From Nitrococcus mobilis Nb-231 (lineage in GTDB: Bacteria; Pseudomonadota; Gammaproteobacteria; Nitrococcales; Nitrococcaceae), in contig NZ_CH672427.1 of the NCBI RefSeq assembly GCF_000153205.1, positions 729,294 to 793,293 of the forward strand: a stretch of DNA of 64,000 nucleotides, written 5' to 3'. Of this stretch, positions 1 to 64,000 are shown in pieces. The position numbers were made by a program, and so were the translations under genes. The number at the start of each line of letters is the position of its first letter. Position 1 is the first letter of the stretch. The notes below the pieces were generated by a model. The model searched no databases. It saw only the letters and a list, made by a program, of their open reading frames with translations, and had not been told where the DNA came from.

Positions 1-588
1 CGCCCCGTAGCCGTCGTCCGAATTGCGGGGACGCAGGCCATCGTGGCCGGCACCGCCGGCTAGCGGATCCCTGGACTCATCCGCCGCCTTCTTGCCGTTG
101 GCCTTGGCCGAGGCCACCTGGGTCAAGGCGTTGATCGACGGTATGGACTCGGGCCCGTCAAGGATCGCCACCCGATCCTCCATGCGTTCACAGTGGCTCA
201 ACACCGCATCGTAAGCCGCCGCCGAAGTGAATCCGGGAGCTGCTACGATGGCAACCTCGTCGATCGCCTCGAGCGCTCCCAAACCTTTGCGGCTGCCCGT
301 CAGCTCGTTCGCATCCCGGCAATTCACCACGTAGCAGCGGCTGCCGCCGTTAAGGAAAAAACCATTGACGGCTTGTGCCAAGGGGGTGCTGTCGACGTTC
401 TGGGATGCTTGCGCAAAAACCCGCAAAAAGTGCGACCAGCTATTGATCGCCACCGGCTCATGAGGGCGGGCCTCGGCATTCGGTGTCAGGCCGACGAAAC
501 CGGCAGTACTGGTCCCTACGGCTTGGATCGGCCGGGCGCCGGAGGGAACCTCCTCCACATACACACCGGGTGTAAGGTAGTTCGGCAT
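1..588 (-). CDS. contractile injection system tail sheath protein (partial)
   Basis: The reading frame stays open from an ATG at 588 to the left edge, giving 196 residues of the N-terminal part. It starts MPNYLTPGVYVEEVPSGARP, the conserved beginning of tail-sheath proteins of phage-like contractile machines (Afp2/Pvc2 type). Further in, a VNGFFLNGGSRCYVVN stretch and an IDEVAIVAAPG stretch are typical of the sheath fold. A strong AGGAG lies about 7 bases upstream. The start follows the DUF4255 gene by 27 bases on the same strand, so the two are probably one transcript. Sheath subunits polymerise around the inner tube and contract to drive it through a target membrane. The neighbour argues for an extracellular contractile injection system rather than a prophage. 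The C-terminal half and any tube, baseplate and spike genes lie outside the window. Confidence 0.85.
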   Translation of the reverse strand, partial: MPNYLTPGVYVEEVPSGARPIQAVGTSTAGFVGLTPNAEARPHEPVAINSWSHFLRVFAQASQNVDSTPLAQAVNGFFLNGGSRCYVVNCRDANELTGSRKGLGALEAIDEVAIVAAPGFTSAAAYDAVLSHCERMEDRVAILDGPESIPSINALTQVASAKANGKKAADESRDPLAGGAGHDGLRPRNSDDGYGA

Positions 589-615
589 CGATGGCTCCTC
601 CTGCCTGGACTGTGA

Positions 616-1332
616 TCAATCACCTGGCAGCTGCAGGCGCAGCAGCCAAGGACGATGCTCCGTGATCGTTGCGGGGATTGGAAAGCGCTGCTCAACACCC
701 CGGGCCTGTACACGCACCCACCCGGATTCGGCGCCCGAACCGGCATTGGGCATACACAGTCGAAACGCGCCACGATGATCGCTGCGAACCACACGTCCAG
801 TAGCCAGCAGCTCGATCTCGGCACCGGCTATCGGGGTATCGTCGATCCCCACGACACACCCGTGAACGGTCACAAGACCGGCCAGATCCAGCCGATGCGT
901 CCGCACGGCGGTGAGCACCGGGCGCACTACACGCTCTGTCAGACAGGCCTCCAACTGAAAGGCCGGCCGAGGTGTTACGCCGTATGCCAGCCACAAAGAC
1001 GGGGGCAACTCGGCGCTGAGCAATTCCATCCCGGATTGACGGTCAACTGCCGCCAGCAGCGCCAACAGCGCTTGCTCCGACTGGGCTTCGTCATTGGGTC
1101 CGCTTACCGCGATCAGGTAGCACAGGCGCGCCAAGGGACGTTCGGGAGGCGGCTGGCGCGGCGCGCCATGAGCCCGGCGCTGCGGGTCGGGACGAGCGGC
1201 CAGCAGCAGCGCAGTCACAACGAGCCCTTCCGCCGCCGGCACGAAGCCGTGCGCGAAGCGGGCGGCAAGCCCGCGCTCGCCGAGGTCCACCGTCCAAGCA
1301 CGGAAAGTAGCGTGGATCATCGCAAGATCCAT
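616..1332 (-). CDS. DUF4255 (Pvc16 N-terminal) family protein of a contractile injection system
   Basis: This 238-residue protein starts MDLAMIHATFRAW. I chose the ATG at 1332 because GGAGG sits about 7 bases upstream; the frame stays open further upstream but without family-like sequence. Residues 1-150 resemble the DUF4255/Pvc16 N-terminal domain: a conserved LCYLIAVSG strand, then an acidic helix with QALLALLAA, then the ELPPSLWLAYG region. Residues from about 160 form a small beta-sandwich of the carboxypeptidase-regulatory type (DLAGLVTVHGCVVGIDDTPI). Pvc16-family proteins are thought to cap or terminate the sheath/tube of Afp/PVC-like particles. In many extracellular injection-system loci this gene lies directly before the sheath gene, as here. 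The regulatory-like C-terminal domain varies between systems. Family assignment is firm; the exact role is inferred from context. Confidence 0.75.
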   Translation of the reverse strand: MDLAMIHATFRAWTVDLGERGLAARFAHGFVPAAEGLVVTALLLAARPDPQRRAHGAPRQPPPERPLARLCYLIAVSGPNDEAQSEQALLALLAAVDRQSGMELLSAELPPSLWLAYGVTPRPAFQLEACLTERVVRPVLTAVRTHRLDLAGLVTVHGCVVGIDDTPIAGAEIELLATGRVVRSDHRGAFRLCMPNAGSGAESGWVRVQARGVEQRFPIPATITEHRPWLLRLQLPGD

Positions 1333-1950
1333 ACGGCGCCTCCGCGACAAGCGATGGCCAATGCGCGTGCAGGCAACCCCTGCGGGGTGGTTCGTCGGAT
1401 CAAGGCCCAAGCGGCCTTTACGGTCAGCCGCACGCAAGGTGCCGCGAGGCGCTTCTGCGCGCATGCCAAACCAGCGCCGAGGAGAAGAATGATGGAGGCG
1501 CTGATGCCAGCGTACCGGCCATCGTGCGGTCTGGTTGCGAGCCAAAAAAATCCGTGCAACCGCATCCCCTGCATTCTCCAAGCAGCGAGATCGATTCGAC
1601 CGCGCTACCAAATCATACGCAGACAGTGGAATCAATGTGAACCAGCGCGGTGCTCTTGTTTTGTGTTCTAAGGCTATCAAACAGTTCAAACGAAAACTAA
1701 GACTTGGTTAACAAACACCGTGGCGCTGCCAGCTCGAAAAGACCAGATGTAGCCGTCGTCGCATAGATATGTAGCAAATCAGTTACAACTTCTTCGCCAA
1801 GCCAAGCTTAATAGATTCCCCAACCTTATGAAAAGCAAAAAAAATATTGTTATGGAATAAATATTGCAGTATTTTAATCCGATTATTTTTTCTTCATTAC
1901 AAATAAATATAAAGCACAAGATTAAGATAAAAATATTAGAGAGGGCTTCG
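1333..1950. other. divergent intergenic region, no gene supported
   Basis: About 620 bases separate the leftward injection-system genes from the rightward secreted-protein gene. The part from about 1680 to 1950 is strongly AT-rich, unlike the GC-rich flanks, and probably holds promoters in both directions. Open frames here lack ribosome sites and recognisable sequence. Confidence 0.5.
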
Positions 1951-2694
1951 ATGAGAATAAGTATTCAAATAAAGTTAGCTGCAATTGTCTTTGCCACGCT
2001 GTCAGTGGGCTTTGCAGTACCGGCGCATGCCGTAGCAGTGTTCGGTGCCGGTGTCACGACTTCCCTACAGGTGACCGATATCAGAGATGATAACGGAATC
2101 GAACTCATTGCAAATCAGACAGCTACCGTTTTTGGCTCTGCCTCGACCGGGCAAGCGTTCGCCGAGGCTAGCGCGACCAGTCTGGTCTTCGGCGATTCAA
2201 GTGCCAGCTTGACCGACACCGTCGCGTTTGCTGGCCTTACCCCAACTGGGGGAGCATTCGCCATTGCGAGCGCACTCTCGACAGGCCTGACCTTCATCAA
2301 CAACGCAACGACCACCGATCTGATCGCCTCCCTTATTTTGGATTTCAGCTTTAGTGGTTTTGCTATCTTCGATCCTCTTGGTCGCGAGTTTGCCATCTCG
2401 AAAATCGCGATTCGCGTTCTTGGCCCCTATGGGTTTGGGGGAGCAGCTGCTGTAGATCTCATTGATCCTATACTTGCTAGCACTTCCATTCTGAATCCAT
2501 TTGGGGGCAGTGGCGCGGTGTCTTTTGCCGTCTTTGTGCCTTCACTAGCCACCCAACCTATATTGATTAAAATCGAAGCATTCGGCCGAGCCCAGGTAAC
2601 TGAGCCGAGCATCCTAGTTTTGTTTGGCATGGGACTGTTGGCCCTAATTGGCCTGCACACTGTTTTATCCGAAAAAGAGTCGGCTTGGCTTTGA
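1951..2694 (+). CDS. secreted protein with PEP-CTERM-like C-terminal tail
   Basis: This protein has 247 residues. The ATG at 1951 is preferred over upstream starts because it has a GAGAGG ribosome site and directly begins a Sec signal peptide (MRISIQIKLAAIVFATLSVG, cleavage near AHA). The body is rich in Ala, Ser, Thr and Gly with few charged residues, as in many surface proteins. Near the end is VTEPSILVLFGMGLLALIGL, close to a PEP-CTERM sorting signal (Pro/Thr-Glu-Pro followed by a membrane helix). The usual Arg-rich tail is missing: the sequence ends HTVLSEKESAWL. The +1 frame at this point encodes a basic stretch (PKKSRLGFEFKR), so a frameshift may have replaced the original tail. PEP-CTERM proteins are anchored and processed by exosortase, which is not in the window. 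Function is unknown. Confidence 0.55.
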   Translation: MRISIQIKLAAIVFATLSVGFAVPAHAVAVFGAGVTTSLQVTDIRDDNGIELIANQTATVFGSASTGQAFAEASATSLVFGDSSASLTDTVAFAGLTPTGGAFAIASALSTGLTFINNATTTDLIASLILDFSFSGFAIFDPLGREFAISKIAIRVLGPYGFGGAAAVDLIDPILASTSILNPFGGSGAVSFAVFVPSLATQPILIKIEAFGRAQVTEPSILVLFGMGLLALIGLHTVLSEKESAWL

Positions 2695-3264
2695 ATTCAA
2701 GCGGACAAGCCAAAGCGATTTTTCGTGCAAGGGTTCTAACGTAACCCGGCCAGGCATATCCACGCCTTGCGTCGCTCCCATTGGCGCCGAATCGACTGGT
2801 GGTAACGAACTCGGTCTGCTTGCGAAACAAGGGCTGCAGCCCGGTTGGCAGGCCAACGATTCACGCTCAAGCGGGCCGCACCCCAAGACATCCTGACCGA
2901 GGGGGGGAAGCACAAACAAACCAAAAGGTGGAGTTCACCGCGGAAGATCTCGTTCGCTACGCTACCTCCAAAGACGTAATTGGTGTTGCATAAGTGGATT
3001 TAATCCATTGTGGGTATTTAGAATCAATCAATAGTTTTATCAGACTATTGTTTAATTGCTTTACAGTGGATTTTCGAAAAAAATAACAAGTGCGGAAGAT
3101 CGAAGGAAGCGTTGATTAATTGCCTTCTTGCTCATTCCGGCGAAAGCAGGTTAAGAAAAATCAAGAAACTGGACACCGGCCTTCGCCGGTGTGACAAATC
3201 GATCAGCGCCTCCCAAACGGTCCGCCGTTCCGCTCAACACAGCCTATTAACAGGAGCGACGATT
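2695..3264 (+). other. intergenic region with a palindromic repeat, no gene supported
   Basis: A 570-base gap. Its first half has short open frames on both strands without ribosome sites or recognisable products. The stretch 2995-3110 is AT-rich and probably holds the promoter of the next gene. A REP-like element lies at 3132-3195. Confidence 0.4.
3132..3195. repeat. REP/MITE-like palindromic element
   Basis: The unit starts with a CATTCCGGCGAAAGCAGG-like half and ends CTGGACACCGGC-CTTC-GCCGGTGTGAC, with a perfect 8-bp stem around a CTTC loop. This is the layout of dispersed palindromic repeats common in beta- and gammaproteobacteria, which carry two inverted halves around a short centre. 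The left half is partly decayed. It lies about 70 bases upstream of the next gene and may affect its transcript. Confidence 0.5.
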
Positions 3265-3702
3265 ATGAACAACAAGCTGCTGACTCTGATGGCCGGTGCC
3301 GCCTTGGTGGTCGGCGTGAGTGCCGCTCAGGCGGGCGAGCCGATGCAACTGGCGGGCGCTCAGATGGATGCGGTTACCGCTGGCACCAACGGCCCCTACT
3401 ACACCTACTTTCAGTTGGACTTGGTCGACGTCAATTTCGATACGACCAATAAGTTCAAGACCAAAATCACCTACGACCCAAACTTCGAGGGCAACTCGGC
3501 GGCGGCTGGCGCCAAGGGTGATGCGAGCAATCCATACGTGTTCCCCGTCGGAGTTGATCCGTGCGGGTGTGCATACATATATGGAAAAATTCCAACCGAG
3601 TCGTTCACCAAAGCGGACACTCTGGCGGTAACGGAATTTAACGGCGGCTCGTTCTCGTTCTCGAGCAGCGCGGCCGCGATCAAGGCAGTAGGAGGGCCTT
3701 AG
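3265..3702 (+). CDS. Sec-exported small protein with double-glycine-like motif (precursor 1)
   Basis: This protein has 145 residues. The ATG at 3265 follows CAGGAG by 8 bases and begins a clear signal peptide (MNNKLLTLMAGAALVVGVSA, cleavage near AQA at 23). Right after the cleavage site comes EPMQLAGAQMDAVTAG, ending at Gly40. The same pattern, L-x-x-x-Q-(M/L)-D-x-(V/A)-(T/S)-(A/G)-G, recurs in the three genes downstream. It resembles the recognition part of double-glycine leaders cut by C39 peptidases, but here it follows a Sec signal. The mature part is polar and aromatic near its start (TNGPYYTYFQ), with a GVDPCGCAYIYG centre holding two Cys and a Ser/Phe-rich end. The gene has its own terminator-like hairpin. 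I infer it is a substrate of the C39 peptidase at 6463. The mature function is unknown. Confidence 0.7.
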   Translation: MNNKLLTLMAGAALVVGVSAAQAGEPMQLAGAQMDAVTAGTNGPYYTYFQLDLVDVNFDTTNKFKTKITYDPNFEGNSAAAGAKGDASNPYVFPVGVDPCGCAYIYGKIPTESFTKADTLAVTEFNGGSFSFSSSAAAIKAVGGP

Positions 3703-3742
3703 TTGTAGTAACGGACGTAGCCGCATGCGCTTGAAGCCCTAT

Positions 3743-3768
3743 GAGCCCCATGCCTCGGCATGGGGCTC
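3743..3768 (+). terminator. probable rho-independent terminator
   Basis: A perfect 12-bp stem (GAGCCCCATGCC with GGCATGGGGCTC) with a very short loop is followed by a modest T-containing tail (CTTCTGTCT). It lies 40 bases after the stop of precursor 1. Confidence 0.6.
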
Positions 3769-4092
3769 CTTCTGTCTAACTATACCGAACTCACCGATGA
3801 GAGGCTCGGACCCGATTCGGTCCCCTGCACGTGCGGCGCGGCCACGGGCGTCGTGACGTCTAAGCCAGCTGATTCAGGTTAGGGCAACCAATGGCGGTAC
3901 CCCTCCTATCCAACTAAAAGAGGATAAAAATTAAAGCATCCATGCGCTAGGCTTTAAATGAGCCGTTTTCCCAATCAGCAATCATCGTAGTGAACAGAAT
4001 GGGAATTACGATCGTAGCTAACGCACCGGGTTTGCGCCCAAGCGTGCCGACTAAGGGTTTACGAATATAGGGAACACTTGGGGAACAACGCA
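3769..4092 (+). other. intergenic region, no gene seen
   Basis: A 320-base gap between the terminator of precursor 1 and precursor 2. No coding frame or RNA gene is visible. The AT-rich stretch around 3900-4000 is a likely promoter area for the next gene. Confidence 0.4.
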
Positions 4093-4458
4093 ATGAAAAA
4101 CACAAGTTTGGCCAGCATCGCCATGGGTTCGTTGATTTCTATTGCCCTAGCGGCGCCGGTCGGCGCCGCGGAGCCTTTGCGACTGACCGAGCCGCAAATG
4201 GATATGGCCACGGGCGCCGGTTTCAGCCTTCAGCTCAGCGCGGTCGCCATAGGCTCGGGGTTCGGTCATGCTACGGCAACCGCTACGGCAACCACCAGTA
4301 CGCAAGGCGCGCCACGGGTCGCGGCCTCGGGGTGGGTTAGTGGCGGCGACGGGTTGAAGGGTGTCGTCGACATTCAAATCCGAAGCGATGGCGCTCCTTT
4401 TAGCAGAACCTTCGCTATTCCGCCCGATTTTCCGTTCAATATTGTATTTACACGTTGA
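4093..4458 (+). CDS. Sec-exported small protein with double-glycine-like motif (precursor 2)
   Basis: This protein has 121 residues. The ATG at 4093 is preferred over an in-frame TTG 15 bases earlier because GGGGA is well spaced before it and it starts the signal peptide (MKNTSLASIAMGSLISIALA, cleavage near GAA at 26). EPLRLTEPQMDMATGAG follows immediately and ends at Gly43, matching the motif of precursors 1, 3 and 4. The mature part is low in charge and rich in Ala, Thr, Ser and Gly, with a short ATATATATT run. This is the composition of amyloid-like or surface-layer polypeptides, although length and sequence do not match FapB or FapC. It is probably exported, then trimmed after the motif. 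No known family recognised. Confidence 0.65.
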   Translation: MKNTSLASIAMGSLISIALAAPVGAAEPLRLTEPQMDMATGAGFSLQLSAVAIGSGFGHATATATATTSTQGAPRVAASGWVSGGDGLKGVVDIQIRSDGAPFSRTFAIPPDFPFNIVFTR

Positions 4459-4586
4459 CGCAATAGTTGCGTAGCGTGTGAAACAAGGATTATCGCCCAG
4501 TCACGGCATTGTGAAATCGGAAGAAAGGGTCTGCTTCTCCCGGCAAGGGTTTGCACAGAAAATTTTATTATGCCGGAATAGCTAAA

Positions 4587-5024
4587 ATGAAACGCACATA
4601 CCCGCATCTTGCTTTAAACTTTCTGGTGGCTACGACCGCGCTGGTAATCGCTGCGACCGGGTCAGGATCAGAACGGCTGACAAACCGGCAGCTCGATACG
4701 GTCAGCGCGGGCGACATCGGCGTAACCGCCACCGCGGTCGCCGTGGCAAGCGGGATTCCCACCTACACGTTGACCCAAACGATCGCGTCAGTCACGCGTT
4801 CCCCCTACGGCACGGTCGAGATGGGCCATGCCTGGGGGACGGCCTATGCCTGCTGCGGTCCGTATACGGACACCGAGGTCTCGACCGACGCTTATGCCGA
4901 TGGGGCGTTCGTGCTCGGTACCAGCGTCAACACCAAGACGTCCAATCAATATTCTTCCACGTCGGTTGGGAGCGAGTTCATCTATTCGTACAACCCATCT
5001 GGCTTAGATGCTCCAACACCCTAA
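4587..5024 (+). CDS. Sec-exported small protein with double-glycine-like motif (precursor 3)
   Basis: This protein has 145 residues. The ATG at 4587 is chosen because it opens a signal peptide (MKRTYPHLALNFLVATTALV); the in-frame start 36 bases earlier would add a non-signal extension. The ribosome site (GGAA) is weak. The motif SERLTNRQLDTVSAG ends at Gly42. The mature part is Thr/Ser/Ala/Val/Tyr-rich, with one vicinal cysteine pair in AYACCGPYTDTEVSTDAYAD and many alternating polar and beta-branched residues, suggesting beta-structure. The gene lies 128 bases after precursor 2 and 64 bases before precursor 4. I infer it is a substrate of the peptidase downstream. No family recognised. Confidence 0.65.
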   Translation: MKRTYPHLALNFLVATTALVIAATGSGSERLTNRQLDTVSAGDIGVTATAVAVASGIPTYTLTQTIASVTRSPYGTVEMGHAWGTAYACCGPYTDTEVSTDAYADGAFVLGTSVNTKTSNQYSSTSVGSEFIYSYNPSGLDAPTP

Positions 5025-5088
5025 AGAGGCGCCCCATGCATTGCATGAGGGCGTCCCCAGCAAAAAAGCGCACGATGGAGAAGGAATC

Positions 5089-5418
5089 ATGACAACAAAA
5101 GCAAAAACACAGGTCGTCCTTGGTGTGACCCTGTCATTGCCACTGCTGACCGCGCCCTTGCCCGCCGAGAGTGCGGCGAGCAGTCCACCAAGTCGGCTCA
5201 CGGACAACCAGCTCGATGCCGTGACGGGTGGACGCCACCCTATCGAATGTCTGTGTGGCGTAGATACCCCGCCGTGGGACGATTGGGAACATTTAAGGGA
5301 TCGATTGGCGGATCGCCTGCCCAAATGGCAGCCCAAACCGCGTGACCCCTGGTTGGTGACGACGATGGCACTGGGCGAGGAAGGGGGCGGGATCTCCCCG
5401 GTTTTTTGGAAACTTTAG
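5089..5418 (+). CDS. Sec-exported small protein with double-glycine motif (precursor 4)
   Basis: This protein has 109 residues. The ATG at 5089 has a good GGAGAAGGA ribosome site. A signal peptide (MTTKAKTQVVLGVTLSLPLL, cleavage near AES or SAA) is followed by SRLTDNQLDAVTGG ending at Gly48, the only one of the four with a true Gly-Gly. The predicted mature piece is about 61 residues and differs from the others. It is rich in Trp, Pro, Asp and Lys (WDDWEHLRDRLADRLPKWQP), with two Cys close together (ECLCG). It is the precursor nearest the ATP-grasp gene, 48 bases upstream, so it is the most likely partner if that enzyme modifies a peptide. Function unknown. Confidence 0.65.
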   Translation: MTTKAKTQVVLGVTLSLPLLTAPLPAESAASSPPSRLTDNQLDAVTGGRHPIECLCGVDTPPWDDWEHLRDRLADRLPKWQPKPRDPWLVTTMALGEEGGGISPVFWKL

Positions 5419-5466
5419 AAAACCTACCAGGCACAGCGTCGCGACCTCGGATGAGGGGACCACCCT

Positions 5467-6414
5467 ATGAGGTTGGATATCGCCATCATTGGCAGCCCCA
5501 AGGAGCCCGAAGTTGCCAAACTAACGGCCAATCTGGCGCAACGGGGCTATCCACCGCTTATCATTGATACTGCGGCGTTTCCGCAGCAGCACCATTTGAC
5601 CTTCGCTGATGGATCCTGGTGGTATCAAAAAATTAACTTGGCCGATGTAAAAGTTTTTTTTCTACGGAACCTTCACTGCAGCGAGTTGATGGAGAAGCTC
5701 GAGGGATCAGAACACCCGCAAAACATAGCGATTACGGCTTTGCGGGAAAAGGATTCGATGCTGGGCAGCTTGCTGCGATGGGCGGCTGAACAAGGCAAGC
5801 CGATCCTGAATCCGCTTGAGACACTACTATGCCATTATTATAAAATTGATACCCTCGAGCGGTTGCGGCAAGCCGGTGTGCCCGTCCCTCCAATGATAGC
5901 GACCAATGATGCAGATATTGTACGAGCATTTGCAAGAAACCATAAGCATATCGTCTGCAAACCGCTCGCGGGGGGAGGAATTGCAATAGGGCTTTCTGCC
6001 AATGGGATTTTAGAGGAATTCTATGCGCTATTAAAAATCGCCCCCGTTATGCTGCAGGCAAGGATTTATGGGCATGATATCCGCGCTTATATACTGAACA
6101 ATCAAGTGATTGCAGCCACATCGACCTGGAGCGCACAACTTGATTTTCGCGTCGGTGCACAGCACTTTGAGCCCACGGCCCTGACGCAAGCCGAGGCGAT
6201 CGGAATCATTCACGCCGCCCAACGCATGGCATTGCGGTTCGCTGGCATTGACTTCAAACGGACAGTCGACGGACAGTATTTCGTGCTTGATGTCAATCCC
6301 GCCCCCATGTTTGCGGGTTTTGAACAGATTACGGGACTCGAGATAACCGGCCCCATAGCCGAATATCTTGTGGCAATGCGCTCGCCCCCGAGCATACGCC
6401 CAGCTAGCCTGTGA
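5467..6414 (+). CDS. ATP-grasp enzyme, RimK-like ligase fold
   Basis: This protein has 315 residues, with an ATG preceded by GAGGGG. It has no signal peptide, so it is cytoplasmic. An N-terminal domain (1-110) is followed by the ATP-grasp part. VCKPLAGGGIAIG near 160-172 supplies the ATP-binding Lys and the Gly-rich loop. FKRTVDGQYFVLDVNPAPMF near 265-285 supplies the acidic and Asn metal ligands (D-x-N-P). ATP-grasp enzymes join a carboxylate, through an acyl phosphate, to an amine or other nucleophile. Relatives include RimK-type glutamate ligases and the macrocyclases of graspetide pathways. Its place between four exported precursors and a C39 peptidase suggests action on one of them before export, or synthesis of a small peptide that joins them. 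This is inference; the substrate cannot be read from the sequence. Confidence 0.75.
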   Translation: MRLDIAIIGSPKEPEVAKLTANLAQRGYPPLIIDTAAFPQQHHLTFADGSWWYQKINLADVKVFFLRNLHCSELMEKLEGSEHPQNIAITALREKDSMLGSLLRWAAEQGKPILNPLETLLCHYYKIDTLERLRQAGVPVPPMIATNDADIVRAFARNHKHIVCKPLAGGGIAIGLSANGILEEFYALLKIAPVMLQARIYGHDIRAYILNNQVIAATSTWSAQLDFRVGAQHFEPTALTQAEAIGIIHAAQRMALRFAGIDFKRTVDGQYFVLDVNPAPMFAGFEQITGLEITGPIAEYLVAMRSPPSIRPASL

Positions 6415-6462
6415 TATTGCCCTACCATCTGGGCGCCGCTGCAAGGCTACGGACCAACAGCC

Positions 6463-7122
6463 ATGTACCCGATACCCCACATGACTCGAAAGCGCTATTT
6501 TAGAATTGCCAACCCACACTGGACGATTATCTTCAGCCTTTTGCTCGGTCTGCTGGGATCGGCACAGGCTTCAGGGCGAGCACCAGTTACGTCGCTTCTG
6601 GAAATGCGCCGAGATCATGTAATAGTACAACAGTGGGATCTGAGTTGCGGTGCCGCCGCGCTTGCCACCATCTTGCGCTACCAGCACGGCGACCCCGTTC
6701 CGGAGCGGGAGATTGCCAAAGCATTGATGAAACGCAAGGAATATATAGCGAATCCTTTGCTTGTCCGAATACGTCAGGGTTTTTCCTTGCTCGACCTCAA
6801 GCGCTATGTGGATCAGCGGGGGTACGAGGGGATCGGCTACGGCAAACTCAAGTTGCAGGATCTGATCGAGCGAGCCCCGATCATGGTTCCGCTAAGCCTG
6901 CATGGCTATAATCACTTCGTGGTGTTCCGAGGCGTCCGTAGAAATCAGGTCCTGTTGGCAGATCCAGCCTGGGGGAACCGGACCATGGGGATAAAACGAT
7001 TCAAGCATGTCTGGATCAATTATCCCCAAATCGGCAAGGTCGGCTTCATCGTTGCCCACAAGGGCAGCAACGCGCCCGCCAATGGCCTTGCACCGCGCCC
7101 GCAGGATTTCATTATGTTCTGA
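6463..7122 (+). CDS. exported C39 family peptidase (FapD-like)
   Basis: This protein has 219 residues. After a basic N-terminus a hydrophobic segment (residues 20-36) acts as a signal peptide or membrane anchor, so the catalytic part faces the periplasm. The papain-like C39 residues are all present: Gln56 or Gln57 (oxyanion hole), Cys62 in DLSCGAAALATIL, His151 in GYNHFVVFRG, and Asp167 in LLADPAWG. C39 peptidases cut leader peptides after a double glycine. Most are fused to ABC exporters, but FapD of the Fap amyloid system is a free-standing periplasmic one of similar size. The four exported proteins upstream carry a matching double-glycine-like motif after their signal peptides, so they are the likely substrates. 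The gene follows the ATP-grasp gene by 48 bases and precedes the barrel gene by 204. Confidence 0.85.
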   Translation: MYPIPHMTRKRYFRIANPHWTIIFSLLLGLLGSAQASGRAPVTSLLEMRRDHVIVQQWDLSCGAAALATILRYQHGDPVPEREIAKALMKRKEYIANPLLVRIRQGFSLLDLKRYVDQRGYEGIGYGKLKLQDLIERAPIMVPLSLHGYNHFVVFRGVRRNQVLLADPAWGNRTMGIKRFKHVWINYPQIGKVGFIVAHKGSNAPANGLAPRPQDFIMF

Positions 7123-7326
7123 GTCACCAAAATTTCTGAGATGACCCACTGTTAACCAAACCGACTCAAACTATAGGCCGATTGTGGACATCTAAAATGA
7201 GCGAACTGATACCGGAATAGGGAACTTCAGCGCATCAGGGAAAGCATAAATAGTCGCGTATATCGGGTCATTGGGGCGAAAAGCGCACTAAGCACGACAC
7301 AAAAACTTAAGAATCGAGGGTACTTT

Positions 7327-8430
7327 ATGTCCCTGCTGCACCGGTGCACGCTCAATCTGGAGCGAAGCGTGGCTATGGTTGTCTTATTTTCCATAGCCGC
7401 GCCCGTCTTCGCTCACTCAAAGCTGAGCTCGACGATTCCCGACCGGCCTTCGAGAGTTGAGAAATTGCCGGCACTGGCCGAGGCAGCCGAGCCGCAATCC
7501 CCCACACAGCCACCCTCAGGGGCTCAAAATCAAGCGCACCCCGCGGCACCGGGCCAGTTCGAGGTTGATGAAGAAGCCGCGGAACGGGCGCTGGAGCGGA
7601 CGCTGGTCGTGCAAGGCGCACTGCTCCTTCCTTTTGGACTGGCCGAAATCCAGCCCAGCTTCAGCTATACGCGAAGCGAGCTGGATGACCAGAACTTAGC
7701 TCTCCAGCAGGGAACCCCGTTTCTCGTAGAACAAGATATCCGACGCAACACCTTTATCGGGGATCTGTTTTTCCGCTTTGGCCTGCCTTTCGACAGCCAA
7801 CTGGAATTCGGTATTCCTTACCAATACTTTGACAGCAAAGTGGTAACCGATTTCAGTGGCGGTGGCGTTGGACGTAACGAGGTCAGCGACTCCAGTTCAG
7901 GTTTCGGTGATTTCCGGGTAGGCCTTGCTAAGGGCTTGCTGCGCGAAGGTCTGTGGTGGCCAAACTTGATCGGTAGGGTGACCTGGAATACGGACACCGG
8001 TAAAACTAATGCCGCCAACCCGCTCGGCAACGGCTTCAATGAGCTTTCAGGGTCACTGACGGCCACTAAGCGCCAAGACCCACTGGTTTTCATCGGTAGC
8101 TTCACTTATACGACAAGCTTTGAGAAGAACGGCATCGATCCAGGCGACGCATTCAACTTCTCGGTGGGGGCGTTGCTAGCCGCGAGTCCAGAGACTTCAT
8201 TGCGCTTGACTATCAATCAATCATTCGTCGATAAGATAAAGGTGGACGGCCGGGCGTTCGACGGTTCGGATCGAGTGATCGCAAGCTTGGCATTCGGGGC
8301 GTCCTCGATCGTCGGGCACGGCAAATTCCTCGACTTAGCCGCAACGGCGGGACTTACGGATCAGGCTCCTGACTATTCAGTCACGCTCACTTTAGTTGTC
8401 CGTTTCGGACTCCCGAGCTTTTCGTTCTAA
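7327..8430 (+). CDS. outer-membrane beta-barrel protein, FapF-like or MetA-type transporter
   Basis: This protein has 367 residues. A signal peptide (cleavage near VFA at 29) is followed by a Pro/Gln-rich linker, then a charged helix near 77-100 (QFEVDEEAAERALERTLVVQ), then a barrel of alternating strands that ends in Phe (FGLPSFSF), the usual signal for barrel assembly. The layout of a periplasmic helix before a barrel matches FapF, the secretion pore of the Fap system; the barrel also resembles annotated 'transporter' proteins of the phenol-degradation MetA type. I infer it exports the processed precursors. A second copy with very similar sequence, including about 150 bases of upstream DNA, lies at 13336-15973 but is broken. 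The last 39 bases overlap the convergent regulator gene. Confidence 0.7.
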   Translation: MSLLHRCTLNLERSVAMVVLFSIAAPVFAHSKLSSTIPDRPSRVEKLPALAEAAEPQSPTQPPSGAQNQAHPAAPGQFEVDEEAAERALERTLVVQGALLLPFGLAEIQPSFSYTRSELDDQNLALQQGTPFLVEQDIRRNTFIGDLFFRFGLPFDSQLEFGIPYQYFDSKVVTDFSGGGVGRNEVSDSSSGFGDFRVGLAKGLLREGLWWPNLIGRVTWNTDTGKTNAANPLGNGFNELSGSLTATKRQDPLVFIGSFTYTTSFEKNGIDPGDAFNFSVGALLAASPETSLRLTINQSFVDKIKVDGRAFDGSDRVIASLAFGASSIVGHGKFLDLAATAGLTDQAPDYSVTLTLVVRFGLPSFSF

Positions 8431-9201
8431 TCCTTTTTTTTCATAAAGCCGATTGGCTAAAAATGCCGCATGCGTTCGGTTTATGGCTTTAAACTTTTTC
8501 ATGATTTGCCGGACGTGAACTTTAACCGTGCTCTCCTGCATTTTAAGCTCATAGGCTATTATTTTATTCGACTTACCTTCCCGTAGAAGCTGAAGCACCT
8601 CCGATTGCCGCGGCGTCAAGCCTTGCAGGAGGGTTGGAGCAAACATGCCGCTCTGTTCTTTAACCGACCGCTTCCCCTCAAAAGGCTCTAATAGTATGCT
8701 AGACGGAATAAATGAACCGCCAGCCTGGATGAGTCGCAGGGCTAGGATAACCACCTCTGGATTAAGCCCTGTTGAAATATAGCTGTGCACTCCAAGGCGA
8801 AGCGCTTTTAAAATACAATGAGGTTCTTCTCGCTCGGACAAGATGACCACGGGCACATCAACCAAGCCTTGCTTCAGCCGATCGATGTCATTACATACTG
8901 TTTCCTCGCTGACACAGCCTGAACCCACACTGAGGAGAATCAGCTTCACCGTAAAGCTGAGGCGACAGGACAAAAACTCATCGGCACTGGAAAAAGGCAG
9001 AATGATAAAATCTTCCGAGCGACGCTTAGCATGTGTGCTCGCCTCCAATAACTGGGTGACGGACATCCGCGTCAACGAGTGTGGATCGATGAGTACAACT
9101 CGGGGTTTATTCCCATCCGTATCATGATCTATTGCAATTTTATTACTTAAAAGCAGCTGAGCGCTGCGGTTGGAACTGTCTTCCGTTGAAGGGTATTCCA
9201 T
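8392..9201 (-). CDS. LuxR/NarL-type regulator with degenerate receiver domain
   Basis: This protein has 269 residues. The C-terminal part (about 190-250) is a LuxR helix-turn-helix: LTPRQSEVLQLLREGKSNKI, then STVKVHVRQIMKKFKAINRT. The N-terminal part (about 30-160) has the receiver fold, starting VVLIDPHSLTRMSV, but the strand that should carry the phosphate-accepting Asp reads LILLSVGSGC, with Ser at the expected place. The protein therefore probably does not signal by ordinary phosphorylation and may sense a ligand or act constitutively. It is convergent with the barrel gene (39-base overlap at the 3' ends), and its own upstream region is long and AT-rich. It may control the secretion locus; that is a guess from position. 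CsgD and VpsT, which control matrix production, belong to the same broad class. Confidence 0.8.
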   Translation of the reverse strand: MEYPSTEDSSNRSAQLLLSNKIAIDHDTDGNKPRVVLIDPHSLTRMSVTQLLEASTHAKRRSEDFIILPFSSADEFLSCRLSFTVKLILLSVGSGCVSEETVCNDIDRLKQGLVDVPVVILSEREEPHCILKALRLGVHSYISTGLNPEVVILALRLIQAGGSFIPSSILLEPFEGKRSVKEQSGMFAPTLLQGLTPRQSEVLQLLREGKSNKIIAYELKMQESTVKVHVRQIMKKFKAINRTHAAFLANRLYEKKGLERKARESETDN

Positions 9202-9852
9202 TTTCCGCTCCTCCTTCTGCTTATCCTTCTGTTTATCCTAGCCCCCATGGGGCCTAATATGGTGGTAAGGAGTTCCGCATCCACATATTAAGGAACGCAA
9301 TCTAGTTCGCTCGTTTATACGCATGACCGAACGCCCCTTCACGCTGTTCTCAGGCTAAGCAAGGATTAGGTCTGTTTTGGGCTGCTCGCCGCTTCACTCA
9401 CCCCTTGGCTATTACGCCTCTCGGCATTGGCGGTCACTGGTTATCTGCAAGTTCCGTTTGTGAACCACCTCACAACACGTCGCACCCACAGTATTTTGTG
9501 GTGCTTGGTTTAATACAACTTTAGTATTAGTATGTGTAATCATTTTGTTTGATATATATTTAATGTATTTTTAACTTGCAGAGTATAGTACACGTCTTTA
9601 GTAGTCGCCATATTAGCATCGAAATATTTAAGCGATATTAAGCTCGGAAGTCTCATGAATCGCGCATGCTCTTACTTACTAACTGAATGATATTAAATTT
9701 TGCTTAGCCGAGTATAGTCACCGACGCGCCATACCATAAAAAAATTTCCAGTAAATCTAATTCACCATGTGATCATCGCGCAGATTAACGAAAATGTTAA
9801 GTTAATAAAAAGCCAACACATTTAATTTTAAATTAAGTGTGTTTATCCCTAA
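9202..9852. other. AT-rich intergenic region upstream of the LuxR-type gene
   Basis: About 650 bases without a coding frame. The stretch 9500-9850 is very AT-rich and differs from the GC-rich neighbourhood. It probably contains the promoter and regulatory sites of the regulator, and it is the insertion site of the IS5-type element. No RNA gene recognised. Confidence 0.4.
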
Positions 9853-10608
9853 CTAGGGAGGCTCTGAACTATTCCCGGCCACGCCAGTATAATTGCGGCA
9901 TTGCCACCGACCCAGGCGGAACCGATGAAACAAACCACCTTTGCTTCGATGAGTTTTGCGGCCAAGAAGCGGCGCACGCGCCGGGAGAAGTTTCTCGCCG
10001 AGAGGGAGCAGGTGGTGCCTTGGGCAAAACTGGTGGCGCTCATTGAGCCGCACTACCCCAAGGCGGGCCGGCGTGGCCGCCCGCCGATGCCGCTTGAGTC
10101 GATGCTGCGTATTTATTTCATGCAGCAGTGGTACGCGCTCTCCGACCCGGCCATGGAGGATGCGCTCTATGAGATCGAGTCGATGCGCCGCTTCGCCGGG
10201 CTTGAGCTCATCGACGACGCGCTGCCCGACGAGACCACAATTTTGAAGTTTCGCCGCCTGCTGGAGCGCCACGGCCTGACTGCCCAGATGATGAACGTAA
10301 TCCACGACGTGCTCGCCGAGCGCGGGGCGCTGCTCAAGGGCGGCACTATGGTCGGTGCCACGATTGTGCACGCTCCGGCCTCGACGAAGAACAAGGCGCG
10401 CCGGCGCGACCCGCAGATGCACCAGACGCGGAAGGGCAATCAGTGGTATTTCGGCATGAAGATCCACGTGGGGGCCGATGTCAACAGCGGCCTTGCTCAC
10501 ACGGTTTCGGTGACTGCAGCCAACGCCTCGGACATCAGCCAATTGCCGCGCCTGCTGCGCGAGGACGACCGCGCGGTCTTTGGTGATAAGGGCTACGTCG
10601 ATAACACC

Positions 10609-12722
10609 CTTAACCCATCTTTAACGCTCTCTGCCTGATTTCGGGCTGATTTGGGCGTGTATGCGAAGAGAAGTTATTGATTCGTATAGTGGCGAGGGTG
10701 GCGCGCTGGATGTAGTGCCATAATATTTGTTGTTATCCCTTGTGCGGAGCGCCCGCCCACGCTAGCCTCGCGGGCATGTTCATCCGCCGCACCCAGACCC
10801 GCAGCACGGCCACCGGCGAGTCGTATGTCACGTATCGTCTGGTGCGCTCCGAGCGGCGCGCCGGTAAGGTCCGCCAGCGCACCCTGTTGAACCTGGGGCG
10901 GCACTTCCCAGTGGCGCAGGCACACTGGTCGGCGTTGTGTGCGCGCATCGAGCAACGGCTCAGCGGCCAGGCGGCGCTGTTCGACGAGGAGGGGAAGGGC
11001 CTCCCGCTCGCCGTCGAGCGCCAGGCCGAGCGTATTGCGGCGCGGCTGCTCGCCGAGCAGGGCGGTACGCCGGCACCGGCCGATGCTGGCGGTGTACCCG
11101 GCGGTGGGGGTGACGTGCAGTCGGTGGACGTGGACTCGCTCTCACTGGTGCGCCCGCGCTCGGTGGGCGTCGAGCAGCTCGCCCTGTGGGCGCTGCGCCA
11201 GGCGGGCTTGGAGGAGCAGCTCCAAGCGCTGGGGCTGACCGGCCCGCAACGTGCGGCGGCGCTGGGGCTGATCGTTGCCCGCATGGCCGCCCCGGGCTCG
11301 GAGCGGGCGACGTATCAGTGGCTCGCCCGGCGCAGCGGCCTCGGCGAGCTGCTGGAGGTGGACTTCGAGGCGATGAGCCCGATGCAGCTCTACCGTACCT
11401 CCGATATCCTGCTGCGCCACCGCGCGGTCCTCGAAGGCATCTGTTCGCCCGGGTGAGCGATCTGTTCGCGCTCGCCCGACAATCACGCTCTACGATCTGA
11501 CCAACACTTACTTCGAGGGCGAGGCACCGGTCAATCCGGCCGCGCGCCACGGCCACTCCAAGGAGCGGCGCAGCGACTGCCCGCTGCTCACCCTGGCGCT
11601 GGTGCTCGATGCCTGCGGCTTTGTGCGCCGCTCGCGGGTCTTCGCTGGCAATGCGGCCGAGGCGCAGACCCTCCAGGGGATGCTCACCGGCCTCGCGGCG
11701 CCCGCCGGCGCGCTTGTGGTCATGGACCGCGGGGTGGCCACCGAGGCCAACCTCGCCTGGCTGGCCGAGCAGGGCTACCGCTATCTGGTGGTCAGCCGCG
11801 AGCGCCGCCGCGCGGTCGATTTTAAAGAGGCCATCACCCTCGACAACGCCGGCGGGCAGGCCGTGGAGCTACTCAAAGTGCCCTCGGCCGATGGCCAGGG
11901 GGTGCGCCTGTATTGTCGCTCCGAGGGCCGCGTGCGCAAGGAGCAAGCGATCGCCGGACGCCTGATGGACCGCTTCGAGGCTGGGCTCGACAAGCTTGCG
12001 ACCGGACTCAGCCGGCGGGGCACCACCAAGCGCATCGACAAGCTCTGGGAGCGCATCGGGCGGCTCAAGGAGAAAAGCCGCGGCCTCGGCCAGCACTACC
12101 ACATTGAAGTGATCGCCGGTGACAGCGGCGAGCGCGCCCGTGCGATCCACTGGCAGCGCCTGCCCGTGAAAGGCTCTCTGGTCACCGAGCCGGGCGTCTA
12201 TTGCCTGCGCAGCAACGAGACCGGCTGGGACGAGAAGACAATGTGGCGCACCTACATCATGCTCACCGACCTTGAGGCGGTCTTCCGAAGCCTGAAATCG
12301 GAGCTCGGCCTGCGCCCGATCTTCCATCACAAGGAAGAGCGCGCCGAGGGGCACCTGTTCATCACCGTGCTCGCCTATCAGTTCGTCCAGCTCATCCGCC
12401 ACTGCCTCGCCGCCCACGGCATCTGCGAGCGTTGGAGCACGCTACGCGATACCCTCGCCGGCCAGTGCCGGGTCACCGCCACGTTCAACCGCGGCGATGG
12501 CCGCACCCTGCACGTGCGCAAGGCCACCCGCGCCGAGCCCGATCAGGCGCGAATCTATCAGGCCCTCGGGGCCGATCCCGCCCCGGGCGGCGTGCAGAAA
12601 ACAATCGTGTGAGCCCGCTGATTTATAAAATGAACGTAATGTAGTGCCACTCGCCGCCGCGGCCGATCTTAACTCTCTGAGTATCGCGAAGTTATTTTTG
12701 GGGACGTTAAACTTGGGTTAAG
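10609..12722 (+). mobile_element. IS1634-like element inserted in the IS5-type transposase
   Basis: Ends show the inverted repeat CTTAACCCATCTTTAACGCTC (left, 10609-10629; first 20 bases decisive) and GACGTTAAACTTGGGTTAAG (right, 12703-12722), agreeing in the CTTAACCCA and TTTAACG blocks. The element is about 2.1 kb, normal for IS1634 relatives. The exact ends and the target duplication are uncertain by a few bases; the flanks suggest an AT-rich duplication around ATAA. Confidence 0.7.
10776..12612 (+). pseudogene. IS1634-family transposase, frameshifted
   Basis: The frame starting at 10776 (MFIRRTQTRSTATGESYVTY) encodes the N-terminal part and stops at 11456. The sequence continues in a second frame through LFARVSDLFALAR at about 11435-11475, then in a third frame from TITLYDLTNTYFEG to the stop at 12612. 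So two small indels lie within about 40 bases. Conserved IS1634/IS4-like pieces are visible: the YDLTNTYFEG first-Asp region, VVMDRGVATEANLAWL for the second Asp, and a long C-terminal part with YIMLTDLEAVFRSLKSELGL containing the Glu. The full product would be about 610 residues. Inactive unless frameshifting restores it. Confidence 0.8.
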
Positions 12723-13719
12723 CGCGCGGCGCGCCGGGCGGGTGTCTACTGGGGCGTGTCCTTGAAGGCAAGCTCCAAGCACAAACTCACCGGTGCGAAC
12801 AAGCGCACCAACCGCAAGCGCTCCTCGGTCCGTGCCCGGGTGGAGCACATTTTCCGGGTGATCAAGCGCCAATTCGGTTACACCAAGGTCGCTACAAGGG
12901 GCTTGCCAAGAACGCCGCACAGGTGTTCACGCTGATCGGCCTGACGAATCTGTATCTGGTGAGGAGGCAACTGATGACGAGCTGACAGGCAAACTCCGCC
13001 TGCTTGCTCCGAAAAGGGGTTCAGCGGCGTCAAACGGCCCCGTAAATCAGCACTCGGCGGCGGGAAACCGAGCATTTTTACCCTTCCTCTCGTCAGAGAC
13101 GAATGCGTTTGACTTCAGCTCGAATAGTTCAGACGTTCCCTAGGATTTCGCAGCCGAGCCATTGTTATCCAAATCGATCCAGCCACAGACTGATACGGAC
13201 ATCAAAATGAGCAAGCCAATGCCGGAATAGAAAGCTGCAGCACTTCAAATGAAGCATTAGTAATTGTGTATCGGCTCACCGGGGTGCAAAGCGCGCCAAA
13301 TACGACACAAAAGCCTTAAAAATTGAGAGTACTTTATGTCCCTGCTGCATCGGCGCACGCTCAAACTGAAGCGAAGCGTGGCCATGATTGCCGTTTTTTC
13401 CATGGCTACCCCCGCCCTTGCTCACTCGAAGCTAAGCTCGACGACTCCCGGCTGGCCTCCGAGAAATGAGAAATTACCGGCACTGGCCACGGCAGCCGAA
13501 CCGCAATCCTCCACACAGCCGCCCCCAGCGGCTCACAATCAAGCGCATCCCACAGCATCGGGCCAGTTCCAGGTTGATGAAGAAGCCGCCGAGCGGGCGC
13601 TGGAGCGGACGCTGGTCGTGCAAGGCGCACTGCTCCTTCCTTTTGGACTGGCCGAAATTCAGCCCAGCTTCAGCTATACGCGAAGCGAGCTGGATGAGCT
13701 GAATCTAGCCCTAATACTG

Positions 13720-15105
13720 CTACCTTAACGAATTCGTTGGCCGACGGATGGCTTGGCACGCCGCATGGCGGGGCCTGGTGAGCAAGGGATAGGGCTTAGG
13801 GCGTCGTTTGACTGCACGGGGTTGTGGCAGGCGTTTTTGCCGGCCTATTGGGGACAACGCCATCGCCTGCAGCAATGCGGTGGCAAAAGCTTGCAGTGCC
13901 TTTCCAGACAGTAGCAACAGCTGGGAGGCGGCGTTGTTGAGCAATTGTAGCGCCGATTTGAAGCTGAGTTGGCGCGGGATTTTCTCGAAGCACTGCGCGG
14001 CTCGGTTCAAGTTGGCGCGCACGAGATTGTAGGCCAACAAATGAGCCGCGATCTCTTTTCTGACCCGCTCTGGGCTCTTGCAGCGCAGCCGCTCCATGGC
14101 CATATCGGTTTTGATGCTGCGCAGATCCAACTCGATCGTCCAGCGTGAGCGGTAGTGCTCGGCCAGGGCGCGGCGGGGGTAGCGTTTGGGGTTCGATAGG
14201 GTGGTGACGTAGACGATGCCGTTGACTGCCAGCTCGCGAATGGTCAGCGTCGGCGGCAGCTTGAGGTAGTCTTGTGCGCTCATCCACACGGGCTTGCGGG
14301 GCGGCTTGGCCCATTTAATGAGATGATCCTTGGCGCCGAGTCGCTCGCCGCGGTGCCAATGCGGCTTTCGCTGGGCATGCTTTTGAAAGAGCCCCTGCAC
14401 CCCGTGGTGGACCAGCAACGCCATGATCGCGTAGGTGCAGTAGTAGCGGTCGGCGAGTAGCAGGTCGCCCGGCTGCAGGGTGTGCAGGAGGGTGCTGAAC
14501 AAAGAGCTCTCTCCGCTGCCCTTGCCCTGATAAGGGCCGAGGGCATAATCGAGCACAGCACCCGCGCCGAGCGAAATCAGGGCCACGATGCGCACGATGG
14601 GAAACCCGAGGCCGGGTTGTTGGTTGCCCTGTTGGGGGAACTCACGCTGATTATCGAGCGTATCGGGCATCAGTGCGGTAGTGCCATCGGCGAGCACCAC
14701 GCGATGGCCACGCCAACCCCAGGCTGAAGGCGCGCGTTGGTGCAGCGTCTGTCCGCTCTCCCGGACCGCGTTCTCCAAGGGCGCACGGGGCAGGCGTTGG
14801 CGGGCTTTGCAATACGGCCCGGTGTTGATGGAATTGGCGCTTTGGCCGCTTTGCAGCCGCTCGGACAGCACCCGCGCCACCGCGTGTTTGCACGAACCGT
14901 CCTGACTGAGCACCTGGAAGAGGAAGGCTTTCAATACCACCAAGGGGGTGAATATCCGATCACGCCCGCCGCACGCGCGTTCGGCGAACTGGCTCAACAC
15001 ACGGGTGGATAAAACATCGAAAAACGGCAGTCCGCGCACTTGTAGGAAGGACCTCTTCAAGCGCTGGATTTGCCATGAGCGGGCGCAGCGAATAGAGTTT
15101 TTCAT
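13720..15105 (-). CDS. IS4-family transposase
   Basis: This protein has 461 residues and is intact. DDE-type features are visible: VVLADGTTALMPDT carries the first Asp, LQPGDLLLADRYYCTYAIM the second, and LAEHYRSRWTIELDLRSIKT matches the Y-(2)-R-(3)-E-(6)-K signature with the catalytic Glu. The stop lies 11 bases from the inner side of the left end. A long inverted repeat just upstream of the start (15108-15180) could form a hairpin that limits translation of read-through transcripts. Confidence 0.9.
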   Translation of the reverse strand: MKNSIRCARSWQIQRLKRSFLQVRGLPFFDVLSTRVLSQFAERACGGRDRIFTPLVVLKAFLFQVLSQDGSCKHAVARVLSERLQSGQSANSINTGPYCKARQRLPRAPLENAVRESGQTLHQRAPSAWGWRGHRVVLADGTTALMPDTLDNQREFPQQGNQQPGLGFPIVRIVALISLGAGAVLDYALGPYQGKGSGESSLFSTLLHTLQPGDLLLADRYYCTYAIMALLVHHGVQGLFQKHAQRKPHWHRGERLGAKDHLIKWAKPPRKPVWMSAQDYLKLPPTLTIRELAVNGIVYVTTLSNPKRYPRRALAEHYRSRWTIELDLRSIKTDMAMERLRCKSPERVRKEIAAHLLAYNLVRANLNRAAQCFEKIPRQLSFKSALQLLNNAASQLLLLSGKALQAFATALLQAMALSPIGRQKRLPQPRAVKRRPKPYPLLTRPRHAACQAIRRPTNSLR

Positions 15106-15107
15106 GG

Positions 15108-15180
15108 CTAGGCTCTCGGGATCGGATGGGAGGGTTTTCTCACAATCAATTCTATCCGAAATGCTCCGAGAGCCTAGCCT
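15108..15180 (-). promoter_or_regulatory. stem-loop immediately upstream of the IS4-type transposase
   Basis: GGCTAGGCTCTCGG (15108-15121) is exactly complementary to CCGAGAGCCTAGCC (15167-15180), a 14-bp stem around a 45-base loop. It touches the start codon region of the transposase. Such structures can hide the ribosome site when transcription enters from outside the element. Confidence 0.5.
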
Positions 15181-16047
15181 TTAATAATCACACAACTTCA
15201 TGATCAATATACAATTGTGGTCGTTAAGGTAGCAGTATTAGAATCTAGCCCTCCAACAAGGAACCCCGGTTCTCGTAGAACAAGACGTACGGCGCAACAT
15301 TCTTATCGGGGATCTGTTTCTCCGCATTGGTCTGCCTTTCGACAGCCAGGTGGAATTCGGTATTCCTTATCAATACATCGACAGTAAAGTAGTAACCGAA
15401 ATCAGTGGCATTGGGCCTAATGAGGTCAGCGATTCCAGTTCAAGTTTCGGTGATTTTCGGCTTGGCTTAGCTAAGGCCTTGCTGCGCGAAGGCCTGTGGT
15501 GGCCAAACTTGATTGGTAGGGTGACATGGGATACGGACACCGGTAAAACCAATACCGCCAACCCACTCGGCAGCGGCTTCAATGAGCTGTCAGGGTCATT
15601 GACGGCTACCAAGCGCCAAGATCCCCTGGTTTTCATCGGCAGCCTGTCTTATACGACACGCTTTGAGAAAAACGGCATCGACCCAGGCGACGAACTCGGC
15701 TTTTCGGTGGGGGCGCTCTTGGCCGCTAGCCCAGAGACTTCACTGCGTTTGATTATCAATCAATCATTCGTCGATAAGATAAAGGTGGACGGACGGGCGA
15801 TCGACGGTACGGATCGAGTGATCGCCAGCTTGGGGTTCGGCGCCTCCTCGATCGTTGGCCACGGCAAATTTCTCGATTTTTCCGCAACGGCGGGCCTCAC
15901 GGATCAGGCACCTGATTATTCAGTCGGGGTTACCTTAGTTGTCCGTTTCGATGTCCCGAATCTCTCGTTCTAGCTCTGAGGTAGCACCGCTTCGTGGCCA
16001 CCTGATGCACTGAATTTGATCGCGTGGCAAACTTTCATGTATCACAA

Positions 16048-16073
16048 GGGGTTACCCGGACCCGTGTAACCCC
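16048..16073 (+). terminator. terminator-like hairpin
   Basis: GGGGTTAC pairs with GTAACCCC around a 10-base loop, 75 bases after the stop of the broken barrel gene. There is no T-run, so it may be a weak or rho-dependent site. Confidence 0.35.
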
Positions 16074-16276
16074 TGACCACAACTACACACCTTCATGGGC
16101 ATGGGCCAAAACCCATACCGAGAAACTCGCGGGTGGATTGAAGTGTAACACCCGGGAAGTAACCCCGTAACAATTTTGTCATCTTATCTTCACAGTGTCG
16201 CAACAAATCCCTGCCACGCTCTCGCCATCGACAGATTAACAAAACAATAATTTTATTAATTAAATCAGGAGGTTGA

Positions 16277-17608
16277 ATGCTGATCTCTGCAAGATCATTC
16301 CTTAGTGGAATGGTACCAATCCTAGGAGGAGTACTTGTCTTCATTGCTGCACATTCCAAAGCGGCTTCTGTAGAAGACACCTTGCTCAAGAAAGGGATCT
16401 TAAACAAAGATGAATGGGCTGAGATTAAAACGGAGCAAGGGAAAGCCCGAGGAGAACAAGAAAATGATTCCGAGCCTCAGGAGAGCTTCCCGGTCAAAGT
16501 AGAGTATAACCGCCCAGGCTTTAGCATCTCCACCAAAGATGGAAATTGGGAGACGACCATCAAATCGCGTTTCCAATTTAGAGCGTCTTATCCCCGAGAT
16601 GGAGATCCAATATCACCTGATGATTTCAGAGACGAAGACGAAGCCACGTTCAACATTCGTCGGGCCCGAATAAAAGTCGGTGGGCATGGGTATAGGCCGT
16701 GGCTTAAATACTATTTCGAATACGATTGGCCCAGCAATAACCTGCTGGACTGGCGCGCAATGCTCGAGCGCTTCGAGTGGCTGCAGCTTAAAGTCGGCCA
16801 ATGGAAAATTGACTACAATCGCGAGCGGGTCGACTCCTCGGGCAAGCAACAGTTCGTCGAGCGATCCATTGTCAACCGGGAGTTTACGATCGACCGGCAA
16901 CAAGGTGTCATGCTGTATGGGCATCTGTTTCCGGGAACATTCGTCGACAGCCGGTATTACGTCGGCGCATTTACCGGAATGGGCCGAGGAGAAACGAGCA
17001 ATGATGACGATAGCCTGATGTATATGGCTCGACTGCAATGGAACTTCCTAGGCCGAGATTTAGAATTTTCTCAAAGCGACGTTGAATATCACGTAAAACC
17101 CACAGGCAGCATTGCGGTCGCGGCCGTGACGAACAAGAGCCGCTGCACGCGTTGGTCCTCTAGTGGCTGTGGAAATCTGGATGGGTTCACGGACCCGGAC
17201 CTTGCCGAGCCTGGACAATTTCGGGTCAATCAAGCAGTGGAAGAGTTTGCCTTTAAATATCGTGGACTTTCCATACAGCACGAATTCCATTGGAAGAAAA
17301 TCAAGGACAAGGTCAACGATACGGAAACCAACATGCGAGGCAGTTATTCCCAGGCGGGTTATTTCCCTCATTATTTGATCTCGGCCATCCCGAAGCCCTT
17401 AGAGGTGGCTTTTCGCTACGCGTTCGTGGATCCGAACACGGATCAATCCAACGATATTCGCCGGGAGTTCACCGTAGCCCTCAACTGGTTTTTCTCGGGC
17501 CATAACAACAAGCTTACTTTTGATGCATCCCGCTTGACCCTCCAGCGCCCCGGCAGCGGTGATTTCGATGACAATCGCGCTCGACTGCAATGGGATGTTA
17601 CCTTTTAA
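16277..17608 (+). CDS. OprO/OprP-type outer-membrane porin
   Basis: This protein has 443 residues. The ATG is preceded by a strong AGGAGG. After a signal peptide (cleavage near SKA at 29) comes a short helical stretch with [16 protein letters not shown], often seen before OprO/P-type barrels as a periplasmic coil. The barrel begins [11 protein letters not shown] and has the family pattern [26 protein letters not shown], then [22 protein letters not shown]. The C-terminus ends in Phe (LQWDVTF), as outer-membrane barrels do. Relatives are phosphate or polyphosphate channels, but the anion-selective lysines cannot be judged here. It stands alone and ends tail to tail with recQ, overlapping by 11 bases. 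The AT-rich upstream region suggests its own promoter. Confidence 0.8.
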
Positions 17609-19445
17609 GGTTGCCTGTACTCTTATATTTTTGTCCAACCGCATTCACCGAATCAGCGCCATGCACGGCGATGACCTGCATAAAAGGCGCACCGTAGGCC
17701 GCCAGTTTCTTTTGGCCGACGCCACTGAGCGCCAGAAACTCGGCGTCGCTGGCCGGACGACGAGCGACCATCTCCAACAAGGTGGTGTCGGGGAAAATGA
17801 CGTATCCGGGAACGCCCTGTTCAGCGGCGAGTTGTTTGCGTAGCGCACGCAGTGCCTCCCATAGCGGTGTAGCCTCAGCGGCGATCTCAGTGTGGCGTTT
17901 GATCCGAGCGCTTGGCCGGTGCGCTTTACGATCACGGCGCAAGCGCAAGGCTTGCTCGCCGCGCAACAACGGCCGTGCCCGCTCGTCGAGACGCAGACCA
18001 CCGTAGCCGACCAAGTCGACGTCGAGATAGCCGTAGGCCACCAACTGCCGGATCAGCGAACCCCATTGTCGGGGGCTAAAATCCGCACCGATGCCGAACG
18101 TCGATAACTGCGTATGGCCGAATCGCGCGGCCCGCTCGTCACGCTCGCCGCGCAGATGAGCGATCAAGTATTGAGCGCCGAAGCGCTGACCGGTCCGATA
18201 GACTGCGGACAAAAGCTTGCGTGCCGCCTCGGTTGCATCCCAGGTCTCAGGCGGCGCAAGGCAGGTATCACAGTTACCGCAGGCCGTTCGCGGCTGTTCG
18301 CCGAAGTAGCGCAACAAATGAAGGCGGCGGCAGCTACAGATTTCGCAGTACGCCAGCATCGCATCCAGCTTGTGACGTTCGATGCGTTTACGCCCCTCGC
18401 TCGATTCGGATTGTTCGATCATCCGGCGGCGCTGAACCACGTCGGCGAGGCCGTAGAGCAGCCACGCATTCGCCGGCCGGCCGTCGCGCCCGGCGCGGCC
18501 GGTTTCCTGATAATAGCCCTCGATGCTCGCCGGTAAATCCAAGTGTGCGACAAAACGCACGTCGGGCTTGTCGATGCCCATACCGAAGGCGACCGTCGCG
18601 ACGACCACCAGGGCCTCTTCGCGCGCGAAACGGCGCTGGTGTGCGGCGCGCGCCGCGTGGTCGAGCCCGGCATGATACGGCAGCGCGGCGATGCCTTGCT
18701 CGCGCAGCCACGCCGCCGTTTGCTCGACCTTGTTACGCGACAGGCAGTACACGATGCCCGCCTCGTTGGCATGCTCTTCAGCTATGAAACGCAACAGCTG
18801 CGCACGGCCACCGCCGCGCTCGGCCACACGATAGCAGATGTTGGGCCGATCGAAACTGTGAATGAACTGCCGCGCCTCGTGCAAACGCAGACGTTCGACG
18901 ATTTCACACCGCGTCGGCCCATCGGCGGTCGCCGTCAACGCAATGCGCGGCGTATCCGCGAAGCGCTCGGCCAACGCCGCCAGTTGCAGGTATTCCGGCC
19001 GGAAGTCGTGGCCCCATTGCGAGACGCAATGCGCTTCGTCGATCGCAAATAACGCGATCTCGCAGCGGTTGAGCAAATCGAGACAGCGCGGCTGCAGCAA
19101 CCGTTCCGGGGCGATGTACACCAGATCCAGCGCACCGACGAGCATTTGTTGTTCGACAGCGCGCTGCTCAGCCGCGCTGAGGCTGGAGTTCAGGTATGCC
19201 GCGGCAACGCCCGCCTGACGCAGCGCCGCAACCTGATCGGCCATCAACGCGATCAACGGCGAGACGACCACACCGCAGCCTGGGCGCAGCAGTGCCGGGA
19301 TCTGGTAACACAGTGATTTACCCCCGCCGGTCGGCATCAGCACCAACGCGTCGGTGCCACGCGTGAGCGTTTCGATGATGGCTTGCTGGCTGCCGCGAAA
19401 CGCATCGAAGCCGAATGTTGTTTTCAGGATCGATTCAGGTGTCAT
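17598..19445 (-). CDS. recQ: ATP-dependent DNA helicase RecQ
   Basis: This protein has 615 residues from the ATG at 19445 ([20 protein letters not shown]); an in-frame start 42 bases earlier adds a non-conserved tail. Helicase motifs in order: Walker [30 protein letters not shown], the DEAH box in [30 protein letters not shown], then [15 protein letters not shown] and [13 protein letters not shown] with the arginine finger. A zinc-binding region ([16 protein letters not shown]) and a winged helix follow, and an HRDC domain forms the end. RecQ unwinds DNA 3' to 5' in recombination and fork repair. It is a core gene, so the surrounding DNA is chromosomal. Confidence 0.95.
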
Positions 19446-19687
19446 GTCATTATTGTGGCCTGAACAGCAATCGGCCGAGGTTAGCATGGCTGGCGGCTTG
19501 GGTTGCCAATAGCAGGTAGGAGCGCAGAGTTTTGGCGATTCGAATGCAGCCTCAAGCTATATGGGCAGCATGGGTCTCGTGACCTCGACTCCGCCTGCGA
19601 ACCTTGCCTTGGGAGTTGACTTCGTAAGCCGCCGATCAGGGGGGCGCTATGATTTCTGCGTCGCATGCATACGGCTTGGAGGGGAAT

Positions 19688-19953
19688 ATGACTGACGTCA
19701 AATCGAGCATCAAGGGGCGGGAGTTCATGCACTGCAACTGCGCCTACGGCTGTCTCCCTGCCAGTTCAATGCGCTCCCCACCCACAGCGACTGCCAAGCG
19801 GTGGTCGGCAGCGCACTGGAAGTGGCCCTGCGGTGTGACCGCCTGATCGTGGGTACGCTCGTCGCCACGCTCACCGTGATCGCGTGGGTGGAATTCGCTC
19901 TCCTCGGGGCCACGTTCGGCCAGTGGGCGTTGGAGCGCAGCCTCCTCCTATGA
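19688..19953 (+). pseudogene. decayed DUF1326-DUF2182 remnant
   Basis: The ATG at 19688 begins TDVKSSIKGREFMHCNCAYG, the start of a DUF1326 protein with its Cys-x-Cys motif. A frameshift near 19755 then moves the typical CQFNALPTHSDCQAVVG sequence into another frame. The rest of DUF1326 is missing. The DNA runs directly into ALEVALRCDRLIVGTLVATL, which resembles the start of a DUF2182 membrane protein, the usual partner gene of DUF1326, and stops at 19951. A deletion has joined the heads of two neighbouring genes. No function is expected. Confidence 0.5.
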
Positions 19954-20041
19954 CAAGGGCGACGGCCATTGCCGGCGAGCGCCGCCTTGCGCGGGCACCG
20001 GCCTGGGGTTCTATAAGTGCCAAGTAGGGCGGGGCACTACA

Positions 20042-21031
20042 CTAGCCGGCCACGATCGTGTTGCGGCCGATCTGTTTGGCCCAGTACAGCCGGTCGTCGG
20101 CTAGCTTGATGAGGGCAAAACAGCTGCTGTCGTGTTCGCTGATACCACCCCGCTCGCCCAGCGCGCGGCGGGCTTCACGCAGGTCGGCTACGCCCATCGA
20201 CAAGGTAACCGGGATGCTCACGCCGTCGAACTCAAAGGGCTCGGAGTCGACGTGCTTCCGCAAGCTCTCCGCTACCACCACTGCGGTACTCTTGCTGCGC
20301 TCGGGCAGCAGCGCTACAAACTCCTCACCGCCGTACCGGGCGAAAATATCATCGGGGTGGGTATGACGCTTAATGTGCTGGGCAACTTGCTTGAGGACAT
20401 GATCACCGGCCAGGTGGCCATAGCTGTCGTTGATCAGCTTAAAATAATCGATGTCGCATAGGATCAGCGCCAGGTCGCGCTCGTAACGTACCGATCGACC
20501 CACCACGCGTGCCATTTCCTTGAGAAAATAATATTTATTATAGACTTGGGTTAACCCATCGATCGTCGTCAACCGATAAATTTCCTCATGGTAGCTCGCT
20601 TCAATGTTGCTACCAGTCAAGAATTTGAGGATCGTCCGACCGATTTTGACCTGATCGCCGTCGGCGAGCGGGTGTTCGCGCACGGCGCAATCGTTGACGT
20701 ACGTACCATTGGTCGACTCGAGATCGCGTATCACGAAGCGACCCTCGTGGCCCTCGATGACGGCGTGCTTGCGGGAGATGGCGTCCTCGTCAATCTGGAT
20801 GTCGGCCTGATTGGAGCGGCCGACGAGCATCGAGGCCTGGAGCAGAGCGTACTTTTTACCCAGATCGATTCCGTTGATCACAACGAGGCAGGCGTTTTGC
20901 CACGGGGAGTCGCCCGGCGGCACCTTGCCGACGGTCGTAACCACCGTACAGTCATTACCTGGCTCGCGTTCGAAGCTATCCGATCCAGCTCGATCGTCAG
21001 GAGGGCGCGACACGTGTAGTACCCCTGTCAC
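20042..21031 (-). CDS. FHA domain diguanylate cyclase
   Basis: This protein has 329 residues from a GTG start; no better start lies before the first domain. An FHA domain covers about 48-140 (GRSNQADIQIDEDAISRKHA, then STNGTYVND), which binds phosphothreonine peptides. A GGDEF domain follows: DGLTQVYNKYYFLKEMAR, then LCDIDYFKLINDSYGHLAGD, and the active-site loop RYGGEEF near 229-235. GGEEF is catalytically competent, so it should make cyclic di-GMP. The RxxD inhibitory site usually found five residues before GGEEF is not seen, so feedback control may be absent. It stands alone. It may link kinase signalling to biofilm control, possibly relevant to the secretion locus, but no direct tie is visible. 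Confidence 0.9.
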   Translation of the reverse strand: MTGVLHVSRPPDDRAGSDSFEREPGNDCTVVTTVGKVPPGDSPWQNACLVVINGIDLGKKYALLQASMLVGRSNQADIQIDEDAISRKHAVIEGHEGRFVIRDLESTNGTYVNDCAVREHPLADGDQVKIGRTILKFLTGSNIEASYHEEIYRLTTIDGLTQVYNKYYFLKEMARVVGRSVRYERDLALILCDIDYFKLINDSYGHLAGDHVLKQVAQHIKRHTHPDDIFARYGGEEFVALLPERSKSTAVVVAESLRKHVDSEPFEFDGVSIPVTLSMGVADLREARRALGERGGISEHDSSCFALIKLADDRLYWAKQIGRNTIVAG

Positions 21032-21145
21032 GAAGCGGGCTCTTGTCCCTGGAGCAGGTGGCGAATAGCAAGGGATTCACCACTCCCGATTAAACCAAAT
21101 AACAGCTCGAAATACTAACGGCATCATCAGTACTTACCTCGTTGG

Positions 21146-22147
21146 TTACTCCTTTAAGAGCGCCCCGGCCGCGTTTTCCTCGAACGCGCCGGCCTCCTCG
21201 ATATACCCCTGCACCGTCGCGTCATGCCGCCAGCCGCCTTGCCGTTTGATGTCGCGGAAATCGGCGCCGGCGCGATAGGCGCTGGTCGCCAAGCCCCGTC
21301 GCAGGCTGTGACTGCTCAGCTTGGTGACATCGGGCAACCCCGCCTCGGCGGCCCGGACCGCGAGAATGCTGTTGACACTACCCGCCGTCAAAGCCGCCGC
21401 GCCGATTCCACCCCAGCGGTTGATACGCCGGAACAACGGACCGCGCTCAATCGCGGCGGCCGTGAGCCAGCGTTGCAGGACCGTAGCCGGACAACAGATC
21501 CCCCCGCCGTAAGGGATTGCTTTCGAAAACCCTTCGCCGCTCGGATCGGTCTTGGAACGCGGCAGTGTGATCCGCAGACCTTCGCGCTCCCAAGATAAGT
21601 TCGAAACGGTGAGCCCCACCAACTCCCGGCGGCGGAACGCACCGAAATAACCCGTCTGCAACAAAGCGCTATCGCGTAGCGCCGCCAGCGTCCCCGTCTC
21701 GGCAAGCCGCATCACGATGCGTTGTACATCCTCCAGGGACAGCGCCTTGGCTTGTTGGCGTGGCCGCCCGTGCACACGCGCAATACCACGCAGGGTCTTA
21801 CGCACGGTCGGGGCCGCCGCCGGGTCGGCAAAGCCCTGGAAACGGTGCCACTGCGACAGCGCCGTCAGACGCAGACCGAGCGTGCGCGGATTTAACTGCT
21901 CGGCAAAAGTGAGCAGGTAGCGCACCACCATCGCCGCATCGCAGGGTAATACTCCGCCCCAGGCCAGGAAATGACGAATCGCCGAGCGGTAGGCGCGCCG
22001 AGTGTTATCGGCGGTAGCGGCAGCGAGAAACCGCTGGTGCTGCTGCGCGAGTTGCGCGGGGGTTGCGAGTGTACCACCGGTACGGCTGGGTGGCGCACCG
22101 AATCCAGCCAACCCGGTAGCGCCCTCCATTTTCTTACTCTTTGCCAT
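21146..22147 (-). CDS. tyrosine recombinase / integrase
   Basis: This protein has 333 residues from ATG 22147. An N-terminal SAM-like DNA-binding domain (FLAAATADNTRRAYRSAIRH) precedes the catalytic part. GYFGAFRRRELVGLTVSNL gives the first Arg, SSHSLRRGLATSAYRAGAD the His-x-x-Arg box, and GGWRHDATVQGYIEE the His/Trp region and nucleophile Tyr. All catalytic residues appear intact. It is shorter than phage integrases and resembles orphan recombinases of genomic islands. It is divergent from a KfrA-like gene and shares a 190-base AT-rich promoter with it. No tRNA or direct repeat that could be its attachment site was recognised. Confidence 0.85.
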   Translation of the reverse strand: MAKSKKMEGATGLAGFGAPPSRTGGTLATPAQLAQQHQRFLAAATADNTRRAYRSAIRHFLAWGGVLPCDAAMVVRYLLTFAEQLNPRTLGLRLTALSQWHRFQGFADPAAAPTVRKTLRGIARVHGRPRQQAKALSLEDVQRIVMRLAETGTLAALRDSALLQTGYFGAFRRRELVGLTVSNLSWEREGLRITLPRSKTDPSGEGFSKAIPYGGGICCPATVLQRWLTAAAIERGPLFRRINRWGGIGAAALTAGSVNSILAVRAAEAGLPDVTKLSSHSLRRGLATSAYRAGADFRDIKRQGGWRHDATVQGYIEEAGAFEENAAGALLKE

Positions 22148-22281
22148 CGGCAATCGCTCTTTGAGGCGCGTCCATACCGAAGGTTACAACTTTTCTCATG
22201 AGCGCGGGAGGTTAACAGACGATAATGTTATTTATCGAAAGTTAATTTCAGAAGTAAATCGTGATTATCAATTCATAATAA

Positions 22282-22315
22282 TTACATTATATTACGTATT
22301 ACGTAATATGTAATT
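22282..22315. promoter_or_regulatory. palindromic operator between recombinase and KfrA-like gene
   Basis: The region contains an imperfect palindrome centred on ATTACGTATTACGTAAT, flanked by ATTACATTAT on the left and ATATGTAATTAT on the right. It lies 20-50 bases before the KfrA-like start in an otherwise AT-rich gap. KfrA proteins typically bind such repeats and repress their own gene. Confidence 0.5.
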
Positions 22316-22335
22316 ATATTGTTGGAGAATCCACG

Positions 22336-23379
22336 ATGGCGCGTTCCGGCATCACGTATTTTCACGTCGCCCAGGCCGCCGCCGGCCTAGTCGATGCAGG
22401 CAAGAACCCGACTGTCGACAGCATTCGGGCCGCACTCGGCGAGACCGGCAGCAAAAGCACCATCGCTCCACTGCTCAAGCGCTGGAAGGCGGAATACGCC
22501 GAGAGGGTGACGGAAGCGGATACAGGGCTGCCAACTGAACTCGTGCAGGCCGTAAAAGGGGTATACGAGAAAGTACAAGCGGAAGCGGCACGGCTACGGG
22601 AGCAGCAACAACACGCGCATGAGGCGGAATTACAGGCCCTTCAGGAGCAACTGCATTCGTTACAAGCCGAGCACGCGGCACTAGAGGAGAAGCACCAGGC
22701 GCAGCAGCAATCTCTACAGGCGGCAGCGGTCCAGATTCAACAATCGGAGGAGGCACGACATGAGCAGGCGGTCACCGTGGCTGGCTTGCACAGTGAGAAT
22801 GCCGGCCTAGAGCAGCGACTGAGCGATCGCACCGCCGCGACTGCGGCACTTACCGAGCAGCTGACCCAGGCGCGAGCCCAGTTTGAGCATTATCAAGAAG
22901 CTGTAGCCCGACAACGGGCCGAAGAGCGAGCGACTGCGGAACGGCGCCAAAGCCGCTTGGAACAGGAGTTGGCCGAAGCCCGACAGCAGGTACTGGCACA
23001 ACAAGCTCTCTTGAGCGAAACACAGGCACAAGCCCAACAGCAGGCGAAAGAAAATACGCGCCTGCAAAAGCGCTTACAAGCAACGGAGGAGGCCCTCGCG
23101 CACGCGCGCGCTACGCACGATCAAGCCGCCTACCAACTGACACAGCTTACCCAGCGTCATCAAACGCTCGAGCAACGTCATCTGACCGCCACCGAAGCAC
23201 TGGTGGAATACCGCGCTGACCTAGCGGCAGCGGACAAGGAACGCGCCTTGCTGCGCGAGCGGCTGGCACAGACCGAAGAGCAGCTGGCGGCGCTGGCTCA
23301 GAAAAGAATCGACTTACTGCAGGAGAAAGCGGTGCTCTGCGACCAATTGCGGCAACACCGGGACGCTAGCAGCAACTAA
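22336..23379 (+). CDS. KfrA-like DNA-binding coiled-coil protein
   Basis: This protein has 347 residues, with an ATG 8 bases after GGAGA. Residues 1-60 form the KfrA N-terminal DNA-binding domain (ITYFHVAQAAAGLVDAGKNP, then STIAPLLKRWK). From about 65 to 340 the sequence is an almost unbroken coiled coil of Glu, Gln, Ala, Arg and Leu heptads. KfrA of IncP plasmids is an autoregulated DNA-binding protein that forms filaments and aids plasmid stability. Chromosomal versions paired with a tyrosine recombinase mark integrated elements. The protein likely controls the divergent recombinase through the palindrome between them. Confidence 0.8.
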   Translation: MARSGITYFHVAQAAAGLVDAGKNPTVDSIRAALGETGSKSTIAPLLKRWKAEYAERVTEADTGLPTELVQAVKGVYEKVQAEAARLREQQQHAHEAELQALQEQLHSLQAEHAALEEKHQAQQQSLQAAAVQIQQSEEARHEQAVTVAGLHSENAGLEQRLSDRTAATAALTEQLTQARAQFEHYQEAVARQRAEERATAERRQSRLEQELAEARQQVLAQQALLSETQAQAQQQAKENTRLQKRLQATEEALAHARATHDQAAYQLTQLTQRHQTLEQRHLTATEALVEYRADLAAADKERALLRERLAQTEEQLAALAQKRIDLLQEKAVLCDQLRQHRDASSN

Positions 23380-23413
23380 ACCCGGATCAGCGTAACCCTG
23401 CTGAAGCGCGACT

Positions 23414-25834
23414 TCAGTAGATATCGAGGTGACAGCGGCCAGCTGCAAACAACTGCTCAACCTCATCGGTGCCAATCACCTCATCCAGCACCGCTCTTAC
23501 GCCGGGCCATAAGGTATTGGCCCCGCCACAAATATAGAAGTGAGCCCCCTTTGCCCACCACGCTCGCAGTTGTTCGCGCTTTGTCCGTAACCGATGCTGA
23601 ACGTAAGGTTGCTGCGGATCGGCCGTGGAAACCACCCAATCGAGGCAGCTGATGCTTCCCCGCTCCCCCCATGCCGTTAAACGGAGGGCGGTTTCGGCAT
23701 CCGGCGGCTGGCGCTCGCCGTGCAGCCACCAGACCATACCTTCATAGCCGCTCTCGAGGAAGGAGAGAAACGGGGCAAGCCCGGTCCCGTTGCTGATTAG
23801 CACCAGGGGGCTGACATGGCGTGGCAAACGGAAACCGGGGTGCGGGAGATGACGCACCTGCAGCCAGTCGCCCACACGCAGCGCACCGAGGTAGTTGGAG
23901 CACAACCCCCACGGAACGCGCCGCACCCACAGGCAAATTTCTTGCCCCGGCGCATTGGCTACCGAATAGCGTCGTGGGGTCATACGAGGCAGCCGCTCGA
24001 TCCAAGCTTGCGGCGCGCTACCGCTCGGCGGAGCACGCCACTCCCGATGCTCGGTAAGTGCACGCAGCAACGTCGTGCCCCCCTCCGGCAGGGCCAACAC
24101 CGCCTCCGGGTCCCACTCCGCCTGCCGCAGACTGATCGCCATGGCGGCTGGATCAACCTTGGGTTGGACTTCCACCAGATCGCCCGGCTGTACGCCCTTA
24201 GGCTGCCAGTTCAGCCGCACTCGCCACAACGCCCGCTCGGGATCTTGGGGATTGACCAGCACAGACGCTTGCACCGTCACGTGTGTCCATGGCGGTACGA
24301 TCGCCGCCGGCGGCTGCAGCTGGAGGTAGTCCGCCAGCTCTCGCCACCAGGCGGCCAACACCTGGGGATCGCCACGATCGACTTCGCCGACGGCAACGGT
24401 ACGCGCACCACTGGCTTCAAAACGGGCACGCAGGAAACGACCGAAGGCACAAAAGTGTTGGTGAGTGCTGTCCCCGAAACTCAGTATGGCAGTTTCGATG
24501 CCACTCAGAGGCAGCGGCCGATGCGCCAGCTCCGCCGCAAAGCGGCGCGCCGACTCCGGCGGTCCGCCATCGCCATAGGTCGCGTTGACCACGATCAGGC
24601 GGCGAAACTGCGCCAAAGTGGCCGGCCGGATATTCTGCATGGTAGTCAACCGGATGCGATGGCCTTGCTCTTGCAGCCACGCCGCCGTGAGCTCGGCTTG
24701 CCGCGCCGCCGTCCCCGACTGGCTGGCATAGAGCACCAGCGTGTCTGCGTCGGGGTCCGCCCCTGGCCCGCCACGGCGCGGGCGCCAGGCTTGCAGGTAT
24801 AGATAAACGCCGGTGGCGGCAAAGCCAATCAGCCCGACGGAGGCAAGCATCATGATGATGCGCCCGAACAGCCCGAAGAAAGAACCCACGTGTAAGGCGT
24901 ACGCGATATACATGTAACGCTCGCGCAGGCTCAGCTCGCTGTAAATGGCCGAGTCTAGAACCCGCCCGGTACTCGGCTCGAGCAGCAACTCACTGTGGGC
25001 GGAAGAGAAAGGCACGCGGGGCTCCAGATACGTTACTCGCACCGCCTCCCCCGCCTGCGGCTCCACCCAACGGTAGCCCTGCCCTTGCGGCAGATGTGCA
25101 GCGAACCCGGCGGCGACTCGATCAGCGCGTAATGGCCCGGCGCTGACCGGCACGCTCACCGGTGCACGCTCCTCCCCCGGCAGCCAATTGCGGATGCCCT
25201 CGCGGTACCAATCGTAGGACCCGGTAAGGCCTGTCAGGGCCGCCAATAACACGGGCAGCGCCAACCAAGTGCCAAGCAAGGCATGCCACTGCCACACACG
25301 AGCGCGGCCGCGAAACCCCCAGCGCCAAAAAAACCAGCCCTTGAGATCGACGAGTCGGCGCGGTGCCCGCCGAATCAGGCCGGTCAGCACCAACACTACT
25401 AAGGCCAAGGTGCACAAACCCGTCACAAACTTGCCTTCAGCGGCCAAAGCCAGGTTAGTGTGGATCTCCTGGATCACCAGCATGGCCCAACCAACGCCGG
25501 AGTCCGGCCAGCTCACCCCGGTGTAAGGATCGAAGAAGCGGACGCGGGTGTCGATTCCGCTACCGAACCAGGCCCGCCCGGCCTCATCCGGTTTCGTCGG
25601 CACCCGAAAATCGACCAAAGGCCGCGCCGGCGGCACCGCCCGTTGCAGCCGCGCCCGCAGCACATCCGCCGGCAACGGTACGGCACCGGCCGGCGGCTGC
25701 ACGCGGCTGTCGTTGAGGGCGTGGACGATCTCCTGCTCGAAGCTCAGCAACGCACCGGTCAAGCCCATAATCAGCAGCACCAGCCCGGCGCTCAAGCCCA
25801 GCCAGCGATGGCACCAAACGAGCAAGGTCCGCAT
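23414..25834 (-). CDS. PepSY-flavodoxin-ferredoxin reductase fusion, probable ferric-siderophore reductase
   Basis: This protein has 806 residues from the ATG at 25834; a GTG 42 bases earlier is less likely. The first 370 residues are a PepSY transmembrane domain (LLVWCHRWLGLSAGLVLLIM; later helices near 190 and 330). Next is a flavodoxin domain (LVLYASQSGTAARQAELTAA, then NATYGDGGPPESARRFAAEL). A ferredoxin-reductase-like domain ends it (RRYSVANAPGQEI for FAD, ISNGTGLAPFLSFLE for NADPH, and the terminal aromatic HLDIY). Such fusions pass electrons from NADPH across the inner membrane. In siderophore loci they reduce ferric siderophores in the periplasm so that iron is released. It follows the TonB receptor by 28 bases and is very likely in the same operon. 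Confidence 0.85.
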   Translation of the reverse strand: MRTLLVWCHRWLGLSAGLVLLIMGLTGALLSFEQEIVHALNDSRVQPPAGAVPLPADVLRARLQRAVPPARPLVDFRVPTKPDEAGRAWFGSGIDTRVRFFDPYTGVSWPDSGVGWAMLVIQEIHTNLALAAEGKFVTGLCTLALVVLVLTGLIRRAPRRLVDLKGWFFWRWGFRGRARVWQWHALLGTWLALPVLLAALTGLTGSYDWYREGIRNWLPGEERAPVSVPVSAGPLRADRVAAGFAAHLPQGQGYRWVEPQAGEAVRVTYLEPRVPFSSAHSELLLEPSTGRVLDSAIYSELSLRERYMYIAYALHVGSFFGLFGRIIMMLASVGLIGFAATGVYLYLQAWRPRRGGPGADPDADTLVLYASQSGTAARQAELTAAWLQEQGHRIRLTTMQNIRPATLAQFRRLIVVNATYGDGGPPESARRFAAELAHRPLPLSGIETAILSFGDSTHQHFCAFGRFLRARFEASGARTVAVGEVDRGDPQVLAAWWRELADYLQLQPPAAIVPPWTHVTVQASVLVNPQDPERALWRVRLNWQPKGVQPGDLVEVQPKVDPAAMAISLRQAEWDPEAVLALPEGGTTLLRALTEHREWRAPPSGSAPQAWIERLPRMTPRRYSVANAPGQEICLWVRRVPWGLCSNYLGALRVGDWLQVRHLPHPGFRLPRHVSPLVLISNGTGLAPFLSFLESGYEGMVWWLHGERQPPDAETALRLTAWGERGSISCLDWVVSTADPQQPYVQHRLRTKREQLRAWWAKGAHFYICGGANTLWPGVRAVLDEVIGTDEVEQLFAAGRCHLDIY

Positions 25835-25862
25835 CGATTGTCCCGTTATAGCGAAGTGTTGC

Positions 25863-28061
25863 CTACAACTGCCCACGCAGCGTCAGCATAAAGGCGCGCG
25901 GCTGGCCGAAAAGGTTACCACTGTTCACCGTGTTGATTCGTTGGTAGTACTTCTTGTCGAAAATGTTGGTGACATTCAGGCTGACCGAGAGACGCTGGTT
26001 CACCCGGTAACCGAGGCGGGCATCGACCGTCGCATAGCCCGATTGGGTGAGCCTCTCCCCGTCTTCGAACTCGTTGAAGATCTTGCTGGTGGCGCGCAAG
26101 CCGGCCCCGAGACTCCACTGGTTCCAATCTCCCGGCAGCCGGTAGTTGGTCCACAACTTAAAGAGATGGCGCGGTGCAATGACGGAGAAAGCCGATCCCC
26201 CATCGGGGCCCCCGCCCCCCAGAGTCGGATTGTCCGTGTCAGTGTAAGTGTAGCCGGCGAAGGCATCCCAGCCCGGTTGCACTTGCCCGGAGATTTCGGC
26301 TTCGAAGCCCTGGTTGCGCACCTTGCCGCGAGCTACGAAAACCTGTGGATCCGGGTTGTTCGCAGGCCGCTGGGCGCGGTTGGTCTCGGTGATGCGGAAG
26401 GCGGCCAGCGAGGCGTTGAGCGCGCCGCCGAACAGCGCCGCCTTGATGCCCGCCTCGAGCTGCTCGCCTTGCAAGGGATCGAGCAGATCTCCGTCGGCAT
26501 CACGGAAGTTCTGCGGCTGGAAGGTCTCTGCGTAGCTCGCATACAGCGAATAAGTATTGTTCAGATCATAGATCAACCCGACCAGAGGCGTTAATACGGC
26601 ATTGAATTTATCGCGCTGTTTTTGCTGGCCGGTCTCATCGAGCGAGGTCTCCCACCAGCTCACGCGTCCGCCCAGCACCAGGGTCAATGGCTCGGCCAGG
26701 TGGATCCGGGCGTTGCCGTACACGCCAAGCTGCTCGATGAGGGTCGTGACATCGCTGCGGCTGAATTGAGCCTTAGGGAAGTCCGTGCTCGGGTTGAAGA
26801 CGTTCACCGGGTTAGGGTACGGGAAGAACTCCGAGGCCGCCGTGAAATTAGAATTATGAAAATTGATGCGTTCGTAGTTGGTGCCGATCAACAGCTGGTG
26901 TTCTTGGCCTAGCAAGGTGATTGGACCGGTAACGTACGCGGTGGCCCCGGTCTGCTTCTCCCGGTAATCGAATTTGAGCGCCCACATGTCGGTCAGATTC
27001 GTGCCGCGATCGACCGCCCCCCAGGCGAAGGCCTGGTCACTATGCAGCTTGCTGTCGCCGTAACGGAACGCGACCTTCGCCAACCATTGGTTGCCGAGCG
27101 CCTGCTCCAGCTCGGCAAACGCGCTGGTCCGGGCAAAGCGGTCACGGTTGAAATCGGCGCCGAGATAGGTCGAGCGTGACACATCCAGCAGCTCGAAGTC
27201 GGAATAAGCCGGCAGGGTCCAGGGCTGCTTCGCGTAGAGCCACTGGTAGCCCGCACCGGCGGTCACCAGCGTGCTCGGCGTCAAATCGTATTCCAGCACG
27301 CCGTAGAGAGTCGCGTTTTTCTGCCACGCCTGATCGATGAAGGAGTTGCGATCCTGATAGGTACCGACCGCGCGGCCCCGCAGCGTGCCTGAGCCGTTGA
27401 GCGGCCCGGTGGCGTCGAGCGTGCCGCGGTAGTTGTCCCACGATCCCGCGCTCAGCTTGCCCGTGACGGCCGCCTGGCCCCGCGGGCGCTTACGCACCAG
27501 GTTGACGGCACCGCCGGCGCCCCCGGAGCCGGTCAGCAACCCGGCCGGTCCTTTCAGCACCTGCACGCTTTCGTACATCGACAGATCGGGGGAGAGGAAA
27601 AGCCGGTCATCCATGGTCGTGGTCAGCCCGTCGATCTGTAGTTTCTGGATCTCGAAGCCGCGGCTGTAGAAGTTGACACGGTTCGCATCGATGCGCTCGA
27701 CCCGCACGCCGGTCGACTGCTTCATCGCATCTTCCATGTTAAAGAGGTTCTGCTGCTCGATTCGCTCCTTCGGGACAACGCTGACCGACTGCGGTACCTC
27801 GCGCGGCGTAACCGGCATCTGAAAACCCGTCAGCGGTTGGCTGATTTGTTCGCCCTCGACCGAAATGGCCGGCAGCATAACTGCGGCGGCGTCCCCCGGC
27901 GAGGCCGCTAAGCTCTGCGGTTTGCCCTCCTCGGCCTGCGCCCGAACTGGGCTCGCCAGTGCAAGCCCGGCCGTGATCGCGGGAACGAGGAGGTAGCGCT
28001 GCGACAGTGCTCGACGCGCAGCACCGTGTCGTCGATTATTTTTTTGAGATACTCCCGACAT
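25863..28061 (-). CDS. TonB-dependent ferric siderophore receptor
   Basis: This protein has 732 residues. The ATG at 28061 (MSGVSQKNNRRHGAARRALS) is chosen because the longer frame would run through the Fur-like site. A signal peptide ends near VRAQA. The plug domain reads TPREVPQSVSVVPKERIEQQ, then SRGFEIQKLQIDG and VQVLKGPAGLLTGSGGAGGA, which is the FhuE/FpvA-type plug. A 22-strand barrel follows and ends FMLTLRGQL. Receptors of this type import ferric hydroxamate or mixed-ligand peptide siderophores using TonB energy. There is no N-terminal signalling extension visible, so regulation is probably by Fur alone rather than a cell-surface sigma factor pair. It likely imports the product of the NRPS genes upstream. 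Confidence 0.9.
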   Translation of the reverse strand: MSGVSQKNNRRHGAARRALSQRYLLVPAITAGLALASPVRAQAEEGKPQSLAASPGDAAAVMLPAISVEGEQISQPLTGFQMPVTPREVPQSVSVVPKERIEQQNLFNMEDAMKQSTGVRVERIDANRVNFYSRGFEIQKLQIDGLTTTMDDRLFLSPDLSMYESVQVLKGPAGLLTGSGGAGGAVNLVRKRPRGQAAVTGKLSAGSWDNYRGTLDATGPLNGSGTLRGRAVGTYQDRNSFIDQAWQKNATLYGVLEYDLTPSTLVTAGAGYQWLYAKQPWTLPAYSDFELLDVSRSTYLGADFNRDRFARTSAFAELEQALGNQWLAKVAFRYGDSKLHSDQAFAWGAVDRGTNLTDMWALKFDYREKQTGATAYVTGPITLLGQEHQLLIGTNYERINFHNSNFTAASEFFPYPNPVNVFNPSTDFPKAQFSRSDVTTLIEQLGVYGNARIHLAEPLTLVLGGRVSWWETSLDETGQQKQRDKFNAVLTPLVGLIYDLNNTYSLYASYAETFQPQNFRDADGDLLDPLQGEQLEAGIKAALFGGALNASLAAFRITETNRAQRPANNPDPQVFVARGKVRNQGFEAEISGQVQPGWDAFAGYTYTDTDNPTLGGGGPDGGSAFSVIAPRHLFKLWTNYRLPGDWNQWSLGAGLRATSKIFNEFEDGERLTQSGYATVDARLGYRVNQRLSVSLNVTNIFDKKYYQRINTVNSGNLFGQPRAFMLTLRGQL

Positions 28062-28105
28062 TTGATCAAAACTCCAGCCATGGATAGAATAATGCAATGC
28101 TAAAT

Positions 28106-28124
28106 AATAATTATACTTATTATT
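28106..28124 (-). promoter_or_regulatory. candidate Fur box upstream of the TonB receptor
   Basis: AATAATTATACTTATTATT matches 14 of 19 positions of the Fur consensus GATAATGATAATCATTATC by hand count. It is 45 bases before the receptor start, a usual distance for iron repression. Confidence 0.55.
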
Positions 28125-28208
28125 GTTTCTAAAAAACAACAAACCGGTTGCCGATCTCCGGACGAACCAGCCCTTTCATCCAAACGCCGTTACGCTTACG
28201 CTTATGCC

Positions 28209-29894
28209 TTATTGCAGCACGGACTCACCCCTTCCCGCTGCGGCCTCGAGTTGCGCACCAGCTTCCTGTACCGACACCGTGGGTTTGTATTCTCGCAACA
28301 CGCCGCTCTCGCACTTGAGCACACGGTCTGCGATGCCGAAATAGCGGTCGTCGTGGCTGATCGCGATGATCGTCTTGCCACACCGCTTCAGTTCAGGCAG
28401 CAACTCGAAATAGAAAAAGGACCGGAAGACCGGGTCCTGGTCCGCCGCCCATTCGTCGAGCAACAGGATCGGCCGCTGCTCAACATAGGCCGTCAACAGC
28501 GCCAGGCGCTTGCGTTGCCCTTGCGACAAGCGGGTCGTCGACAGGCAATCGCCGTCGATTGCGACCTTGCGCTCCATCCGCAGCCGCTCCAGAAAGGCCT
28601 GCGCCAGCGCGGGGTCGAACTCCCCACGCGGTCCAACCAACCGCTCGAACAGATGGAAACTGGAGAACACGGTGGAGAAGTGGCTGCGATACCACGCGAG
28701 CCTATTATCCGTCACAGCCACACCGTTCAGCCGCAACAAACCGCTCGACGGGTGATAAAGTCCGGTCAGGATCTTCGCCAGCGTCGATTTGCCGCTGCCG
28801 TTGCCACCCACGATGAACAGCATTTCCCCCGTTCGTAGGCGCAAATTGACTGGACCGAGGCGGAAGCCGTATTCGCCGCCTTCATGCGGATACTCGTAGA
28901 CGACGTTCTCCAGCGCCAGCAACTCATCTCCCGTTGCTGTTTCGATTTTTTCCGACCGCACGTTGAAACCCGGCTGGTAGGGTTCGAGGCTGAGCGAATC
29001 GATCTTGCTGAGTGCCACGCTTCCCGTCAGTAACGCCGGCAGCCCCCCCACCAAGTCGTTGAGCGGTGTGCGCAGGAACATCAGCACCAGCACGTAGGCG
29101 ATCACGTTAGCGCTCGGGATGCCGAAGGCCGCCCCGGCGATGAAGATTCCAAACGTTAGGCCGAGTATGATCGTAATCGTCAGATTCAAGCTCAACGTCC
29201 AATAACGGTCGGCGCTCACCTCCGTAGCACGAGCCATCTCAACGGCTGGCTCGAAATCTCTCTCGTAGAAGCGGCGCTTACGCCACGCGTTCAGCGCCAG
29301 CTCGTAGCGCCCGTCAATCGCGCCTTCGTAACCCGCATAAATCCGATCGTCCGTATCACGCACGATTTTCATAAGCGCACGCATTCGCATCATTAGCACC
29401 TGCGCCAACCCCGCCCCCAGGCCGATGACCACGGCGCTGAGCAGGAACAGCTGCCACGACAGCCAGGCGAGATAAATGAAGCTGCCGGCCACTAAAATGC
29501 CGTTGTAAAGCACGAAGGGCAAACGATTGAACGCCTCCCCGATGCTCATAATGTCCTTGGTCAAACTCGCGTACAGGGCCGGTGCACCAATCTGTTCCTG
29601 CTGCTCGACGCCGGTATCGAGCACGCGTTTGACCATCACCATCCGCAACTCGTATACGATGCGATGACCAAACGCAGTCAGCAGTGCTTGAGAACCGAAG
29701 CCACAGACGAATAACGCCACCAATAGCGCGGCTGCCATGCCGATACGGGTGTTGACGAAAGCCTCGGGTGCGGTGATGAGGTTGTTGATCTCGTTGATCA
29801 ATGCGATGCTGGCCGCGGCGCTTAGCGCACTGGCAATTAGGGTTAGTAACAGCAAGCCGCGGAACCGATAAACGAGGGACTTAAATACGTTCAT
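28209..29894 (-). CDS. cyclic-peptide/siderophore export ABC transporter (PvdE/SyrD type)
   Basis: This protein has 561 residues. Six transmembrane helices fill residues 1-310 (FRGLLLLTLIASALSAAASI begins the first). The ATPase domain follows: Walker A GGNGSGKST near 365, the signature LSQGQRKR near 457, and Walker B ILLLDEWAADQDP near 480. The size and half-transporter layout fit PvdE, which moves the acylated pyoverdine precursor to the periplasm, and SyrD. Its ATG overlaps the stop of the truncated NRPS remnant (ATGA), so it is translated through coupling with upstream reading frames. It probably moves the acyl-peptide precursor to the periplasm, where the PvdQ-like acylase works. Confidence 0.85.
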   Translation of the reverse strand: MNVFKSLVYRFRGLLLLTLIASALSAAASIALINEINNLITAPEAFVNTRIGMAAALLVALFVCGFGSQALLTAFGHRIVYELRMVMVKRVLDTGVEQQEQIGAPALYASLTKDIMSIGEAFNRLPFVLYNGILVAGSFIYLAWLSWQLFLLSAVVIGLGAGLAQVLMMRMRALMKIVRDTDDRIYAGYEGAIDGRYELALNAWRKRRFYERDFEPAVEMARATEVSADRYWTLSLNLTITIILGLTFGIFIAGAAFGIPSANVIAYVLVLMFLRTPLNDLVGGLPALLTGSVALSKIDSLSLEPYQPGFNVRSEKIETATGDELLALENVVYEYPHEGGEYGFRLGPVNLRLRTGEMLFIVGGNGSGKSTLAKILTGLYHPSSGLLRLNGVAVTDNRLAWYRSHFSTVFSSFHLFERLVGPRGEFDPALAQAFLERLRMERKVAIDGDCLSTTRLSQGQRKRLALLTAYVEQRPILLLDEWAADQDPVFRSFFYFELLPELKRCGKTIIAISHDDRYFGIADRVLKCESGVLREYKPTVSVQEAGAQLEAAAGRGESVLQ

Positions 29895-30064
29895 CCAGGC
29901 AATCCCTCACCGTGCGCGGGTGCCGGCCCATTCTTCTGCCGCAACCGGATCGCGCCGGATGCGGGCGCCTCATCAGTCCGCAACAGCGCAAGCAGTGCCT
30001 CGCCGTGATCGGTCATTCGTAAATCCATCCAGCGCCAGTAAACGTGTACTGTGGCAGGGCTCAT
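29891..30064 (-). pseudogene. truncated NRPS N-terminus (57 codons)
   Basis: The ATG at 30064 has an AAGGAAGG ribosome site. Residues 20-50 (EALLALLRTDEAPASG, then IRLRQKNGPAP) match the start of NRPS3 (EVLLALLRTDEVPAAD, then IRPRQDNGPAP), and the DNA agrees at more than 80% over about 85 bases. After NGPAP the NRPS3 sequence continues into a condensation domain, but here the frame reads AHGEGLPG and stops, overlapping the exporter start. This is the head of a former NRPS gene whose body has been deleted, leaving a small frame that still couples to the exporter. A shorter start at 30016 is possible. Confidence 0.7.
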
Positions 30065-30203
30065 GATTCCTTCCTTACGATCGTAAAACCGATGGTCACA
30101 ACCTCGCACGCCGGACTCAGGCCTACATGAGTGGAGGCCCCGTCTGATCGAACTTCAAACATATATGCAAAGTATTCGCGTTTTTAAAGAGATTGCCTAC
30201 AGA

Positions 30204-33200
30204 TTAAGGCTGGGCCAACGATTGGCCGGACAGGACCAGCCCGCTCGCATGCCGGTCTGTGCAGTGTTCGATCAAAGCCACCAGCTCCGCCCGGTAAGCT
30301 TCAATCAGGCCCTGGACGGTAGCGGGGCAATACCTCGCTTTACTGAAGCTCCAGGTCAGCTTTAGCTCGCCACCGTATACTCGGCCATTGACCTCTAGCC
30401 AGTTCGTCAACGGCGCATCTTCGCTCCGTCCACTCCCGCCACTCTCCGGGGCCGGCACGAACAGCCCCCCTTCATCGAAGCTCTGATCGAACTGACCTAG
30501 ATAATTGAAGGTGATCCGCGGCGGCGACAGTGTCTGCAGCTGGGCGCGCACCTGCGGTTCGCCGAGGTATCGAAGCACACCGTATCCCAGCCCTCGGTTC
30601 GGAACGCTTCGTAGCTGCTCCTGCACGGCCTCAATCGAGTCCGCTATTGCCCCTCGCGGGGTCAGGCGAACTGGAAACGCCGTGGTAAACCAGCCCACCG
30701 TGCGGCTTACGTCAATGCCGAACAGGTCTTCCCGCCCGTGTCCTTCCAGCTCCACCAGCACCGATTTCCGCTTACCCCAACGGCACAACACCCGCGCCAG
30801 GGCCGCCAGCAGCAAATCGTTGATCTGTGTGCCATAGGCCGCAGGCGCTTGTTTGAGTAACTGCCGGGTTCGTTCACGATCCAAACGCAGGCTCAGATTG
30901 CCGGCGTGCTTGACGAGATTCTCCCCCCAGGGTCGATCTTGCGGCAGATCCTCGATACCGCCGCCGAGTTGAGCCATCCAATAGGGGAGCTCATCTTTCA
31001 AGGATTCGCTGCACGCATACGTCGTCAGCTTCTCCGACCATGTCTTGAAAGCGCTGGTCTTTGCCGGAAGGTCGATCTCCTGGCCCGCCAGCAGCTGGAT
31101 GTGCGCTGTCTGCAAATCTTCCAGCAGAATCCGCCAAGACACGCCATCCGTCACCAAGTGGTGAGCCACCAGCAGCAATCTTGCCGTGCCATCCGGCAGG
31201 CTTATATGGACGCCCCGCAACAGCGGTCCTTGGATCAAACTCAGGCTTCGCTGAGCCTCATCGGCGATGCGTCGGATCTCCTCCGCATCCCTGGCCTGCT
31301 TGACCCATAACAGTAGTTCGGCTTGCCACCGTTGCCGCTCATCTTCCAGACTTACATGGCTTTGGATCCACCTCCCGCCCGCCTGTCGATAACGCAATCG
31401 CAGCGCATCATGGTGCACGACCAACTGGCGTAGGACGTGCTCCAGGCTCGAAGGATCCAGCGCCTCCCACATCTTCAGCAGCACCGATTGGTTCCAGTGG
31501 TGGCGTTGCGGTATCTCCATTTCAAAGAACCAACTCTGAATCGGCGTCAAGGCCACCTCACCGGCAACTGGACCTTGGTCAATTGCCGCCTCTTTTGCAG
31601 GCTGCGCCACGCGAGCCAGTGCCTCCAGCGTCTGATGTTGGAACAGGTCCCTGGGAGCAAGCCCGATACCGAACCGGCGGGCACGGCTGACCACCTGAAT
31701 GATCAGAATCGAATCACCTCCCAGCTCGAAGAAGTTATCCGTCATGCTGATGCGTTTGACGCCGAGCAGTTCTTGCCAGATGCCGGCGAGCTGGTGCTCC
31801 AATTCGGTTTGTGGCGCCACGTAGTCGCGGCTTTCCCACTCGGGCTCGGGCAGCGCCTTGCGATCGAGCTTGCCGTTGGGGGTTAGCGGCAGCTGCTCCA
31901 GCACCACGATTTGGCCCGGCACCATATACTCGGGGATCGCCTCTTTCAGATGCGCCTTCAGGGCATCGCCCAGCCCGGCGCCAGCCTCCAGGGCCGTGGG
32001 AACGACATAGCCAACCAGGTGCTTGCCGCTGGGCGCCTCCCGCACCACCACCACGGCCTCGCGCACCCCTTGGTGCTCCAGCAATCGCGCCTCAATCTCG
32101 CCCAGCTCGATGCGAAAGCCGCGCACCTTTACCTGGTGGTCGCTGCGCCCGACGTACTCGAGCACCCCGTCGGCGCGCCAGCGCGCTAGATCACCGCTGC
32201 GGTACAGCCGCTCCCCAGGCGTCTGGGCATACGGATGCGGCACAAAAGCCTGCGCGGTGCGCGCCGGATCATGCAGGTAACCGCGCCCGACCCCGGCTCC
32301 GGCAATACACAGCTCCCCCGTCACGCCAACCGGCACCGGCTGCAGCTGCCCATCGAGCACATAGAGCCGAGTGTTGTCCGTAGGCCGGCCAATGGGCAGA
32401 TGAACCGTGCCCGACGCCGGGCCTTCCCGCAGCGTATGCAGCGCCACGTCGTCCGAGCACTCGGCCGGTCCGTAAGCATTGACCAGCGGAATGTGCGGAT
32501 AGCGCCGGAACCATTGGCGCGCCAACTCCGGGGCCAGCGCCTCCCCGGTCGGCAGCAGCCAACGCAGGCCCTTGAGCTCCACCGCCTCCTCTGCCAGCAT
32601 GCCCTGGATCAGCGAGGGCACGCTCTCCAACACAGTAATGCCCGTGGCATTCACATGCTTCAACAAGGCCATCGGATCGTGGGCGATCGCATCGGGCACG
32701 ATTTCGACCCGCGCCCCGCACAGCAAACCGGTGAGAAACTGCCACACCGAGATGTCAAAGCCCGCCGCGGCCGTCTGGGCAATCACGTCCCCTTCGGTAA
32801 GCCCCAAATAGGGAACCTTGCTCAGCTGGTTATTGAGCATACCCGCCTGCTCGACCATGACCCCTTTGGGCACACCCGTCGAGCCAGAGGTGTAGATCAC
32901 GTAGGCTAGATGATGGGGGCCGGTGCGAACCCCAGGATCATGCACCGGCCAATCTTGCCCGGACAGCGCTTCCAAGGTGAGCCAGATCGGCCGCCGCTCG
33001 GCGGGCAGTTCGGCCAGCGCTTGCTCCAGTACCGCGCGCAGACACTCGGTGCTCACCACTACCCGCGCCCGACTCAAATCCAGCATCTGGGCCAACCGGC
33101 GCACCGGTTGACGGGGGTCCAGCGGCAGGTAGCCGCCACCGGCTTTGAACACTCCAATGATTAGGCCGAGCAGCCCCAGACCCCGCTCGGCAAATAATGC

Positions 33201-34895
33201 CACTACATCGTCCGGCCTGACCCCCGCCGCGATCAGCCCATGACCCAACCGGTTGGCCTGGGCGTTCAACTGCCCGTAGCTCAGGTCCTGCCCCTGGCAG
33301 CTCGCCGCCAGCCGCTGCGGATGCTCGGCTACGCGATCCTCGAACAATCCGACATAGCCACGCGCAAAAGGATAGACATGTTGCGTCCGGTTCCACTCAT
33401 CGAGGAGCTCGAAGCGCTCGGCCTCCGGCAACATCGGCAACTCACCCACTCGGCGCTCGGGATCCGCCAACATCGCCCGCAGCAGCTCACACCAGTGCCC
33501 CGCCAGACGCGCCACCGTCGCGTGATCGAAAAGCTCCGTGCGATAAGTCAGCGCCGCACTTAACCCCCCGCCTTCCTCCAGCGTGTCCAGCGTGAGATCA
33601 AACTGCGTGCTGCCAACCTCCCGCGACAACGCCTCGATGCGCAGCCCCCGCAGTTCGATCGACGCCGCCGCGCTGCGCGCCTGATGGTTGTACATCACCT
33701 GAAACAGCGGGTTGTGGCTTAGGCTGCGCGCCGGCTGCAGCGCCTCCACTAGCTGCTCGAACGGCAAATCCTGGTGCGCCTGCGCCCCCAGCGCCGTCTC
33801 CCGCACCCGCCCCAGCAACTCGACCACGCGAACACCACCGTCGAGCGGCGTGCGCCACACCTGGGTGTTGACGAAAAAACCAATCAGCCCCTCGGTCTCC
33901 ACTCGGTGGCGATTGGCAATCGGCACCCCCACCCGCAGGTCGCCCTGCCCCGTGTAACGATAGAGCAGCACTTTGAACGCCGCCAACAGCAGCATCGGCA
34001 GCGTAACCTCGTGCGCCCGGGCCAACGCCCGTAGCCGCTGCACCAGCTCCGCCTCGAGTGCAAAATCGTAGCGCCTCCCCCGCTCGCTCGGAACCGCCCG
34101 GCGCGCTCGATCCGTGGGCAGCTCCAGCACCGGGTGATGCTCACCAAGCTGCGCGCGCCAGTAAGCGAGCTGGCGCTCCCCCTCACCCGCCTCCATCCAC
34201 TGGCGCTGCCACAGCGCGTAGTCAGCGTACTGAATCGGCAGCGCCGCCAACTCCGGCGCTTCCCCCTGGCGGTACGCCGCATAAGCGCGCGCAAACTCCT
34301 CTACCAGCACCTCCATCGACCAGGCATCGCAGACAATATGGTGCAGCGTCACCAGCAGCACATGCTCCCGTGCTCCCAGCCGCAATAGCCGCACCCGCAG
34401 CAACGGTCCACGCTCCAGATCAAACGCCCCACCGGCCTCGGCTTCAGCGAGCTCAATCACCCGCCGCTCCCGCTCCTCGACCCTGGCGCAAGCTTCTCCG
34501 AGGTCCTCCCGGTCCAGCTCTATCGGAGCCGGCAGTTGAACCGTCTGAATCACCTCCCCGCTTGTCCGGTGAAACGTCGTCCTAAGCACCTCATGGCGCT
34601 TCACCAAAAAATCAAATGCCTTACCCAGTGCGCCGATATCCAGCTCACCTTTTAGCCTTATCGCACCGGGAACATTGTAGGCACTGCTCTGCGGCTCCAG
34701 CTGCCACAAAAACCATAACCGACTCTGGGCGTAGGAAAGCACGCGCGTGTGGTCCTTCCCGGCAATGCCGGAAGGAATGGGAAGCAAGGAGAAATCGATG
34801 TCTTGCTTCCGCAATTGCTGAAAGAAAACGCGCTTCTTTTCCGGGGATAGATCAATAAACCGCTGCGCCAACCCCAAAGCAGCATCCATCGTCAT
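30204..34895 (-). CDS. NRPS5: C-A(Dab)-PCP-E
   Basis: This protein has 1563 residues, and its ATG overlaps the NRPS4 stop (ATGA). Domains: condensation about 50-480 (HHIVCDA near 187), adenylation about 500-1000 (TSGSTGVPKGV near 668), carrier about 1025-1095 (FFELGGDSI, the DSI form usual before epimerases), and epimerisation about 1110-1540 (HHLVTDGVSWRI near 1247, ending with the EGHGRE and NYLGQFD motifs). My hand reading of the specificity code is D-I-W-E-L-T-A-D-D, as known for 2,4-diaminobutyrate, so the module should add D-Dab. There is no thioesterase, and an epimerase end implies another module downstream, which is missing. The C and A domains are nearly identical in DNA to parts of NRPS3. 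Confidence 0.9.
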   Translation of the reverse strand: MTMDAALGLAQRFIDLSPEKKRVFFQQLRKQDIDFSLLPIPSGIAGKDHTRVLSYAQSRLWFLWQLEPQSSAYNVPGAIRLKGELDIGALGKAFDFLVKRHEVLRTTFHRTSGEVIQTVQLPAPIELDREDLGEACARVEERERRVIELAEAEAGGAFDLERGPLLRVRLLRLGAREHVLLVTLHHIVCDAWSMEVLVEEFARAYAAYRQGEAPELAALPIQYADYALWQRQWMEAGEGERQLAYWRAQLGEHHPVLELPTDRARRAVPSERGRRYDFALEAELVQRLRALARAHEVTLPMLLLAAFKVLLYRYTGQGDLRVGVPIANRHRVETEGLIGFFVNTQVWRTPLDGGVRVVELLGRVRETALGAQAHQDLPFEQLVEALQPARSLSHNPLFQVMYNHQARSAAASIELRGLRIEALSREVGSTQFDLTLDTLEEGGGLSAALTYRTELFDHATVARLAGHWCELLRAMLADPERRVGELPMLPEAERFELLDEWNRTQHVYPFARGYVGLFEDRVAEHPQRLAASCQGQDLSYGQLNAQANRLGHGLIAAGVRPDDVVALFAERGLGLLGLIIGVFKAGGGYLPLDPRQPVRRLAQMLDLSRARVVVSTECLRAVLEQALAELPAERRPIWLTLEALSGQDWPVHDPGVRTGPHHLAYVIYTSGSTGVPKGVMVEQAGMLNNQLSKVPYLGLTEGDVIAQTAAAGFDISVWQFLTGLLCGARVEIVPDAIAHDPMALLKHVNATGITVLESVPSLIQGMLAEEAVELKGLRWLLPTGEALAPELARQWFRRYPHIPLVNAYGPAECSDDVALHTLREGPASGTVHLPIGRPTDNTRLYVLDGQLQPVPVGVTGELCIAGAGVGRGYLHDPARTAQAFVPHPYAQTPGERLYRSGDLARWRADGVLEYVGRSDHQVKVRGFRIELGEIEARLLEHQGVREAVVVVREAPSGKHLVGYVVPTALEAGAGLGDALKAHLKEAIPEYMVPGQIVVLEQLPLTPNGKLDRKALPEPEWESRDYVAPQTELEHQLAGIWQELLGVKRISMTDNFFELGGDSILIIQVVSRARRFGIGLAPRDLFQHQTLEALARVAQPAKEAAIDQGPVAGEVALTPIQSWFFEMEIPQRHHWNQSVLLKMWEALDPSSLEHVLRQLVVHHDALRLRYRQAGGRWIQSHVSLEDERQRWQAELLLWVKQARDAEEIRRIADEAQRSLSLIQGPLLRGVHISLPDGTARLLLVAHHLVTDGVSWRILLEDLQTAHIQLLAGQEIDLPAKTSAFKTWSEKLTTYACSESLKDELPYWMAQLGGGIEDLPQDRPWGENLVKHAGNLSLRLDRERTRQLLKQAPAAYGTQINDLLLAALARVLCRWGKRKSVLVELEGHGREDLFGIDVSRTVGWFTTAFPVRLTPRGAIADSIEAVQEQLRSVPNRGLGYGVLRYLGEPQVRAQLQTLSPPRITFNYLGQFDQSFDEGGLFVPAPESGGSGRSEDAPLTNWLEVNGRVYGGELKLTWSFSKARYCPATVQGLIEAYRAELVALIEHCTDRHASGLVLSGQSLAQP
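31740..33515 (-). repeat. adenylation-domain repeat, copy in NRPS5 (partner 44009-45784 in NRPS3)
   Basis: The two 1.78-kb blocks line up at a constant offset of 12269 bases with only scattered single-base differences. They cover the end of the condensation domain, the whole adenylation domain and the start of the carrier domain. The encoded substrate codes are the same. Confidence 0.9.
33430..34738 (-). repeat. condensation-domain repeat, copy in NRPS5 (partner 42486-43794 in NRPS3)
   Basis: The 1.3-kb blocks align at a constant offset of 9056 bases with about two differences noticed (at 33656 and 34565 in this copy). Identity stops sharply near the start of the condensation domain, at the sequence encoding the LSYAQSRLWFL motif. 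Confidence 0.9.
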
Positions 34896-37800
34896 CGCGC
34901 TTCCAGCTCCGTTAGAAGTGCATCAAGCCGGTCGGTTTTCTCATCGGTCAGACCGGCCGCCTCGGAGGCCTCGATACTCTGCGCGAGCTGCTCCAGGGTG
35001 GTGCTCTCGAAGATGCGCCGCAGCGGCACGGCGACCCGTAGCTCCTTCTGCACACGCGATACCACCTGAGTCGCCAAAAGCGAATGGCCACCAAGGGCGA
35101 AGAAGTCGTCGTACACCCCTACCCGATCGAGCCTGAGTACTGCCTGCCAGATTTCGGCCAGCTTTGCTTCGGTCGCGCTCCTCGGCGCGACATATTCCTG
35201 CTGCGCCTGGCCTATATCCGGTGCCGGCAGCGCATTGCGATCCACTTTGCCGTTGGGCATGAGTGGCAGCCGCGTGAGCCATACATACCAGCCGGGCACC
35301 ATGTGCTCGGGCAGCCATGTCCGGAGATACCCACCCAACTCATCCCGGTACGCCGCCTGCACCTGCCCACTGGCTCGCGCCAGATCGGAGCCCACCGGCA
35401 CCACATAGGCCACCAGCCGCATATCCCCCGATGCGTCCTCACGTGCCGTTACTACGGCTTCACGCACAATATTTTGCTCCCGTAGCCGCGCCTCGATCTC
35501 GCCCAGCTCAATCCGGAAGCCCCGAATCTTCACCTGGTGGTCAATCCGACCGACGTATTCGAGCACCCCGTCGGCACGCCAACGCCCCAGATCACCGGTA
35601 CGGTACAGTCGCTCCCCGTCCTCCCTTGCATAGGGATGAGGCACAAACCGCTCCGCCGTCAGCGCAGGTCGGTGGCGGTAACCGCGAGCGAGCCCCCGCC
35701 CACCGACGTAGATTTCCCCGACCAGGCCCGTAGCGACCGGTTCGAGCTGAGAATCCAGCACATAAATCTGCATGGACGGGGTCGGCTTGCCGATGGGAAT
35801 ACGATCATCGTAGACGTGAGGATGAATATTCCATGCCGTGCACCATACCGTGCCCTCGGTCGGTCCGTATTCGTTGACCAGCCTGGTGTCGGACAGCTTC
35901 TCAAAGTGCCGGGCCGGGAGATCGCTCGAACACGTTTCACCAGCCACGATCGCGCAGCGCAGACCGGTCGTGCCGAGGGCATCCAGAATCTGGTCGTAAA
36001 AGGACGGCAGAGTCAGCACATGCGAGACGCCGTGCCGGGCCACTCGCTCGGCGATTCGGTTGGGGTCCTTGCGCTGCCTATCGTCGAGGAGACACAGCTT
36101 TCCTCCTTGAGCTAGCGTCCAGAAAATCCCCGCAACGGAGCTGTCGAAGGAAAACGAGGACAATAGCAAAAAGCCAGCAACTTTCTCCTGATAAAAAGCC
36201 AGCCGCGCAACCGTTGAGGCCACAGCATTGGCGTGGCTCACCATCACGCCCTTCGGTTGGCCGGTCGACCCGGACGTATAGATGAGATATGCCAAATTAA
36301 AAGAGTCTACTGTCGGCGCAGGAGTCGTGCTGTCGCACCGTTTGATCGATGACTCCGTATCGAGGTAGATAACCTCGACGTGCTCCTCGACAGTAAGCCT
36401 CTGCGCGAGAGTCTCGCTAGTTAAAATGCAACGGGCGCCGGAATCCTGCACCATGAACGCGCTCCGTTCGGGAGGGTAGCTCGGGTCCAGCGGCAAATAG
36501 GCACCGCCTGCCTTCAGGATACCGAGCAAGGCCACGATCACCTCCACCGGGTTACCCAGACAGACACCGACCACATCCTCTGGGGAGACGCCACGTTCGC
36601 GCAGAAAATGAGCCAACCTGTTTGCACGCCGATTCAGTTCGGCGTAACTGATCTCTACATCCTCGAATACGAGTGCGATGGCGTCGGGCGAACGCCCGGC
36701 CTGGAGTTCGAAGAGTCGATGGAGAAACACGGCATCAGGGCACTTTCTATCATCACCGGCGCTGAACTCGCGCAGAACCCTGCTGCGCTCCTGAGCGCCC
36801 AGCAGACCAATCTGCTGCAATGCCCGATCCCAATCGCTGCCGGCGTTCTTTATAAAAACCAGAAACTGTTCGAGCCATACGGCCACGGTCTCTTTAGAAA
36901 ACGCCTGGACCGCATAGGCTATACGGAACGTCTGCTCGGCTCCCTCGCTCGAGTACTCGAGGCTCAGCTTATCCAGCCCCCCATCGTCGCTATTGAGCCG
37001 GGTGAGGAGTGAGCGAGCGGCGCCCTGTTCCCCCTGTTTGAATTTGAAACCGAACGGATAGCGAAACGACGGCCCTCCACTTTTGCTATGGCGCCGAACA
37101 CTGCTTTGAAAACAGTCCTTCCATGTAAGGCACTCGTCGATCTTGATCTGGAGCGCCTGCATATTTTCGCGCAACGACAGCTGCGGCTCGATCCGGCAGA
37201 CAACCGGCAAAGTATGCGTGAATCGGCCCATTGTTCCAGCAAGCTCCGGATTGCGCTCGTCGGCCGCAAACCCGACCAGAATCTGGTTCTGCTGCAGCAG
37301 CTTGGAAAGAAAGGCCGCCCATAGGGAGAAAAGGACGCTCCGCGTGGATGCGCCCAGGTTGGCTGCGATCCGACCGGCGGCCCGGCCGGCTTCCGGATCG
37401 GAGGCCTCGATCCGATCGATCTGGGAAACGTCTTTGGAACGCCTCTCCAACGGCAGCTGCTGCTCGAGCAAAACCGGATCCAGGAGAGCGGCTCGCCAGA
37501 ACGCCTCGCCCTGCCTACCGAAATCGCTTTCCAGCAGCTCGTTTTGCCACTCCGAGTAATCGACGTACTGCAGTATCTCCGATGCCGGTTGGTCTGCGCC
37601 GGCGCAAATATCACGCAGCTCAACAGCAAACTGCTCCAGAGCCGTCTCGTCCGCGTTGCAAAGCGGCACAGCGACGACTACCCGGGTTCCGCCATTTACT
37701 CCCCGCAACAACGTGAGGCTCAGCACCGGCCCGGACGCAACATCGATTATCTCTCGGAAAGCATTCCAACCTTCATCTTCCTCCGAAGCATCGATGATCT

Positions 37801-38062
37801 GGAAAGAATAAAGCGGGGCCGGAGAAATGACCTGGATCGGAAATTTCAATCCCGGGATCTCCTGATATGTCGTACGCAGGATCTCGTGCCGACGGCATAG
37901 CTGCTCGACCGCCATGCGCAACCGATCGACCTCGATTTCTGTTCCAAAATCGATCATGCCGATCGCACATGGCGTCTTGCCGAACGCTTTTTGTACCTCG
38001 ATTACGCTCACCTGCTGAGAAGACAACCGAAATCCTTCGACTGACGTTGGCCGAATGTCCAT
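34892..38062 (-). CDS. NRPS4: interface-like C domain-A(His)-PCP
   Basis: This protein has 1056 residues. The ATG at 38062 has AAGGAG 5 bases before it; a GTG one codon earlier is also possible. The N-terminal domain (about 10-430) has the condensation fold, but the HHxxxDG position reads VPLCNADE near 134, so it cannot form peptide bonds in the usual way. Adenylation covers about 440-935 (TSGSTGQPKGV near 597), and the carrier is at 955-1030 (FFALGGHSLLATQ near 985). The hand-read code is D-S-A-L-I-A-E-V-W, nearest to histidine codes. Inactive C-like 'interface' domains are known to partner SyrP-like hydroxylases that make beta-hydroxy-Asp or beta-hydroxy-His on the carrier. The hydroxylase gene directly upstream fits that. 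Confidence 0.85.
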   Translation of the reverse strand: MDIRPTSVEGFRLSSQQVSVIEVQKAFGKTPCAIGMIDFGTEIEVDRLRMAVEQLCRRHEILRTTYQEIPGLKFPIQVISPAPLYSFQIIDASEEDEGWNAFREIIDVASGPVLSLTLLRGVNGGTRVVVAVPLCNADETALEQFAVELRDICAGADQPASEILQYVDYSEWQNELLESDFGRQGEAFWRAALLDPVLLEQQLPLERRSKDVSQIDRIEASDPEAGRAAGRIAANLGASTRSVLFSLWAAFLSKLLQQNQILVGFAADERNPELAGTMGRFTHTLPVVCRIEPQLSLRENMQALQIKIDECLTWKDCFQSSVRRHSKSGGPSFRYPFGFKFKQGEQGAARSLLTRLNSDDGGLDKLSLEYSSEGAEQTFRIAYAVQAFSKETVAVWLEQFLVFIKNAGSDWDRALQQIGLLGAQERSRVLREFSAGDDRKCPDAVFLHRLFELQAGRSPDAIALVFEDVEISYAELNRRANRLAHFLRERGVSPEDVVGVCLGNPVEVIVALLGILKAGGAYLPLDPSYPPERSAFMVQDSGARCILTSETLAQRLTVEEHVEVIYLDTESSIKRCDSTTPAPTVDSFNLAYLIYTSGSTGQPKGVMVSHANAVASTVARLAFYQEKVAGFLLLSSFSFDSSVAGIFWTLAQGGKLCLLDDRQRKDPNRIAERVARHGVSHVLTLPSFYDQILDALGTTGLRCAIVAGETCSSDLPARHFEKLSDTRLVNEYGPTEGTVWCTAWNIHPHVYDDRIPIGKPTPSMQIYVLDSQLEPVATGLVGEIYVGGRGLARGYRHRPALTAERFVPHPYAREDGERLYRTGDLGRWRADGVLEYVGRIDHQVKIRGFRIELGEIEARLREQNIVREAVVTAREDASGDMRLVAYVVPVGSDLARASGQVQAAYRDELGGYLRTWLPEHMVPGWYVWLTRLPLMPNGKVDRNALPAPDIGQAQQEYVAPRSATEAKLAEIWQAVLRLDRVGVYDDFFALGGHSLLATQVVSRVQKELRVAVPLRRIFESTTLEQLAQSIEASEAAGLTDEKTDRLDALLTELEAR

Positions 38063-38078
38063 CACTTCTCCTTAATCC

Positions 38079-39134
38079 TTAATCGATCTCAAGCTCGGCG
38101 CTTCGAAAGGCTTCCGCCATGGCGGTCAAAATCCGCCGATATCCCGTGAATTCGTTGCGGGCATGCAAGGTCAACATGTTGTCCAACAGCAGCACATCGC
38201 CCTTCTCCCAGGGGAATTCCACCATCGAACGACGATACGCATCCTGCAAATGCAAGATGACCTCATTCTCTATGGGCGCACCGTCGCCATAAAATGTGTT
38301 CTGCGGCAGGTCTTTCTCGGAGAATTCGGCGCGCAGGCCGTCACGGACCTTCTCCGGCAGGCTCAGCCAGTGGAAAAAGGTCCCATGATTGAACCACACC
38401 GCCTCACCGGTCCGCGGGTGCCTGACGATGGCGGGGCCGATCTGTCTCGTGCGCAGGCGATCGCCGGATTTCCACTCCACCTGGATGCCGACACCGCGGC
38501 AATAGGCCTCGACCTCCTGCCTGTCTTGCGTCTGGAACACGGTCTGCCATGGCAGACCCATGCCATCCCCGTAGTTGCGCACGTACATAATCTTCTTGCG
38601 GGCGAACTGATCGCGCACCTCCGGGTCGATGCGCCGCAGCAGGGAGCGGGTATCGCCAAGCGGCGTTTCACCCCCCGTGGCCGCCGGGGTGTCGCAATAG
38701 AAATACAACCGCAGCGGGAAAACCGGGGAATAGGAATGCTCATTATGGGGAAAGATTTTTTCATCGGCCGGATAGTCCGTCGATGTGTAGATATTGAAGC
38801 TTTTGTCGATCTGGGTGCGTGGTGAGGCCCTGAACAGATATTGGAGGGCGCCGCCTGAAATCGCATCGATACAGGCATTGAACTCCGCGACATCGGCAAC
38901 ACCGAATCCTCGAAACAGGACTGCGCCGTGCCGACACAGGCGGCTTTCGATCTGTTCGCGATGTTGCCACCCCCAGTCGGCGAGGCTTACGCCCGCTACG
39001 GCGGGCTTGCATGCCAGCGGCAGCGAGCCCTGCTCGATCAGAGGATCGAAGGTGACCAGTTCCGGCTGACCAGCGGAGATGGTTTTACGTGCACCCGTAC
39101 CGATCGGAGGCTTTGTAGGCTTCATCGTTTCCAT
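38079..39134 (-). CDS. SyrP-like Fe(II)/2-oxoglutarate hydroxylase (probable His beta-hydroxylase)
   Basis: This protein has 351 residues. The ATG at 39134 has GGAG 7 bases before it and overlaps the NRPS3 stop by 13 bases; the start 33 bases earlier lacks a site. It is a TauD/SyrP-family enzyme. The iron ligands are His and Glu in FPHNEHSYSPVFP (H-x-E, near 130) and the distal His in DNMLTLHARNEF near 323; the Arg in GYRRIL should bind 2-oxoglutarate. GGETPLGDTR is the typical middle motif. Family members hydroxylate the beta carbon of an amino acid held on a carrier protein. Its position directly before NRPS4, which has an interface-like domain and a His-type code, suggests it makes beta-hydroxy-His. 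Confidence 0.85.
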   Translation of the reverse strand: METMKPTKPPIGTGARKTISAGQPELVTFDPLIEQGSLPLACKPAVAGVSLADWGWQHREQIESRLCRHGAVLFRGFGVADVAEFNACIDAISGGALQYLFRASPRTQIDKSFNIYTSTDYPADEKIFPHNEHSYSPVFPLRLYFYCDTPAATGGETPLGDTRSLLRRIDPEVRDQFARKKIMYVRNYGDGMGLPWQTVFQTQDRQEVEAYCRGVGIQVEWKSGDRLRTRQIGPAIVRHPRTGEAVWFNHGTFFHWLSLPEKVRDGLRAEFSEKDLPQNTFYGDGAPIENEVILHLQDAYRRSMVEFPWEKGDVLLLDNMLTLHARNEFTGYRRILTAMAEAFRSAELEID

Positions 39135-42100
39135 GGCATTTCTCCAACATCTGCTGCCCCCACCCATGCATTACTGTCGTCATTCGTCTCTGATTCCAGT
39201 CGAATTTGCGAAATCGCGCGTCGCTTGATCGGGTGCAGGGTGCGCATCAATTCAGATTGCTCTTGCATTGCTTTCTTATGCATTGCCTGTTGAATTTCAC
39301 TTGCGACAGCCTGTAATTGATCCACTTCGACGTCGGGCTCCACAACCAAACGTTGCAGCACGGCCAGCGTCTGCCTTCCGATACATACAATCGTTTTCTT
39401 TTCGAATAGATCGGCCGAATATTCAAAATTCACCTGGAGCCGCTCGCCTGTGGCGGTAAAACTCGCCACCAAGTCGAGCTCGGCAGCCTGCCTAGCGATC
39501 GGAAACTCCTCCGTCACCAGATTCGGCAGCATTGGCGTCAAACCCGGAATTTCCTGATAAATCAGCTTGACCGTAAAAAGCGGCGCCCTTCCCGAGCGCC
39601 GCTCTGGGCGCAGCGCCTCCACTAGCTGCTCGAACGGCAAGTCTTGATGCTCAAAAGCACCGAGGGTGGTCGATCGCAAGGAGCGCAGAAAATCGAGCAT
39701 CTTGGGCGTGACAACGCTGACTTTTAAGACCAGTTGGTTGACAAAAAATCCGACCAAGGACTCGATTTCAGGCCTGTTACGGTTAGCGACATCAGTGCCG
39801 ACGAGAAACTCCGACTGCCGGGAGTTCTGCTTCAGGACGATCGAAAACGCCGCGAGCAGCAGCATGAACAGTGTGACGTCGTGCGCTTGCGCAAAGGCCT
39901 TTAGCCGCTGGGTTAGTTCGGAATCGATCGTAAATCTGTGGTTTGCTCCGCGATGACTCGGCAGCGCCGAGCGCGGTCGGTCGCTCGGCAGCTCAAGTGA
40001 TGGATGGTGCTCCCCTAGCTGGGCCCGCCAGTAGGCCAGCTGCCGTTCGCGCTCGCCGGCCTCCATCCACTGACGTTGCCACAGCGCGTAATCGGCATAT
40101 TGGATTGGCAATGTGGGTAGGCGAGGTTCTAGCCCCTGGCTATAGGCCTCGTACAAGGCAGCGAACTCGCCGATCACGAGGTTCATCGACCAGCCGTCGG
40201 AGACGATGTGATGCATCGTCACCAGCAATACATGATCCTGCTCGGCCAGCCGCAAGAGCTTCACCCGCACCAGCGGGCCCGCCTCCAAGTCGAACGGCGC
40301 CTTCGCTTCCGCTTCGGCCGATGCCCTTGCCGCGGCGTCGCGATCGGCTTCGGGATAGACGCCTAGATCCTCTAACGCGATTTCGACCGACGTCGCTTCG
40401 TTGATTATCTGATACGGTTGCCCGTCTTCGCCCCGGAAGGTGGTGCGCAGTCCCTCATGCCGTTTGAGCAGGGCATTGAAGGTATGCTGCAAGGCTTGAG
40501 TGTCCAGCCTCCCCTTCAAGCGCATTGCTCCGGGCATGTTGTACGCCGCGCTCTGCGGCTCCAGCTGCCACAAAAACCATAACCGACTCTGGGCGTAGGA
40601 AAGCGGCAAAGGCCGGTCGCGGCCGACGGCTTGAAGTGGCGGCTGGCAGCTCTTCCGGCCTTGCGCCACCATCTGCTGCACACGCTCGGCAAAACTGCCT
40701 AGAGCGCTCGCCTCGAACAGCACCCGCAATGGAAGCTCGATTTCGAGAGCCTTCCTAGTTCGCGACACGGCCTGGGTCGCCAGCAATGAATGTCCGCCGA
40801 GAGCGAAAAAATCATCCGTCATGCTGATGCGTTTGACGCCGAGCAGCTCTTGCCAGATGCTGGCGAGTTGGAGTTCCAGCTCGGTTTGTGGCGCTACGTA
40901 GACGCGGCTTTCCCACTCGGGCTCGGGCAACGCCTTGCGATCGAGCTTGCCATTCGGCGTCAGCGGCAGTTTCTCCAGCACCACCAGCTGTGCCGGCACC
41001 ATGTACTCGGGCAGCGCTTCCTTTAGCTGCGCTTGCAGCTCCTCGGTCAGGCCGGCTCGCCCCGGCGCAACCGTGGGGACGACATAGCCAACCAGGCGCT
41101 TGCCACTGGGCGCCTCTCGCGCCGTCACCACCGCCTCGCGCACCGCCGGAAGGGACTCGAGCGCAACCTCGATCTCAGCCAGTTCGACCCGAAAGCCCCG
41201 CAGCTTCACCTGATGATCGATCCGGCCGACGTACTCGAGCACCCCGTCGGCGCGCCAGCGCGCCAGATCACCGGTGCGGTAGAGCCGGCTGCCCGGACCA
41301 GCACCCGCTAGACCCGCCTTCGGAAACGGATTGGGCACGAAAGCCGCAGCGCTCAGCGCAGGCCCCTGCGCATAGCCCCGCGCCAGACCGGCCCCGCCGA
41401 TGTACAGCTCCCCCACCACCCCCGGCGGCACGGGCTCGAGCCGGGCATCCAGAACATAGAGCCGAGTGTTGGCGATCGGCCGGCCAATCGGGATCACAGC
41501 GGCATCGACGCATTCGACCGGCCAGGCAGTGGACCAAACCGTCGTCTCGGTCGGTCCGTAGACATTCAGCAAGCGCACCCCACGCGCAAGCAACCGCCCC
41601 GCCAGCTCGCCCCGCAGCGCCTCCCCGCCGCAGAGCACGCGCAGCCCCGCCCATGCCGCCGCCTCGTGCTCAACCAGCATTTGCCAGGTCGCCGGCGTGG
41701 CCTGCATCAGCGTGATCCCATGCCTCTGCATCAGCCCGAGCAGCGCCGCCGGCTCCAGCGCCTGTTCACGCCTCGCCACCACCACGCAGGCTCCTTGCAC
41801 CAAAGGCAAAAACAGCTCCAGCCCAGCAATGTCAAAGCTCAGCGTCGTCACCGCAAGCAGGCGATCATCGGATCCTAGACGGATGCGGTCCTGCATGGCG
41901 TGTAGAAAATTAACGAAGGCTTCGCGTTCGACCTGCACGCCTTTCGGTCGGCCGGTCGAGCCCGAGGTATACAGAACATAGGCCAGCTGCCGCGGGTGCA
42001 CAGGCAGGTCAAGGTCGCGATCCGATAATTCGGCAAGCGTCTTGTCGAGTCCCTCCAGGGCGGTTACGCGCTCGGCCCCCTGCAAGGCGGGACGCAGGGC

Positions 42101-45100
42101 CTCGCGCGTCAGCACCAGCACCGCAGCCGCGTGCTCAAGCACATACGCGTTGCGGGCGCGGGGCAAAGCCGGATCGATCGGCAGATAGGCCCCACCGGCC
42201 TTATGGATCGCAAGCAGCGCAACCAGCAACGCCGGTTCGCGCTCCAGACAGACCCCTACCACGCTGTCGGTACCTACCCCCGCAGCGCGCAGCCAGCGCG
42301 CCAGACGGTTGGCCCGGCAATTGAGCTCGCCATAGCTCAACTCCGTCGCACCGAATACCGCTGCGACCCGCTCGGGAACCTCATGCGCACGGCGCTCGAA
42401 CAAACCAACGTAGCCACGATCAAAGGGATAGACGCACTCGGTTGCATTCCATCCAGCGAGCAGCTCAAAACGCTCGGCCTTCGGCAACATCGGCAACTCA
42501 CCCACTCGGCGCTCGGGATCCGCCAACATCGCCCGCAGCAGCTCACACCAGTGCCCCGCCAGACGCGCCACCGTCGCGTGATCGAAAAGCTCCGTGCGAT
42601 AAGTCAGCGCCGCACTTAACCCCCCGCCTTCCTCCAGCGTGTCCAGCGTGAGATCAAACTGCGTGCTGCCAACCTCCCGCGACAACGCCTCGATGCGCAG
42701 CCCCGGCAGTTCGATCGACGCCGCCGCGCTGCGCGCCTGATGGTTGTACATCACCTGAAACAGCGGGTTGTGGCTTAGGCTGCGCGCCGGCTGCAGCGCC
42801 TCCACTAGCTGCTCGAACGGCAAATCCTGGTGCGCCTGCGCCCCCAGCGCCGTCTCCCGCACCCGCCCCAGCAACTCGACCACGCGAACACCACCGTCGA
42901 GCGGCGTGCGCCACACCTGGGTGTTGACGAAAAAACCAATCAGCCCCTCGGTCTCCACTCGGTGGCGATTGGCAATCGGCACCCCCACCCGCAGGTCGCC
43001 CTGCCCCGTGTAACGATAGAGCAGCACTTTGAACGCCGCCAACAGCAGCATCGGCAGCGTAACCTCGTGCGCCCGGGCCAACGCCCGTAGCCGCTGCACC
43101 AGCTCCGCCTCGAGTGCAAAATCGTAGCGCCTCCCCCGCTCGCTCGGAACCGCCCGGCGCGCTCGATCCGTGGGCAGCTCCAGCACCGGGTGATGCTCAC
43201 CAAGCTGCGCGCGCCAGTAAGCGAGCTGGCGCTCCCCCTCACCCGCCTCCATCCACTGGCGCTGCCACAGCGCGTAGTCAGCGTACTGAATCGGCAGCGC
43301 CGCCAACTCCGGCGCTTCCCCCTGGCGGTACGCCGCATAAGCGCGCGCAAACTCCTCTACCAGCACCTCCATCGACCAGGCATCGCAGACAATATGGTGC
43401 AGCGTCACCAGCAGCACATGCTCCCGTGCTCCCAGCCGCAATAGCCGCACCCGCAGCAACGGTCCACGCTCCAGATCAAACGCCCCACCGGCCTCGGCTT
43501 CAGCGAGCTCAATCACCCGCCGCTCCCGCTCCTCGACCCTGGCGCAAGCTTCTCCGAGGTCCTCCCGGTCCAGCTCTATCGGAGCCGGCAGTTGAACCGT
43601 CTGAATCACCTCCCCGCTTGCCCGGTGAAACGTCGTCCTAAGCACCTCATGGCGCTTCACCAAAAAATCAAATGCCTTACCCAGTGCGCCGATATCCAGC
43701 TCACCTTTTAGCCTTATCGCACCGGGAACATTGTAGGCACTGCTCTGCGGCTCCAGCTGCCACAAAAACCATAACCGACTCTGGGCGTAGGAAAGCGGTA
43801 AAGGCCGGTCGCGGCCGACGGCTTGAAGTGGCGGCTGGCAGCTCTTCCGGCCTTGCGCCACCATCTGCTGCACCCGCTCGGCAAAACTGCCTAGAGCGCT
43901 CGCTTCGAACAGCACCCGCAATGGAAGCTCGATTTCGAGAGCCTTCCTAGTTCGCGATACGACCTGGGTCGCCAGCAATGAATGTCCGCCGAGAGCGAAA
44001 AAATCATCCGTCATGCTGATGCGTTTGACGCCGAGCAGCTCTTGCCAGATGCCGGCGAGCTGGTGCTCCAATTCGGTTTGTGGCGCCACGTAGTCGCGGC
44101 TTTCCCACTCGGGCTCGGGCAGCGCCTTGCGATCGAGCTTGCCGTTGGGGGTTAGCGGCAGCTGCTCCAGCACCACGATTTGGCCCGGCACCATATACTC
44201 GGGGATCGCCTCTTTCAGATGCGCCTTCAGGGCATCGCCCAGCTCGGCGCCAGCCTCCAGGGCCGTGGGAACGACATAGCCAACCAGGTGCTTGCCGCTG
44301 GGCGCCTCCCGCACCACCACCACGGCCTCGCGCACCCCTTGGTGCTCCAGCAATCGCGCCTCAATCTCGCCCAGCTCGATGCGAAAGCCGCGCACCTTTA
44401 CCTGGTGGTCGCTGCGCCCGACGTACTCGAGCACCCCATCGGCGCGCCAGCGCGCTAGATCACCGCTGCGGTACAGCCGCTCCCCAGGCGTCTGGGCATA
44501 CGGATGCGGCACAAAAGCCTGCGCGGTGCGCGCCGGATCATGCAGGTAACCGCGCCCGACCCCGGCTCCGGCAATACACAGCTCCCCCGTCACGCCAACC
44601 GGCACCGGCTGCAGCTGCCCATCGAGCACATAGAGCCGAGTGTTGTCCGTAGGCCGGCCAATGGGCAGATGAACCGTGCCCGACGCCGGGCCTTCCCGCA
44701 GCGTATGCAGCGCCACGTCGTCCGAGCACTCGGCCGGTCCGTAAGCATTGACCAGCGGAATGTGCGGATAGCGCCGGAACCATTGGCGCGCCAACTCCGG
44801 GGCCAGCGCCTCCCCGGTCGGCAGCAGCCAACGCAGGCCCTTGAGCTCCACCGCCTCCTCTGCCAGCATGCCCTGGATCAGCGAGGGCACGCTCTCCAAC
44901 ACAGTAATGCCCGTGGCATTCACATGCTTCAACAAGGCCATCGGATCGTGGGCGATCGCATCGGGCACGATTTCGACCCGCGCCCCGCACAGCAAACCGG
45001 TGAGAAACTGCCACACCGAGATGTCAAAGCCCGCCGCGGCCGTCTGGGCAATCACGTCCCCTTCGGTAAGCCCCAAATAGGGAACCTTGCTCAGCTGGTT

Positions 45101-47104
45101 ATTGAGCATACCCGCCTGCTCGACCATGACCCCTTTGGGCACACCCGTCGAGCCAGAGGTGTAGATCACGTAGGCTAGATGATGGGGGCCGGTGCGAACC
45201 CCAGGATCATGCACCGGCCAATCTTGCCCGGACAGCGCTTCCAAGGTGAGCCAGATCGGCCGCCGCTCGGCGGGCAGTTCGGCCAGCGCTTGCTCCAGTA
45301 CCGCGCGCAGACACTCGGTGCTCACCACTACCCGCGCCCGACTCAAATCCAGCATCTGGGCCAACCGGCGCACCGGTTGACGGGGGTCCAGCGGCAGGTA
45401 GCCGCCACCGGCTTTGAACACTCCAATGATTAGGCCGAGCAGCCCCAGACCCCGCTCGGCAAATAATGCCACTACATCGTCCGGCCTGACCCCCGCCGCG
45501 ATCAGCCCATGACCCAACCGGTTGGCCTGGGCGTTCAACTGCCCGTAGCTCAGGTCCTGCCCCTGGCAGCTCGCCGCCAGCCGCTGCGGATGCTCGGCTA
45601 CGCGATCCTCGAACAATCCGACATAGCCACGCGCAAAAGGATAGACATGTTGCGTCCGGTTCCACTCATCGAGCAGCTCAAAGCGCTCGGCCTTCGGCAA
45701 CATCGGCAACTCACCCACTCGGCGCTCGGGATCCGCCAACATCGCCCGCAGCAGCTCACACCAGTGCCCTGCTAGACGCGCCACCGTCGTCGGCTCGAAG
45801 AGATCGGCGTTGTACTCCAGCTCGCAGTGGGCCTTAGTGCCGGTGACGACGACGTCGAGGGTCAGGTCGAACTTGGCACTGGTCTCAGCCACGGCGATCG
45901 GCTCCACTGCCAATCCAGGCAAGCTTAGCGCCACGGGTGCTGCCTGCATATGCAGATCGAACATCACCTGAAACAGCGGACTGCGGCTCGGGTCTCGCTC
46001 TAACGACAGGCGGTCCAGTAGCAGTTCGAAGGGCAACTCCATATAATCCAATGCCGAGCGCACCTCTGCGCGCAAGCGTCGGCACAGCGCCTGAACCGTC
46101 AACCCTGGCGTAAGTCGGGCGCGGTATACCTGGGTATTGACAAAGAAACCGACCAGCTCCTCGAGCTCCCAACGGCCGCGCGCGGCATTGGGTACTCCGA
46201 TTGCAAACTCTTCCTGACCGCTGTAGCGACTGAGTAGGATCTGCCAGGCCGCCAACAGCACAACAAAAGGCGTACACCCCTCCGCACGGCAGAACTCCTG
46301 CACGAGCTGAATCAGCGTCGAGGGCAGCAGGAAACGTATGCTCCCCCCCCGGGACGTCTGCCGGGCGGGTCGCGATCGGTCGGTCGGCAATTCGAGCCCA
46401 GGCAGATGTTCTCCCAGGTAATCCCGCCAATAGCCGATGGCGGCTTCGAGCGGCGCACCTTGCAAACACTCGCGCTGCCAGATCGCATAATCGGCATACT
46501 GCACCGGCAACGGTGGCAGATTCACGTCAGCCTTACCCACCAGCGCCGCGCGATAAGCGGCCGCCAAATCGCGCGTCAGTACGGGATTGGACCAGGCATC
46601 GGAGACGATATGGTGCAGCCCGAGCAACAGCACATGCTCCTCGTCCCCTAGGCGCAGCAAGGTCGCCCGCAGCAGCGGCGCCACGCGGAGATCGAAGGGA
46701 TGGTCGGCTTCGGCCTGTATTCGGTCTTTAAGGGCTTGCTCGCGCACTGCCTCGGACAGTGGCGAAAGATCTTCCCGCACTAGCGTGAATGGCACTTCGG
46801 GTAACACGATCTGGCGTGGCTCGCCATCGCAATCCTCGAAGTAGGTACGCAGAATCGCGTGGCGCGCAATCAGGGCGCGGAAAGCGCATTCGAGCCCATC
46901 GGCATCCAACACCCCGCGCAGGCGTAAGGCGCGCGTCAGATTGTACGCAGTCGCTTCCGGCGCGTAGTGTTGCAGAAACCAAAGCCTTTGCTGAGCAAAA
47001 GACAGCGGCGCCGGCCCATTGTCCTGCCGCGGCCGGATTGTATCGGCCGCGGGCACCTCATCAGTCCGCAGCAGCGCAAGTAGTACCTCGTCCTGAGTGA
47101 TCAT
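39122..47104 (-). CDS. NRPS3: C-A(Dab)-PCP-C-A(Gly)-PCP-C
   Basis: This protein has 2660 residues. Domains by residue: C1 20-450 (HHIVSDA near 166); A1 480-975 (TSGSTG near 648; code D-I-W-E-L-T-A-D-D, diaminobutyrate); PCP1 near 1038; C2 1070-1500 (HHIVCDA near 1238); A2 1545-2040 (TSGSTG near 1713; code D-I-L-Q-L-G-V-V-W, like glycine); PCP2 near 2101; C3 2130-2560 (HHIVSDG near 2300). The protein ends in a condensation domain with no adenylation domain after it, so C3 must work with the A-PCP unit of NRPS4. The last 60 residues are polar and may be a docking tail. A1 and C2 are nearly identical in DNA to NRPS5; A2 is nearly identical to A2 of NRPS1. Confidence 0.9.
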   Translation of the reverse strand: MITQDEVLLALLRTDEVPAADTIRPRQDNGPAPLSFAQQRLWFLQHYAPEATAYNLTRALRLRGVLDADGLECAFRALIARHAILRTYFEDCDGEPRQIVLPEVPFTLVREDLSPLSEAVREQALKDRIQAEADHPFDLRVAPLLRATLLRLGDEEHVLLLGLHHIVSDAWSNPVLTRDLAAAYRAALVGKADVNLPPLPVQYADYAIWQRECLQGAPLEAAIGYWRDYLGEHLPGLELPTDRSRPARQTSRGGSIRFLLPSTLIQLVQEFCRAEGCTPFVVLLAAWQILLSRYSGQEEFAIGVPNAARGRWELEELVGFFVNTQVYRARLTPGLTVQALCRRLRAEVRSALDYMELPFELLLDRLSLERDPSRSPLFQVMFDLHMQAAPVALSLPGLAVEPIAVAETSAKFDLTLDVVVTGTKAHCELEYNADLFEPTTVARLAGHWCELLRAMLADPERRVGELPMLPKAERFELLDEWNRTQHVYPFARGYVGLFEDRVAEHPQRLAASCQGQDLSYGQLNAQANRLGHGLIAAGVRPDDVVALFAERGLGLLGLIIGVFKAGGGYLPLDPRQPVRRLAQMLDLSRARVVVSTECLRAVLEQALAELPAERRPIWLTLEALSGQDWPVHDPGVRTGPHHLAYVIYTSGSTGVPKGVMVEQAGMLNNQLSKVPYLGLTEGDVIAQTAAAGFDISVWQFLTGLLCGARVEIVPDAIAHDPMALLKHVNATGITVLESVPSLIQGMLAEEAVELKGLRWLLPTGEALAPELARQWFRRYPHIPLVNAYGPAECSDDVALHTLREGPASGTVHLPIGRPTDNTRLYVLDGQLQPVPVGVTGELCIAGAGVGRGYLHDPARTAQAFVPHPYAQTPGERLYRSGDLARWRADGVLEYVGRSDHQVKVRGFRIELGEIEARLLEHQGVREAVVVVREAPSGKHLVGYVVPTALEAGAELGDALKAHLKEAIPEYMVPGQIVVLEQLPLTPNGKLDRKALPEPEWESRDYVAPQTELEHQLAGIWQELLGVKRISMTDDFFALGGHSLLATQVVSRTRKALEIELPLRVLFEASALGSFAERVQQMVAQGRKSCQPPLQAVGRDRPLPLSYAQSRLWFLWQLEPQSSAYNVPGAIRLKGELDIGALGKAFDFLVKRHEVLRTTFHRASGEVIQTVQLPAPIELDREDLGEACARVEERERRVIELAEAEAGGAFDLERGPLLRVRLLRLGAREHVLLVTLHHIVCDAWSMEVLVEEFARAYAAYRQGEAPELAALPIQYADYALWQRQWMEAGEGERQLAYWRAQLGEHHPVLELPTDRARRAVPSERGRRYDFALEAELVQRLRALARAHEVTLPMLLLAAFKVLLYRYTGQGDLRVGVPIANRHRVETEGLIGFFVNTQVWRTPLDGGVRVVELLGRVRETALGAQAHQDLPFEQLVEALQPARSLSHNPLFQVMYNHQARSAAASIELPGLRIEALSREVGSTQFDLTLDTLEEGGGLSAALTYRTELFDHATVARLAGHWCELLRAMLADPERRVGELPMLPKAERFELLAGWNATECVYPFDRGYVGLFERRAHEVPERVAAVFGATELSYGELNCRANRLARWLRAAGVGTDSVVGVCLEREPALLVALLAIHKAGGAYLPIDPALPRARNAYVLEHAAAVLVLTREALRPALQGAERVTALEGLDKTLAELSDRDLDLPVHPRQLAYVLYTSGSTGRPKGVQVEREAFVNFLHAMQDRIRLGSDDRLLAVTTLSFDIAGLELFLPLVQGACVVVARREQALEPAALLGLMQRHGITLMQATPATWQMLVEHEAAAWAGLRVLCGGEALRGELAGRLLARGVRLLNVYGPTETTVWSTAWPVECVDAAVIPIGRPIANTRLYVLDARLEPVPPGVVGELYIGGAGLARGYAQGPALSAAAFVPNPFPKAGLAGAGPGSRLYRTGDLARWRADGVLEYVGRIDHQVKLRGFRVELAEIEVALESLPAVREAVVTAREAPSGKRLVGYVVPTVAPGRAGLTEELQAQLKEALPEYMVPAQLVVLEKLPLTPNGKLDRKALPEPEWESRVYVAPQTELELQLASIWQELLGVKRISMTDDFFALGGHSLLATQAVSRTRKALEIELPLRVLFEASALGSFAERVQQMVAQGRKSCQPPLQAVGRDRPLPLSYAQSRLWFLWQLEPQSAAYNMPGAMRLKGRLDTQALQHTFNALLKRHEGLRTTFRGEDGQPYQIINEATSVEIALEDLGVYPEADRDAAARASAEAEAKAPFDLEAGPLVRVKLLRLAEQDHVLLVTMHHIVSDGWSMNLVIGEFAALYEAYSQGLEPRLPTLPIQYADYALWQRQWMEAGERERQLAYWRAQLGEHHPSLELPSDRPRSALPSHRGANHRFTIDSELTQRLKAFAQAHDVTLFMLLLAAFSIVLKQNSRQSEFLVGTDVANRNRPEIESLVGFFVNQLVLKVSVVTPKMLDFLRSLRSTTLGAFEHQDLPFEQLVEALRPERRSGRAPLFTVKLIYQEIPGLTPMLPNLVTEEFPIARQAAELDLVASFTATGERLQVNFEYSADLFEKKTIVCIGRQTLAVLQRLVVEPDVEVDQLQAVASEIQQAMHKKAMQEQSELMRTLHPIKRRAISQIRLESETNDDSNAWVGAADVGEMPWKR
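40927..42401 (-). repeat. adenylation-domain repeat, copy in NRPS3 (partner 53248-54722 in NRPS1)
   Basis: The two 1.47-kb blocks align at a constant offset of 12321 bases with a modest number of substitutions, many silent. They cover the Gly-type adenylation domains almost completely. Confidence 0.85.
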
Positions 47105-47107
47105 GCT

Positions 47108-47260
47108 TTATTCCATCCGAAACCGTTCGAGCAGCTCGCTCAGGTTTACCCGCGCCAGCACCGAGGTGCCGGGCGCATGAGTCGCCTGCATCGCGAAACG
47201 TTTTGCCACGCTCTGTCCATCAAGCTCCATGCCGTTCTCCAGCGTATTCTTCATATTCAT
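47108..47260 (-). CDS. 50-residue ORF coupled between NRPS2 and NRPS3
   Basis: The ATG at 47260 overlaps the NRPS2 stop in an ATGA junction, and the TAA ends 3 bases before the NRPS3 start. The product starts MNMKNTLENGMELDGQSVAK and ends VNLSELLERFRME, a likely amphipathic helix. It fills almost the whole 152-base gap between two synthetase genes, which is what a real coupled gene would do. It has no match I recognise: it is not MbtH and lacks the carrier-domain GGxS motif. It could be a docking or helper peptide for the hand-over from NRPS2 to NRPS3, or a leftover piece of a longer synthetase. The ribosome site for NRPS3 (GGAATAA) lies inside its last codons, so its translation probably sets NRPS3 output. 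Confidence 0.55.
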   Translation of the reverse strand: MNMKNTLENGMELDGQSVAKRFAMQATHAPGTSVLARVNLSELLERFRME

Positions 47261-50200
47261 GCTTCGCTCGCAGCCGAACCCAAGCGAGCTTTCTCAAGCA
47301 GCGCCTTATGTTCTTCCGGGTTCAGCGACATCAGCCGTTGGCGCAGTGCCGCTACCTGTTCCAGCTGACCCGGCTCACTCTCAAAACGAGGCAGGGCCTG
47401 GGCCAATGCCTCAATGCTGGGGTGGTCGAATACCAGCCCGGGCAGGATCTCTACTTGCAACAGCTTGCGAATCCGTGCCACCAGTTTGATCACCAACAGC
47501 GAATGGCCGCCTAGATCGAAAAAGCTGTCCGTTACGCTGACCTTCTCGCGTTTGAGCAGCTCGGCCCAGACGTTAGCCAGTACGGCCTCCACTGCATCGC
47601 GCGGCGCGACATATGCGCTTCTCTTGCTCAGATCGGTCGGGGCCGGCAGGGCCTGCCGGTCGGTCTTGCCGTTGGCGAGACGCGGCAGCTGTGGTAGCAC
47701 GAACACATGCGCCGGGAGCATGGCACTGGCCAGGTGTTTTTTTAGTTCCTGCTTCAGGGCCGCCTCATCCAGCTCGCCCCCCCCCTCTGCCCGAACCGCC
47801 ACGACGTAGGCGAACAACTGCCTCTGCTCGCCCTCCCCCCAGGCGCGCACCGCCGCTTGCCGTATGCCCGGTACGGTAAGCAGGGCCAGTTCCACCTCCG
47901 CAGGCTCGATGCGGAAGCCGCGGATCTTCAATTGGTCGTCGGTACGGCCGGCCAGTTGCAAACTGCCGCCTGGCAGATAGCGACCCAGGTCGCCGCTGCG
48001 GTACAAACGCTCGCCCGGCCGGAAGGGATCGTCGATAAAGACATCGTCGGCCGGTCGGTTGAGATAGCCGCGACAGACTTGCGCACCGCCCAAATAGAGC
48101 TCGCCCAGCGCACCGGTTGGCACCAGGCGCCGTGCCTCATCCAACAGATAGACGCTGCAATTCGCCAGCGGCTGGCTCAGCGGCAGCGCATCGCCACACC
48201 AGGCATCCTGCGGATCAAAGGTATGGGCCATCACCCCCACCGTGGTTTCGGTCGGGCCGTAGTGGTTGTGGATGCGGCAATCCGGGGCGAGCTTTACGAG
48301 GCGTTCTACCAGCGCACGTGGCGTGGCCTCGCCGCCGAGAATCAGGGTGCGGGGCAAAGTCGCCGATTCGGTATCGAGCAGCGCCTCCAGGTGCGAGGGC
48401 ACGATCTTTAGGCAATCGATGTCCTGCTCGAGCATGAAACGGGCGAAGGAGGCGGCATCCTGCATGTCCTCGGCATCCGCCACGATCAGACAGCCGCCGT
48501 TGAAAAAGGCTCCGAACAGCACGGTATTGCCCAAATCGGCTGCCACGGTGGAAGTCAGCGCAAAGCGACGCCGCACCGCCAAGTCCAACGCCACGCTCAC
48601 CGCAGCCGCATAATTCAGCAGCTGACCGTGCTCGATGACCACCCCCTTAGGCTCACCGCTGGAGCCCGAGGTGTAGAGGACGTAGGCTGCCTGGTCCAGC
48701 CTAAGCTCAACAGCCGGCGGGCTTTCGGGGCAGGCGGCCAGCTCGTCTGCCAGCGTGTCCAATTTGACGCAATGCACATCGCCCATTGCCCGCGGATCGA
48801 CGGCGCTGGAAGTCAGCACGAGCCGCGGCCTGGCGTCCGCCACAACTTTACGCCACCGGCCTTCCGGCCAATCGGGATCCAGAGGAAGATAGGCGCCGCC
48901 CGCGCGCAGGATCGCCAGCACCGCCACCACCAACTCGCCCGAGCGCGGCAGCGCTAGGGCAACCAGGCTCCCAGGGCCAACCCCGTGCTGACCAAGCCAA
49001 TGCGCCAAACGGTTGACCCGGGTGTTCAACGCCGTATAGCTGAGGTTGAGATCGCGGGAGGCGAGCGCAGGTGCCGCTGGGCTCGACGCGGCCCAGTACG
49101 CGATACGCGCCGGCAGGGCCTGCTGCCCGACATCCAAGGCCGAACCGTTCAAGGCCAACAGACTGTCCCGTTCTGTCGGGCCGACCAATGGCAAGTCGGC
49201 GATGGCCTCAAAGGCATGTGTCGGCAGGGCCGCCAGCAGCGTTAAGTATTGCCGCAGCAAGTGCTGCACGGCGGCTTCGCTGTAGCAGCTACAGGCATAA
49301 TAAAGCGCTACGCTGCGCGGATACCCGGCCTCGTCCAGCACCGCTTGCAGCGCCAACTCGAAGCTCGGTGCAGATCCCGGTAATTCATCCACATGGCAGC
49401 GCAGCCCCGCCGCATTGCCCGGCGTCAATCCACCGGCCAGATCGAATCCGACCGCCAGATGGCTGGTATGCAACGGCTCGGCCACTGGCCAGTGCTCTTG
49501 CCAGCCGCGATGATCCTCCAAACTCCTGTCCAAACGCTCGACCCAGTTGGAAAACGGCTCTGCGAACGACAACCTCACCGCCAGCGGCAGGATCTTGTCG
49601 AATACCCCGACCGCGGCGGCGAGGAGTTCGTAATCCCGCCGGCAATCGTGTTGCCAGCCTCCCGCAAATGCGGACTCACCACTGATTCGCGCCAGCAACG
49701 CCCACCAGGCCGCCTGCAGCAAACTCTCCAACGGCCAATCGTGCGCCTCCGCCAGCCGCAGCAACCCGGCTGCAATCGGTTTTTCCAGGTGCTGATTTAC
49801 GCAAGCATGTTCCGGTGCCCCTATTGGGGACTCCGAACCTCTCAGGCGGTACGCCAGGCGCGGTGCGGCTAGGCTATCAAGCCCGAGTCCAGCCCAATAC
49901 CCACACCCTGCCTCGGCATCTTCGCCTTGCTCCAACTCGCGCCGCCATTCGACGAATTGGGGGTACTGCACGGTTTGCGTCGCTTCGGCGGCGGGGCGGT
50001 CGTACGCTGTCAGTAACGCCCGGTACAGATTCTCCAGACTCAGCCGATCGGCCACTAAGCGTGACACCGCCAACACCAGCCGCCAGCGCCCATCCGCGAT
50101 GCGAAACAGCACCGCGCGCACCGACCGGCCCTGTTCCAGATCGAAAGCGGTGATGCGCTCGCAGCGCACGCGCTCGGCCATGCGTCGTTGCGTATCGGGC

Positions 50201-50487
50201 GCCGCACGCAAGTCCACCGTTTCCCAGTCTAGAGTCGGCGATAAAGGCTGTTGCCGCAGGCCGCGGTAGCCGGGAAAATGACGGAACGCCATCCGCAGAC
50301 TCTCGTGTGCGGCCACCACGGCGGTCAGCGCCGCTCGCAAACGCGCCTCATCCACCGCGCCGTGCATAGAGATGGCCAGAATGGCGGCCTTCTCACTCCC
50401 CCCGGCACGAAACTCCGGCTCGCTCTCTGCCAAAATGAAACGCTGCTCGGGGCTCAGGGGCAGGCCCTCGAAATACTTATTTTCCAT
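47257..50487 (-). CDS. NRPS2: interface-like C domain-A(Asp)-PCP
   Basis: This protein has 1076 residues from the ATG at 50487, 4 bases after the NRPS1 stop. The earlier in-frame start would lie inside NRPS1 and has no site. The N-terminal domain (1-445) has a condensation fold, but HHxxxDG is replaced by SRLVADR near 142, so it is inactive as a condensation enzyme. Adenylation is at about 455-960 (TSGSSGEPKGV near 607), and the carrier at about 965-1035 (FFDLGGHSLLVIK near 990). The hand-read code D-L-T-K-I-G-H-V-G matches the known aspartate code at 7 of 9 positions. The hydroxylase fused to the end of NRPS1 lies directly before it, so the residue is probably converted to beta-hydroxy-Asp. 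The same order recurs at NRPS3, hydroxylase, NRPS4. Confidence 0.88.
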   Translation of the reverse strand: MENKYFEGLPLSPEQRFILAESEPEFRAGGSEKAAILAISMHGAVDEARLRAALTAVVAAHESLRMAFRHFPGYRGLRQQPLSPTLDWETVDLRAAPDTQRRMAERVRCERITAFDLEQGRSVRAVLFRIADGRWRLVLAVSRLVADRLSLENLYRALLTAYDRPAAEATQTVQYPQFVEWRRELEQGEDAEAGCGYWAGLGLDSLAAPRLAYRLRGSESPIGAPEHACVNQHLEKPIAAGLLRLAEAHDWPLESLLQAAWWALLARISGESAFAGGWQHDCRRDYELLAAAVGVFDKILPLAVRLSFAEPFSNWVERLDRSLEDHRGWQEHWPVAEPLHTSHLAVGFDLAGGLTPGNAAGLRCHVDELPGSAPSFELALQAVLDEAGYPRSVALYYACSCYSEAAVQHLLRQYLTLLAALPTHAFEAIADLPLVGPTERDSLLALNGSALDVGQQALPARIAYWAASSPAAPALASRDLNLSYTALNTRVNRLAHWLGQHGVGPGSLVALALPRSGELVVAVLAILRAGGAYLPLDPDWPEGRWRKVVADARPRLVLTSSAVDPRAMGDVHCVKLDTLADELAACPESPPAVELRLDQAAYVLYTSGSSGEPKGVVIEHGQLLNYAAAVSVALDLAVRRRFALTSTVAADLGNTVLFGAFFNGGCLIVADAEDMQDAASFARFMLEQDIDCLKIVPSHLEALLDTESATLPRTLILGGEATPRALVERLVKLAPDCRIHNHYGPTETTVGVMAHTFDPQDAWCGDALPLSQPLANCSVYLLDEARRLVPTGALGELYLGGAQVCRGYLNRPADDVFIDDPFRPGERLYRSGDLGRYLPGGSLQLAGRTDDQLKIRGFRIEPAEVELALLTVPGIRQAAVRAWGEGEQRQLFAYVVAVRAEGGGELDEAALKQELKKHLASAMLPAHVFVLPQLPRLANGKTDRQALPAPTDLSKRSAYVAPRDAVEAVLANVWAELLKREKVSVTDSFFDLGGHSLLVIKLVARIRKLLQVEILPGLVFDHPSIEALAQALPRFESEPGQLEQVAALRQRLMSLNPEEHKALLEKARLGSAASEA

Positions 50488-50491
50488 GGCT

Positions 50492-53400
50492 TCAGCCTTG
50501 TACTTGCCGCTCGGGAATGAACGAAGCCGCCGAATCGGCTGGCGCCACCTGTTCGCGCTCAATCATTTCGGCCATGGCCACCACGATCCGGCGCGGCCCC
50601 TCGAACGGGTCGCGGGCGTGAGCGGCCAGCATATTGTCCAACATGATTACGTCACCCTGACGCCAATCGAAGCGCACTGCACATTCCTCGTACAGCTGGC
50701 CGATCAGCTCCATGACTCCATCCTCGATTGGGCTGCCGTCGCCGTAATAGACGTGACGCGGCATGCGCTCGAGGCCGACCATGGCCAATAAATCCGCGCG
50801 CACTTCGGGCTCCAGGCAGAAGATGTGGTGCAGCTGCACCTGGTTGAAGAAGACGCATTCGCCGGTCAACGGATGTTTAATCACGGCTGGGCAAATGGTG
50901 TGAATTTGTAGCTCGTCGTTCTCCAGCCACCGACAGACGGTACCAGCCGCGCGACAACGCGCCTCGACTGCGTGCTTATCGTCAGTCTTGAAGAAATCGC
51001 GCCAACTGACATCCAGCTTGTCGGTGAAGGTGCGAACGTACATCAGCTGCTTGCGCTCGAAGGTCTCGATGAGCTCCGGCGGCAGGCGGCGATACATTTC
51101 ACGGCAGTCGACGATCGGTGTCGCTCCGCCCACCGGAGAGGCTAACTCGCAGAAGAACCATTGCTTGCGCGGCCAGCGCTCCAGGTGCGAGCTTTCATTG
51201 TGAAAAAGAATCATTTGCTGCTCTGGATAGGGGGTGGAGCGGTAGATGTTCGTACCGCCTTCCTTTTTCGGCAGATCGCCGTAGCCGCCGTACAGGCCCG
51301 GTTGAATAGCCTCGGCAAAGGCTTCGAAGTCCTGCGCCGTCTCTAGCCCGAAATTGCGGAACAGGATGCCCGCGTGCCGGCACAACGTGGATTCGATGAA
51401 ACTGCGTTGACTGCGTGCCCAGGCAACAGGGTCGAGATCGTCGATAGTCGGCTCGAGCACGACGGGAAATTCCCGACCCGACGGCAAGAACGACGAGCGA
51501 ATCAGAGCACGTGGCTCCGTGAATGTCTGCGTTGCAACGGATGCGCGCGGCGTCAGCTTCTTCAGCTTGTCGAGCTTGCGTTTGCTGTTGTCCATCACGC
51601 GAGACTCCTTTTCATCCGGCAGAGTGAACTGTTCCAGAGCGGTATGCGGCTGTGCTGCGGCCTGTTCGAGCAGCTTTACCCAGGCGCGTGCCAGACGCTG
51701 CACGGTTGCGCGCTTGAACAGTGCGGTGGAGTAGACCCATTCGGCGCTCAGCCCATCGCCCTCCGGCTCGAGGAACAAGGCCATATCGAACTTGGACTGG
51801 CGCTGCGCCGGCGGCAGAATCTCGATATCCAGTCCGGGAATATCGAAGCGGCCCGCCGGCGTGTTCTGCAACACGAACAGCACCTGCACCAGCGGATTCC
51901 AGCGACGGTCGCGCGGAATCTCCAGTGCCTCCACCAAGCGGTCGAAGGGCAGATCCTGATGCTCGAAAACATCCAGAGTCGTCCGCCGCGTCTGCTCGAG
52001 CAGCCCGAGGAAATCCGTGCGCGGTTCAAGACGCGAGCGCAGCGGCACCACATTGACGAAGAAACCGATCAGCCCTTCCAGCTCGCTGTGGCGACGGCCC
52101 GCCACGTCGGTGCCGAGCACCAGGTCAGGCGCACCGGTCAAGCGGTGCAGCAGCAATTGGAAACCGGTAAGCAGCACCATAAACAGGGTGGCTTCTCGGG
52201 CACGGGCCAGGCCATCCAAACGCTGCACCAGGGCCGGCGGCACCGTGAAGCGAACCACACCGCCGTCATGAGAAACCACCGCCGGGCGCGGGAAGTCGGT
52301 TGTCAACGGCAGCCGACTCGGAGCCCCGTCGAGTTGGGCTTGCCAGAATTCAATCTCACGGCGCAGGCACTCGCCGCTCAAGGCCTGGCGCTGCCACACG
52401 GCATAGTCGGCATACTGCACTGGCAGCGGTGGCAACGCGGGGGGCCGTCCCTCGCGCCGGGCCCGATAAGCGGCAACGAACTCGTTGATCAGCACGCCCA
52501 CGGACCATCCGTCGGCCACCATGTGGTGCACGGCGAACAGCAGCAGATGGCTGCACGCGTCCAGTTTGAGCAAAGAGGCGCGCAGCAACGGCGCCCGGCC
52601 GATGTCGAAGGGGCGACGCGCATCCCGCACCATCGCCTCCCTCACCTGCGCATCGCGCTCGGCGGCGCTCAGGCCGGAAAGATCGGTGCAAGACATCTCG
52701 AGTTGTGCTTGTAGGGAAATAACCGCCATCGCCTCACCATCGATCTCCGGATAAGCCGTGCGCAGCACTTCATGGCGCTCTATCAGATACGCCAGACTGG
52801 CGTGCAGCGCTCTAGCATCCAGATCGCCCCGCAAGTGCAGTCCCGCCGCCATGTTGTAGGCCGAGGATGTACCGCCCGCCAGCCTGTCCATTAGCCACAG
52901 TCGCTGTTGGCTCAGGGACAGCGACATGGTCGTGCCGCGGGGGGCAACGCGCAGAGGTGGCCAGTCGTCATCAGGCTCTTCTGCACGCGCCTGCTCCAGG
53001 CGGGTGGCCAAGGCACTCAGAGTCGGTGCCTCGAACACCGTTCGCAGCGGTAGATCGACTGCCCAATCGCGGCGCAGGCGCGAAACCAGGCGAGTGGCAA
53101 GCAGCGAATGCCCACCCAGCTCAAAAAAATGGCTCTGCCGGCCAATCATCTCGACCGTCAGCAGCTCACGCCATAGGGCCGCCAAGCGCCGCTCGGTTGC
53201 CGTTGCCGGCGGCTCCAGCCCGGCTTCACTCTGTGGTTCAGGCAGTGGCAACGCCTTGCGATCGAGCTTGCCGTTCGGCATCAGCGGCAGTTTCTCCAGC
53301 ACCACCAGCTGGGCCGGCACCATGTACTCGGGCAGCGCTTCCTTTAGCTGCGCTTGCAGCTCCTCGGTCAGGCCGGCTCGCCCCGGCGCAACCGTGGGGA

Positions 53401-56400
53401 CGACATAGCCAACCAGGCGCTTGCCACTGGGCACCTCTCGCGCCGTCACCACCGCCTCGCGCACCGCCGGAAGGGACTCGAGCGCAACCTCAATCTCACC
53501 CAGTTCGACCCGAAAGCCCCGCAGCTTCACCTGATGATCGATCCGGCCGACGTACTCGAGCACCCCGTCGGCGCGCCAGCGCGCCAGATCACCGGTGCGG
53601 TAGAGCCGGCTGCCCGGACCAGCGCCCGGTACGCCCGCCTCCGAATACGGATTGGGTACGAAAGCCGCAGCGCTCAGCACAGGCCCCTGCGCATAGCCCC
53701 GCGCCAGACCGGCCCCGCCGATGTACAGCTCCCCCACCACCCCCGGCGGCACGGGCTCGAGCCGGGCATCCAGAACATAGAGCCGAGTGTTGGCGATCGG
53801 CCGGCCAATCGGGATCACAGCAGCATCAACGCATTCAACCGGCCAGGCACTAGACCAGACCGTCGTCTCGGTCGGCCCGTAGACATTCAGCAAGCGCACC
53901 CCACGCGCAAGCAACCGTCCCGCCAGCTCACCCCGTAGCGCCTCTCCACCGCAGAGCACGCGCAGCCCCGCCCATGCCGCCGCCTCGTGCTCAACCAGCA
54001 TTTGCCAGGTCGCCGGCGTGGCTTGCATCAGCGTGATCCCATGCCTCTGCATCAGCTTGAGCAGCGCCGCCGGCTCCAGCGCTTGCTCACGCGTTGCCAC
54101 CACCACACAGGCCCCTTGCACCAAAGGCAAAAACAGCTCCAACCCGGCAATGTCAAAGCTCAGCGTCGTCACCGCAAGCAGGCGATCATCGGATCCTAGA
54201 CGGATGCGGTCCTGCATGGCGTGCAGAAAATTAACGAAGGCTTCGCGTTCGACCTGCACGCCTTTCGGCCGGCCGGTCGAGCCCGAGGTATACAGAACAT
54301 AGGCCAGCTGCCGCGGGTGCACAGGCAGGTCAAGGTCGCGATCCGATAATTCGGCAAGCGTCTTGTCGAGTCCCTCCAGGGCGGTTACGCGCTCGGCCCC
54401 CTGCAAGACGGGGCGCAGGGCCTCGCGCGTCAGCACCAGCACCGCAGTCGCGTGCTCGAGCACATACGCGTTGCGGGCGCGGGGCGAAGCCGGATCGATC
54501 GGCAGATAGGCCCCACCGGCCTTATGGATCGCAAGCAGCGCAACCAGCAACGCCGGTTCGCGCTCCAAACAGACCCCGACCACGCTGTCGGTACCTACCC
54601 CCGCAGCGCGCAGCCAGCGCGCCAGGCGGTTGGCCCGGCAATTGAGCTCGCCATAACTCAACTCCACCGCACCGAATACCGCTGCGACCCGCTCGGGAAC
54701 CTCATGCGCACGGCGCTCGAACAGCGCCAGCATGTCCTCTCCCGGCACCAAGCCGCGCGCGGTCCGATTCCACTCGTCCAGTGCGCGTGTGCGCTCGGCG
54801 GTGCTCAGCAGCGACAGGGCGCCGATAGCGCTTTGCGGGCGGGTGGCCAGGGCGAGTAGTAGTTGCCGATAATGCTCCACCAAGCGGATCAGCTCGGCAT
54901 CCGGCAGGCGGCGCCGGTCGGCGCTGAACTGCACGGCGAGCTCCCGATCCGGCAACACCTCCAGCGTCAGGCCGTAGTTGGTCTGCACGAGGTTGTCGAG
55001 CTGGCGCAGGTTCAGCTCGCCTAGCTGCATTTGCCGACCCTCTGCCATCGGCAGGTTCTGGAACACCATCAGCGTGTCGAATAGTGCCGCGCCCTTGGCC
55101 GCATGCTGTTGGATATCCACCAGCGGGGTCTGTTCGAACTCGCGCATCGCGACGTTGGCGGACTGCACCGCCGACAGATAATCCTGCACCGACAACGCGT
55201 CGGCGGGCTGCAGCCGCAACGGCAGGGTATTGATGAACACACCCAACATGTGCTCGGCCCCCGGCAAATCCGCCGGGCGGCCAGCCGAGGTGACACCGAA
55301 CACGACGTCGGCCTGTCCGCTATAGCGCGCCAGCAGCAGCCCCCAGGCGCCCTGCATTAAGGTGTTGAGCGTGACTCGGGAGTCCTTTGCCGCCTGCTTC
55401 AGCCGCTCGCTCGCCTCAGCATCGAACCGCAGGCTGCGGGTGATGTAATCCGTAGGACCCGCCGCAGCGGGATACAGGCAGGGCAAGGACATCGGCCCTT
55501 CGATACCGGCCAGCGCCTGGCGCCAGAAGGCTTGGGCATCGTCCACCTTGTGCCGGGCAAGCCAGGCGATATAGTCGCGGTAAGGGGGCCGGGAGACCAG
55601 GTTCGGCGGCGTGCCCGCCCGCGCGGCGCCATAACGCTCCAACACCTCTTCTAACAACATCACCGAACACCAGCCGTCGACGATCAGATGGTGCCGGCTC
55701 CACACCATCCACCAGCGCTCCGTTCCCACCCGGAACAGCGCAAGGCGCAGTAGGGGTGGCTGTTCGAGGTCAAAGCCTTGCTGGCGATCCTCCCGGCAAA
55801 AGGCTTGCAGCGCCCTCTCCTGCTCGCCCCGCTCCAGCCCGCGCCAGTCGCGTATATCAACCGGCAGCCGCGCCTTGCGGTGTACGCACTGCAGCGGCTC
55901 ATCCAAACCGTCCCAGCAAAACGCCGTGCGCAGGATGGCATGGGCATCCAGAGCCTGCTGCCAGCCGGCAACGAATCGCTCGGGCTCGAAAGCCCCCTCG
56001 ATCTCAACCAGCAACTGATTGAAATACACACCGCTTTCGCCTTCCAACAGGCTGTGGAACAACAGCCCCTTCTGCAGCGGCGAAAGCGCATAGGCGTCCT
56101 CCAGGCTCGGATGCTCCTTCCGCCATTGCACCAACTCGGTCTCGCCCAAGCCGGTGAGGGCGAACGGCGCCGCCGCAGCGGGTTCGGTCGAAGCGCCCGG
56201 AGCAGCGCCCGGGCCATCCATCCTGTCGAGCAGGAAAGCGGCCAATGATGCGATGCTTGGATGGTCGAAGAGCTCCTTCGGCGTGAAGGACAGCTCCCGC
56301 TGCTTGGCCTTGGCGATAATCTGTAACGCAAGGATCGAGTCACCGCCCAGCGCAAAGAAATCCGCATGGCGATCCGGTATCCCTCGCTTTAGCACCGCGG

Positions 56401-59400
56401 TCCAAATCGTCTCCAACTCGCTTTCGATCGACCGGGTCGGTATATCAATCACCTGAGCCAGAGCGGCGATGGTCGGATGCTCGAACAGTTGTTTCGGGTT
56501 AATCACAAGCCCGCGCTGCCGTGCTTTAGCGATCAGCTGCAAGCCGAGAATCGAGTCACCGCCCAGGGCGAAGAAATCGTCGCGAATAGAGACCGTGACG
56601 CATCCCAGCAGCTCCGCCCACAGCTCCGCCAACGCGGCCTCGATCGCATCGCGGGGCGCATCGAGCGCGCCATCTGCCGGCACCCTTTGCGCCTCGGGCT
56701 CAGGCAGCCTCTGCCGATCCACCTTGCCGTTGGGCAGCAGCGGCAGCAGCGGCAGCTCCACGAAGGCAGCCGGGATCAGGTGGTCGGGCAGTGCCGCAGC
56801 CATTCGGGCCCGTAAGCCCTGCAGGTCGACCGGTCCGGCCGCGACCAGGTAAGCGACCAGACGCAGACCCTCGCCGGTCGGCCCCTGCCGCGCGACCACC
56901 ACGGCGTCGGCCAGCTCGGGGCACGCCTTGAACCAGGCCTCGATCTCGCCCGGCTCCACGCGAAATCCACGAATCTTGACCTGATGATCGAGTCGTCCCA
57001 GGAATTCAATCATTCCGCCCGGCAACAGGCGCGCTCGGTCGCCGGTTCGGTACAGCCGACTGCCGTTGTCGGCGAAGGGATCGGGAATGAACCGCTCCGC
57101 CGTCAAACCGGGCTGGCCCAGATAGCCGGTCGCAACGCCCGCGCCACCCACGTAGAGCTCGCCGGCCGCACCCCCCGGCATGGAATTGAGATAACGGTCG
57201 AGCACATGGAGCTGGGTCCGCGCCAATGGCGTGCCGATTGGGACGAACCCGGACAGGGTGGGCTCCGCCGCGCGCTGCACGACATGCGTCAGGCAACCCA
57301 CCGTGGCTTCGGTGGGACCGTAATGGTTGACGATACGGCACCCCGGCCGGAGCTCGTGCAAGCGCCGGATCAGCCCCAGGTCCAATCCTTCTCCGCCCAG
57401 CACGAGACATTGCCGCGGCAACAGACGCCCGGGACGAGAGGCAGCCAGCAGCCCCTTCAAATGCGACGGCACGATCTTGAGGCAGTCGATCGGTGCCTGC
57501 TCCAGAGCGAGCGCCAACGCCTCCGGATCAGAGGCCAGATCGTCGTCGATCAGCCGCAGCGTACGCCCGCTCAGCAAAGCACCGAACCAGGCGGTATAGC
57601 CTAAGTCCGCTGCCGCCGACGACAATGCGCCGAGCGAGGCATCGGGTGTCAGCTCCAGGACATCCAGAACACCGTTGACGTAATTAACCAGATTGCCCTG
57701 ACTGACCAGTACACCCTTCGGCACACCGGTGGAGCCAGAGGTATAGACGACATAGGCTGGCCAGTCCGGATGCCGCAGCGCCGGGCCCGGCGCTCGACCC
57801 GCTCCGGGCGCCGAATCCGCCGCCTCGAGATTGAACCAGCATACGCCGTCCAACCCGCCCGGAGCGCTCCCGCAGCCGGCCACCAGGGCCGCCCCGCTAT
57901 CCGAGAGTACGTGTTGAAGACGCCCGGCCGGCGCAGCCGGATCGAGGCAAACATAGGCTGCCCCGACCTTCCAGGCCGCCAACACGGCAGTGATGAGCGA
58001 TGCGCCGCGTGGCAGCAGCAAGCCCACGATGTCGCCTGGCCGCAGTCCGCCCGCCCACAGACGACCGGCCAGTCCCGCCGCCGCGGCGTCCAACTCGGCA
58101 TAGCTGAGCGTTCCCTCGGACGTCACTAGAGCAAGGCGCCGCGGCGAAGTGGCCGCCTGGTGTTCGAACGCCGCCAGGGCGGTCTCGGCAGCCGGAGCGC
58201 GATCGGGGCCACGCAACAGGGAGCGGTCGGTCAACCGGACTGCCTGCAACTCGCTCAGGCGGGCCTGCGGCGCCGCCAGCACGCTGGCGATGAACGCGCG
58301 GAAATTGTCCACCATACGCTCGATGCGCGCACGCCGGAACACATCCGTGCTGAAGCGCCACTGGCCGATCAAGCGCTGTCCTTGGTCTTGCCAGCGCAGG
58401 TTAAGATCGTTGGCGGCCCCGCGCTGGGTCGCGAAATACTCCTGCACTACGTAGCGGTTCAGAGCCGCCCGGGCACTGACCGGCACCAGGGTCAGCATGT
58501 GCCGAAACAACGTCGGCCGCCCGCCTTCACTTACCCCGGTGCAATGCTCGGCTATCAGGGGCAGCGGATACTGCTGATGCTTGATGGCCGCGCGCAGATC
58601 CTGACTGAACCGGCGCACGAAGTCGGCGAAAGGCGGATTACCGCCGCAGCGGGCTCGCAAGGGGACGGCGTTGAGCGTATAGCCGATCAGGCAACGAAAC
58701 TTCGCGCCGGCGCGCCCCGCGGTGGGCGTTCCCACCAGGAAATCGTCCTGATCGGCGTAACGGTGCATGAATACCTGGAACACGGCGGTAAGCACCCCGA
58801 ACAGGCTGACGTCTAGCTCGCTGGCCAGCGCTTTCAAGCCCGCGCTGTCGCCTTCGCTCAGGGCAAAGTCCAACTCCTCGCCAGCGAAACTCGGCTCCCG
58901 CGGCCTGGGAAAATCCGTGGTCAGTGCCAGTGGCGCCGGTCCATCGGCAAGCTGCTCCCGCCAAAAGCGCACCAGCTCCTCGCCACGGGGCCCATTCAAC
59001 GCTTGCCGTTGCTCGGCCAGCCAGTCCCAGTACAGGCCGCTTTCCGGTAAGTTCGGCGTCTGCCCGTGCAGCAGTTCCTCATAAACCCGAAAAACAGTCT
59101 CGCAGAACAGCTCGAAGGAGAGAAAATCGCCCGCGATGTGGTGAATCGCGGCGCACAAAAAAACACGCGCCTCGGTTCCCGCCCGGTTGAGCAACAGGCG
59201 AAAACGACACACCTGCGCCCGTTCCAGGGCAAAAGGGAGGTCGGCCTGCCGTGTCAGCCAGGCGCGCACCTGCGCCTCGTCCCAACGCTCGACCCGCTGC
59301 ACGGTGAAGTCGGGCTCAAGCACTGGGGCCCGCACCATCAGGACTTCACCGTCTTCTTCCCGATAGCCGCAGCAAAGTGCCTCAAAGCTGGCCAACACTC

Positions 59401-59716
59401 GGGCAAACGCGGTCCCGAGCCGATCGAGATCGATTTCCGCCTTCAGCTCGATGCCATACACCATGTTGTAGGCCGGACTGTGCGGCGCGAGCTTGTAGAA
59501 CGCCCACAAGGCCATTTGCCCAGCGCTGAGCGGGCGCTTGCAGAAAAAGTCCGGATTCCGTTTCAGCCAAGCGGCGATCTCGGTGCCTTGCTCTTGCCGC
59601 AGGCGTGCGGCTTCCTCCCGCTGCGCCTCCAACGCGCAGCGGCAGACGAGTCTGTCATCGATCAGGCTAAATGCCATTCCCGAGGCGCGCAGGGATTTCA
59701 TCAAGCTGTGTATCAT
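50492..59716 (-). CDS. NRPS1: docking-C-A(Asp)-PCP-PCP-C-A(Gly)-PCP-C-hydroxylase
   Basis: This protein has 3074 residues. Residues 1-50 resemble a TubC-type docking helix region. C1 60-490 (HHIAGDF near 192) may be a starter domain that attaches a fatty acid. A1 505-1005 has code D-L-T-K-V-G-H-V-G, aspartate. Two carrier domains follow in tandem (GGDSI near 1050 and 1122). C2 1190-1620 has HHLIVDG near 1344. A2 1640-2130 has code D-I-L-Q-L-G-V-V-W, glycine-like, with PCP3 near 2201. C3 2235-2680 has HHMVADG near 2400. A SyrP-like hydroxylase forms residues 2710-3060: H-x-E in LFHNESSH near 2840, distal His in NMLAAHARDPF near 3031. The last condensation domain must serve the A-PCP of NRPS2, with the hydroxylase acting there. 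An internal ribosome site and ATG precede the hydroxylase part. Confidence 0.9.
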   Translation of the reverse strand: MIHSLMKSLRASGMAFSLIDDRLVCRCALEAQREEAARLRQEQGTEIAAWLKRNPDFFCKRPLSAGQMALWAFYKLAPHSPAYNMVYGIELKAEIDLDRLGTAFARVLASFEALCCGYREEDGEVLMVRAPVLEPDFTVQRVERWDEAQVRAWLTRQADLPFALERAQVCRFRLLLNRAGTEARVFLCAAIHHIAGDFLSFELFCETVFRVYEELLHGQTPNLPESGLYWDWLAEQRQALNGPRGEELVRFWREQLADGPAPLALTTDFPRPREPSFAGEELDFALSEGDSAGLKALASELDVSLFGVLTAVFQVFMHRYADQDDFLVGTPTAGRAGAKFRCLIGYTLNAVPLRARCGGNPPFADFVRRFSQDLRAAIKHQQYPLPLIAEHCTGVSEGGRPTLFRHMLTLVPVSARAALNRYVVQEYFATQRGAANDLNLRWQDQGQRLIGQWRFSTDVFRRARIERMVDNFRAFIASVLAAPQARLSELQAVRLTDRSLLRGPDRAPAAETALAAFEHQAATSPRRLALVTSEGTLSYAELDAAAAGLAGRLWAGGLRPGDIVGLLLPRGASLITAVLAAWKVGAAYVCLDPAAPAGRLQHVLSDSGAALVAGCGSAPGGLDGVCWFNLEAADSAPGAGRAPGPALRHPDWPAYVVYTSGSTGVPKGVLVSQGNLVNYVNGVLDVLELTPDASLGALSSAAADLGYTAWFGALLSGRTLRLIDDDLASDPEALALALEQAPIDCLKIVPSHLKGLLAASRPGRLLPRQCLVLGGEGLDLGLIRRLHELRPGCRIVNHYGPTEATVGCLTHVVQRAAEPTLSGFVPIGTPLARTQLHVLDRYLNSMPGGAAGELYVGGAGVATGYLGQPGLTAERFIPDPFADNGSRLYRTGDRARLLPGGMIEFLGRLDHQVKIRGFRVEPGEIEAWFKACPELADAVVVARQGPTGEGLRLVAYLVAAGPVDLQGLRARMAAALPDHLIPAAFVELPLLPLLPNGKVDRQRLPEPEAQRVPADGALDAPRDAIEAALAELWAELLGCVTVSIRDDFFALGGDSILGLQLIAKARQRGLVINPKQLFEHPTIAALAQVIDIPTRSIESELETIWTAVLKRGIPDRHADFFALGGDSILALQIIAKAKQRELSFTPKELFDHPSIASLAAFLLDRMDGPGAAPGASTEPAAAAPFALTGLGETELVQWRKEHPSLEDAYALSPLQKGLLFHSLLEGESGVYFNQLLVEIEGAFEPERFVAGWQQALDAHAILRTAFCWDGLDEPLQCVHRKARLPVDIRDWRGLERGEQERALQAFCREDRQQGFDLEQPPLLRLALFRVGTERWWMVWSRHHLIVDGWCSVMLLEEVLERYGAARAGTPPNLVSRPPYRDYIAWLARHKVDDAQAFWRQALAGIEGPMSLPCLYPAAAGPTDYITRSLRFDAEASERLKQAAKDSRVTLNTLMQGAWGLLLARYSGQADVVFGVTSAGRPADLPGAEHMLGVFINTLPLRLQPADALSVQDYLSAVQSANVAMREFEQTPLVDIQQHAAKGAALFDTLMVFQNLPMAEGRQMQLGELNLRQLDNLVQTNYGLTLEVLPDRELAVQFSADRRRLPDAELIRLVEHYRQLLLALATRPQSAIGALSLLSTAERTRALDEWNRTARGLVPGEDMLALFERRAHEVPERVAAVFGAVELSYGELNCRANRLARWLRAAGVGTDSVVGVCLEREPALLVALLAIHKAGGAYLPIDPASPRARNAYVLEHATAVLVLTREALRPVLQGAERVTALEGLDKTLAELSDRDLDLPVHPRQLAYVLYTSGSTGRPKGVQVEREAFVNFLHAMQDRIRLGSDDRLLAVTTLSFDIAGLELFLPLVQGACVVVATREQALEPAALLKLMQRHGITLMQATPATWQMLVEHEAAAWAGLRVLCGGEALRGELAGRLLARGVRLLNVYGPTETTVWSSAWPVECVDAAVIPIGRPIANTRLYVLDARLEPVPPGVVGELYIGGAGLARGYAQGPVLSAAAFVPNPYSEAGVPGAGPGSRLYRTGDLARWRADGVLEYVGRIDHQVKLRGFRVELGEIEVALESLPAVREAVVTAREVPSGKRLVGYVVPTVAPGRAGLTEELQAQLKEALPEYMVPAQLVVLEKLPLMPNGKLDRKALPLPEPQSEAGLEPPATATERRLAALWRELLTVEMIGRQSHFFELGGHSLLATRLVSRLRRDWAVDLPLRTVFEAPTLSALATRLEQARAEEPDDDWPPLRVAPRGTTMSLSLSQQRLWLMDRLAGGTSSAYNMAAGLHLRGDLDARALHASLAYLIERHEVLRTAYPEIDGEAMAVISLQAQLEMSCTDLSGLSAAERDAQVREAMVRDARRPFDIGRAPLLRASLLKLDACSHLLLFAVHHMVADGWSVGVLINEFVAAYRARREGRPPALPPLPVQYADYAVWQRQALSGECLRREIEFWQAQLDGAPSRLPLTTDFPRPAVVSHDGGVVRFTVPPALVQRLDGLARAREATLFMVLLTGFQLLLHRLTGAPDLVLGTDVAGRRHSELEGLIGFFVNVVPLRSRLEPRTDFLGLLEQTRRTTLDVFEHQDLPFDRLVEALEIPRDRRWNPLVQVLFVLQNTPAGRFDIPGLDIEILPPAQRQSKFDMALFLEPEGDGLSAEWVYSTALFKRATVQRLARAWVKLLEQAAAQPHTALEQFTLPDEKESRVMDNSKRKLDKLKKLTPRASVATQTFTEPRALIRSSFLPSGREFPVVLEPTIDDLDPVAWARSQRSFIESTLCRHAGILFRNFGLETAQDFEAFAEAIQPGLYGGYGDLPKKEGGTNIYRSTPYPEQQMILFHNESSHLERWPRKQWFFCELASPVGGATPIVDCREMYRRLPPELIETFERKQLMYVRTFTDKLDVSWRDFFKTDDKHAVEARCRAAGTVCRWLENDELQIHTICPAVIKHPLTGECVFFNQVQLHHIFCLEPEVRADLLAMVGLERMPRHVYYGDGSPIEDGVMELIGQLYEECAVRFDWRQGDVIMLDNMLAAHARDPFEGPRRIVVAMAEMIEREQVAPADSAASFIPERQVQG
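51593..51610 (-). promoter_or_regulatory. internal ribosome site and ATG at the start of the fused hydroxylase
   Basis: Inside the NRPS1 frame, AAGGAG (51605-51610) lies 9 bases before an in-frame ATG (51593-51595) beginning MDNSKRKLDKLKKLTP. The product from here would be 367 residues, close to the free-standing hydroxylases nearby (351 and 332). This looks like a relic of gene fusion and may still give a separate enzyme. Confidence 0.5.
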
Positions 59717-59791
59717 TGCTTACCGATCCTTAGCCTGGGTAGCGGCTCACACCGATCCGCCCCTCGTGCTCCTGCTGGAGAATTTGCTAAA

Positions 59792-59810
59792 AATAATATG
59801 AATGATTAGT
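59792..59810. promoter_or_regulatory. candidate Fur box in the NRPS1-mbtH divergent promoter
   Basis: AATAATATGAATGATTAGT matches 12 of 19 positions of the Fur consensus by hand count. It sits in the 172-base gap between the divergent NRPS1 and MbtH genes, in an AT-rich patch, so one site could repress both directions. Confidence 0.4.
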
Positions 59811-59888
59811 ATTTGCAAATATAGCCGCGTATCGGTTGCATCTAACCACCTATGCGGCACTCCACCTGTCATCACGTGAGGAATAAAA

Positions 59889-60104
59889 ATGAGTTGGGAC
59901 AGCCCAGAAACCCGCTTCAACGTAGTGGTCAACCACGAAGAGCAGTATTCGATCTGGCCGGACTACAAACCCGTACCCGCCGGCTGGCGCACCGTCGGCA
60001 AGCAAGGCAGCAAGGACGAGTGCTTGGCTTACATCGAACAGGTCTGGACCGACATGCGTCCTTTGAGCCTGCGTCAAGCCATGCAAGCAGAAGAGCCGAG
60101 CTGA
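59889..60104 (+). CDS. MbtH-like protein
   Basis: This protein has 71 residues, with an ATG after GAGGAAT. Family motifs are complete: [19 protein letters not shown], then [17 protein letters not shown]. MbtH-like proteins bind adenylation domains and are needed for their folding or activity. Family presence beside NRPS genes is usual. It is the first gene of a rightward transcript with the acylase, 9 bases apart, and divergent from NRPS1. It probably serves several of the seven adenylation domains here. Confidence 0.97.
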
Positions 60105-60113
60105 GCGGCTCGC

Positions 60114-62612
60114 ATGATGCAACACCGGGGCACGCTGTCATTGTTGCTCGTTGCGACAGCACTAACGGGAGGCACGGAAAGCAGCCCGGGAGCTCAAAGC
60201 ACAATCGAGCCGCATATTTCGACCCACTACGACGTCGTTGTTCGGCGCACGTCTTACGGCATTCCGCACATCAAGGCCCATGACTGGGGAAGCCTTGGCT
60301 ATGGCTACGGTTATGCGCAGGCCGAAGACAACCTGTGCACGCTTGCCGATGGTTTTGTCAGCTTTCGCGGTCGTCGATCCTATTTCTTCGGCCCCGAGCG
60401 CACCCCGCCCGTCAATTCGACCTTCGGCCGGCCCAAAAACATCGATGTCGATTTTTTCTTCCGGTCAATCGCGCCGGACGGACTCGTCCGGCAATACAAA
60501 ACCCGGCAGCCCCCTGAATTGCAGAACCTCGTCCGGGGGTTCGCCGCCGGTTACAGCCGTTACGTGCGAGAGATCAAGTCGGGCGGCACACCCAAAGCCC
60601 ATCGGGCCTGCCGGTCCGAGCCGTGGGTAAGTGAAATCACCGCGGCGGATGTCTATCGGCGCATGTATGCCATCAACATCGCCGGCGGTTACGCCCAATT
60701 TCTGCCCGGCATTGTTAACGCGCAACCGCCTGGCCAAAATGGCTACACGGCAGCAAAGCCAGACCAAACACTTTCGAGCTCAAGCGTAAAAACGCTGGCC
60801 AAGCGTGTATCGGGAGCCTATTTCCAGGCTGGAAGGCAAATCGGGATCGGTAGCAACGCCATCGCCTTCGGCGGGCAAGCGACGGGCACCCCTCATGGTC
60901 TGCTGCTCGGCAATCCACACTGGTACTGGGGTGGTCCGGACAGGTTCTACCAAGCTCATCTGACCCTGCCAGGCAAAATCGACGTAAGTGGCGCATCGCT
61001 CCTGGGGCTGCCCTTTATTGTGATCGGCTACAACAACCATATCGCTTGGAGTCATACCGTCTCGACGGCCCGGCGCTTCGGCCTGTTCGAACTGACCCTG
61101 CCGCCCGACACGCCGACTTCGTATCTGTACGACGGCCAGATACGGAAGATGACACCCATGCCGATCAGCATCGACGTGCGCCGCTCCGACGGCCGGGTCG
61201 AAAAGGTCACGCGTACGCTCTACCGCACCCACTTCGGCCCGGTAGTCGATCTACGCTCATACTCGCCGGCGATGAGCTGGAGTAGCACCCGGGCCTTCGC
61301 ACTCCGGGACATCAATGCCGACAATTTTCGAATATTCAGGGCCTATCTCCGCTGGGGGCAAGCCCGCTCCCTCAATGAGTTCATCTCGATCCAGAAAGAG
61401 GAAGCGAGCGTGCCCTGGCTCACTACGCTGGCCGCCGGCCGCGACGAGCGCCGGGTCTGGTACGCTGATATCGGCTCGATCCCCAACGTATCGGATGCCC
61501 TTACAGCGAGCTGCACCACCCGTCCGCTCGGAACGGCGTTCGCGCAATCCGCACCGGGCGTGCCGTTTCTCGATGGCGCGCGATCCTCCTGTGAATGGCC
61601 GAACGAGCGGGATTCCGTCCAACCGGGAGCGATGAGGGTTGCAAAGCTGCCCAGTCTGATCCGGGAAGACTACGTCGCCAACATGAACGACAGTCACTGG
61701 CTCACCAATCCGGCACAGCCATTGACCGGATACCCGTCCATCATCGGCAGTGAGAAAACCGTTCAATCCTTACGAACTCGGCTGGGCCACCTACTCGTGC
61801 AGAGCCGTCTTGCCGGAACCGACGGCTACGCTGGCGACAAGGCGACCAGTGCCATCATACGCAAGGTAGCGCTCGACAGCCGCGTGCTGTCGGCGGAATT
61901 GTTCAAAGCGCAGCTATTGGCTGGTATTTGCGCCAAACGGCATGCAGTAACCGTCACCCGGGATTCGGTGACGAGGGAGGTGTTTTCCCCGGCCCGTGCA
62001 ATCGACCTGTCGGGCGCCTGCGAAGTGCTGCGCAAATGGAACAACACCGGCAATAGCAACGCCAGCGGGGCGCATATTTGGGATGAATTTTGGGCCCGTG
62101 CCAGCCTCATCCCAGCTTCTGAGCTGTTTGCGACGTCTTTTTCCGCCACCGACCCGATCCATACACCCCGCGACCTGAAGCCCGACAATGCGCTGCTGTC
62201 AGAGGCCTTCGGTGTGGCGACCCTGCGCGTCCAGCAGAGCGGATTTGCATTGAATGCGCCACGCGGCGAGTACCTGTTCGTCCGTCGTAACGGCATCAGG
62301 GTTCCACTATTCGGCGGTTGCGGCAGTGTCGGCTATTTCACCGTAGTCTGCTCCGAGCATCGTATCGAGCAAGGCGGCTATCCCATCGATGGCGATTCGC
62401 ACGGAAACACCTACCTGCAAGTAGTCACCTTCTCGGAGGGTGGGGTCGAACCTTACACCCTCCTCACCTTTTCTCAATCGGACGATCCGGCCTCCCGACA
62501 CTTCGGCGATTACACGCAGCGCTATGCCGGCAAGCAGTGGTTGCGCGTGCCCTTCACAGAGCGCGAGATCCGAACAGATCCCGCATTCACGGCTATCTCA
62601 TTGCATCAGTGA
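60114..62612 (+). CDS. PvdQ-like penicillin acylase family hydrolase
   Basis: This protein has 832 residues. A short hydrophobic N-terminus (LSLLLVATALTGG) is a probable signal peptide, so the enzyme is periplasmic. The N-terminal part holds SYGIPHIKAHDWGSLGYGYG. The Ntn nucleophile is Ser247 in QIGIGSNAIAFGG, where self-cleavage should separate the alpha and beta chains; this is followed by LLGNPHWYWGGPDRFYQAHL. The oxyanion-hole and Asn regions (WSHTVSTARRFGLFEL, NMNDSHWLTNPAQPL) are in place. These features match PvdQ, which removes the fatty acid from the pyoverdine precursor in the periplasm, and related acyl-homoserine lactone acylases. Next to MbtH and the NRPS genes, precursor deacylation is the likelier role. 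It ends 15 bases inside the convergent hydroxylase gene. Confidence 0.88.
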   Translation: MMQHRGTLSLLLVATALTGGTESSPGAQSTIEPHISTHYDVVVRRTSYGIPHIKAHDWGSLGYGYGYAQAEDNLCTLADGFVSFRGRRSYFFGPERTPPVNSTFGRPKNIDVDFFFRSIAPDGLVRQYKTRQPPELQNLVRGFAAGYSRYVREIKSGGTPKAHRACRSEPWVSEITAADVYRRMYAINIAGGYAQFLPGIVNAQPPGQNGYTAAKPDQTLSSSSVKTLAKRVSGAYFQAGRQIGIGSNAIAFGGQATGTPHGLLLGNPHWYWGGPDRFYQAHLTLPGKIDVSGASLLGLPFIVIGYNNHIAWSHTVSTARRFGLFELTLPPDTPTSYLYDGQIRKMTPMPISIDVRRSDGRVEKVTRTLYRTHFGPVVDLRSYSPAMSWSSTRAFALRDINADNFRIFRAYLRWGQARSLNEFISIQKEEASVPWLTTLAAGRDERRVWYADIGSIPNVSDALTASCTTRPLGTAFAQSAPGVPFLDGARSSCEWPNERDSVQPGAMRVAKLPSLIREDYVANMNDSHWLTNPAQPLTGYPSIIGSEKTVQSLRTRLGHLLVQSRLAGTDGYAGDKATSAIIRKVALDSRVLSAELFKAQLLAGICAKRHAVTVTRDSVTREVFSPARAIDLSGACEVLRKWNNTGNSNASGAHIWDEFWARASLIPASELFATSFSATDPIHTPRDLKPDNALLSEAFGVATLRVQQSGFALNAPRGEYLFVRRNGIRVPLFGGCGSVGYFTVVCSEHRIEQGGYPIDGDSHGNTYLQVVTFSEGGVEPYTLLTFSQSDDPASRHFGDYTQRYAGKQWLRVPFTEREIRTDPAFTAISLHQ

Positions 62613-63596
62613 CGCCTTGATGGAATACGACTGGGCCATAGCCACCACCACCTGACGGGGACCGCTGAACGGGCAACGCCCATGCGCGGCCAGCATGTTA
62701 TCCAACATGAGAATATCGCCCTGCTGCCAGGGAAACTTGACGGCACAGGCATCCAACACGCCGCGCACGTGCTCGAGCACCTCCGGCTCGATGGGTGAGC
62801 CGTCACCGTAGTAGACGTTGCGCGGCAAATCGGCCTCGTCAACCGCGCCCAGTAAGGCATCCGCTATGGCCGGTGCCAAATTGGAGACATGGAACAAGTG
62901 CGCCTGATTGAACCACACCCATTCGCCGCTGGCAGGATGTCGGGCTACGGCCTGGCAAATCTGCCGAGTGCGCAATTCCCCGTCGGACTTCCACTCAAAC
63001 TGGATGCGGTGCGTCCGGCAAAAGGCCTCGACAATGGCGCGGTCCTCGGTATTAAAAGCCCGTTGCCAAGGCAGGTCCAAACCGTTGCCGTAGTTACGTA
63101 CGTACATCAGGCCCAGTTGGGTGAAGCGCCGGCAGACCTCGTCATCGATGCGCCGGTAGATCTCACGGCAATCCGCAATGGGTGTCTCGCCGCCTTGCTC
63201 GCTTGGCTGCACGCAGTGAAACCAAATCCTCATGGGCCACTCCAGCGTATAAGACTGCTCGCTGTGCAGTGGAATGGCCTGATGAGCTGGATATTCCGTA
63301 GACGTATACACGCCCTCGCCCAGATCCGTGCGCGGTGTGGAGCCGAACTCATAACTCAATAGCGGGGAGCCGAAGGACCAGACAAAACGCTGGAAAGCGG
63401 CCACCCCCGGTACGTCAAAGCCGCGAAACAACACTCCGCCAACCTCCGGTAAAGCGTCCGCGACCAACCCGGAGAGTTGCGACAGCCAAGCATCCAAAGG
63501 TGCACGCCGCGGTGGGGTGACCACCAGTGGCAGCGCCCCTGCTTCACCTAGGGAAGAGACTTGGAGACCATCCGTATGTTCGACCAGTGCACGCAT
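62598..63596 (-). CDS. SyrP-like Fe(II)/2-oxoglutarate hydroxylase (stand-alone)
   Basis: This protein has 332 residues from the ATG at 63596, which follows GGAGTGGCGAGG; a longer frame starts with TTG at 63683. It is a TauD/SyrP family member: VGGVLFRGFDVPGV, iron ligands in IPLHSEQSYTLEWP (H-x-E near 110), the middle motif GGETPIADCREIYRRI, and the distal His in DNMLAAHGRCPF near 303. It is the third hydroxylase of the cluster. The other two pair with NRPS2 and NRPS4, so by elimination it may act on the Asp held on the tandem carriers of NRPS1; that is inference. It is convergent with the acylase gene, with a 15-base overlap. The upstream region 63690-63740 is AT-rich and promoter-like. Confidence 0.85.
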   Translation of the reverse strand: MRALVEHTDGLQVSSLGEAGALPLVVTPPRRAPLDAWLSQLSGLVADALPEVGGVLFRGFDVPGVAAFQRFVWSFGSPLLSYEFGSTPRTDLGEGVYTSTEYPAHQAIPLHSEQSYTLEWPMRIWFHCVQPSEQGGETPIADCREIYRRIDDEVCRRFTQLGLMYVRNYGNGLDLPWQRAFNTEDRAIVEAFCRTHRIQFEWKSDGELRTRQICQAVARHPASGEWVWFNQAHLFHVSNLAPAIADALLGAVDEADLPRNVYYGDGSPIEPEVLEHVRGVLDACAVKFPWQQGDILMLDNMLAAHGRCPFSGPRQVVVAMAQSYSIKASLMQ

Positions 63597-63938
63597 CCTC
63601 GCCACTCCAGTTTCCGAAGGATTGCCGTTTTGTTGCTTGACAGGCACGCCAAAAAAGTTGCCTGAGCCGAGCCTGCTGCTCAAGCATACGACAATAACAC
63701 GAATACGAATTATTTGTAATAGTACAAGTAATGCGATAACTTCTTCTCAGCGTGCATGGCACTTCATCGGCGAGGCGAAAACGAACGCAAAGGAGGTGCG
63801 ATGCGCGGGCGACCACCACGGTTGAGAAATCGTCCGAAAGCCTGGAGCGGATCGCCAACTTACCAACCATCACGCCACCTCGGCCAGCTTTTCGCGAATC
63901 AACCAGACTACAGACTGATATGTTTTAACTTGCAAGCA
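63597..63938. other. region upstream of the third hydroxylase, no gene supported
   Basis: Contains the probable promoter of the hydroxylase (AT-rich 63690-63740). Frames on either strand here have no good start or recognisable product. Confidence 0.35.
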
Positions 63939-63969
63939 ACTATGCCAGAAAGATTTTCTGGCATAGTTC
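63939..63969. other. perfect 14-bp inverted repeat
   Basis: AACTATGCCAGAAA, a GAT loop, then TTTCTGGCATAGTT, near the right edge. It could be a terminator of a leftward or rightward transcript, an operator, or the end of a small mobile element; the edge of the window hides the context. Confidence 0.4.
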
Positions 63970-64000
63970 TTGATGAAAACATGAGACATCTTGTTTGGAG

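Follow-up and report, generated by a model that had tools for sequence, protein, structure and literature searches.

Sec-type signals joined to double-glycine leaders beside a free-standing C39 peptidase and a FapF-homologous barrel in Nitrococcus mobilis Nb-231

The closest described counterparts of the locus considered here are the Fap functional-amyloid system of Pseudomonas and the Fil putative pilus system of Acinetobacter. FapD is reported to work in the periplasm and its active-site cysteine is required for the secretion of FapC (PMC5557850). The available part of the same report describes the Fap proteins as lacking canonical C39 sequences. The target of FapD is referred to as unclear in the available text of the Fap papers (PMC5557850, PMC6173800), where its recognition sequence is suggested to be an alternative one. 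Colocalised fapD and fapF homologues outside full Fap operons have already been reported (PMC6173800). Double-glycine leaders recognised by C39 peptidases have the consensus L(-12)xxxE(-8)L(-7)xxxxG(-2)G(-1), and the positions by which such leaders dock on the peptidase have been described in the available part of the same source (PMC6959990).

Gene content and precursors of the locus

In the current analysis we have studied a window of 64,000 nucleotides from contig NZ_CH672427.1 of N. mobilis Nb-231. Seven plus-strand genes at 3265-8430, placed as the earlier note had stated, have been followed through their open reading frames and translations and encode four precursors, an ATP-grasp enzyme, a C39 peptidase and an outer-membrane barrel (Table 1). 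The gene set is compact and recurs in dozens of bacterial genomes, and the precursors, the C39 peptidase and the barrel form the core of the system. The convergent response regulator is a possible regulator of the locus, judging from its position, and blastp relatives of it, some of them weak, are found in 8 of 47 related loci.

Table 1. Features of the locus, with positions in the window; Sec-type signals were called from hydrophobicity and small-x-small sites only
Feature	Position	Strand	Remarks
Precursor 1, 145 aa	3265..3702	+	Sec-type signal; double-glycine leader LAGAQMDAVTAG at 3349-3384; mature part starts TNGPYY
Precursor 2, 121 aa	4093..4458	+	Sec-type signal; leader LTEPQMDMATGA at 4183-4218, final pair GA
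Precursor 3, 145 aa	4587..5024	+	Sec-type signal; leader LTNRQLDTVSAG at 4677-4712
Precursor 4, 109 aa	5089..5418	+	Sec-type signal; leader LTDNQLDAVTGG at 5197-5232; CLCG in mature part
RimK/graspetide-type ATP-grasp enzyme, without export signal	5467..6414	+	PF08443, 42.7 bits (cut-off 21)
Stand-alone C39 double-glycine peptidase, hydrophobic N-terminus, predicted periplasmic	6463..7122	+	PF03412, 54.7 bits
FapF-homologous outer-membrane barrel	7327..8430	+	PDB profile, Foldseek
NarL/LuxR-type response regulator, convergent	8392..9201	-	PF00196, 65.5 bits

The translations of all four successive small genes confirm the Sec signal followed by a motif that the earlier note had described. The pattern L(-12)xxxQ(-8)M/L(-7)DxV/A(-4)xA/G(-2)G/A(-1) stands directly after the hydrophobic signal in each of them; the ending (A/G)G that had been claimed holds for precursors 1, 3 and 4 and fails for precursor 2. 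The proposed likeness to a C39 leader is borne out by a spacing that matches the published consensus as given in the available part of PMC6959990, and the consensus L(-12), L/M(-7), G/A(-2) and G/A(-1) is seen in the four precursors of the window and, with L(-12) in 115 of 118, in the open reading frames of related loci. Of the 4 copies of the degenerate DNA motif in the genome (3.62 Mb), 3 lie inside precursors 1, 3 and 4; the backwards pattern has 0 copies, so that the motif at the locus stands above chance.

The mature parts had been described as four unrelated ones. Within the window this stands, no cross-match being found at E 1e-3; it does not extend to other loci, where proteins related to precursors 1, 2 and 3 align beyond the leader. 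A protein 81% identical to precursor 1 is encoded in locus L004, precursor 2 has relatives in L004 and L005, precursor 3 in L004, L005 (two), L008 and L011, and precursor 4 has 5 database homologues. The mature parts are rich in Ala, Ser, Gly and Thr, often of low complexity and up to 183 aa long, and the cargo is most likely made up of fibre-like surface proteins. Toxins, which had been listed among the possible products, are rejected, as none of the nine window proteins scanned matches a toxin family in Pfam or NCBIfam; fibres are the likelier product.

The C39 peptidase and the leader motif in other genomes

The C39 peptidase is a single-domain protein of 219 aa, and the relatives opened range from 192 to 306 aa. 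Residues Q56, C62, H151 and D167 are present in all 48 aligned C39 sequences, in agreement with the intact triad proposed before, and the hydrophobic N-terminus and predicted periplasmic location likewise agree with an export signal of its own. The fold resembles the peptidase domains of PCAT1, ComA and LahT. The locus shares with these ABC transporters and their double-glycine-leader bacteriocins the leader consensus, the C39 fold and the active site, and differs from them in that the peptidase stands apart from any transporter and starts with a hydrophobic stretch of its own, while the leader lies behind a Sec-type signal.

In NCBIfam the peptidase reaches 88.4 of the 330 bits needed for FapD and 101.1 of the 475 bits needed for FilB, and together with its relatives it forms a clade separate from FapD. 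The relationship to FilB is one thing that the locus shares with Fil; there a single protein bears the leader, with RGG at its end, whereas several proteins with QMDxVTAG are found here. In loci of the FilB/FapD type, the next gene likewise carries a signal and a double-glycine leader in 11 of 28 cases.

A search of the 47 related loci of the C39 clade of the window revealed 118 open reading frames with a Sec signal and a double-glycine leader in 39 of them; 116 lie on the strand of the C39 gene and 115 within 4 kb of it, and the reversed motif gave 0 matches in the same loci. The leader positions are -7 M/L and -6 D in all 118, and -4 V/I and -12 L in 115 each, most of these positions being fixed by the search pattern itself; one frame without D(-6) (L040, 14626) was excluded from the count. 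Matches to the pattern are absent from 8 of the 47 loci, and no precursor is visible in L046, L059 and L060.

The earlier note had taken the co-occurrence of motif and peptidase in other genomes as one test of its reading, and this co-occurrence is observed. A set of 706 whole genomes comprises 45 with this C39 peptidase and 661 without it; the strict DNA motif is found in 25 of the former and 4 of the latter. In the order of L012, one of the three genome sets, the corresponding figures are 1 of 13 and 2 of 197 (p 0.18, not significant), the strict motif requiring Q at -8 and undercounting this order. A wider pattern was scanned in 80 of the 210 genomes of that order, namely all 13 C39-positive ones, both of the C39-negative genomes that had been matched before and 65 others. 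The absence of the strict motif from 20 of the 45 C39-positive genomes is partly explained by variation of the leaders. The C39 searches scored a capped number of first-look candidates per genome, 7-13 in several of them, so that some C39-negative calls may be misses; in part of the searches matches were counted only to E 1e-50. A scan of genome contigs with a single protein, not an alignment, as query gave 16 loci. In two genomes (G591 and G592) the C39 gene has no precursors beside it and the motif occurs at other places, 4 times in the one and 5 times in the other; another (G606) has two precursors with no such C39 peptidase found. The leader motif is predicted, from sequence comparison, to be the substrate signature of this peptidase clade.

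The barrel and the ATP-grasp enzyme

A FapF-like barrel had been noted after the peptidase, and both the sequence profile and the predicted fold bear this out. The PDB profile search matches FapF only (E 2.8e-17), and FapF chains occupy Foldseek ranks 1-18 for the predicted fold. With 33.6 of the 700 bits needed for the NCBIfam FapF equivalog, the protein is classed from these comparisons as a homologue of FapF and not as its equivalog. Within the stretches fetched, the barrel is present in 43 of 47 related loci, L041 having none within 18.5 kb, and its strand is opposite to that of the C39 gene in 11 of 42 clustered loci.

It is conceivable, though rather improbable, that the leader serves as a propeptide and is taken off in the periplasm, the mature proteins staying there or leaving by some other route, and that the barrel belongs to the COG4313/PF13557 kind of channel, for uptake or for lipids. 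Pfam indeed assigns the barrel to PF13557, and among the fold matches 4rl8, a COG4313 channel, follows directly after FapF; against this are the run of FapF chains above it, the presence of the barrel in most of the related loci and a conserved helix ahead of the barrel that would correspond in position to the FapF plug.

With Fap the locus shares small Sec-exported substrates, a free-standing C39 peptidase with an export signal and a FapF-homologous barrel, and the precursors could be amyloid subunits replacing FapB, FapC and FapE in a divergent Fap operon, with FapD and FapF making up the rest. This is unlikely, even if it is the strongest of the alternatives. In its favour are the homology of the barrel to FapF, the relationship of the peptidase to FapD and FilB, a curlin-like core Q.G..N.A in 5 of the 118 mature parts of relatives against a shuffle mean of 0.26, and a Curlin_rpt match below its cut-off (E 0.0041). 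Two of ten relatives tested match Curlin_rpt in this way, the other one at E 0.24. The cores are confined to those 5 mature parts, and the four precursors of the window have neither curlin repeats nor curlin-like cores, a point against the export route proposed below. Against the Fap reading, the spacing Q-x4-N-x5-Q is not enriched (1 against 0.94 in shuffles). As had been noted before, FapA, FapB, FapC and FapE are not recognised, the four precursors having no NCBIfam match to them at E up to 1. Every precursor here carries the canonical leader that the Fap proteins are described as lacking in the available part of PMC5557850, several divergent cargos occur per locus, and the C39 peptidase, in a clade of its own, and the barrel score far below the FapD and FapF cut-offs. 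Direct membership of Fap or Fil was rejected on such scores, and the locus is, by sequence, not a Fap operon, though its logic resembles that of FapD and FapF.

The ATP-grasp enzyme had been viewed as a built-in part of the system. It is present in only 3 of 48 loci, those of the window and its closest relatives L004 and L005, and was rejected as a core component; it is an accessory of the clade of the window. L049 has an ATP-grasp match of 29%, which was taken as unrelated; its strand is opposite to that of the C39 gene. In all three loci with the enzyme beside the C39 gene, precursor 4 is directly upstream of it. The best subfamily match is the peptide maturase TIGR04187 (75.9 of 350 bits), followed by MvdC (44.6 of 425) and MvdD (37.3 of 475), all below the curated cut-offs. 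An ATP-grasp enzyme beside a double-glycine-leader precursor is what the locus has in common with graspetide clusters of the microviridin and marinostatin type, the enzymes belonging to the same broad group. These matches, the leaders and the small size of the precursors would suit a RiPP or microcin cluster in which the enzyme would introduce crosslinks of the graspetide type and the leader would be of the ordinary RiPP kind. Such a cluster is nevertheless very improbable, given the rarity of the enzyme among the loci, its scores, the lack of an ABC exporter among the seven genes and of a recognised graspetide core, and mature parts of the length and low complexity described above.

Proposed export route and its significance

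The C39 peptidase likely cuts the double-glycine leaders once Sec has exported the precursors, and the mature proteins would then leave through the barrel. Periplasmic processing followed by exit through a FapF-like channel, as foreseen in the earlier note, is the best reading because of the spacing of the leader, its place after a Sec-type signal and its co-occurrence with the peptidase clade across genomes. Sec export and cleavage by signal peptidase would leave about 16 residues of the leader at the N-terminus, as judged from its position. By analogy with known C39 enzymes, residues -12, -7 and -4 of the leader may make the contact with the peptidase, which would then cut behind the -2/-1 pair. 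The unfolded mature part, rich in Ala, Ser, Gly and Thr, would pass through the channel to the surface, probably as fibre-like material. The leader would act as a portable tag, so that the mature parts would be free to diverge and precursors could sit elsewhere in the genome. In the clade of the window, the cytoplasmic ATP-grasp enzyme probably modifies one precursor before export, most likely precursor 4; this is the weakest step. A crosslinked precursor would, however, have to remain compatible with Sec.

A broader proposal, to which we give an even chance, is that these loci represent a separate secretion route of Gram-negative bacteria, in which the double-glycine leader would serve in the periplasm as a second and portable address tag. 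Sec would deliver a large number of unrelated proteins, the tag would be read and removed by a free C39 peptidase, and a FapF-type channel would export them. Fap and Fil would then be specialised offshoots, and the clade of the window would have added an ATP-grasp enzyme by which a surface peptide is decorated ahead of its export. A possible new secretion system, as first suggested, is too strong for the whole because pairs of fapD and fapF homologues outside Fap operons have been published (PMC6173800, as far as its available text goes). The part that was not met with in print is the substrate signature: in open-licence texts, titles and abstract openings, no description was found of Sec signals followed by double-glycine leaders beside a periplasmic C39 peptidase.

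The locus is of importance because the targets of such C39 proteases have been reported as undetermined. Periplasmic C39 peptidases have so far been without a defined substrate, and the predicted substrates of this clade can be read from the genome by a short motif, which makes cleavage directly testable and a class of surface proteins predictable. These observations suggest the reuse, after Sec export, of a type of leader familiar from the cytoplasm, and a portable two-tag export signal of this kind could serve protein display.

Gene set and leader peptides

Seven co-directional genes within the locus encode four small precursors, an ATP-grasp enzyme, a C39 peptidase and a barrel, with intergenic gaps of 390, 128, 64, 48, 48 and 204 bases in order along the run, in a genome of 3.62 Mb. 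The gene set and the motif described in the earlier note are confirmed by ORF calls and by the presence of the motif in all four precursors, each of which has L-x-x-x-Q-(M/L)-D-x-(V/A)-(T/S)-(A/G)-(G/A) starting no more than a few residues after a hydrophobic signal. The spacing is identical to that of known C39 leaders, L(-12)xxxE(-8)L(-7)xxxxG(-2)G(-1), in which -4 is a specificity position according to the available text of PMC6959990. Searched in degenerate DNA form, the motif matches the genome at four sites. Three are within the locus, and the fourth, about 43 kb further upstream, is again a signal-bearing precursor and likely a further substrate in trans; the pattern written backwards has no match. 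Neither tRNA genes nor Rfam families at gathering threshold were found in the 64-kb window.

Features of the locus, its surroundings and related loci
Location	Orientation	Feature
window 1951-2694		signal-bearing protein encoded shortly before the precursors; PEP-CTERM match of 17.3 bits, below the cut-off of 20.7
window 3265-8430	+	seven-gene run
window 8392-9201	convergent to the run	NarL/LuxR-type regulator
window 9901-12612		more transposase-like ORFs (named by eye), between both barrel copies
window 13336-13713 + 15242-15970		second barrel-gene copy, split by an insertion sequence; pieces 80% and 84% identical to the barrel gene
window 13720-15105		transposase ORF of that insertion sequence
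window about 25863-63683		large nonribosomal peptide synthetase genes, TonB-type receptor, exporter, dioxygenases, acylase-like gene (by eye); looks like a siderophore cluster
L062 5344-5718 (G000:C1 about 689.4 kb)		lone upstream precursor with LTAPQMDTATAG
L063 4494-7453 (G000:C1 about 1.839 Mb)		second C39 locus in the genome of the window, of FapD/FilB type; after the C39, signal-bearing protein with leader IDHDQMAQLRGG and weakly similar barrel
L085 5665-6330		two precursors of genome G606, in which no C39 of this clade was found

Peptidase, barrel and their relatives

As judged from its modelled fold and active site, the C39 protein is a double-glycine peptidase. A profile search of the PDB (E 0.001) matched solely the LahT double-glycine protease (E 7.2e-7), and the predicted fold (mean pLDDT 75.6) is best matched by the peptidase domains of PCAT1, ComA and LahT. 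Residues Q56, C62, H151 and D167 are kept in all 48 sequences of the close set, which are 192-306 residues long as opened. A periplasmic location is predicted; 46 of the 48 pass a simple test of N-terminal hydrophobicity and the two failures (L024, L026) are hydrophobic by eye. FapD, a peptidase with demonstrated periplasmic action (PMC5557850), serves as functional model. For the barrel, a profile of nine homologues had FapF as its sole PDB match with an E of 1 or below (best 2.8e-17). In the model, whose mean pLDDT is 75.3 and whose residues 12-72 are unreliable, a helix at 82-95 precedes the barrel, and Foldseek places FapF chains at ranks 1-18 (TM by target 0.76-0.83), followed by a COG4313 channel. 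The conserved VDEEAAERALERTL segment would occupy the plug position of FapF, a protein described as the pore for FapB, FapC and FapE (PMC5557850).

With a 22-row profile the C39 relatives split into those scoring 290-387 bits and those of at most 135 (398, 59 and 12 genomes, sets overlapping); weaker members of 176-221 bits were added by three genome-set searches, among matches with E up to 1e-50. In a FastTree phylogeny with midpoint root the 48 close-set sequences form one clade (local support 0.963), inside which none of 28 Fil/Fap-type C39s falls. A scripted search for a hydrophobic stretch followed by the motif was carried out in the 47 related loci (9 from a contig scan, 38 fetched afterwards) and identified 118 ORFs in 39 of them, 116 on the C39 strand and 115 within 4 kb; the reversed motif gave none. 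In 101 of the 118 the motif starts 2-5 residues past the last small-x-small site. Eight loci (L028, L030, L046-L049, L059, L060) had no scripted match, although in L047 and L049 a signal and then LSAAQMDQVVAG are visible by eye. A barrel matching that of the window is present in 43 of the 47 loci; three of the others (L008, L029, L058) have a contig end within 400 bases of the C39, and L041 has no barrel across the 18.5 kb fetched. Of 42 clustered barrels, 31 share the strand of the C39 and 11 are encoded opposite to it.

Co-occurrence of motif and peptidase across genomes

Three genome sets, named after the loci L007, L010 and L012, were each searched with both the C39 profile and the strict motif CARATGGAYNNNGTNWSNGCNGG. 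The order of L007 (n=251) has the C39 in 19 genomes, the motif in 17 and both in 15 (Fisher p 1e-18), and the family of L010 (n=245) has 13, 9 and 9 (p 9e-14). The order of L012 (n=210) has 13, 3 and 1, an association not significant by itself (p 0.18). The co-occurrence expected from the earlier note is seen in the pooled counts of 25 genomes with both, 20 with C39 only, 4 with motif only and 657 with neither (Fisher p 9.6e-30, a value that is too favourable because the genomes are related). The backwards pattern occurs in 3/251, 2/245 and 0/210 genomes, none C39-positive. Leaders in the order of L012 commonly have E at -8, and a pattern permitting this matches 7 of 13 C39-positive and 3 of 67 C39-negative genomes, two of these three having been included owing to earlier motif matches; its backwards control matches 2 of 80, of which one, G863, is C39-positive.

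Among the motif-positive, C39-negative genomes, G596, G919 and G922 have no signal-and-motif ORF in the stretch fetched. G606 is a real exception, with two genuine precursors yet neither a C39 nor a barrel across 12 kb; either these are orphan substrates or the enzyme was missed. Genomes G591 and G592 encode C39 and barrel with no precursor nearby and have 4 and 5 motif copies elsewhere. Since these distant copies lie mostly in small signal-bearing ORFs (5/5 in G592, 2/4 in G591, whose other two are less than 60 bases from a contig end), the tag appears to work in trans. One precursor family (ALLGLDSLLGST...; L086, L088, L090, L091, L092) is scattered across two genomes that have a C39 and barrel locus without a precursor nearby.

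The ATP-grasp enzyme is found beside the C39 only in the window and its closest relatives L004 and L005 among the 48 loci, each time directly behind precursor 4. It is an accessory, and its place in the earlier note as an integral part is not upheld. It has 22 close homologues (45-92%), after which identity falls to about 30%. For nine of the 22 the longest contig has exactly the length of one that bears one of the 120 best C39 relatives, which suggests linkage; two of the nine are on contigs of one and the same size, so some loci may carry two ATP-grasps. The enzyme probably modifies a precursor in the cytoplasm, with the difficulty that a crosslinked precursor must stay Sec-compatible.

Cargo and relation to Fap and Fil systems

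Mature parts of the relatives are 41-183 residues long, with A 14.7, S 12.1, G 11.1 and T 9.9 percent when pooled, and fall into several families, among them precursor-3-like ones, NxSPVTxVQ...SGN forms (L050-L055) and AxAxA-rich forms. A Q.G..N.A core resembling the curlin repeat occurs in 5 of 118 (shuffles: mean 0.26, maximum 2). The Q-x4-N-x5-Q spacing is not enriched in the mature parts, and Pfam Curlin_rpt matches to the precursor relatives are below cut-off. We infer that the cargo is fibre-like surface material, which for the four precursors of the window is a prediction.

At 11 of 28 FilB/FapD-type loci, L063 among them, the gene immediately following the C39 encodes a signal and, behind it, a GG-ending leader, usually RGG, always at +598 to +854 bases from the C39 (midpoint to midpoint). 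A twelfth match (L081) is 5.4 kb away, the reversed motif gave 5 scattered matches at the 28 loci, and at 17 no such gene was seen. The combination of a Sec signal and a GG leader next to a C39 of periplasmic type thus exists in at least two forms. The available text of PMC5557850 and PMC6173800 describes FapC secretion as requiring the catalytic Cys of FapD, calls the FapD substrate undetermined, finds canonical C39 sequences absent from Fap proteins and reports that homologues of fapD and fapF colocalise in five other phyla as well. Sec-exported precursors are not seen in the available text of a survey of graspetides and their GG motifs (PMC8939145), and the Fil pilus subunit is FilA (PMC11784438); the available portions of these four papers do not describe the present arrangement.

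The core of the earlier interpretation stands, in which Sec export would be followed by GG processing in the periplasm and exit via the FapF-like barrel. The locus is of the same kind as FapD/FapF systems and differs in having a predicted substrate signature for such peptidases, readable from the genome, of which our literature searches found no published account.
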